From Candidatus Parcubacteria bacterium (GTDB taxonomy: Bacteria; Patescibacteriota; Patescibacteriia; CAIXNZ01), in assembly GCA_026395675.1 (NCBI GenBank), contig JAPLYF010000030.1:1-35482 (forward strand): a stretch of DNA of 35,482 nt, in the 5' to 3' direction. The position numbers and the translations under genes are program-made. Positions 1-35,482 of this stretch are shown here, piece after piece; within the stretch, counting starts at the first letter, position 1, and each line of letters opens with the position of its first letter. Below the pieces are notes generated by a model. That model had not been told where the DNA came from. It did not search any database and worked only from the letters and a program-made list of their open reading frames with translations.

Positions 1-874
1 TTAGATCCTGGCCAGATGATTCCTGATGCCGGCTCAGGTCATAGTCAGTGCGGTAAGCAATGGCCCATAATTCATCCTGGCCAAAAGGAAATTCATATTC
101 CATATCAATTGTCCTTTTGGAATAAAAGGCCCGTTCTTTTTCCGGAATTTCATGGTCATGCATTTTCTTCCGATTCAGGCCTAGCAAGTCCATAAAGCCA
201 TGCATATAATCAACCCAGTCCTCGAAAATCTTTTCCCACTTAGCATGCGGCGCAATAAAATATTCAATTTCCATTTGTTCAAATTCAATGGTTCTGAAAA
301 TAAAATTGCCCGTGGTAATTTCATTTCTAAAGGCCTTGCCAATCTGGCCAATGCCAAACGGAATTTTATTATTAGAGGAATTTAAAACATTTTTAAAATT
401 AATAAATATGGCCTGGGCTGTTTCAGGCCTCAAATAAGTGACAACGCCTTCTTTTTCTACCGGGCCAATCACTGTTTGAAACATGCCGGAAAATAATTTT
501 TCTTCAGTTAATTTCCCCCCGCATTCAGGACATTTGCTGGCATCCTCTATTTTATCTGGCCTATATCTTTTATGGCATTTTTTGCATTCCACCAAAGGAT
601 CTTTGAAATTCTTCACATGACCTGAGGCCTCCCAGACCTTGGGGCTTAAAATAATATTGCCGTCTATGCCAACCATATCTTCCCTAGCTTCAATAAAATA
701 TTTCCACCAGAGATGTTTAATATTGTTTTTAAATTCAACTCCTAAAGGACCATAATCATAGGTTGAAGCCAAACCCCCATAAATTTCTGAACCAGGAAAA
801 ACAAAGCCGCGCCTTTTGCAAAGCGAAACGATTTTTTCCATTTTATTCTCATCTTGTTTTTTCACTTTTTTCAT
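1..874 (-). CDS. glyS: Glycyl-tRNA synthetase, homodimeric type (N-terminal part; gene runs off the left edge)
   Basis: Reverse-strand translation from ATG at 874: [87 protein letters not shown]...; class II GlyRS motif 1 region and Zn-finger cysteines. Absent from the ORF track because it is open at the window edge. Confidence 0.93.
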
Positions 875-979
875 ACTTAAAATTCTAATTTTTATTTAAG
901 ATTTCAACTTTCATAATTCAGCCTTCGCTGACCGAAGTCAGCTACGGCTGACGAAGGTCAGATTTCAGAATTCAGAATT

Positions 980-1543
980 CTACACTGTCATTATTTCCTT
1001 TTCTTTATCTTTGGTTAATGTCTCCAGCTTACTGTTCAAATCACTGATATAATTATCCAAATCAGCCAGAAATTGGAATTTATCATCTTGAGTAACTGAC
1101 TTTCCTTTTTCCGCCTCGATAATGGCTTCTTTTACCTTATCGCGAATCTGGCGCAAGCTAATTTTCGCTGTTTCACTTTTTTGGCCTAATAATTTTGTCA
1201 GTTCCTTTCGATTTTCTTCGGTCATGGCCGGTAGTTTGGCAATAATTTTTTCTCCAGTATTAATTATAGATAAACCCAAATTTGAATAATTTAAAGATTT
1301 TTCCACGTCTTTCAAAATATTTTTATCCCAGGGTTCAATGCTAATACTTTTGGCCTCAGGGATGCTGATAGCCGCTAATTGCTTAAGCGGCGTGTGAGCG
1401 CCATAGGATTCGACCATCACGCTTTCAACCAGTGCTGTCTGCGCCCGGCCTGTCCTCAGCGAGCTAATTTCTTTTTTAAAATGCTCAATTGCTTCCTCAA
1501 AATCTTTTTTCTTTTGCTCTATAAATTGATTAGTTTTAATCAT
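980..1543 (-). CDS. frr: Ribosome recycling factor
   Basis: Full-length 187 aa with SLRTGRAQTALVESVMVESYGAHTPLKQLAAISIPEA and the RRF C-terminal helix region. Confidence 0.96.
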   Translation of the reverse strand: MIKTNQFIEQKKKDFEEAIEHFKKEISSLRTGRAQTALVESVMVESYGAHTPLKQLAAISIPEAKSISIEPWDKNILKDVEKSLNYSNLGLSIINTGEKIIAKLPAMTEENRKELTKLLGQKSETAKISLRQIRDKVKEAIIEAEKGKSVTQDDKFQFLADLDNYISDLNSKLETLTKDKEKEIMTV

Positions 1544-1557
1544 AGAAAAAAATTTTA

Positions 1558-2664
1558 TTATTTTGATTTAACTCCTAGGTAGATTATCTTTGGATTCTGC
1601 TGATCAATCAGCAGTATATTAACCAGACCGCTCGAAGGTGATTTTTGAGTAGCCCAATTTTTACCACCATCGCCAGAAACATAGATTGTTGTGTCAGTCC
1701 CGTAGTAAATAAGTTTATCATTTTTGGGATCAACTGCTATACCATAAATATTGGCACCTCTTTCCGGCGTTATTAATTCTATGTTTTGCCAGGTCAGACC
1801 GCCATCGGTTGTTTTTAAGAGTCCATATTTTGAAGCCATAACCAAAGTGTTTTTTTGCGTCAAATCCTGGACTAAGTTATGAAACTGTTTAGAATCATAA
1901 AAACCGTCCAGACCTTTATTGAGATCTGTTTCTGGTTTTTCATCGCTCCAGGTCTTGCCGCCATCAATGGTTTTAAAAATGCCGGCTGAGTCTGTGGCAA
2001 AATAAATAATGCGCGTATCATCTTTATCAACCAAAATCTGCTTAATCGGATTATTGATGCGTTTTATTGTCTGCCAGGTTTTGCCAAAATCCATACTTTT
2101 TAAAATCTCACCAAAATTATTGGCCGCGTAAACAATATTCTTATTGTAATCTTCTGTGGCCACGGTGCTAAACTGCAATTCCGGACGACTTTTGTCAAAA
2201 TATAGTTCCTGCCAGGTGCGCAGACAATCACTACTTTTATAAATTGACTGGCCTGCTGCGACAAAGACATTGCATTTATTAAAATAATCTACTGCCACGC
2301 TGTTTATGGGTGAAGTGCCAAAAAGCGCTGCCTGCTGCCAGCTCTCTGCTCCAGTCAGAGAATAATATAATCCCTTATCAGTCGCGGCATAAAGGGTGTT
2401 GTGATCAGCAGGATCAAAAATTAACTGATAGATAGAAGTGTCAGAGATAGCCAGTAATTTGCCAGTAACATTGGCTAAAAGTGACTTTGTCTTCCAGCTG
2501 GCGCTGGCATCATCTGATCTAAAAATGCCCAAGGGCAAAGCCAATGCCTGGGGCGAAGACGGCGTATTGGTTATGGAAAAAATGCAGCCAGATATTGTTA
2601 AAGACAAAAAAATAAGGGCCAAAAAAAAGATTGCTTTTTTAATTTTATAATTTATTTTTAGCAT
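1558..2664 (-). CDS. Lipoprotein with BNR/Ycf48-like beta-propeller repeats
   Basis: Signal peptide with lipobox (SLTISGC); repeated S-DGGKTW / TTDGGLTWQ / SGDGGKNWA motifs. Confidence 0.8.
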   Translation of the reverse strand: MLKINYKIKKAIFFLALIFLSLTISGCIFSITNTPSSPQALALPLGIFRSDDASASWKTKSLLANVTGKLLAISDTSIYQLIFDPADHNTLYAATDKGLYYSLTGAESWQQAALFGTSPINSVAVDYFNKCNVFVAAGQSIYKSSDCLRTWQELYFDKSRPELQFSTVATEDYNKNIVYAANNFGEILKSMDFGKTWQTIKRINNPIKQILVDKDDTRIIYFATDSAGIFKTIDGGKTWSDEKPETDLNKGLDGFYDSKQFHNLVQDLTQKNTLVMASKYGLLKTTDGGLTWQNIELITPERGANIYGIAVDPKNDKLIYYGTDTTIYVSGDGGKNWATQKSPSSGLVNILLIDQQNPKIIYLGVKSK

Positions 2665-2666
2665 AA

Positions 2667-3689
2667 CTATAAATTTATGACTAAATTTTCCACGGCTAAG
2701 CGCGGATTTATATTATAATTTAAAAATTTCTTTACCTGATTAATATTTTTTTGCAGTTCAATAATTTTGACTGCTTTAATTTCTTTGGCTAAATTCTCTG
2801 TCTCCTTCTGAAAATGTATATTTGAGATCAAATGTCCCAGATTATTTTGGACCAATAAAATATCTCTCAAAAAAAGCTGCCAGTTTTCCAAATTCTGATT
2901 TATGACTACTTGCTTTTCTAAATTAGTAGAACTCTCTGTCAATAAATAGTCAACAATTTTAAATCGGGCTGACAAATTATCACCAAAAAGCTGGATAAAT
3001 TGTTTGGTTCGCTCTAAATAAATTTGATAAAAATCTGGGTTATTATAAAAATTTATAGCTAAGCCAATCTGGCCAAAAACTAAGGCGCTTAAAAGCCGGG
3101 CCTGCTCGCGACTGGCGCCTAAGCCGAGCAAATGATGAAAAATTTTTTCACTGGCAACCGGCTGAAATTTAATCACCCGGCAGCGCGAAATAATGGTCGG
3201 TAAGAGCGAACCCAAATTATTAGCTATTAAAATCAAGCTTGACTTAGGTCTGGGCTCTTCCAGAATTTTCAAAAGAGCATTCTGCGCGCTTTCGCTAAGC
3301 TCCTCAGCTTTTTCAATTAAGGCAATTTTATAGGAATTTAAAAAAGAAGACAAATATAAAATTTTTTGCATTTCTCTCACCTGCTCAACGCTAATATTTT
3401 TCTTGTCCTCTTCTTTTTTTAAAAAATAAACATCCGGGTGAATCCCTTTGTCAAATTGGCTGCAAAAAACACAGTGATTGCAGGGAAAAGATTCGGTGCT
3501 ATTTTGGTTTTGCTCATGATAATCCTGGCACAAAATTGTTTTACTGAATTCCCGAGCCAAAAAATTTTTACCAATATGTTCTTTACCCACAAATAAATAA
3601 GCGTGGGCTAATTTGTTATTAGTCAGATTTTTTTGCAGAAATTGGCTGATTTTTTCCTGACCAACTGTCTGCCAGTTGTATTTTTGCAT
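2667..3689 (-). CDS. holB: DNA polymerase III subunit delta' (clamp loader)
   Basis: HAYLFVGKEHIGKNFLAREFSKTI, Zn-binding C-x8-CNHCVFC, KIALIEKAEELSESAQNALLKILEEP, SRCRVIKF. Confidence 0.9.
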   Translation of the reverse strand: MQKYNWQTVGQEKISQFLQKNLTNNKLAHAYLFVGKEHIGKNFLAREFSKTILCQDYHEQNQNSTESFPCNHCVFCSQFDKGIHPDVYFLKKEEDKKNISVEQVREMQKILYLSSFLNSYKIALIEKAEELSESAQNALLKILEEPRPKSSLILIANNLGSLLPTIISRCRVIKFQPVASEKIFHHLLGLGASREQARLLSALVFGQIGLAINFYNNPDFYQIYLERTKQFIQLFGDNLSARFKIVDYLLTESSTNLEKQVVINQNLENWQLFLRDILLVQNNLGHLISNIHFQKETENLAKEIKAVKIIELQKNINQVKKFLNYNINPRLAVENLVINL

Positions 3690-3748
3690 GCTTTAATTAT
3701 AGCTGAAAAATTTGACCAAGTAAAGGTTAAAAAAAACCTGGCTTAAAC

Positions 3749-3877
3749 AAAAGGCTCTGTCATTCCGACCTACGTCGGCCGAAGCCGACTACGGTCGGCG
3801 AAGGCCGAAAGAAAGTGAGGAATCTAATACATCAGTGTAATAGATCCTTCGTTTCTCTCAGGATGACAGAGCCTTTT
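3749..3877. repeat. Long inverted-repeat element with a perfect 15-bp terminal IR abutting the mreB stop
   Basis: AAAAGGCTCTGTCAT (3749-3763) and ATGACAGAGCCTTTT (3863-3877) are exact reverse complements; interior holds GC-rich palindromes (GACCTACGTCGGCC..., CTACGGTCGGCGAAGGCCG). Confidence 0.85.
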
Positions 3878-4883
3878 ACTTCTGCCCCAAAATTGAGCGT
3901 TTATAAAATTCCAGATTCTCCAAAGCAATGCCAGTGCCTTTGGCCACGCAAAAGAGAGCATCATCAACAACATAAGCCGGAACGCCAGTGGCTTTGGATA
4001 TTAATTGATCAATGTTGCGTAAGAGTGAAGTACCTCCGCTCATGATTATGCCTTTATCAATCACATCAGCAGCTAATTCCGGCGGTGTATGCTGCAGTAC
4101 TTCTTTTACGGTTTCAATAATGCCTTCCAATTGGGATTCGATTGCTTCCACCACATCATTGGTCGTCATGGTAATTATTCTTGGTAAGCCAGTAATCATG
4201 TCCCGACCCCTGACTTCCATGGTTAATGGCTCTTCCAAAGGCAAAGCTGAACCAATATTAATTTTTATGTCCTCAGCTGTTCTCTCGCCAATGGCTAAAT
4301 TATGATTTCTCCTGGTGTATTCCAAGATGGCCTGGTCTAATTTATTACCGCCAATTCTGACTGAAGCGCTAGCGACAATGCCGCCCAATGATATAACAGC
4401 CACTTCGGTTGTTCCTCCGCCACTATCAATAATCATATTGCCCGAAGGACTGCCTATCGGAATATTCGCGCCAATCGCTGCCACAATAGGTTCTTTAATA
4501 ATATAAGCTGCTTTGGCGCCAGCTGCCATGGTCGCATCAATTACCGCTCTTCTTTCAGTTGAGGTAATGCCAGCGGGTACGGCAACCATCACTTCCGGTC
4601 TTAAAAATCTTAAACCGCCTAAGGCCTTATTAATAAAATATCTTAACATTGCCTCGGTTGTTTTATAATCAGCGATCACTCCGTCTTTCAAAGGCCTGGA
4701 GGCAATGATTGTATCCGGTGTTTTGCCGAGCATTTCTTTGGCTTCCAAACCAACGGCCAGGATTTTTTTATCAGTCGTAGAAATAGCCACAACCGATGGT
4801 TCATTAATAACCACCCCTTTTTTGGGTAAATAAACTAAGATATTGGTTGTGCCTAGGTCAATGCCTATTTTTTTTCTAAACAT
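3876..4883 (-). CDS. mreB: Rod shape-determining protein MreB
   Basis: FRKKIGIDLGTTNILVYLPKKGVVINEPSVVA; actin-fold phosphate motifs; IDSGGGTTEVAVISLGGIVAS. Confidence 0.97.
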   Translation of the reverse strand: MFRKKIGIDLGTTNILVYLPKKGVVINEPSVVAISTTDKKILAVGLEAKEMLGKTPDTIIASRPLKDGVIADYKTTEAMLRYFINKALGGLRFLRPEVMVAVPAGITSTERRAVIDATMAAGAKAAYIIKEPIVAAIGANIPIGSPSGNMIIDSGGGTTEVAVISLGGIVASASVRIGGNKLDQAILEYTRRNHNLAIGERTAEDIKINIGSALPLEEPLTMEVRGRDMITGLPRIITMTTNDVVEAIESQLEGIIETVKEVLQHTPPELAADVIDKGIIMSGGTSLLRNIDQLISKATGVPAYVVDDALFCVAKGTGIALENLEFYKRSILGQK

Positions 4884-4956
4884 AGAATTTTCCTACGAAA
4901 TTACGAATAAGGTACGAATATACTAATAATCAAAATCTTTACAATTCGTATATTTG

Positions 4957-4976
4957 CCTGCCTGCCGGCAGGCAGG
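4957..4976. repeat. 20-bp perfect palindrome CCTGCCTGCCGGCAGGCAGG
   Basis: Read directly; identical copy at 14075-14094 and one-mismatch copy at 16648-16667. Confidence 0.95.
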
Positions 4977-5003
4977 TAAAAAATTCGTATTTCGTAGAGC
5001 TAT

Positions 5004-7061
5004 TTAAAAGCTAACCACAAAACTTTTATCCGTATCCAACGCTGCCGAGTATTTATACGAGTTATTAAACCATTCTTTTTGCTCTTCAGCTGGCGTTGCT
5101 GATTTAATATTCTTATCAAATTTTAAGTCCAAAGTCAAATTGGGAATAACGCCTGGCTGTTTCTGAATTAAAAGATTATAAGTCCCCAGGTTTATTTGTT
5201 CTACTATCTTTTTAGGCAGTTTATATTCAAAACTCAAAACGCCTGTTTCATGCGGCTCAATTGAAATAAAAGCGCCAAAGTATGTTTTGTCAAATTCTTG
5301 GCCTTTTTCAATTTGTCCTGGCTGATGCGAGGGATCTTTGATTTTGTCATTTTCCATGGCACCTTGCGAACTGATTAATTCACTGCCCAGGGGGACATAA
5401 ACTCTAGCGTAGGTTCTTAAACGCGTTGACTTCCAGGTAAAATCAGCATTGTTCTTATAGATTATTGTTACCTTGGCAATCAAATCTCCGTTTTTATTCG
5501 CAAATGAATAATTAATAGTTCGGTCCACATATTGATCTGTTTTTAAGCTGGCCATATTACTATCAACCACCATTAAATAATCATTATCAGTCTTCTGGAT
5601 CTCGCCGCCCCAATTTTTCGCCAGAATTAGTTTTTCCAAATCAGGGTCAACACTATAAAACATGACTTGTTTCTGGTCCAGCGCCTTATAAGCTATATCT
5701 AAAAGATCCGGGACTTTACTTAACGGCAAAGTAAAAAGTTTAATTTTAATCTGGTCAGACAACTTTTTAATTATCCCCTTCCTTTCAGCGATCGGTACAT
5801 TTAATTCCTGATAAAGCTTGCCCACCATCAATTCCAGCTGATCCTGATAATTGGTGTCAGTAAAAATCATGTCTTGGGCTACAATCGGACCTGTTAATTT
5901 TAAAAGGCCGCCTAATATTTCCGGCGTTATGGCGATAACACCATACAAATTTTCTTCATACGGTATAACATCGGTAATAATCACGCCTTTTTCTCCGAGA
6001 ATTTTTTGGCCTGACTTTTTAAGATCAATTAAGGCCAGATTTTCTTTCTTATATATATCCAAAGATTTTTGGGCAGTAGTGGGGAAATCAGGCTCCCAGT
6101 TAATATCCCGCAAAGACCAATTTTTCTGCTCCAAATATTTGGCAATTGGCCAGGGCGTCGGCTCCTTGACAATAGGCTGGGCTGAACGGTCCAAATTATA
6201 AACATTATCAGTATCAAATTCTTTAATCTCACCGTCTTGTAATTTCAAAATACCATAAGTGCCAATAAAGCCGCCTGTAGGACGAAGCTCTGAATTATTC
6301 TGCAGTAAAAACAAGTAGGTTTTTGCTTGATCAAAACCAACAACTTTAGGAATAACATCAAGCAGGGGCAAAACATGATCAATTAATTTCTTTACCTTTG
6401 GTAAATTCTCTTTCAAGGGGCTGATGCCGTCTTTTAAAGGTTTAACCAGCCCATTGGCTGGGATTGACTCAATGGCAACGTCAGCTTCGTCAATTTCCTT
6501 CTGGACTTCATTAAGCATGCTTTCTGACTGGACTATTTTATTCAATATTTCTTTCTTCTGCTCAGTAGTGATTGTGGCATAAGTAATTGATTCATTTTTC
6601 AAGGGCGCAGTAATATCATCAATTAATAAAACAACCTTCTGGCCGCTGTCAGTCAATTTAATACCGGCAATCAAAACCTGATCAACTGCCTTGAGTTGCG
6701 TGCCAATATACGGCACAGAGCGCACTAATTTTATCTTGTCCAACAGTTTTTGGGCCAGGTTAAAATCATCATTGGACAATTTGATGGAAGCAGCTGCCTC
6801 TTTAAATTCACGGTTAGTGAGCTGATGCATGGCCAGATCTAAATTGCCTTTGGCTGATAATGAAAATGAATATGCCGCTTGCAAATCTTTATAATATAAA
6901 GCGCCTAAAACAGCCAAAAAAATTATGGCCAAAACCAAAACAGCCAAAAAAATCTTGATTATTAAAACTAAAGATTTTTTCCAATAGGATTTTCTCGGTC
7001 TCTCCGTAATCTGCGAAAAATCAGGTTTAGGAAACTCTAAGTTTTGATTGATTTCTGACAT
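5004..7061 (-). CDS. DUF4012 domain-containing membrane-anchored protein
   Basis: N-terminal cytoplasmic Pro-rich tail plus single TM; YLFLLQNNSELRPTGGFIGTYGILKLQDGEI typical of DUF4012. Confidence 0.85.
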   Translation of the reverse strand: MSEINQNLEFPKPDFSQITERPRKSYWKKSLVLIIKIFLAVLVLAIIFLAVLGALYYKDLQAAYSFSLSAKGNLDLAMHQLTNREFKEAAASIKLSNDDFNLAQKLLDKIKLVRSVPYIGTQLKAVDQVLIAGIKLTDSGQKVVLLIDDITAPLKNESITYATITTEQKKEILNKIVQSESMLNEVQKEIDEADVAIESIPANGLVKPLKDGISPLKENLPKVKKLIDHVLPLLDVIPKVVGFDQAKTYLFLLQNNSELRPTGGFIGTYGILKLQDGEIKEFDTDNVYNLDRSAQPIVKEPTPWPIAKYLEQKNWSLRDINWEPDFPTTAQKSLDIYKKENLALIDLKKSGQKILGEKGVIITDVIPYEENLYGVIAITPEILGGLLKLTGPIVAQDMIFTDTNYQDQLELMVGKLYQELNVPIAERKGIIKKLSDQIKIKLFTLPLSKVPDLLDIAYKALDQKQVMFYSVDPDLEKLILAKNWGGEIQKTDNDYLMVVDSNMASLKTDQYVDRTINYSFANKNGDLIAKVTIIYKNNADFTWKSTRLRTYARVYVPLGSELISSQGAMENDKIKDPSHQPGQIEKGQEFDKTYFGAFISIEPHETGVLSFEYKLPKKIVEQINLGTYNLLIQKQPGVIPNLTLDLKFDKNIKSATPAEEQKEWFNNSYKYSAALDTDKSFVVSF

Positions 7062-7750
7062 GTTTATTTAAACCAAAATATTTAACAAAATATTTAATAA
7101 AAGAAGCAATGTGCCACCTGGTCATTTTATTAAAAGACCAGTGACTCAAATTTTCCAAAGCCGAAGCCCTCTCATACAAGTGTACCATTTCTGCCTCGGC
7201 CAGATAATAGACCTGATAGTTGCTTTGCCAAAAACGCCGGCACCAATCCATGTCCTCAACATAGAAAAAAAATCTTTCATCCAATAAGCCGACTTTTGTC
7301 AGAGCTTCTTTTCTGACCAGCATGCAAGCGCCCATCACCCAGTCAACTTCCAAATTAGTGGCATGATCAAATTCCAGCATCAAATGCTCATCTAATTCTT
7401 TTTTGGCAAAAGGCAAGCGCCCCAAAGGCGTGCGGCGGTATAAGATTAATCTTGGTGTCTGAAAGGTTCGGCAAGAAATCTGGTATTGGCCGTCTGGACT
7501 GATTAACTTTGGACCAGCTAAACCTACTTCAGGGTTACTTGCCAGCCGCAAACCCCAAATTTTTACCTGTCTGGATAAACTTAAGGCCGGGAAAATTTTC
7601 TTTTATCATTTTTTCACAGCCATCATTAGAACCATTATCAATCACTATTAATTCATAATCAAGATTTTTTACCGTGGCCATAACATTTTTCAAGCACTGC
7701 TTAACCAACCCCTTAGTTTTATAATTTAAGATAATGATTGATAAATTCAT
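7027..7750 (-). pseudogene. GT2-family glycosyltransferase split in two ORFs with apparent internal deletion and frameshift
   Basis: ORF 7535..7750 gives MNLSIIILNYKTKGLVKQCLKN...NLGFAAGK*; ORF 7027..7551 (only a TTG start) begins RLASNPEVGLAGPKLISPDGQ. The about 35-40 aa normally between these, including the DXD-like segment, is missing. Confidence 0.75.
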
Positions 7751-7843
7751 ATGGTTACAAATACACTAATCAGTTACTAATAATACTAATTGGAAGTGAG
7801 ATAAATATTAGTATAATTAGTATAAAATTCGTAGATTAGTATC

Positions 7844-8875
7844 CTAATTAAACCATTTTCTCATTTCCTCATCTTTTATGAGACGGTTTTTCATAATAAA
7901 TTTTCGTTTAACCCTAATGTTTTTTAATCTAGAAAAAAATTCTTTCAAACTGCCTAAGGTCGACCATTCAAAAAATAAAATGTAAAAAAACTTTTTAAAT
8001 TCGTAAAACTTAATTGACAAAAGATAGCGGCCATAAATTCTTAAACTTAAATTTTTTACTAAAACAAATAAATGGTTTTTATATGAATGGTAATTAATGA
8101 ATCTGGCCTTATTTTTTCTTAATTTTAAAGAAGTGAAAAATGAAATCTTTTCCTGGCTTCTTGCGCTGCGCTTGTGGTAAGCCACAGCCCCTGGCACATA
8201 AAAACTCTTCCAACCCCGCCAGCGCAAACGATAAGCCAAGTCCACGTCTTCCTTGTAGCTAAAAAAATCATTGTCAAAAAATTCATCCTGATAGCGGATA
8301 TCATTTAAGGCCTTACGATTATAAAGTGCGCAGGTAGCCGAGACCCCAAAAATTTCCTTGCTTTCCTTAAATTCGCCTGTGTCTTTAAGGCCTGAACCGC
8401 TATCTATTACTCTTTGGCTTTTAAAAATCTTTAAGCCAAGTGAGTCAATTATATCAGTTTTTTGGCTGCTTTTCAAGTCATCAGAGGACTCAAAATCCCA
8501 GCGTAAAATTTTACCTGTCACCGAACCCACATTTTTCTGCTGATCACAAAATTTTATTAATTCTTCCAAAAAATCTTTTTCTAATATCACATCCTGATTT
8601 AAAACTAGCACATACTCTGAATTAGTCCACAAAATCGCCTGGTTATGCGCGCGGCTAAAGCCCAAATTTTCCTTATTTTTGATCAAACGTATTTTTTCAT
8701 TAAAGAGAGGAAAAAAATTTTGTTCAATTATCTGCAGAGTTTTATCAACCGAACCATTATCAATAATAATCAAAAGATAATCCTTAAGGGTTTGTTCTAA
8801 GATTGAATTCAGGCACTCTGCCAAATATTTTTCCCCGTTCCATGTAACCAAATGAATAGAAACCTTCTCCATCAC
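7844..8875 (-). CDS. Glycosyltransferase family 2 (rhamnosyltransferase-like)
   Basis: VSIHLVTWNGEKYLAECLNSILEQT, IIIDNGSVDKT, NLGFSRAHNQAI, YVLVLNQDVIL, FFSYKEDVDLAYRLRWRGW. Confidence 0.9.
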   Translation of the reverse strand: MMEKVSIHLVTWNGEKYLAECLNSILEQTLKDYLLIIIDNGSVDKTLQIIEQNFFPLFNEKIRLIKNKENLGFSRAHNQAILWTNSEYVLVLNQDVILEKDFLEELIKFCDQQKNVGSVTGKILRWDFESSDDLKSSQKTDIIDSLGLKIFKSQRVIDSGSGLKDTGEFKESKEIFGVSATCALYNRKALNDIRYQDEFFDNDFFSYKEDVDLAYRLRWRGWKSFYVPGAVAYHKRSARSQEKISFFTSLKLRKNKARFINYHSYKNHLFVLVKNLSLRIYGRYLLSIKFYEFKKFFYILFFEWSTLGSLKEFFSRLKNIRVKRKFIMKNRLIKDEEMRKWFN

Positions 8876-9008
8876 AAAATTTAAATTAATAATTAATCCC
8901 AGAATGATCCCTTGGCTAGATTTAAGTTTAAAATATCATAATTCAGCCTACGCTCCGCGGTGCGGAGCTTCGGCTGACGAAGGTCAGATTTTAGAATTCA
9001 GATTTAAT

Positions 9009-10514
9009 TTATTTTCTCGCTTTAGGCGTGACAAAAAAACCCAAATATTTGCCAATCATCAGGCGCGTCTGGGCCTCAAAAGCTGGCAGGGCTCCAAAAA
9101 TAACTATATTGATTGGCAGCAAAATCCATTGCGCCAGCATAATCAGCCATTTGTATTTAGGGTGCTGTTCTGGCCTAGGCGGTAATAATTTTAAGCTTAA
9201 AATAGCAGAAACAATTATACCTATCATGCCAATACGCATTAAATTCTGTAAAACAAAAGGTGCATTTTGCGCAATGACAGTTGCTTTGATCGCTGGCCCA
9301 GCCACATAAAGTGGTAAACGGCCTAAGACAAAAAGGATCAGTGGCGCAGTTGCCCAGGAATACATGCCTTCACCCAGATTCCAAATATATTTAACTCGAG
9401 TTTTAAAAGGGATCAAATCTTTCTTTTTGTGGAAATGATATAACATATAAGGAAAATGTTCCACACCCCAGCCCCACCTTCTCTGTTGTTTATATAAATT
9501 TTTAAATCCGTCCCAGATTGAAGTCTCAGAAATTACTGTATCCATTGAAACAGGAATATAAATTGGAGTTACCTCATAATCGCCATTATAATTGATAAAG
9601 CACTGCAGAAAAATCCTGGAATCATCAGTCACAATATCTTTTTCCCAAAAACCAACATCAACCAGCGCTTTGAAACTCATGGCATGGGAAGAAAAAGTGT
9701 AAAGCCGATCAGGTCTCATTAATTCAGCCAAAAGCCAGAAGACCGTGGAAAAAGCTGTTATTCTCATGGGCGCCGGAGCATCCCAAATATTATTATTGTA
9801 TAAAACCGCTGGCTGGAAAGATGATCTGGTTGGATTGGGGTGAGTCGCGTAAGCATACGTCAGATAATCAAGATATTTTTGATGTGCTGAAGTATCGCAG
9901 TCAAAATAAGAAACAATAATTTTTTCATAAGGCAAACCCAAGCTGTCAATCATTTCTTTGCTTTTCCAGCCCACCCAATTGGCATTAGCGCCCTTGGCTT
10001 TAATCTCCCCTTCCAAACCATCTGGATGCAAAGTTGTTAAAAGTTTAAAAAATTTATGGCCAAAATTTTCCTTAATTTTTGGTTCAACTGCTTCATAGAC
10101 CTCTTTTTTTCTTTCCTCCCAGGAAATGGCAATCATAATTTTATCAGTCGGATAGCCACAAGCCAAAATTCCATTTAAAGTGGTTTCTAAAACTTCATAG
10201 GGTTCAGAATAAGTCGGCAGAATAAATAAATGATAATATTCCTGCCAATTTGGCAAGGACTCTCTTTTTGCCCGCCAATCAATTTTAATTTGCTTAGCAA
10301 AAGTGCGGGCTGACAAAATTGAATAAAAAACAAAATAAAAAAGACGCAAAACCCAATATAATGAATAAACAATAACAAAATATATAACCCAAAGCGGTTT
10401 AATAAAAGAGAAAACAACTGAACCAATAATAGTACCCCAGACCATTAAACCCGGGATATATTCGCGTCTTCTGTATTTTTTTCTTTCCGCTGGCGTAAAT
10501 TTATCTAAATGCAT
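9009..10514 (-). CDS. Multi-TM glycosyltransferase family 2 (cellulose-synthase-like)
   Basis: N- and C-terminal TM segments; VSYFDCDTSAH (DXD-like), DIVTDDSRIFLQ, and YKQQRRWGWG (QxxRW motif). Confidence 0.83.
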   Translation of the reverse strand: MHLDKFTPAERKKYRRREYIPGLMVWGTIIGSVVFSFIKPLWVIYFVIVYSLYWVLRLFYFVFYSILSARTFAKQIKIDWRAKRESLPNWQEYYHLFILPTYSEPYEVLETTLNGILACGYPTDKIMIAISWEERKKEVYEAVEPKIKENFGHKFFKLLTTLHPDGLEGEIKAKGANANWVGWKSKEMIDSLGLPYEKIIVSYFDCDTSAHQKYLDYLTYAYATHPNPTRSSFQPAVLYNNNIWDAPAPMRITAFSTVFWLLAELMRPDRLYTFSSHAMSFKALVDVGFWEKDIVTDDSRIFLQCFINYNGDYEVTPIYIPVSMDTVISETSIWDGFKNLYKQQRRWGWGVEHFPYMLYHFHKKKDLIPFKTRVKYIWNLGEGMYSWATAPLILFVLGRLPLYVAGPAIKATVIAQNAPFVLQNLMRIGMIGIIVSAILSLKLLPPRPEQHPKYKWLIMLAQWILLPINIVIFGALPAFEAQTRLMIGKYLGFFVTPKARK

Positions 10515-10630
10515 AACTCCTACGAATTACGAATAATTTACGAATTTACAAATTTTTAATTTAAATCCCTCCTTACCCTTCTTATTCATCATCCGAAGCT
10601 TTAGCGTAGGATGACCCTTCTTTCCTTTTT

Positions 10631-10909
10631 TTATTTTATTTTAAATCCCTCAAGCCCACCAACATAAGGCAACCATTTAATTTCCACTTTTTCAACCAAA
10701 GCCGAATCTGGTCCCGATCTGCACCATTCAGCTAATTTCTCGAGATTAATCTTGTCGCCTTCAGCCAGACATTCAACTGTCCCCAGATCATTATTTTTGA
10801 CCCAGCCAGTTAAACCGAGCTTTTTAGCCATTTTCTGGGTTTCAAAACGAAAAAAGACGCCCTGAACTCGGCCGTGAATTACTAATAGAACTTGGGCTTT
10901 ATCAGCCAT
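10631..10909 (-). CDS. acyP: Acylphosphatase
   Basis: VIHGRVQGVFFRFETQKMAKKLGLTGWVKNNDLGTVECLAEGD: canonical acylphosphatase signatures. Confidence 0.95.
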   Translation of the reverse strand: MADKAQVLLVIHGRVQGVFFRFETQKMAKKLGLTGWVKNNDLGTVECLAEGDKINLEKLAEWCRSGPDSALVEKVEIKWLPYVGGLEGFKIK

Positions 10910-11048
10910 AAATATTACTTTTAAAATAACATTTTAAGCAAAAAAAATCAAGAAAAAATATTTTGAAAAACCTTGCCTACTTGACTAAATTTAGCTAAAA
11001 TTAAATTAGATAAAGATTAGAATTAGCTTAATAATTTAAAAACGACTT

Positions 11049-11975
11049 ATGTCCATAATCAGCGTACTTGTAGTTGTTTTTGGCTTATCTTTATTTGAAG
11101 CAATCTCCAGCATTGATAATGCTGTAATAAATGCAGATGTCTTGGCTACCATGCAGCCAAAAGCCAGGCAATGGTTCTTATCATGGGGTTTACTTTTTGC
11201 AGTTTTTGTAATTAGAGGATTTCTACCCTGGCTGATTGTCTGGCTGACTAATCCGACTCTTGGCTTTATCGGCTCTTTCACAGCTACCTTTAGCAGCGAT
11301 CCGAAAATATTGAAAGCCATTGAATTCTCCTCGCCAATTTTGCTTATCGGGGGCGGCACATTTTTAGTTTTTATCTTTTTTAATTGGTTGTTTTTAGAAG
11401 AAAAAAAATTTGGGTTAATCGGTGAGAAATTTATCTATGCCCAGGGCATCTGGTTTTATGCCGTTATTTCTATTTTATTGGCTATCATTGTCTGGTATGG
11501 CCTGAAAATAAATCCGCTGATTGCTTTTGGTTCGGTTGTGGGCTCAACCGCTTTTTTTATCACTCATGGTTTTAAACAAAACGCTGAAAAAGCTGAAAAA
11601 GAACTCATGCAAAAAAAAGATTTAACTGATCTAAGCAAAATACTTTATCTGGAAGTAATAGATGCGACATTTTCTATTGACGGCGTTTTGGGTGCTTTTG
11701 CCTTTACTCTGGCCGTGCCTCTGATCATAATTGGCAATGGCTTTGGCGCCTTGATAGTCAGACAATTAACTGTCCATAACGTAGAGAAAATAAAAAAATA
11801 TGTTTATTTAAAAAATGGCGCTATGTATTCAATCTTATTTTTAGGGAGTATAATGATTCTGAGCAGCTTAGGCCTTAAAACACCAGAATGGCTCTCGCCT
11901 CTAATTACTTTCCTAACAGTCGGCTATTTTTTCTGGAAATCAAAAATTTATTTAAAAAATAATTCTAATACTTAA
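11049..11975 (+). CDS. DUF475 / TerC-like integral membrane protein
   Basis: GLSLFEAISSIDNAVINADVLATM and LEVIDATFSIDGVLGAFAFTL...IGNGFGALIVRQLTV. Confidence 0.85.
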   Translation: MSIISVLVVVFGLSLFEAISSIDNAVINADVLATMQPKARQWFLSWGLLFAVFVIRGFLPWLIVWLTNPTLGFIGSFTATFSSDPKILKAIEFSSPILLIGGGTFLVFIFFNWLFLEEKKFGLIGEKFIYAQGIWFYAVISILLAIIVWYGLKINPLIAFGSVVGSTAFFITHGFKQNAEKAEKELMQKKDLTDLSKILYLEVIDATFSIDGVLGAFAFTLAVPLIIIGNGFGALIVRQLTVHNVEKIKKYVYLKNGAMYSILFLGSIMILSSLGLKTPEWLSPLITFLTVGYFFWKSKIYLKNNSNT

Positions 11976-11976
11976 T

Positions 11977-12588
11977 ATGGCAAAAATTACAATTATCGCT
12001 ATCAATGGCTCACCGCGTAAAAACGGTAAAACCGCAGAACTATTAAAAAAATTTCTGGTTCTGCTCAAAAGAAAAGGCGCCAAAACAACTTTTTTAAATT
12101 TAAGTGATTACAAAATTAATCACTGCCTCGGCTGCTACAGCAAAAGTCCGAGCGCTTGTAAGTTTCCCTGCGTGCAAAAAGATGATATGCAAAAAATTTA
12201 TCCGCTTTTGCTGGCTAGCGATGTCATAATTTTAGGCAGCCCGATTTATTGGTTTAATATGAGCGGTCTGATGAAGAATTTTATTGACCGCTTAACCTGC
12301 CTGGCTACAAGCGGGTATTTATTGGAAAATAAAGTTGGTCTTTCCTTAGCAGTTTCCAGCGAGAATGAAGGCGGACGGGTCAGCGCCAGCTTGAGCATGG
12401 CTAGCGCTTTAAACCATCTGGGCTTATTAATCCCGCCTTATGGAATTTTATATTTTCCAGGCCGAGAAAAGCTTAATCAAAAAGGCAAAGTGATCTGGGA
12501 CAATTGGCTAACCAACGAAATGCCCAAAATCAGCAACAACCTGATCAAGCTCTGCCAATTTTTGAAAAAAGCCAAATTTCAGTGGTAA
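11977..12588 (+). CDS. NAD(P)H-dependent FMN reductase / flavodoxin-like family protein
   Basis: IIAINGSPRKNGKTAELLKKF, C-x-GC motif, ASDVIILGSPIYWFNMSGLMKNFIDRL. Confidence 0.88.
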   Translation: MAKITIIAINGSPRKNGKTAELLKKFLVLLKRKGAKTTFLNLSDYKINHCLGCYSKSPSACKFPCVQKDDMQKIYPLLLASDVIILGSPIYWFNMSGLMKNFIDRLTCLATSGYLLENKVGLSLAVSSENEGGRVSASLSMASALNHLGLLIPPYGILYFPGREKLNQKGKVIWDNWLTNEMPKISNNLIKLCQFLKKAKFQW

Positions 12589-12612
12589 TTAATTATAAAA
12601 TTTAATAATTTT

Positions 12613-12641
12613 AAAAGGCGTGAAAAAATTTCACGCCTTTT
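12613..12641. terminator. Bidirectional intrinsic terminator between convergent genes
   Basis: AAAAGGCGTGAAAAAATTTCACGCCTTTT palindrome with A-tract and T-tract, between the + reductase gene and the - dapB. Confidence 0.9.
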
Positions 12642-12648
12642 TAGGACC

Positions 12649-13428
12649 TTAAAGTCCCAAAACATTATTCATGGTATAAAGACCGGGTTTTGCCACATGC
12701 ACAATCCATTTGACTGCCTTGATCGCACCCAGGGCAAAAATCTTGCGGGAAAGCGCCCGGTGATGAATTTCAATCATCTCATCAGGCCCGAGAAAATAAA
12801 TCGTGTGTTCGCCTGGCACTGTTCCACCGCGAATGGCATGCACAACCACTTCGTTAATGGGACGATTGTCACTTTTGCCTTTTGCCCGGCCAAAGACAAT
12901 TTCTCCGCCCTTGGCCTTAACCAGTGTCTGCGCAAAGCGTAAAGCTGTGCCCGAAGGAAAATCTTTTTTCTGGTCATGATGGATTTCCACCATTTCAATG
13001 GCAAAGCCAGTTAACGTGGCAGCAATTTTCGGCAACAAGGCGTCAATCAAATTGACACCCAAGCTCATGTTAGAGTCAAAGACAATAGGAATTCTACTCT
13101 TGGCCAAACGCGCCAGTTCTTTTTTCTGATATTCGTTTAAGCCAGTTGTACCCGTCACTAAAGGAATTGAATGTTCCGCACACCAGATGGCCGATAACAA
13201 GGTGGCTTCGGGATTAGTGAAATTAATCACTACGTCTATGGCTGCTACATGCTCATGATCCAAATCATTTATTGCTCTTTTTATTTTTAGATCAACATCC
13301 CCTTGGTCAAAATCAGGATCAACAGCGACCTCTAATTCCAGATCCTTATCATCTTTAATAATTTCATTTATTTCACCTGCCATGCGACCTAAAGCGCCGA
13401 CCAAACAGACACAGACAGGATTTCCCAT
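12649..13428 (-). CDS. dapB: 4-hydroxy-tetrahydrodipicolinate reductase
   Basis: GALGRMAGEI, VTGTTGL, EIHHDQKKDFPSGTAL, HAIRGGTVPGEHTIYFLGPDEMIEIHHRALSR. Start moved to ATG 13428 (MGNPVCVCLVG), preceded by AAGGAG; the track ORF start at 13479 lies inside the upstream gene. Confidence 0.92.
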   Translation of the reverse strand: MGNPVCVCLVGALGRMAGEINEIIKDDKDLELEVAVDPDFDQGDVDLKIKRAINDLDHEHVAAIDVVINFTNPEATLLSAIWCAEHSIPLVTGTTGLNEYQKKELARLAKSRIPIVFDSNMSLGVNLIDALLPKIAATLTGFAIEMVEIHHDQKKDFPSGTALRFAQTLVKAKGGEIVFGRAKGKSDNRPINEVVVHAIRGGTVPGEHTIYFLGPDEMIEIHHRALSRKIFALGAIKAVKWIVHVAKPGLYTMNNVLGL

Positions 13429-13447
13429 TTTTCTTACTCCTTTCTCT

Positions 13448-13942
13448 TTAGATTTCAAAATGCATTTTAACTTCTGCAAATGAGAAGAAAAATATTCCGC
13501 CGCTAGCGCGGATAAAATATTCTAATTGCAAGCTCATAATGCAGGCTGAATTTTCACCGCTGGGCCGAAAATCATTGCGATAAGCATCACATCTTTTGCC
13601 CAAAGCATAGCCAAAACCACATTCAGCAGCAGCGCCTGCATCCTGATCAGGACCATCAGCAATTGCCAGAATGCGATCACAGGCTCTGATATGCTCTACA
13701 TTGCCAAAGCCAATCTGAAAATTTATGGCCTGCATTTCTTTAAGTATTTGGGCTGGTGAAACACTTGGCTTGTCAGATCGCAATTCCTGTTCTAATTCTG
13801 CCAATCTCAGGCCTTTATCCTTGGCTTTTTCAAAAGGCAAAATTAATTCAAATTTTTTGGCCAAAATGTCAATTAATGGCTGAATACCATTCCTATCAAT
13901 TTCTTTGAATCCATAACTACCGGCTAAATATAATTTTTCCAC
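13448..13942 (-). CDS. Nucleoside 2-deoxyribosyltransferase-like protein
   Basis: Proposed GTG start at 13942 with AAGGAGG 6 nt upstream gives MEKLYLAGSYGFKEI...; ILAIADGPDQDAGAAAECGFGYALGKR and LQLEYFIRASGG fit the PF05014-type fold. Confidence 0.75.
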   Translation of the reverse strand: MEKLYLAGSYGFKEIDRNGIQPLIDILAKKFELILPFEKAKDKGLRLAELEQELRSDKPSVSPAQILKEMQAINFQIGFGNVEHIRACDRILAIADGPDQDAGAAAECGFGYALGKRCDAYRNDFRPSGENSACIMSLQLEYFIRASGGIFFFSFAEVKMHFEI

Positions 13943-14074
13943 TTCAAACCTCCTTGCCATCCGAATCTTCATGCGAAAGATGGCCTTAATTTTCAAAGAT
14001 TAATTTAACTTAGCAGAAGTTTAATTATTTGTCAATGATTTTGGTTATGAGGTTACAAATCTACAGATTAGCTA

Positions 14075-14094
14075 CCTGCCTGCCGGCAGGCAGG
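14075..14094. repeat. 20-bp perfect palindrome CCTGCCTGCCGGCAGGCAGG inside an AT-rich intergenic repeat
   Basis: Identical to 4957-4976; embedded in GGTTACAAATCTACAGATTAGCTA / CTAATCTACGAAT. Confidence 0.95.
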
Positions 14095-14174
14095 CTAATC
14101 TACGAATATATCATGAATTAATTCGTATTATTCGTAATGATTTGTATATTCGTATCCCAAAATTCGTATTAATT

Positions 14175-14203
14175 AAAAAAGGGCAAGGATTTCTCCTCGC
14201 CCT
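14175..14203 (-). terminator. Intrinsic terminator after the beta-barrel gene
   Basis: Minus strand GGGCGAGGAGAAATCCTTGCCC followed by TTTTTTAATT. Confidence 0.85.
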
Positions 14204-14211
14204 TTGATTGT

Positions 14212-14796
14212 TTAAAATTTTAAGGACAATTTAACGCGGAAAAGATTTGCATCTCTGCCGCCTTGTTCAAAGGAATAGAAGTAGATCAAGGCCAATGAGG
14301 CATGTTCGGAAAACGGGATCCGGAAGCTGGGACCGACTTGGTAAATCTGGTCCTGCTTCTGATAGAAATAATTCCTGTTGTCTATACCGATTCGGCCAAT
14401 CCACAAGGGATAAGTCAAATCCGTGTAGAAAAAATGGCAATTAAGGCCCTGCCAGTATTCGTAGTCGCTCTCCCAGTTAAACTTACCGAGTTTAACCAAA
14501 GGCGCGATACCATAGACAAATCCTTGTTTTGCTGTTTCTTTTTCAAACCCATAGCCAAGCAAAATCTCCGCATTAAAATTTTTGTTCAGCTTAAGGTTTG
14601 CGCCCAGATAGCCGTACGGATAAGACACCATCAGGTTGTTAATGTTCAGATGGAACATCAAATCCACTTTTGGGTTTAGAGTACGGCTGCCATTTAGGCC
14701 AAGGGCCAGTTCCTGCTTGTTTTCCACTGCCTTTGCCTCGGTAAAAGCCAGGGCTATCACCAAAATGGCAACAGCCACAAACAAATTCCTTCTCAT
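14212..14796 (-). CDS. Secreted predicted beta-barrel (outer-membrane-protein-like) protein
   Basis: Signal peptide MRRNLFVAVAILVIALAFTEAKA; alternating amphipathic strands; aromatic girdles (NYFYQKQ, LALIYFYSFEQ); C-terminal strand ending FRVKLSLKF (terminal Phe). Confidence 0.65.
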   Translation of the reverse strand: MRRNLFVAVAILVIALAFTEAKAVENKQELALGLNGSRTLNPKVDLMFHLNINNLMVSYPYGYLGANLKLNKNFNAEILLGYGFEKETAKQGFVYGIAPLVKLGKFNWESDYEYWQGLNCHFFYTDLTYPLWIGRIGIDNRNYFYQKQDQIYQVGPSFRIPFSEHASLALIYFYSFEQGGRDANLFRVKLSLKF

Positions 14797-14881
14797 TTTT
14801 GTTCTCCCTGCCCTCCGTAGCTCCGAGTAAGACGAGGAGCGAAGGAGGGCCTTTTACCGGAAGAACTTTTTCTCCCGGTTG

Positions 14882-16228
14882 TTAAACGGTTAGCGGTTGA
14901 AAAACTTTTGCCGCGCCGAGAAACAACCGAGAAATCGGAATATGCTCAATCTTTTTAGCAAACCCCTTAAACTTTAAAGTAATCTTTAACAGCACCAGGT
15001 AAAGTACTGTTAAAAAATTACTCAAAATGGGTTCGTACACAGGCAGAGCCCAGGTCGGATTCTGATTTTCATCATTATCCGGCGGGCCAATACTTTGATG
15101 ATCAAAATTTTGCATAGCCACTATCTGAACCTGTGAGTAAAAATGAGCATTGATTTTTTCAGAATGTTTGGCTGCCAAAACAATGGCTGGTTGAAGCAAG
15201 ATCCCCAGAAATAAACTCAAGTAAGCAGCGGCCAAAGATTTACGGACAATTAAAGGAGTAATTTCAAATTCTTTTATTCCCTTAATCGCTTTTTCAAAAT
15301 CTTTGACCGGCGCTTTGGCTTTGGACCGCAAAATCTCTTCTTCCATATCTGACAGCTGATAACCGATTAGCTGATAACGCAGATATTCTGCTTTTAACCG
15401 ATTATACCTGACCATTTCAGCTGTAGTTTCATAGAGAGGATATTTCAAACAGTAAAATGGCCATAATATCACTCGGAGCAAAAATCTTTCTGGGCAAAGC
15501 AGTAATTCTTCTTTGAATGAAAGATTACCAGGAAATGGCTCTTCAACATCAATAAACCTACCGAGTTCATGATGATGTCGCTGGAATTTCCTGATTGACT
15601 GCTTGTGTTCCTCAAAACGAATCATGTAAATCAGTAACCAAAAGAACATCAAAAGCAGATATTTGGGCCATAACCATTTCAGGAGATCTTTAAGAGTTTG
15701 CCAGCCAGAACACAAATCTCTATGTGGCGGTGCTTCACCATGACGAATGGCAATTCGCGTTTGTACCTCATCAATGAACTTTATTTGTTCGGCTGTGAGC
15801 TTTATGTTTAAACGCCCATTACTTTTAAAATCCCTAATTTTTACAAGTTCGGATAAGGCCGGGTAATTTAACGTGGTAAGGAAAAAATTGTATTTATCCT
15901 CCAGATCCATCAGTTGGTTGTAATTTTTGAAATAATCATAAGTGCTATAGCTCTCGCCTTTTGACTTGGCTTCTGCCCAAATTACTTCGATTTCTTTTTT
16001 GGCCGCTTCTTTACGAGCTTTCCATTGCTCAAACTCTGGCCCTTCATAAGTCGAAGGTCTGGTCCAATCGCCCAGTTTGCTGTCATGGTTTGGCAAATTA
16101 GTTAAGGCAGAGATTTCTCTGCAGGAATTAATCAGGTTTAATCCGCCAAGACTAACTCCAAAAAGTAAAACTAAAAAAATCTTAACCCAGATGCCATAAT
16201 TTTTCAGCCATTCTGACCGTTTAGCCAT
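14882..16228 (-). CDS. Unknown multi-TM protein, 448 aa
   Basis: Several hydrophobic segments (IWVKIFLVLLFGVSLGGLNLI; YLLLMFFWLLIYMI; SLAAAYLSLFLGILLQPAIVLAA). Preceded by AAAGGAGGTGATGAAAAAATG, an extended Shine-Dalgarno. No family recognised. Confidence 0.85.
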   Translation of the reverse strand: MAKRSEWLKNYGIWVKIFLVLLFGVSLGGLNLINSCREISALTNLPNHDSKLGDWTRPSTYEGPEFEQWKARKEAAKKEIEVIWAEAKSKGESYSTYDYFKNYNQLMDLEDKYNFFLTTLNYPALSELVKIRDFKSNGRLNIKLTAEQIKFIDEVQTRIAIRHGEAPPHRDLCSGWQTLKDLLKWLWPKYLLLMFFWLLIYMIRFEEHKQSIRKFQRHHHELGRFIDVEEPFPGNLSFKEELLLCPERFLLRVILWPFYCLKYPLYETTAEMVRYNRLKAEYLRYQLIGYQLSDMEEEILRSKAKAPVKDFEKAIKGIKEFEITPLIVRKSLAAAYLSLFLGILLQPAIVLAAKHSEKINAHFYSQVQIVAMQNFDHQSIGPPDNDENQNPTWALPVYEPILSNFLTVLYLVLLKITLKFKGFAKKIEHIPISRLFLGAAKVFQPLTV

Positions 16229-16288
16229 TTTTTCATCACCTCCTTTGTTTTGATTTAGACCTTTTTATTGTCAAAGTCCGAATGTTTA

Positions 16289-16317
16289 ATTCTAACAAAA
16301 ACTGGAGAATCTGTCAA
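16289..16317 (-). promoter_or_regulatory. Sigma70-type promoter for the 14882..16228 gene
   Basis: Minus strand TTGACA - 17 nt - TAGAAT. Confidence 0.75.
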
Positions 16318-16321
16318 TATT

Positions 16322-16356
16322 AAAACAAAAACCCTCCGAATCCAATTTCGGAGGGT
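16322..16356 (-). terminator. Intrinsic terminator of small transcription unit 2
   Basis: Minus strand ACCCTCCGAAATTGGATTCGGAGGGTTTTTGTTTT. Confidence 0.88.
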
Positions 16357-16553
16357 AGCAGCTTTAATTATCAAACTTAATTTCGTTCCGGTGTTTCGTC
16401 GCCCAGTTTTTAGGGCTTCCACTGTATCCGCTGATGGCTTTGTTTTACTTGGCAAATAGCCATTCAATAATCAAGGAAAAAGCTGCCATAAATACCTTAT
16501 TTACCTCCTGAGCTACCGCCTTTTAAACCAGTTTCAAAAGCTTCCGCAGTATT
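16322..16553 (-). ncRNA. Candidate small RNA / leader transcript 2 (may encode micropeptides)
   Basis: Bounded by TTGACA-N17-TAAGTT promoter and intrinsic terminator; no long ORF with credible start. Contains ATGGCAGCTTTTTCC... (MAAFSLIIEWLFAK*). Confidence 0.55.
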
Positions 16554-16559
16554 GTTTCC

Positions 16560-16588
16560 AACTTAGCATATTTTTAAAAATTTGTCAA
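16560..16588 (-). promoter_or_regulatory. Extended -10 sigma70-type promoter for unit 2
   Basis: Minus strand TTGACA AATTTTTAAAAATATGC TAAGTT. Confidence 0.72.
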
Positions 16589-16647
16589 GAATCATATTTT
16601 AGGTTATTGATAAATGAAAATTATTTGTATATTAGCGTTTGCATTCG

Positions 16648-16667
16648 CCTGCCTGCCGGCAGGCGGG
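16648..16667. repeat. Variant palindrome CCTGCCTGCCGGCAGGCGGG
   Basis: One mismatch to the 4957 and 14075 copies. Confidence 0.93.
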
Positions 16668-16692
16668 TAAATTCGTATCCCAAAATTCGTAT

Positions 16693-16723
16693 AAAATAAA
16701 ATCCCTCTGAAAAATTCAGAGGG
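16693..16723 (-). terminator. Intrinsic terminator of small transcription unit 1
   Basis: Minus strand CCCTCTGAATTTTTCAGAGGGATTTTATTTT. Confidence 0.85.
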
Positions 16724-16858
16724 GGTTGGCAGCTTGTCAATAATTTTATCTATATAATCAGTTATTTTTTTATTTCTAAAGTAAATCAATAAGTTTATTA
16801 ACGCCGCTAAGCGCCGCCTGACTTTTTGGCTCTAATAAACTGCTTTCAGAGGGGATTA
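16693..16858 (-). ncRNA. Candidate small RNA 1
   Basis: Between TTGACA-N17-TAAGCT promoter and terminator; no ATG-initiated ORF; stem AGTTTATTA/TAATAAACT enclosing GGCGGCGCTTAGCGGCG. Confidence 0.55.
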
Positions 16859-16864
16859 ATTCTT

Positions 16865-16893
16865 AGCTTAGCAAATTTTTATTAATCTGTCAA
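16865..16893 (-). promoter_or_regulatory. Extended -10 sigma70-type promoter for unit 1
   Basis: Minus strand TTGACA GATTAATAAAAATTTGC TAAGCT. Confidence 0.72.
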
Positions 16894-16927
16894 CCCAGCC
16901 CTTCGCGAAGAGCTGGGTCAAGAATTT

Positions 16928-16952
16928 AAAAAACACCCCGCGTCGCGGGGTG
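16928..16952 (-). terminator. Intrinsic terminator of the 16977..17270 gene
   Basis: Minus strand CACCCCGCGACGCGGGGTGTTTTTT. Confidence 0.9.
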
Positions 16953-16976
16953 CCAGCAATAAAATTTTTTATAAAA

Positions 16977-17270
16977 TTATTTTTTCTTTTTTGGCTTTTT
17001 CTCTTCGTGCCTTTCTTTTATATACTCTGCCACATTGGCAACAGTATCCACTAATAATTTCATATGACTAGAGGTATGCTCTAATTTTTCTTTCAATGCT
17101 ACAATCAAACTCTCCACCAGCTCAATTTTTTTTCTCACATCAGCAATAATCTTTTTAAACTCGCGTAAAATCATGGCCAGATAATAAATCGCCCAGCTCA
17201 TAAAAATCGTCAGCCAGAGTATACAGAAAGCAATGACCAAATATAAAATGTCGCTTGAATTATTAATCAT
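16977..17270 (-). CDS. Small single-TM coiled-coil protein, function unknown
   Basis: N-terminal TM (LYLVIAFCILWLTIFMSWAIYYLAMIL), coiled-coil, Lys-rich C-terminus; followed by a terminator. Confidence 0.75.
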   Translation of the reverse strand: MINNSSDILYLVIAFCILWLTIFMSWAIYYLAMILREFKKIIADVRKKIELVESLIVALKEKLEHTSSHMKLLVDTVANVAEYIKERHEEKKPKKKK

Positions 17271-17363
17271 ATGTTTAAATGTTTAAATATTTGTCATTTG
17301 TCCGGCTTCGGCGAGGCGAAGCCGAGACGAGTTATTTGTCATTTGATATTCATAAATATTATA

Positions 17364-18761
17364 TCATCTTTTCTTCTTTTTTGACATCCTGACCAAAATA
17401 TAAATGAGAATAATCAAAATAATAGCAATTCCTATGGCAATGAAATTGGCAGGACTGATTTGGGGGCTGCCAGTTTCTTTTATTTTTCCGATTGGGAAAT
17501 ATTGAATTATTTTTGTAATTGGCTGCAAATCGCTATAACTGCTTGTGGCTTCGACTTTTATTAAATTCGGGCCGTCGTTCAGATTAGCTGCAAAGGAAAA
17601 CTGACCGGTTTTGGGATCGAGCTGGATCTGATCTGCTTTTATTTCTAAATCATTTAAATTAATTTTAAACCCTGCCTGGCCATCTGAAATCCTACCCTCC
17701 AGGGTGACGGGGTTGGCTTTATTTTTAATTTCTTGATTATCAGTTAAATAAAGCTCAAAATGCGGAATTAATTTATAATCACCGGCTTCCTTAATCAGAA
17801 AAGTAACCTGATTTTCTTCATCAATACTTGCAAAGTTATAATTTTCAATTTTATCTTTTGTCAAAACAATATTATCTTTTAAAATATCCGGATCCCAGAC
17901 ATAAGGTACTTGATAAAAAGTCAAACGGAGAGGCACCTTAAAATAATCCATTAATTCTTTTTTTACAACAAAATGTAGATTGTCAAAAACCATGTAATCG
18001 CCCAGTTTATCAATGAAAGAAACAGCTTCTGGTTTTGATAAATCAACTGGCCCGGTAAAATTCACCTCAACTTTTCCCAATAAATCAAAAGTTAAATCTT
18101 CAACTTTGCTCGCATCTTTAATCTCGCTTAGCTTGGTTGTTTTAGCGCCTGCTTTAAAAAAAAGCTGATTAATCTGGACTTTTTGGATTGGCAAAAGGGT
18201 CTCAGTGCCTGCCTCTGAAGTAGCTGTCTGCGGAATCAAATTTTCCTCAGGCAAATTTTGAGCGTTCTCCAAAGTGATTAATTTTTCACCAGAGCTGAAA
18301 GCCAAAACAAGCTGCGGATACTGGGAACTAAAAACATCGATAAAATTCAGGCCTGTCTGGACAGCTAATTCTGGATTTTTAACTTTATTCAAAGTAAAAA
18401 TGATTTTAGTATTTTGAGCAATGTCAATTGGCTTATTGAAGAAATAACGGATGTCATCACAATTAGAAACGCAGTTTATATTACTTTTACCTACCTGGGG
18501 ATTGCCCTGGGGTAAGCCAGTTACAAAAAGTTCAGCCGAACTCAGATCTGGCTGGTAACCGCCTAGGGAAATTAAAATGTGGCCGATTTTTGTATTTGCA
18601 GGAATTACAAAACTAATTTTCCAACTCGACAAACTGCCTGCATTTTGAGGCGTTATTTCTAAGGAGACATTATTTAAACTGGTTACGGCCTGACTGGGCT
18701 TGGGTAAAAACAAAAACGTAACTAAACTTAAACAAAATAATAGTTGTAAAATCTTTTTCAT
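17364..18761 (-). CDS. Secreted surface protein with C-terminal TM anchor
   Basis: Signal peptide (LLFCLSLVTFLFLPKPSQA), beta-rich body, C-terminal FIAIGIAIILIILIYILVRMSKKKKR. Confidence 0.78.
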   Translation of the reverse strand: MKKILQLLFCLSLVTFLFLPKPSQAVTSLNNVSLEITPQNAGSLSSWKISFVIPANTKIGHILISLGGYQPDLSSAELFVTGLPQGNPQVGKSNINCVSNCDDIRYFFNKPIDIAQNTKIIFTLNKVKNPELAVQTGLNFIDVFSSQYPQLVLAFSSGEKLITLENAQNLPEENLIPQTATSEAGTETLLPIQKVQINQLFFKAGAKTTKLSEIKDASKVEDLTFDLLGKVEVNFTGPVDLSKPEAVSFIDKLGDYMVFDNLHFVVKKELMDYFKVPLRLTFYQVPYVWDPDILKDNIVLTKDKIENYNFASIDEENQVTFLIKEAGDYKLIPHFELYLTDNQEIKNKANPVTLEGRISDGQAGFKINLNDLEIKADQIQLDPKTGQFSFAANLNDGPNLIKVEATSSYSDLQPITKIIQYFPIGKIKETGSPQISPANFIAIGIAIILIILIYILVRMSKKKKR

Positions 18762-18774
18762 TGAAAATTTAAAA

Positions 18775-21219
18775 TTATTTTCTTATTTGCGCTCCCAGCT
18801 TATCTTCCAGAATTTTTAAAACCCCTTTATGAATCACTTGAACTTCTGCCATGGTTAAAGTTTTATCATCAGAGCGATATTCTATGCTAAAAGCAATTGA
18901 TTTTTTACCCTCTGGAATGCCTTTACCTTCAAAGACATCAAAAATTTTTACCTTTCTAATTAATTCTTTTTCTACTTCCTTGACAGCTTGTTTAACTTCT
19001 TCCCACAGAATCTTTTTAGCCACGATCATAGAAATATCCAGTTCAATGCTAGGAAATTCAGGGATTGGCTGATAAGCCATTTCATCAGTATAAACTTTGT
19101 CTAATTCAGTCAAACTAAATTCAAAAATCCCGACTTTGTTATTGATGTCTAATTTGCCATATAATTTAGGATTCAATTCTGTTACTAGTCCAATTGACTT
19201 GCCATTTAATAAAATAGCCGCTGTTTTGCCAGCACTACCCCAAACCGGCGCTGTTTTTGCTGCTTTTATCTGATAAACCAAATGTAATTTTTCAAATAAG
19301 GATTCAACAATATTTTTTGCGTTATAAAATGGCGACTGATCTTCTTTTTGGACCACCACGCCAGCAAAATGCTTTTCCTGATATGGTAAAAATCCTGGTT
19401 TTTTATCAGAGAGGCGTTCTCCTGGCTTATCTTTTAAATAAACAGAGCCGACCTCAAAGAGTTTAATTTCATTGAAAAACCTTTCATTGGCAATAATATT
19501 ATTTAGCAGATTGGGCAGTAAGGATATTCTCAAGCGCGTGGTTTCGCTGGAAAGCGGATTAGCTATTTTTATATGGCTATCAATATGCAAACCTATTTTA
19601 TGTAATTGTTCCTCGCTATTGAAAGAATAATTATAAACTTCTGACATGGCCAAGCCATAAGCTAGAATATTTTTAATTTTGCGTTCCAGTTCCCTTTCTT
19701 TATTTAATTCAGGTCTGGCCATTTTAATTTCTGGCAAATCAATTTTTAAATTGTCATAGCCATAAATGCGGGCCACTTCTTCAACTATATCCTCAGGCAG
19801 AGTAATATCCTTGGTTGCTCGCCAGCTTGGCACAAAAACTTCCAAACCTTCTCTGTTTTTTTTGACTTCAAAGCCCAAGCTTTCTAAAATTCTGATAATT
19901 TTATCCTCGGCAATTTCCTGGCCGATTTTTTTATTTATAAAATCAAAACTAATCGCGATCGGCCCTTGATTTAATTTAAATTTCTTAACATCTTCCAGAT
20001 GGGAAACAATTTTGGCGCCTGGGCAAAGCTTTAAAATTAATTCTATGGCTTTTTTAATGCCCAGTTCAGTAATATTGGGGTCCAATGATTTTTCAAATCT
20101 GATTGAGGCCTCTGATCTCAATCCTAATATTGATTCGGTCTGCCTGATTGAAATATGATTAAAATTCGCTGATTCAATAATGACTTTTTGGGTCTGGCCA
20201 TCGATTTCAGTATTAGCGCCGCCCATCACACCGGCAATGGCCACTGGTTTTTTAGCATCAGCAATCACCAGCATTTCTTCATCTAATTTCCTTTCTTGTT
20301 CATCTATGGTTTTAATTTTTTCTCCAGGATTTGCTTTTCTGACAATAATTCGATGTCCTTCTAATTTATCGTAATCAAAGGCGTGCAAGGGCTGGCCTAT
20401 CTCCATCATCACATAATTGGTAATGTCCACAATATTATTGATCGGCCGCATGCCCACTGCTTCAATCCGCTTTTTTAACCAAACCGGCGAATCTTCTGTC
20501 TTAATGCCCTCAATCACCACTCCCATGTATCTTGGGCACAAGGCAAAATCTTCAATTTTAATATCCAATTTTTCCTTGCCATCTTTAAAACTTTCAACTT
20601 TATAGACTTTTCCGCCTGAGGCGGATCCGCCTTTGGCGGACAACTTTTCGCTTAATATGGCTACCACTTCCCTGGCTACTCCATAATGCGACCACAAATC
20701 AGGGCGGTGGGTTAATGATTTATTATCAATTTCATAAATAATATCATCTAGGCCCAAGGCCTTGGCCAAAGAAGTGCCGGGCATTAATTTTTTATCTAAA
20801 ATTACAATCCCTGAATGATCTTTACCTAACCCCAATTCATCTTCAGCGCACAACATGCCCTCGGATTCCTCACCCCTCACTTTTACTTTTTCTATTTTCA
20901 TGCCATTTGGTAAAACAACACCCAAAGTTGCCACTGGAACCTTTTGCCCTTTCTCAATATTTGGCGCACCGCAAACAATACTCAATTTCTTTGCCCCAAT
21001 ATCAACAATAGCCAACTTTAATTTATCAGCATTGGGGTGCTTTTTCACTTCCAAAATTTCACCGACCACAATTCCTTTTAAACTTTCTTTTTGATCAACA
21101 AAACCCTCAACTTCAGCCATGGCCATAGTCAATTTTAAACCCAGCTCTTTAGCTGATAAAGAGTCGGGAATTTTTACAAAATCTTTTAACCAATTGCGAG
21201 AAATTAACATAGGATACAA
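18775..21219 (-). CDS. pheT: Phenylalanyl-tRNA synthetase beta subunit (start possibly ATG 21210)
   Basis: MLISRNWLKDFVKIPDSLSAKEL, tRNA-binding GEILEVKKHPNADKLKLAIVDIG, VDITNYVMMEIGQPLHAFDYDKL, C-terminal ferredoxin-fold anticodon-binding domain. Confidence 0.97.
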   Translation of the reverse strand: MYPMLISRNWLKDFVKIPDSLSAKELGLKLTMAMAEVEGFVDQKESLKGIVVGEILEVKKHPNADKLKLAIVDIGAKKLSIVCGAPNIEKGQKVPVATLGVVLPNGMKIEKVKVRGEESEGMLCAEDELGLGKDHSGIVILDKKLMPGTSLAKALGLDDIIYEIDNKSLTHRPDLWSHYGVAREVVAILSEKLSAKGGSASGGKVYKVESFKDGKEKLDIKIEDFALCPRYMGVVIEGIKTEDSPVWLKKRIEAVGMRPINNIVDITNYVMMEIGQPLHAFDYDKLEGHRIIVRKANPGEKIKTIDEQERKLDEEMLVIADAKKPVAIAGVMGGANTEIDGQTQKVIIESANFNHISIRQTESILGLRSEASIRFEKSLDPNITELGIKKAIELILKLCPGAKIVSHLEDVKKFKLNQGPIAISFDFINKKIGQEIAEDKIIRILESLGFEVKKNREGLEVFVPSWRATKDITLPEDIVEEVARIYGYDNLKIDLPEIKMARPELNKERELERKIKNILAYGLAMSEVYNYSFNSEEQLHKIGLHIDSHIKIANPLSSETTRLRISLLPNLLNNIIANERFFNEIKLFEVGSVYLKDKPGERLSDKKPGFLPYQEKHFAGVVVQKEDQSPFYNAKNIVESLFEKLHLVYQIKAAKTAPVWGSAGKTAAILLNGKSIGLVTELNPKLYGKLDINNKVGIFEFSLTELDKVYTDEMAYQPIPEFPSIELDISMIVAKKILWEEVKQAVKEVEKELIRKVKIFDVFEGKGIPEGKKSIAFSIEYRSDDKTLTMAEVQVIHKGVLKILEDKLGAQIRK
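20607..20638. repeat. Palindromic element inside pheT, 32 bp identical to the murI copy
   Basis: CTTTTCCGCCTGAGGCGGATCCGCCTTTGGCG; translated in PheT within SAKGGSASGGK. Confidence 0.93.
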
Positions 21220-21307
21220 ATTTACAAATCTTCTACAAATTTACAAATTCAATTTTGCCCTGAAATTATTCGTAATATTCGTAGCAAATTCGTAGATTCG
21301 TATCAAT

Positions 21308-22333
21308 TTAAAATTGATTTAAAAATCTCAAATCCCCGCTTTGTAATAATCGGACATCATCAATCCGGTATTTCATCATCACCAAACGCGTTAACCCAAG
21401 ACCAAACGCGAACCCAGACCATTTTTTTGGATCAATACCACCATACTTCAAAACATTGGGATGAACCAAACCAGAACCAACAAATTCTATCCAGCCGCTT
21501 TGTTTGCAAATTGGACAACCTTTGCCCTGGCAAATTAAACAGCCAAAATCCAATTCAAAACCCGGCTCCACAAAAGGAAAATAACCCGGGCGCAACCTAA
21601 CTTTGACTTCTTTTTTAAATATGGCTGACAGCATTTCTTTCATTATTGCCACCAAATGAGTGATAGCAATATCTTTATCAATCATTAAACCTTCCAGCTG
21701 ATAAAAAGTGTGATCGTGTGAAGCATCAGTAGCTTCATTTCTAAAAACCCTGCCTGGAACTACACAGCGAAGCGGTGCGCCATATTTTTGCATGGCTCTA
21801 ATTTGAACTGGTGAAGTGTGAGTACGCAAAACTAATTTATCTTTAGATTCAATGTAAAAAGTATCCTGCGAATCACGCGCCGGATGCCAAGCTGGAATAT
21901 TCAAGGCCTCAAAATTATAATAATCTGACTCCAATTCTGGCCCATCCAAAATCATAAAGCCCATAGATTTAAAAATATCCTCAAGTTCATTTTGCACCTG
22001 AGTTAAAGGATGCAAGTGCCCTAATTTAAATTTTTCAATTTCCAAAGTCACATCAATGAAATCTCTTTCTAGGTCAGTTTCTTTTTTACTGGAAATTTCT
22101 CCTTCTTTTTGCTCCAGTGCCTTAGCAATCTCTGTTTTAAGCTGGTTGGCTAAAGTGCCTAATTTGGGCTTCAAGTCCTCAGATACTTCCTTTATATCCT
22201 TTAATAACTTGGCTAATTCCCCGTTTTTACGGGAAAAATATTTATCCCTGATTTTCTGCCAATCATCTGAATTCTTAATGGCTTTAATTTCTTTAAGCGC
22301 CTCTTCTTTTATTTTTTTAAATTTTGTTTCCAT
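21308..22333 (-). CDS. pheS: Phenylalanyl-tRNA synthetase alpha subunit
   Basis: GHLHPLTQVQNELEDIFKSMGF, LRTHTSPVQIRAM, FRNEATDASHDHTFYQLEGLMID, FGLGLTRLVMMKY. Confidence 0.97.
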   Translation of the reverse strand: METKFKKIKEEALKEIKAIKNSDDWQKIRDKYFSRKNGELAKLLKDIKEVSEDLKPKLGTLANQLKTEIAKALEQKEGEISSKKETDLERDFIDVTLEIEKFKLGHLHPLTQVQNELEDIFKSMGFMILDGPELESDYYNFEALNIPAWHPARDSQDTFYIESKDKLVLRTHTSPVQIRAMQKYGAPLRCVVPGRVFRNEATDASHDHTFYQLEGLMIDKDIAITHLVAIMKEMLSAIFKKEVKVRLRPGYFPFVEPGFELDFGCLICQGKGCPICKQSGWIEFVGSGLVHPNVLKYGGIDPKKWSGFAFGLGLTRLVMMKYRIDDVRLLQSGDLRFLNQF

Positions 22334-22342
22334 TTTGAAGAA

Positions 22343-23452
22343 TTAGATTAAATTTGAAAAAAAGTTAGAAAATACTTTGCTGTAGCGCAAAAGATCCTGA
22401 AAGGTAATTACAATGATCAAAAGCATAAGCAGAGAAAAACCAATGGTATTAATTAAAGATTCTATTTTTTGGGTCATTGGCTTGCGTCTAATTTTTTCAA
22501 TAAATAGAAATAATAGTCGTCCGCCATCCAGGGCCGGGAAAGGTAAAATATTAATAATTGCCAAATTTAAAGAAAGCAGAGCTGTAAATTGCAAGAGATA
22601 AATAAATCCCAATTTAGCAACCTGGCCAGTTAAAACTGCTATACCAACCGGCCCGGAAACTTGCACCCCAAGTGGTTTGCCAATTACTAAATTTTTAATA
22701 ATATTGGCAAAAGCCAAGACAAATTCCTTGGTTAAAATGCCGGTTAATTTAAAGCCGTGCCAGATGGCTTGTGGTATGCCATAAGAAACAGTGCCGGTCT
22801 CAACCAAGCTCATTCCAATTCCTCCCTTGCCCTGGCCAATATCAGCAATTTCGATTTCTTTAGTTAAAATCTGGCCTTCACGGCTAAACTGATAAGTGAT
22901 TTTCTGGCCAATTTTACCTGATGTATAATCAATCAAATTTTGAACACTGGTTATTGGCTGGCCGTCAACTGACAAAACAACATCGCCAATTTGCACATCA
23001 GCTGCTTGGGCCGGTTTATCATCCAAAATAGCCACAACCTGAATTTTATAATTTTTAACTAAACCCTTAGCCAGGGCTTGCTGATCTACTGCTTGCGGCA
23101 AACCCACCATATAACCAAAAGAAAGCAATATTGCGCAAAGCAAAAAGTTCATGATTACCCCTGCTACTAAAACAATGGCTCGTCGCCAAGGTTTTTTACT
23201 GCCAAAACTATCAGGCACATTTTTCTCTTCACCATCCTCGCCTTTTATCTTGCAAAAGCCGCCCAAAGGTATTGAATTTATTGAATAAATCACGCCATCT
23301 TTGCCTTTCTTGCCCCAAATTCTTGGTGGGAAACCAAAGCCAAATTCCTCGACTTTCATGCCCATTTTCTTAGCCGTAATAAAATGGCCAAATTCATGGA
23401 CAAAAACCAAAAGACCTAAAACAATTAAAAAAATAGCTACTGTAATTAACAT
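22343..23452 (-). CDS. rseP: RseP-type site-2 (M50) intramembrane metalloprotease with PDZ domain
   Basis: VFVHEFGHFITAKKMGMKVEEFGFGFPPRIWG (HExxH), PDZ region, NLAIINILPFPALDGGRLLFLFIE. Confidence 0.94.
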   Translation of the reverse strand: MLITVAIFLIVLGLLVFVHEFGHFITAKKMGMKVEEFGFGFPPRIWGKKGKDGVIYSINSIPLGGFCKIKGEDGEEKNVPDSFGSKKPWRRAIVLVAGVIMNFLLCAILLSFGYMVGLPQAVDQQALAKGLVKNYKIQVVAILDDKPAQAADVQIGDVVLSVDGQPITSVQNLIDYTSGKIGQKITYQFSREGQILTKEIEIADIGQGKGGIGMSLVETGTVSYGIPQAIWHGFKLTGILTKEFVLAFANIIKNLVIGKPLGVQVSGPVGIAVLTGQVAKLGFIYLLQFTALLSLNLAIINILPFPALDGGRLLFLFIEKIRRKPMTQKIESLINTIGFSLLMLLIIVITFQDLLRYSKVFSNFFSNLI

Positions 23453-23518
23453 GTATTTGCTAAAGATTATTAATTAACTTACTTTAATTTTAGCTTAATT
23501 AAAAATAAATATCAAATC

Positions 23519-23547
23519 TTGACAGATTTCTTAAACTATGCTAACAT
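23519..23547 (+). promoter_or_regulatory. Extended -10 sigma70-type promoter for the 23553-23848 ncRNA
   Basis: TTGACA GATTTCTTAAACTATGC TAACAT. Confidence 0.75.
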
Positions 23548-23552
23548 ATTAT

Positions 23553-23848
23553 TACAAAATTGTTGATCTAGGCTGGCCGCATAAGCGGTTGGCTAAGTGG
23601 GGCTAAGCATTCTTGCACGGTTCCCGGATCAACGTCGGGTTTTAGGCGGCTGGATAAAACTCCGAAATAAGGAGTGGGGCCCAAACCAGCCAAGAGTTTT
23701 GGGCGTAACAACGGAGTTTGATGCGCTACCTGATGGAGGGCTAAAAACGGTAAAATCGCGCGATCCAAATTTAGCAACCTCCCGGCCAAGCAATTGGCAA
23801 AAAACTCTCTATTCGTAATCAAAGCGGAAGTTTAACTTCCGCTTTTTT
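23553..23848 (+). ncRNA. Highly structured non-coding RNA of about 295 nt, family not identified
   Basis: Promoter upstream, terminator downstream, no credible CDS. Predicted stems: CCGC-ATAA-GCGG; GGCTGG/CCAGCC enclosing ACTCC/GGAGT; AGAGTTTT/AAAACTCT; GGAGGGCTAAA/TTTAGCAACCTCC; GCCAA-GCAA-TTGGC with GNRA-type loop. Confidence 0.72.
23822..23848. terminator. Intrinsic terminator (ncRNA 3' end; probably shared with convergent murI)
   Basis: AAGCGGAAGTTTAACTTCCGCTTTTTT. Confidence 0.9.
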
Positions 23849-24731
23849 ATTTTAATTCAATTTTTTCAAACTCAATCCCCTTGCCAAACCATTTTTCCCC
23901 CAATTCCTGATAAAGTTCTGATAAATCTGTGACAAAAAATTTAATATTGGGAACCGCCGAGGTTGTCATGGTGAGCATAGTCGAACCATCAACCGAGGCG
24001 GCTTTATCCAATTTACTTTCAATCTCATTATGTCTGGCTAAGTAATCAGCCAAGGACTCAGCCACAATTTCCCCTGAATTTAAAACTTTTGTTTGAATAC
24101 CCATAATCCCCTTAACTTCTTTTAACAAAATCGGATAATGGGTACAGCCCAAAATTAAAGTATCAACTTTAGCCAATTTCAATGGCCGCAAATAATATCG
24201 TAAAATCTTTTTGGTTTCCGGCCTATTTTCCCAGCCCTCTTCAATCAAAGGGATGAGCAAAGGACATGCTTGCTGTAAAACTTCCAATTGCGGCTTTTCC
24301 GCCTGAGGCGGATCCGCCTTTGGCGTAAACTTTTCAATTTCCCGAATATAGGCCTGGGAATTAATAGTGCCTTTGGTCCCGATTACTCCAATTTTATTTT
24401 TCGCAACCAAAACAGCTTTTTCAACTACAGGCCTAATTACTCCCAAAACTCGCCTGTCAGGATAATTTTGCAGTAACCATTCCTGCTGAATTTTCCTTAA
24501 AGCTTTAGCCGAAGCAGTATTGCAGGCAATAATTATTAACTCGCAATCCTGCTTAAATAAAAAATTAACTGCCTGCTCTGTAAATTTATAGATTACATCT
24601 TGCGAACGGTTGCCATATGGCGTCCTTGCATTGTCACCCAAGTAAATGTAATCGTATTGAGGCAGTTTTTTTACAATTTCTTTTAAAATAATCAGGCCAC
24701 CCAGGCCTGAATCAAAAATTCCTATTCTCAT
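23847..24731 (-). CDS. murI: Glutamate racemase
   Basis: RIGIFDSGLGGLIILKEI, YLGDNARTPYGNRS, IIACNTASAKALR, LILGCTHYPIL. Confidence 0.96.
   Translation of the reverse strand: MRIGIFDSGLGGLIILKEIVKKLPQYDYIYLGDNARTPYGNRSQDVIYKFTEQAVNFLFKQDCELIIIACNTASAKALRKIQQEWLLQNYPDRRVLGVIRPVVEKAVLVAKNKIGVIGTKGTINSQAYIREIEKFTPKADPPQAEKPQLEVLQQACPLLIPLIEEGWENRPETKKILRYYLRPLKLAKVDTLILGCTHYPILLKEVKGIMGIQTKVLNSGEIVAESLADYLARHNEIESKLDKAASVDGSTMLTMTTSAVPNIKFFVTDLSELYQELGEKWFGKGIEFEKIELK
24294..24325. repeat. Palindromic element inside murI, 32 bp identical to the pheT copy
   Basis: CTTTTCCGCCTGAGGCGGATCCGCCTTTGGCG; translated in MurI within TPKADPPQAEKP. Confidence 0.93.
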
Positions 24732-24740
24732 ATTTTTATT

Positions 24741-24831
24741 GGGCGAAAATATTTTGGCCAGTCGGTTAGTGTAGGGAACGGTCTAGACCGTTCCCTACGG
24801 AAGCCGGTGTTGTGCCAAAATATTTTCGCCC
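24741..24831. repeat. Nested inverted-repeat element
   Basis: Outer 18-bp perfect IR GGGCGAAAATATTTTGGC (24741-24758) / GCCAAAATATTTTCGCCC (24814-24831); inner perfect 28-bp palindrome GTAGGGAACGGTCTAGACCGTTCCCTAC (24771-24798). Confidence 0.93.
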
Positions 24832-24860
24832 CACCAAATTTCATAATTCAGATCTCATAA

Positions 24861-26204
24861 TTATTTTATCAATTTCAACAATTCCTTAACTTTTTCATCA
24901 ATCAAATCCTGCGACTTTGCCTCCACATTTAACCGAATCAAGGGTTCAGTATTTGATTTGCGCAAATTAAAGCGCCAATCCTTAAATTCCACGGAAACTC
25001 CATCAATATGTTCGATCTTACCCTTAGAATATTTTTTCTCAACATTAGTTAAAATTATATCAGGATCAGTGACCGTCTGATTAATTTCGCCGGAAATAAA
25101 ATATCTCTCGCGATATGGCTTGGCTAAATCAGACATTTTAATCCCCTCTTTACTTAATCTTTCTAAAATCAGAAGCAAAGGGATCATGCCATTGTCAGCG
25201 TAAAAATTGTCACGGAAATAATAATGGCCTGACATTTCACCGGCAAAAAAAGCTTTTTCTTTTCTCATGCGATCTTTAAAAAAAGCATGCCCAGGTCTAT
25301 TTAATAAAAGTTTACCTCCCATTTTTTTAACTGCGTCCTCAACAGCCCAAGTTAAACGCGGCCCAGAAATAACTTTTTCTTTTGGCTTTTTCTTTAATAA
25401 ATATTCTGCCAAAATTGCAGTTAAAAAATAGCCTTCAACGAAATCACCATTTTCATCGAAAATAAAACATCTATCTGCATCACCATCCCAGGCCACGCCC
25501 AAATTTGCTTTCTCGCTTTTTACCAAATCTGAAATTTCTTTTCTTCTTTCAGGGATCAAAGGGTCAGGCTTTCCTTTTGGAAAATGGCCATCAGGATGAA
25601 AATTCAAAGGCACAATTTCGACTGGTAAAAATTCCAAAATTTTATTCAGAGCCACTCCAGCCATGCCAAAATTCGCGTCTGCTACGATTTTCATTGGCTT
25701 AATCGCTTTGGCATCAATGAAAGACAAGCAATGTTTGGCATAATCAGCCAAAATTTCTTTGGTACTAATTTCTCCTTTTTCTGGCTCCATTATTTCTCCT
25801 TCTTTAAGCGCCTGTTTTTTGATATCCAAAAGCCCGCTATCCTCCGAAACGGCTATGGCGCTTTCCCTAACAAATTTCAGACCATTATATTCTTTGGGAT
25901 TATGAGAAGCCGAAATAGTTATGCCGCCGCCATAATCATAAAAAGCCACGGCAAAATAAAGCATGTCAGTGGAAATAGTGCCAATATCAATTACATCAAA
26001 ACCAGCATTGGTAATGCCTTTGGCTGCGGCCTGCCATAAACTGGGTGAAGACAAACGCACATCTTTACCTAAAACAACTGAACCCTTGGGCTTAAAAACT
26101 TTAACATATGCCTGAGCGATTTTGTAAACAGCTTCTTCATTAATTTCGTCCGGGTAAATGCCCCTCACATCATAGGCCTTAAAAATATTTTGATTTAATG
26201 CCAT
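24861..26204 (-). CDS. Phosphomannomutase / phosphoglucomutase
   Basis: FKAYDVRGIYPDEINEEAVY, GGITISASHNPKEYNGLKF, VAWDGDADRCFIFDENG, GEMSGHYYFRDNFYADNG, RKSNTEPLIRLNVEA. Confidence 0.95.
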   Translation of the reverse strand: MALNQNIFKAYDVRGIYPDEINEEAVYKIAQAYVKVFKPKGSVVLGKDVRLSSPSLWQAAAKGITNAGFDVIDIGTISTDMLYFAVAFYDYGGGITISASHNPKEYNGLKFVRESAIAVSEDSGLLDIKKQALKEGEIMEPEKGEISTKEILADYAKHCLSFIDAKAIKPMKIVADANFGMAGVALNKILEFLPVEIVPLNFHPDGHFPKGKPDPLIPERRKEISDLVKSEKANLGVAWDGDADRCFIFDENGDFVEGYFLTAILAEYLLKKKPKEKVISGPRLTWAVEDAVKKMGGKLLLNRPGHAFFKDRMRKEKAFFAGEMSGHYYFRDNFYADNGMIPLLLILERLSKEGIKMSDLAKPYRERYFISGEINQTVTDPDIILTNVEKKYSKGKIEHIDGVSVEFKDWRFNLRKSNTEPLIRLNVEAKSQDLIDEKVKELLKLIK

Positions 26205-26217
26205 AAAATTTTAATTC

Positions 26218-27384
26218 TTAGATATTTTCCAGTTTTAAATCTTTCTTAATTATATTAAGTAAAACACCAATCCCCCACAAAGTTACTCCTAACCTAATAA
26301 ACCACCCAAAATAAGGGATTAAACATAATAAACAAATAATCAGTAAGCCCAAGATCATTTTCCAGACCAAAGGAACCTCTATTTTCTTATTAAAAATAGC
26401 AATAACTCTTTCACCTAAATAAATACTGACAAAAATCTTGCTTAAATAAATAGCAATCAGAAATAATGCTCCTAAAATCAGGGCTAAGGGCAAGCCAATG
26501 ATTGTCACTGCTAAAATGATCAAAGCAATTGGCATTACAATTAAATAAACTAAACCTTTTAAAATTGTGATTATAATATTTTTATCCAACTCCTTCTGTA
26601 CTTTTACCGTGAAATTTTTAAAAACAAAAATCAAAAGAAGTCCTACTGCCAAAGACCCTAAAAGTCCAGCCAGCCAGCAGGTCAAAAAGAAAAGATTAAA
26701 TTTTTCTTTAAGGGGCTCCTTCGGTTCTATTTTCCATTGAGTAAATTTTTCTTCATTACCGACCTTGGCGCCACTTTTGATTTCTGCCAATTGCTGAGCT
26801 GTGTATTCTAGATTACCATGGATATTCGTTCCCGAATTTAAAATCATATTGCCTTTAGGCTCGATCGTGGCATAAGTACTACCTAGAATTTCGCCATTTA
26901 ATATTAAATTTCGAGCTGCAGCATATAAATTTTTATTAATTTTGCCATCAATTTCTACATTGCTACCAGCCACAAGCAAATTCTTGCCCACCTCTGACTC
27001 ACTGGCTAAGGTAACTATTCCGCCTGCTACACTGACATTTTGGGCAATTTTGCCTTTAATAATGACTGTACCGCCTAGAACTCGCAGATTACCTTTTATT
27101 TCTGAATTGATTATTACATTTGAACCCACAATGATTACATCACCCTCAACCGGACCGCTTACTTCAACATTTACTCCGACCAAATATAAATCATCTTTAA
27201 TTTGCGCTTTTAAATTAATATTTTCGCCTGCTGCCCAAAAAATATTTTCAAAAACAAGGCCTTCGGGAAGATTAATATTTGCCGCTTGAGCCGAGCTTTT
27301 TACAGGAAAAAATAAGGTTATTATAAAAGCTATAATCAAACATTTAAATAAAGGGGTTTTAGCTAATTTTGGCCACAAAATCAT
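26218..27384 (-). CDS. Bactofilin-like / polymer-forming beta-helix protein with C-terminal TM segments
   Basis: Signal peptide, repeated beta-helix rungs (GPVEGDVIIVGSNVIINSEIKGNLRVLGGTVIIKGKIAQNVSVAGG), then multiple TM helices. Confidence 0.78.
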   Translation of the reverse strand: MILWPKLAKTPLFKCLIIAFIITLFFPVKSSAQAANINLPEGLVFENIFWAAGENINLKAQIKDDLYLVGVNVEVSGPVEGDVIIVGSNVIINSEIKGNLRVLGGTVIIKGKIAQNVSVAGGIVTLASESEVGKNLLVAGSNVEIDGKINKNLYAAARNLILNGEILGSTYATIEPKGNMILNSGTNIHGNLEYTAQQLAEIKSGAKVGNEEKFTQWKIEPKEPLKEKFNLFFLTCWLAGLLGSLAVGLLLIFVFKNFTVKVQKELDKNIIITILKGLVYLIVMPIALIILAVTIIGLPLALILGALFLIAIYLSKIFVSIYLGERVIAIFNKKIEVPLVWKMILGLLIICLLCLIPYFGWFIRLGVTLWGIGVLLNIIKKDLKLENI

Positions 27385-27432
27385 ATTTTTAACTAATTAA
27401 TTTATAAATTGTATTTGAATAATTAATTCACT

Positions 27433-27462
27433 TTGACAGCGAGGCAGTTTTTATATTATAAT
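27433..27462 (+). promoter_or_regulatory. Sigma70-type promoter upstream of lemA
   Basis: TTGACA - 18 nt - TATAAT. Confidence 0.65.
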
Positions 27463-27573
27463 TAATCTAGAAATGCTGCGCTCAAGTTAGCAATAATTTG
27501 AGCTTATAAATGAATGGAAAGTCCTAAATCTAATTTAAGTATATAAAATTTAACTAATTAACGCAAAAAAATT

Positions 27574-28128
27574 ATGCCCATTTGGGGAATTATTCTTATT
27601 ATCGTTATAGCTATTTTGGGCTGGTTAATCGCAGTTTATAATGGTTTAATTAGGAGCAAAAATCGTGTTGATGAGGCCTGGTCAGATATCGATGTCCAGC
27701 TCAAAAGACGCTATGATTTGATTCCTAATTTAGTGGAAACTGTCAAAGCTTATGCCGGCCATGAAAAAGAAGTTTTTCAAAAAGTGACTGAAGCTCGTTC
27801 CCAAGCCATGCAAGCTAAAAGTTTAGATGATAAAGGCAAGGCAGAAAACATGCTCGGTCAAACATTAAAATCACTTTTTGCCGTGGCTGAAAATTATCCA
27901 GATTTGAAAGCCAGTACTAATTTCCTGCAATTGCAAGATGAATTATCTGATACTGAAAATAAAATTCAGGCTGCCAGACGCTTTTATAATGGCAATGTCA
28001 GAGATTTCAATATCAAAATCCAGGTTTTTCCCAATACTCTTGTTGCCGGGCTCTTGGGTTTTAAAGCGCGTGAATTCTTCCAGGTAGAAGAAGAACAAGA
28101 AAGAGAAGCGCCCCAAGTCAAATTCTAA
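27574..28128 (+). CDS. lemA: LemA family protein
   Basis: YNGLIRSKNRVDEAWSDIDVQLKRRYDLIPNLVETVKAYAGHEKEVF; VAGLLGFKAREFFQVEE. Confidence 0.96.
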   Translation: MPIWGIILIIVIAILGWLIAVYNGLIRSKNRVDEAWSDIDVQLKRRYDLIPNLVETVKAYAGHEKEVFQKVTEARSQAMQAKSLDDKGKAENMLGQTLKSLFAVAENYPDLKASTNFLQLQDELSDTENKIQAARRFYNGNVRDFNIKIQVFPNTLVAGLLGFKAREFFQVEEEQEREAPQVKF

Positions 28129-28278
28129 TTGGTTACAAATCTACGAATTAGCTCCGAAGGTGCCCCTTGGGGGCTACGAATACTACTAATATCTAAAATT
28201 CAATTTAGTTAGTGGATTATTTGTAGATTCGTAGAATATCTGTCCCGAAGGGATCCCTTAGGGATAGATTCGTATCCT

Positions 28279-29166
28279 ATGTACAATCAAATTGATTCCA
28301 ATAAAAGAAAGACGGTCATTTTAATGACTCTATTTATAGTATTTGTCTTATTTATTGGCTGGCTGTACGGACAAATAACAAATACCGGCTATAGTGGCCT
28401 AACTCTTGCTCTTATAATTTCTTTGGTCATGACTTTTTTCAGTTATTTTGCCGGTGATAAAGCCGCTTTAGCAACTAGCGGAGCACGGCCAATCGCCAAG
28501 GAAGACAATCCCTATGTTTATCGCTTGGTGGAAAATCTCTGTATCACTGCTGGACTACCCCTGCCTAAAATCTATTTAATCAATGATCCGACCATAAATG
28601 CTTTTGCCACCGGACGCGACCCCTCTCATGCTTCTTTAGCCATAACCCAGGGCGCTATCGATAACCTGGAAAATGAAGAATTAGAAGGTGTGATAGCCCA
28701 TGAACTTTCACATGTAAAAAATTACGATATTCGCCTGATGATGGTTGTCATAATTTTGGTCGGCATTATTGCTCTGGTTTCCGATTGGCTCATGAGGGGC
28801 TTTTTTTGGGGCAAAAGGAGTGAACGCGAACGAAACCAATTAAGCGCCATTTTGATGATTATTGGTATTGTCTTGGCGATTTTATCGCCTTTAATCGCTC
28901 AGCTGATTCAATTAGCCATTTCCAGGAAAAGAGAATTTTTAGCCGATGCTGATGGAGCTTTACTAACGCGCTATCCAGCAGGCCTAGCCAATGCTCTAAA
29001 AAAAATTGGCTTGGCCAATAAATTGCCTTTAAAAACTGCCAATAATGCCACAGCACATTTATATATTGCCAATCCTTTTGGCCAAAGCCAAAAATTTTTA
29101 AGCAATCTCTTTTCTACTCATCCGCCCTTGGAAGAAAGAATTGCTAAATTAACACAAATGGCCTAA
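28279..29166 (+). CDS. htpX: Zn-dependent M48 protease HtpX
   Basis: LEGVIAHELSHVKNYDIRLM (HExxH), SRKREFLADADGALLTRYPAGLANALKKI, LFSTHPPLEERIAKL. Confidence 0.96.
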   Translation: MYNQIDSNKRKTVILMTLFIVFVLFIGWLYGQITNTGYSGLTLALIISLVMTFFSYFAGDKAALATSGARPIAKEDNPYVYRLVENLCITAGLPLPKIYLINDPTINAFATGRDPSHASLAITQGAIDNLENEELEGVIAHELSHVKNYDIRLMMVVIILVGIIALVSDWLMRGFFWGKRSERERNQLSAILMIIGIVLAILSPLIAQLIQLAISRKREFLADADGALLTRYPAGLANALKKIGLANKLPLKTANNATAHLYIANPFGQSQKFLSNLFSTHPPLEERIAKLTQMA

Positions 29167-29259
29167 AACTGTAAATCCCTACATTTTACTATAGCAGAGG
29201 AGTAAAAATTAAAATTCAAAATATTTTTTGAAGAATTTTTAAAAACTAAATTTAAAAAA

Positions 29260-30045
29260 ATGCCTGAACAAATTTTGCAAAAACCCCTTTCTCCCTGGCA
29301 AATTTTTCGTAAAACCTGGGAAATAATACGAACTGACTGGTTTAATTTAATTGCTATTATTTTTTTGGCTCTGATTATTCTTAGCCTTGTTATTTTGATT
29401 ATAACTTCGGCCTGGTCGCCTCTCTGGGTTATCGGTGTGATAAAAACCGATTACATCTTTACTTTTAGATTAATCTGGCAAGCCATAACCCTGATTATTC
29501 TTTATCTTATTTCTGCCCTGATCCAAATCTTGATGATTAACAGTTTATTAAATCCGCAATTAAATCTAAAGGGAAACCTCCGATCTATAAAAAACTATTT
29601 CTGGCAATTTTTGTTATTAATGATTATCCTCAATATTCTTTTGCTCTTGGCCGCCCTTCCTATTTATGTCGGGGTATTTTTTCTTCTTTTGCAAAGCTAC
29701 TTTTTAGGAATATTGTCTTTATTAATTAGTTTTATTTTAATAATCTTTCTGTGCGTCTATCTTATTTTTAGCCCTTTTATCTTAATTGAAAATAAACTTA
29801 GTTGGCATGAAGCCATGCTCAAATCTTTAGCCCTGAGCCAGGGCTATTTTGGCAATTTATTTTTAAAGATAGCGATTCTGATCTTAATTTTAGTGGGTCT
29901 AAATTATCTTTCTATCTTTCTTTTGACCCTGGGACTTATTGGTTTGATTTTAAGCGGTTTATTTACAATTGCTATGATTATCTTCGCCTTCCCTTATTTA
30001 CTGGCTCTTTACCAGGAAATAAAATCATTAAAACAGGTAACATAA
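29260..30045 (+). CDS. Multi-TM membrane protein (possibly glycerophosphodiester phosphodiesterase membrane-domain-like)
   Basis: 261 aa, several TM helices, N-terminal PLSPWQIFRKTWEIIRTDWFNLIAIIFLA. Confidence 0.65.
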   Translation: MPEQILQKPLSPWQIFRKTWEIIRTDWFNLIAIIFLALIILSLVILIITSAWSPLWVIGVIKTDYIFTFRLIWQAITLIILYLISALIQILMINSLLNPQLNLKGNLRSIKNYFWQFLLLMIILNILLLLAALPIYVGVFFLLLQSYFLGILSLLISFILIIFLCVYLIFSPFILIENKLSWHEAMLKSLALSQGYFGNLFLKIAILILILVGLNYLSIFLLTLGLIGLILSGLFTIAMIIFAFPYLLALYQEIKSLKQVT

Positions 30046-30219
30046 AAAATTTCAAAGTCCAAATAATTAATAATAAATTAGAAATTTGCCATGGCTGATT
30101 TAAATAATAAAACTATTACTCCAGGACAAGAGCCGCAAGCAAAAAGGGACTTAAGGCAGGCACAAAAATCTCAGAATTTGCCCTCTGGCAATTAATCGCT
30201 TGCTCAAGAGAAGAATAAA

Positions 30220-30732
30220 ATGGAACAAACCCAGACCAAACAAATGGCTGCCCTAAAAGGTTATCGACCTGGAGAAAAAGAATACAAGCAACAATTGGAA
30301 TCAAGACGAAAGAAATCTAAACAGGGAGCGACTGGTAAAGGCGTGCAAGCCGCTGGCAAAGGCGCTCAAGCTGCTTCTCAAGTCGTTAGCGGTCTTGGCA
30401 AAAAAATTACAGCCGAGCTTTTAAAAAATTCCTGGCTTTATCTAATTGAAACTTTTGGTGCCACGATTTTATATATCAACTTCCATTTTTTCGGCAAATA
30501 TATTGCTGGTTCAGATGCCTTTTGTGAGTTTGGCGAGGAAGTGATCCCGGAAATTCCTGGTATGGAATCAGCCACGAAAGAAGTTAGTTCATTCGCAAAA
30601 TGGGTTGAAATTATTGCACTATTTTTGCTTGATTTCCTTATAATTCTGCTGGTTTTTTTCCTTGTTATTGTTTTAGTTTCACCGGTTTTACTAGCCATTG
30701 GCGTTATTCAATGGATACAAAATATTATTTAG
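30220..30732 (+). CDS. Small membrane protein, CPR secretion/pilus-cluster associated; 5' extension to 30091 interrupted by an in-frame TAA
   Basis: 170 aa, basic Ala/Gly-rich N-terminus, two hydrophobic regions. Frame is open back to ATG 30091 except for TAA at 30193-30195. Confidence 0.65.
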   Translation: MEQTQTKQMAALKGYRPGEKEYKQQLESRRKKSKQGATGKGVQAAGKGAQAASQVVSGLGKKITAELLKNSWLYLIETFGATILYINFHFFGKYIAGSDAFCEFGEEVIPEIPGMESATKEVSSFAKWVEIIALFLLDFLIILLVFFLVIVLVSPVLLAIGVIQWIQNII

Positions 30733-30761
30733 ATATTTAAAAAAATAATAATCATAATTCT

Positions 30762-32024
30762 ATGACTGAAAGAACAAAAAAAATTTTAATTATAATTGGT
30801 TTTATCATTTTAACTTTGCTCATTGCGTTTGCTATTTATTATTTATTTTTTCGACAGCTTATCGCACCTACGGTGCCCGTAGTGCCTGTTAACCTGCCCC
30901 CAACTGCCGGACTGCCAACTTTACCGCCGGCTTTAAATCTAGTGCCTTATGTACCGCCTCTGAACTTACCTCCTGGCATCAGACCAGAAATACCTTCCGC
31001 ACCAATTGCTCCTGCACCGGCTTTTAAGCCTTTTATTTCTAATACAGCTGCTGGCGGTTTAACTAATTTTCAAACCCTGGTTGACTTGCCTAGTCATGAT
31101 CTTTTTCTGAATACCAATGGAAAAGATCTGATCTATTATGACCCTGCCACTGGCTTCTTTTACACTCTCACGCCTGATGGCCAAAAAAATCTCTTATCCA
31201 ATATTCCTTTTAGGAATGTATCGAAATCAACATTTTCACCGAACCGGCAAAAAGCAATCTTGGAATATCCCAATGGCTCCAAAATAATTTATGACTTTAA
31301 TCAGAAACAATCAGTCACCTTGCCCTCACAATGGAAAGATTTTGTTTTTTCTAATGACAGCCAAAAGATCGCCTTTAAAGACATGAAAATAGATGCAGAA
31401 AACCGTTACCTTGCCGTGGCCGATACCAAGGGCGGAAATTATAATGAAATAGAGATGCTGGGCGATAAAGATGGCGATGTTTATATGACCTGGTCGCCCA
31501 ATAATCAATTTGTGGCTTTGTCGCGGGATCCCCTTGATGGCGACCGCTCCATAGTTTATCCGATTGGTTTCAATGGTGAAAATTTCCGCTCGCTCACGGT
31601 AGAGGGACGTGACATGCGCTTTGATTGGTCGCCGAGCGGCAATAAATTGGTTTACAGCGTTTATAATTCGGTTTCGAATTATAATCCAGAATTATGGGTA
31701 GTCAATAGCTCGCCAGATCTTTTGGGCACTGGACGTTATGACCTGGGCATCAAAACCTGGGCTGATAAATGCGCCTTTGCTTCTGAAGATACCCTTTATT
31801 GCGCTGTGCCCCGCACTTTGGATAAAGGCACTGGTTTCAGGCCGGATCTGGCAGATAATACCCCGGATGATTATTATAAAATAAATATTGCCAAAGGCAC
31901 GGCTGAATTAGCTGCCCAGCCCCTCTTTGATACTACTGTTGCTAAAATGATTATTAGTTCAGATGGTAAAACTCTTTATTGGTTAGAAAAAAATACCGGC
32001 CTAATTAAAAAAATGGATTTATAA
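30762..32024 (+). CDS. Membrane-anchored Pro-rich protein with WD40/TolB-like beta-propeller domain
   Basis: N-terminal TM, Pro-rich spacer (VPVVPVNLPPTAGLPTLPPALNLVPYVPPLNLPP), repeats such as FSPNRQKAILEYPNG, WSPNNQFVALSRD, WSPSGNKLVYSVYN. Confidence 0.75.
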   Translation: MTERTKKILIIIGFIILTLLIAFAIYYLFFRQLIAPTVPVVPVNLPPTAGLPTLPPALNLVPYVPPLNLPPGIRPEIPSAPIAPAPAFKPFISNTAAGGLTNFQTLVDLPSHDLFLNTNGKDLIYYDPATGFFYTLTPDGQKNLLSNIPFRNVSKSTFSPNRQKAILEYPNGSKIIYDFNQKQSVTLPSQWKDFVFSNDSQKIAFKDMKIDAENRYLAVADTKGGNYNEIEMLGDKDGDVYMTWSPNNQFVALSRDPLDGDRSIVYPIGFNGENFRSLTVEGRDMRFDWSPSGNKLVYSVYNSVSNYNPELWVVNSSPDLLGTGRYDLGIKTWADKCAFASEDTLYCAVPRTLDKGTGFRPDLADNTPDDYYKINIAKGTAELAAQPLFDTTVAKMIISSDGKTLYWLEKNTGLIKKMDL

Positions 32025-32028
32025 AAAT

Positions 32029-32724
32029 ATGCCAAACCCAGACCAAAAAATTTCTTATAAATCGCCAAAATTCTATTTTGTTTACTTTATTATTTTTTCC
32101 ATTATTATTCTTTTAATCTTTTCTTTTAAAATTGTGGGCTATTATTGGGATTACTGGTCAATCATCAGAAATATGGATAAATATTACAAAGGCAGACAAA
32201 CAGAGCTTGTGCAGGTCTATCCCCAAATTAATCAAGGAGACCCAGTCAAGGGCGCTCCTGATGCCAAAGTAATCATTTATGAATATAGTGATTTTTTCTG
32301 TTCTGCTTGCAAAGACAGACAAGCCGATCTGACTGCTTTGGAAAAATATTTCGGCAATAAAATTAGTTTTGTCTTTAAGGGCCTGCCACTTGATCATCCG
32401 GAAAGCAATAACGCCATGCTGGCTGCCTACTGCGCGGCTGATCAAAATAAATTCTGGGAATATAAGGATCTTTTATTTAATAATCAAGCGCTCTTGAATG
32501 AACAAATGTACCGCGAATTAGCCACCCAATTGGGTCTAAATCTTGATCAATTCAACCAATGTTATAGCCAGAAAAAATACCAGCCAATAATTACTAATAA
32601 CCTGGCTGATGCCCTGGGCTTACAAATTAATTCCACGCCCACGCTCTATATCAATAGGCAAAAAATAGAGGGCTTCTTTGATTTTACTTCTATAAAGGGC
32701 ACTGTGGAACAAGGATTAAGATAA
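32029..32724 (+). CDS. DsbA-like thiol-disulfide oxidoreductase (thioredoxin fold), membrane anchored
   Basis: N-terminal TM; DAKVIIYEYSDFFCSACKDRQADL (CxxC = CSAC); INSTPTLYINRQKIEGFFDF with cis-Pro loop. Confidence 0.87.
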   Translation: MPNPDQKISYKSPKFYFVYFIIFSIIILLIFSFKIVGYYWDYWSIIRNMDKYYKGRQTELVQVYPQINQGDPVKGAPDAKVIIYEYSDFFCSACKDRQADLTALEKYFGNKISFVFKGLPLDHPESNNAMLAAYCAADQNKFWEYKDLLFNNQALLNEQMYRELATQLGLNLDQFNQCYSQKKYQPIITNNLADALGLQINSTPTLYINRQKIEGFFDFTSIKGTVEQGLR

Positions 32725-32729
32725 AATAA

Positions 32730-34157
32730 ATGAAAAGAAAAAAATTATTTTCTATTTTAATTTATAGTTACTTCTTACTATTTTTATTTTTTTCTTCTTT
32801 TGTTTTTGTAAAAAATGTTTGGGCAACAACCTGTTATGTTGATAGTAAACCTGGTACTTGTAAGGCAACTTGCGATATAACTGAAGACCAGAAAAATGAT
32901 TTTATAAATTGTACTGATTTGTTCAATGTTTACTGTTGCGTTCCTAAAACCGCGGGTGCTACTTGCGTCTCACCCAGCTCCTGTGCCACAACTTGTCCAG
33001 CAGACAGGCAAGGAAGCTTTGCGGAAAACAGTTGGTGCGCAAATAATCAAACTCCTAAAATTTATTGCTGCAAACCAGCTCCTGCCGCCACTCAACCACC
33101 ACCAACAACAACAGCTGGTACTACTGGGGGCACTGCTGGCCCTTTACAACTGCAATTGCAGATTCCCATTGGTAATTTGAGCTTAATGACTATTTCTGGC
33201 TCTTCTATTGGCCAGTATATCAAAGCCGTCTTTGTTTTTGGTTCAGCCACTACTGTGGCCCTGGCCATTATCATGGTCATGGCTGGCGGCGTCAAATGGA
33301 TCTTATCTGGCGGCGAACCTAATAAAATAGGCGAGGCCAAAGATACAATTTTAAAAGCCCTCTTGGGCATGTTTATCGCCCTCTTTGCTGTTTTTATGCT
33401 GCAAACAATCAGCCCGGGCACAGTGACTTTTCAACCCATAACTCCTGAGTTTATTGCCGGCATGGCAAACCCCACCGGCGGAGGTGCGCCCAACCCCCAA
33501 GATATTGTGGCCAATGAATGCAACCTTAAAAATCCTCGCGCCTCATGTTTTGCCGAGGCCTGTGACCAACTCACTCCTGCAAGAGTAGTGAGCACTGCTG
33601 GTGGAACTTGCGAAACAGCCAAGCCAAATTGCTGCGCAGAAACAGGTCCAGTTATAACCTGCCAAGACAAATCGGGTTGTGCTTCAAATCAATATTGCGC
33701 TTCAGCGGGAACGGGCCAGCCGGGCAGATGTTTTGATAAAAGAGACCTTGGCGCGAATTGTAAAGAAAATATAGTTGGCGGCACACATTTTGAAACTTGG
33801 CTAGGTGGCGGAGCAAATGATGTTTGTATAAGTGGAAGTTGCGTGGGTTGGACTTCTGCCGGAATTAATATATGCGTTCCAAAAAGTGGTACTGGAATAG
33901 TAAACAACCCTTGTACAGATTCAAACCAATGCTCACCACATTTTTTTTGCGCTAGCGAAAACTTTAAGATTGGAAATAAAACAGATTCTGGCAAAAAACC
34001 TAAACCTGACAAAGGCACATGCCAGAAAAAAATACCTAAAGGAGATACAACTACAGTGTGCCAGGATTGGGAAGTTAATAGCAGTACTGATAATGGAGCT
34101 TGTGATAGTGGCGCCTGCCCTTTTTACTTTTTAGGAAAGGCTACTTGTCAAGAATAA
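32730..34157 (+). CDS. Cys-rich secreted protein with TrbC/VirB2-like pilin region
   Basis: Signal peptide; two-helix segment AVFVFGSATTVALAIIMVMAGGVKWILSGGEPNKIGEAKDTILKALLGMFIALFAVFMLQTI; 34 cysteines counted in flanking domains. Confidence 0.8.
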   Translation: MKRKKLFSILIYSYFLLFLFFSSFVFVKNVWATTCYVDSKPGTCKATCDITEDQKNDFINCTDLFNVYCCVPKTAGATCVSPSSCATTCPADRQGSFAENSWCANNQTPKIYCCKPAPAATQPPPTTTAGTTGGTAGPLQLQLQIPIGNLSLMTISGSSIGQYIKAVFVFGSATTVALAIIMVMAGGVKWILSGGEPNKIGEAKDTILKALLGMFIALFAVFMLQTISPGTVTFQPITPEFIAGMANPTGGGAPNPQDIVANECNLKNPRASCFAEACDQLTPARVVSTAGGTCETAKPNCCAETGPVITCQDKSGCASNQYCASAGTGQPGRCFDKRDLGANCKENIVGGTHFETWLGGGANDVCISGSCVGWTSAGINICVPKSGTGIVNNPCTDSNQCSPHFFCASENFKIGNKTDSGKKPKPDKGTCQKKIPKGDTTTVCQDWEVNSSTDNGACDSGACPFYFLGKATCQE

Positions 34158-34361
34158 ATAGAATCTAATTAATTAAAATTGTTTCTTTTTCTAAGCAATA
34201 ATTATTTAAAATTAATTATTGCTTTTTATTTTAACAGGCATTTCTTTTTCTTGAATTATTTGCTAAGATGATGATATGAAATAAGTTTAAAATTCAAAGT
34301 ACAAAATAAAAAATTACAATTTTTCATAATTCAGATTTCAGAGTTCATAATTCTAAAACCT

Positions 34362-35482
34362 ATGCCCAAACAACCTCAAACCATATTCACCTGCTCTAAA
34401 TGCGGCGCGCAATTCCCTAAATGGATTGGTCGCTGTGCTTCTTGCGGCGCTTGGGGAACTGTCACTGAAGAAATCCAATCCCCAATCTCTAATCTCCAAT
34501 CTCCAATCCCAAAAATTGATAAGGATCAGCTGATTGATTTCCAAAAAACGCCGCCGCCGAGCCACGCCAGATTGCAAACCCAGATCTCGGAATTTGACCG
34601 AGTACTAGGCGGCGGAATTGTCATCGGTAGCTTGATTTTACTGGGTGGCGAGCCAGGCATTGGCAAATCAACCCTAGTTTTGCAAATCTGTGACCAGATC
34701 AAATCCCCTATTTTATATGTTTCAGGTGAAGAATCAGCTTCCCAGATTAAAATGAGAATTGACAGATTAAATCTGGATTTTGCCAATTTAAAATTCCTTG
34801 GCGAGAATAACATGGAAAGAATCGTGGCCTTTGCCATTGAAGAAAAACCTAGTTTACTAATAATTGACTCAATTCAAACCTTATACTCCTCTGAATTGCC
34901 TTCTGAAGCTGGCTCAATTAACCAAGTGCGAATCTGCACGGTTAAACTTTTAGAAATTGCTAAAAAATTTAATATCCCGATTTTAATTATCGGCCATATA
35001 ACCAAAGACGGCCTGGTGGCCGGCCCCAAATCATTGGAACATTTAGTTGACGCTGTCCTCTACCTTGAAAGTTCAAGCAAAGATGATTTCCGCCTTTTGC
35101 GCTGCACCAAAAACCGTTTTGGCTCTACCAATGAATTGGGAGTATTCAATATGACCAGCCAGGGCTTGCTGGAAGTTAAAAATCCTTCTGAACTTTTTCT
35201 GCCGCAAAACCAGGAGCCGATTTCCGGCTCTGCTCTCACCTGCATAATGGAAGGCAGCCGGCCGTTTTTAATTGAAGTCCAGGCCCTAGCCAGTAAAACT
35301 CTATTTGGCTATCCCCAAAGAAAAACCGCTGGCTTTGATTTAAATAGATTGCAGATGTTAATCGCGGTCTTAATTAAAAGAGCTAATATTCCTTTAGTTA
35401 ACCAGGATGTGCATCTTAATGTCACTGGCGGTTTGAAAATCACGGAAACCGGCGCTGATTTGGCTGTTTGCCTGGCTATTAT
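34362..35482 (+). CDS. radA: DNA repair protein RadA (C-terminus beyond right edge)
   Basis: ATG 34362: MPKQPQTIFTCSKCGAQFPKWIGRCASCGAWGTV (Zn finger), GGGIVIGSLILLGGEPGIGKSTLVLQI (Walker A), LYVSGEESASQIKMR, KNRFGSTNELGVF (KNRFG). Missing from the ORF track because it is open at the window edge. Confidence 0.95.
   Translation, partial: MPKQPQTIFTCSKCGAQFPKWIGRCASCGAWGTVTEEIQSPISNLQSPIPKIDKDQLIDFQKTPPPSHARLQTQISEFDRVLGGGIVIGSLILLGGEPGIGKSTLVLQICDQIKSPILYVSGEESASQIKMRIDRLNLDFANLKFLGENNMERIVAFAIEEKPSLLIIDSIQTLYSSELPSEAGSINQVRICTVKLLEIAKKFNIPILIIGHITKDGLVAGPKSLEHLVDAVLYLESSSKDDFRLLRCTKNRFGSTNELGVFNMTSQGLLEVKNPSELFLPQNQEPISGSALTCIMEGSRPFLIEVQALASKTLFGYPQRKTAGFDLNRLQMLIAVLIKRANIPLVNQDVHLNVTGGLKITETGADLAVCLAI

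Follow-up and report, generated by a model that had tools for sequence, protein, structure and literature searches.

The double-hairpin sequence shared by pheT and murI, hereafter E, is likely a non-autonomous and scarless mobile element, possibly moved by a GIY-YIG nuclease, although the enzyme is only inferred. Mobility itself is considered very likely, no transposition having been observed. The preliminary description had proposed a selfish palindromic element surviving in coding sequence, and this claim is supported by empty sites in relatives, many copies, a patchy cross-phylum spread and conserved stems.

The pheT and murI copies

The window, i.e., the whole stretch of 35,482 nucleotides analyzed, carries two copies of E, and matches to solved structures and Pfam families show that both lie in genuine genes on the reverse strand: pheT, encoding the Phe-tRNA ligase beta subunit (18775-21219; PDB match 2rhs, E-value 1e-140; Pfam B3_4, tRNA_bind and others), and murI, encoding glutamate racemase (23847-24731; PDB match 1b73, E-value 7.7e-49; Pfam PF01177). 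An identical 32-mer, CTTTTCCGCCTGAGGCGGATCCGCCTTTGGCG, had been reported in the two genes from the sequence alone, and this held (20607-20638 in pheT and 24294-24325 in murI), with a chance expectation for a second copy of about 1e-16 at the composition of the window. These 32 bp had been taken as the unit, which is corrected here, as the natural unit comprises 30 bp (20611-20640 and 24298-24327, no strand being assigned) and consists of two 15-bp hairpins, TCCGCC-TGA-GGCGGA and TCCGCC-TTT-GGCGGA. The modules of the pheT copy (20611-20625 and 20626-20640) have perfect stems; in murI, module 1 (TCCGCCTGAGGCGGA, 24298-24312) is followed by module 2 (TCCGCCTTTGGCGTA, 24313-24327), which bears one stem mutation (GGCGTA). 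The described peptides, PKADPPQAEK in MurI and AKGGSASGGK in PheT, held as stated, and both frames used by the genes are free of stops; not all six frames are open, with frame 0 of the + strand containing a TGA that derives from the loop. The claim of shared CTTTT (left) and AACTTTT (right) flanks held only in part: the element itself begins with the final T of CTTTT, the right side is not in the same register, and the flanks mirror a TTT/AAA-like target preference (the slash marks the insertion point here and below) and not element sequence in common.

Comparisons with orthologs showed that E adds exactly 30 bp relative to 29 MurI homologs and five PheT orthologs. The search for insert-free copies suggested in the preliminary description was successful, since MurI proteins without the ten residues (about residues 135-145, FTPKADPPQAE) were found in eight same-family genomes and 21 others, two distant homologs having unrelated extra residues nearby. 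An insert falling in a conserved catalytic segment would have refuted the original proposal; the alignment with 1b73 places it before the conserved ACPLL motif and not within it. The murI insertion target (24292-24333) consists of GCGGCTTT and AACTTTTC on either side of E, read on the coding strand as GAAAAGTT, E and AAAGCCGCAA. Once joined, the flanks GAAAAGTT and AAAGCCGCAATTG encode EKLKPQL, as in relatives, and their alignment with orthologs shows this to be the ancestral form of MurI. The PheT insert, SAKGGSASGG (residues 194-203), separates the tRNA_bind domain from the B3/4 domain.

Exact insertions relative to orthologs were also observed in other genes, whose names are inferred from our own reading of the sequences: 30 bp in TyrS, TsaD (two different sites), MiaB, an MBL-fold protein and IscS, 15 bp in Cmk, and 51 bp in PpdK. 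The alignment was ambiguous at the E site of ArgS and YbaK, and in RmlB, ribosomal protein L24 and a glycosyltransferase E directly follows the start codon in an ATG/E/AAA-like arrangement. No base was duplicated and none lost at the ortholog empty sites, which rules out the target-site duplication hinted at by the AACTTT..AACTTT flanks.

Two sites are occupied in more than one genus. E is present in IscS of the window's genome (G000) and of G007, from another genus, and absent from G004 and G005; in MiaB, it is present in G000 and in G002, also from another genus, and absent from G006 and G008. Tested fellow genus members (G004 for G007; G006 and G008 for G002) thus lack E at these sites, and the loops of the same-site copies differ across genera. 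Repeated insertion, exchange and precise loss are all possible explanations. The same pattern imposes a caveat on mobility, as such copies could represent old insertions combined with repeated loss or gene exchange.

Element anatomy, insertion target and genomic context

The E module is a 15-bp hairpin with a 6-bp stem and a 3-nt loop (TCCGCC-NNN-GGCGGA), usually arranged in pairs (30 bp) and sometimes single (15 bp) or in 51-bp composites with other hairpins. G000, a fragmented assembly of 1.04 Mb in 89 contigs, harbors approximately 47 distinct copies, 23 of them dimers and some of them intergenic. The dimer junction GGCGGATCCGCC occurs 23 times in this genome versus none for the reversed control, and the monomer, allowing up to two mismatches, was detected at 95 places per strand versus 9 and 5 for the controls. 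The consensus is TCCGCC-RRA-GGCGGA followed by TCCGCC-TYY-GGCGGA, with stem variants such as TCCGCC, TCAGCC, CCAGCC, TCCCGC and TTCGCC. In the junction-anchored comparison, outer stem positions retained 1.2-2.0 bits and the first two loop positions 0.27-1.1 bits; the stems are kept and the loops drift.

The insertion target was derived from 50 dimers of other genomes and phyla, with both flanks pooled (100 flanks). T was present at position -2 in 81% and at -3 in 59%, A occurred at -1 in only 2%, and a set of 74 sites showed in addition a purine excess at -6. Because of these biases, the target is roughly symmetric, RNNTTY/RAANNY, with insertion favoring TTY/RAA. DNA hairpin loops were rejected as a general insertion target, showing no excess over control positions (p 0.2).

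Within protein-coding genes, the 15- and 30-nt inserts are open in frame, and 19 of the 23 curated coding copies use frame 0, which encodes SAxGGSAxGG (p 2e-6); the exceptions include the MurI, MBL and Hyd copies, with peptides such as PKADPPQAE and RQRRIRLGR. This bias, together with exceptions such as MurI, shows that it is the DNA that moves and that proteins filter which insertions survive. The earlier claim that nucleotide rather than protein sequence is conserved therefore held only by half, given the Ser/Ala/Gly-rich frame common to these 19 copies. The claim that the element is adapted to coding sequence is unproven, as chance together with filtering may account for a length divisible by three. 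Nevertheless, length does matter, as indicated by a sister double-hairpin family of 22 bp, which is not a multiple of three (TCCC-NNA-GGGA/TCCC-TNN-GGGA, the slash here separating the hairpins; one intergenic copy in the window at 28243-28264). This family occupies 22 places in G000, with AT-rich flanks resembling AATTTG/TAAATT, and was exclusively intergenic among the 20 copies checked: none of the 20 lay inside long ORFs, whereas 15 of the 47 copies in the 15n family did (p 0.003). The comparison is suggestive and not clean, as the sister family has a different site context.

Copies were also detected in fragments of RNA genes. Searches with a tRNA library placed E in tRNA fragments in 3/46 copies of G000, 3/23 of G007, 7/14 of G002 (three of these seven forming one tandem array) and 4/9 of G006, compared with 0/91, 2/45, 2/28 and 2/17 control positions, respectively. 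Two layouts recur. In layout A, the 5' part of an RNA gene is followed by E, a small number of additional bases, a spacer that is AT-rich and in most cases 16-25 nt long, and the intact gene, with E located in the D-loop, the anticodon loop, or the start of 5S or 16S rRNA. In layout B, the intact tRNA comes first, and after it lies a T-arm fragment whose T-loop contains E. The layouts are regular, with the E-bearing gene fragment adjoining an intact gene; where in-frame rescue is impossible, copies are thus seen only beside a restored gene.

Several individual RNA-gene loci were recorded as observations in their own right. In G002, three 68-bp units lie in tandem after an intact tRNA-Met, each consisting of a T-arm fragment whose T-loop holds E (L352, 309-580, contig C3). 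Also in G002, an intact tRNA-Arg has a tRNA fragment on either side, the 5' one carrying E in its D-loop and the 3' one in its T-loop (L347, 370-660, contig C1), an arrangement resembling a tRNA gene nested within a broken tRNA gene. Fragments of rRNA genes carrying E occur just upstream of the intact gene at a 16S start in G002 (L350, contig C1) and at 5S in G006 (L364). Outside close relatives, E was found in tRNA T-arm fragments of a distant Patescibacterium (L138, 1730) and a Margulisbacterium (L153, 3318).

Distribution, candidate enzyme and rival explanations

E monomers were detected in 45 of 59 relatives, and the dimer pattern in 36 of 390 genomes of the Patescibacteria phylum, where counts per genome lay between 0 and about 38 and the control had no hits. 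A GTDB-wide scan recovered at least Patescibacteria, Omnitrophota, Kiritimatiellae, Lentisphaerae, Elusimicrobia, Margulisbacteria and others. The distribution is thus patchy within Patescibacteria and crosses phyla; viral carriage of E was considered and rejected, as only three viral contigs contained it.

In five genomes of the family, E lies 17-50 nt upstream of a small GIY-YIG ORF in a tRNA locus, followed by an intact tRNA: Glu in G004 (L397), G007 (L346) and G002 (L348), Tyr in G005 (L398, a variant) and Asn in G008 (L399). These five cases compare with 0.02 expected (Poisson P 6e-11, based on about 61 E sites, a hand-compiled count, and 43 GIY-YIG genes in six genomes). The same order of E and then GIY-YIG was observed in other families (L386 and L390), and with related hairpins in L383 and L393. 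Because of this linkage, the small GIY-YIG nuclease is the best candidate for the enzyme, a proposal that is currently held to be less likely than not, as both activity and dependence are inferred from co-occurrence. It is possible that E and the GIY-YIG units merely share tRNA loci and that the link is indirect. In G000, the GIY-YIG units found at the tRNA-Pro, -Tyr and -Ser loci are accompanied by different hairpins (L401, L402 and L407), L392 combines such a unit and a tRNA fragment without a hairpin of this type, and all 59 relatives possess GIY-YIG genes, even the ones that lack E. Furthermore, the cross-phylum loci did not show this association: only L080 has a GIY-YIG nearby, and the only recurrent neighbors, small GIY-YIG and four-helix-bundle-like ORFs, are weak. 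No NCBIfam model reached its cut-off.

In the proposed mechanism, E would be a non-autonomous mobile element of very small size, built from 15-bp hairpins in tandem. It inserts as exactly 15, 30 or 51 bp between TTY/RAA-like half-sites without leaving a scar, and copies in genes survive by adding whole codons, mostly in the frame for flexible SAxGGSAxGG linkers; these two steps are regarded as shown. By inference, the mobility enzyme would recognize the hairpin, probably in single-stranded or cruciform form, and solo copies may be minimal derivatives moved by the GIY-YIG nuclease encoded beside E in tRNA genes. A bolder reading, which remains no more than possible, is a two-part system composed of a GIY-YIG unit and solo hairpins of 15-30 bp moved in trans into protein genes. 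The unit might enter tRNA loops with a copy of the tRNA end restoring the gene and the double hairpin at the 5' junction, and the scarless solo hairpins, with a length in multiples of three, could conceivably have spread through essential coding sequence across phyla.

Against the preferred reading of a scarless mobile double hairpin, the strongest rival, still unlikely, is that E is a REP-like element moved by a Y1 (RAYT/IS200-like) transposase, which would recognize single-strand hairpins and leave no target duplication. The lack of target duplication fits HUH chemistry, nine Y1 genes are present in the window's genome, and Y1 and E counts correlate weakly across the 59 genomes (Spearman 0.40, p 0.002). 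However, this correlation disappears outside the own family (0.22, p 0.12), and the pattern is hit 28 times in G042 and 15 times in G014, two genomes without any Y1. Moreover, Y1 genes carry their own, different hairpins (L258, L261, L262 and L050), TCCGCC-NNN-GGCGGA is absent from all 30 Y1 loci (90 kb) examined in other genomes, and the target of E is symmetric and not one-sided.

Selection for a host-functional site, such as a DNA uptake sequence, a nucleoid or repair site, or a transcription terminator, could enrich E without mobility. Conserved stems with free loops are compatible with a protein-binding site, and intergenic copies exist, but E arises by exact 15-, 30- or 51-bp insertions and not by point mutation, relatives differ in copy number between 0 and about 40, and the T-rich left and A-rich right flanks are the opposite of those expected for an intrinsic terminator, whichever strand is read, making this explanation very unlikely. 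Equally improbable is that SAxGG linkers were selected for their function in each protein. The strong Ser/Ala/Gly frame bias (19/23) and the location of inserts at variable or linker positions favor this view; however, frame 0 is not used by the MurI, MBL and Hyd copies (PKADPPQAE, RQRRIRLGR), many copies lie between genes or within fragments of RNA genes, and third codon positions are as conserved as the rest of the stem. Finally, an assembly or binning artefact might be suspected from the 89 contigs of the window's genome, but it is all but excluded, since many assemblies produced independently contain the family, with copies at orthologous sites across genera and a consistent target motif.

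Relation to known elements and other repeats

Rickettsia palindromic elements (RPEs) are palindromic selfish DNA of about 150 bp found in frame in unrelated metabolic genes of a reduced bacterial genome (PMC10969869). E likewise lies in frame within unrelated housekeeping genes, but differs in its size of 15, 30 or 51 bp (a size-based distinction, without direct comparison to RPE sequences), its tandem 15-bp hairpins, its defined symmetric target, its copies in RNA-gene fragments and its cross-phylum range. Mitochondrial double-hairpin elements, such as the Allomyces DHE and the sponge RHE, are tandem hairpins with conserved stems and variable loops, have no reported flanking duplication, and lie in genes without being removed from transcripts (PMC2800124, citing Paquin 2000). 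E shares with them the tandem hairpins, the conserved stems over variable loops and the absence of a duplicated flanking target; unlike them, it is bacterial, has another stem sequence, comes in exact multiples of 15 bp, lies in frame in essential proteins and adjoins GIY-YIG units in tRNA genes. E resembles both groups in its behavior but fully meets neither definition; its separation from DHE by descent rests on its bacterial location and not on a sequence comparison.

Other comparisons are less close. The GC42 clusters of yeast mitochondria are, like E, GC-rich hairpins in AT-rich DNA with stems far more conserved than loops, and intron-encoded endonucleases have been proposed as their helpers (PMC4478555); GC clusters have a putative AG target duplication, whereas E has none. 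REPs are short repeated palindromes in bacteria (PMC3733652), and E is similar in this respect and in the presence of Y1 genes in the same genome; however, REPs are extragenic by definition, whereas 15 of 47 E copies are in long ORFs, and E does not flank the Y1 genes examined here. Structural RNA genes of CPR bacteria contain endonuclease-coding insertions with sparse GIY-YIG among them (PMC11270868); unlike E, these are intron-like in rRNA and mostly LAGLIDADG, and the main text of that study does not mention tRNA, hairpin or palindrome. E also differs from classical MITEs in lacking a target-site duplication, and from intrinsic terminators in its T-rich left and A-rich right flanks, which leave the hairpin without a T-run after it.

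The open-access literature searched contained no account of such elements in Patescibacteria, subscription papers not being covered. In our judgment, E most plausibly represents a new form of in-gene palindromic element, differing in sequence, size and hosts, with a mechanism that is partly open. If this is true, E would be among the shortest transposing DNAs known, editing essential proteins by exactly 5, 10 or 17 residues without a scar, and the SAxGG inserts of CPR proteins would be relics of mobile DNA and not domain features. To our knowledge, no enzyme has been established for in-gene palindromic elements, whether Rickettsia RPEs or mitochondrial double-hairpin elements; this old puzzle would come within reach of test, because copies, empty sites, a target motif and a candidate nuclease linked to E are all available.

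Other repeats were observed in the same genome. A third palindrome family, CCTGCCTGCCGGCAGGCAGG, has three copies in the window (4952-4980, 14070-14098 and 16643-16671), outside long ORFs, and the middle of the 51-bp E composites of G000 resembles the core of this family. AT-rich intergenic repeats based on ATTCGTA/TACGAAT occur in the window at 4901, 7803, 10527, 14144, 16667, 21222 and 28195. The Y1 loci of G000 (L258, L261 and L262) have their own sets of flanking hairpins, resembling multiple REP/RAYT-like systems in a 1-Mb genome. Upstream of murI, the palindrome GTAGGGAACGGTCTAGACCGTTCCCTAC (24771-24798), the sole copy of its form in the genome, closely resembles the hairpin GTAGGGAACGGTTTTAAACCGTTCCCTAC, which adjoins a Y1 transposase gene in L050, and is a probable REP/RAYT element.
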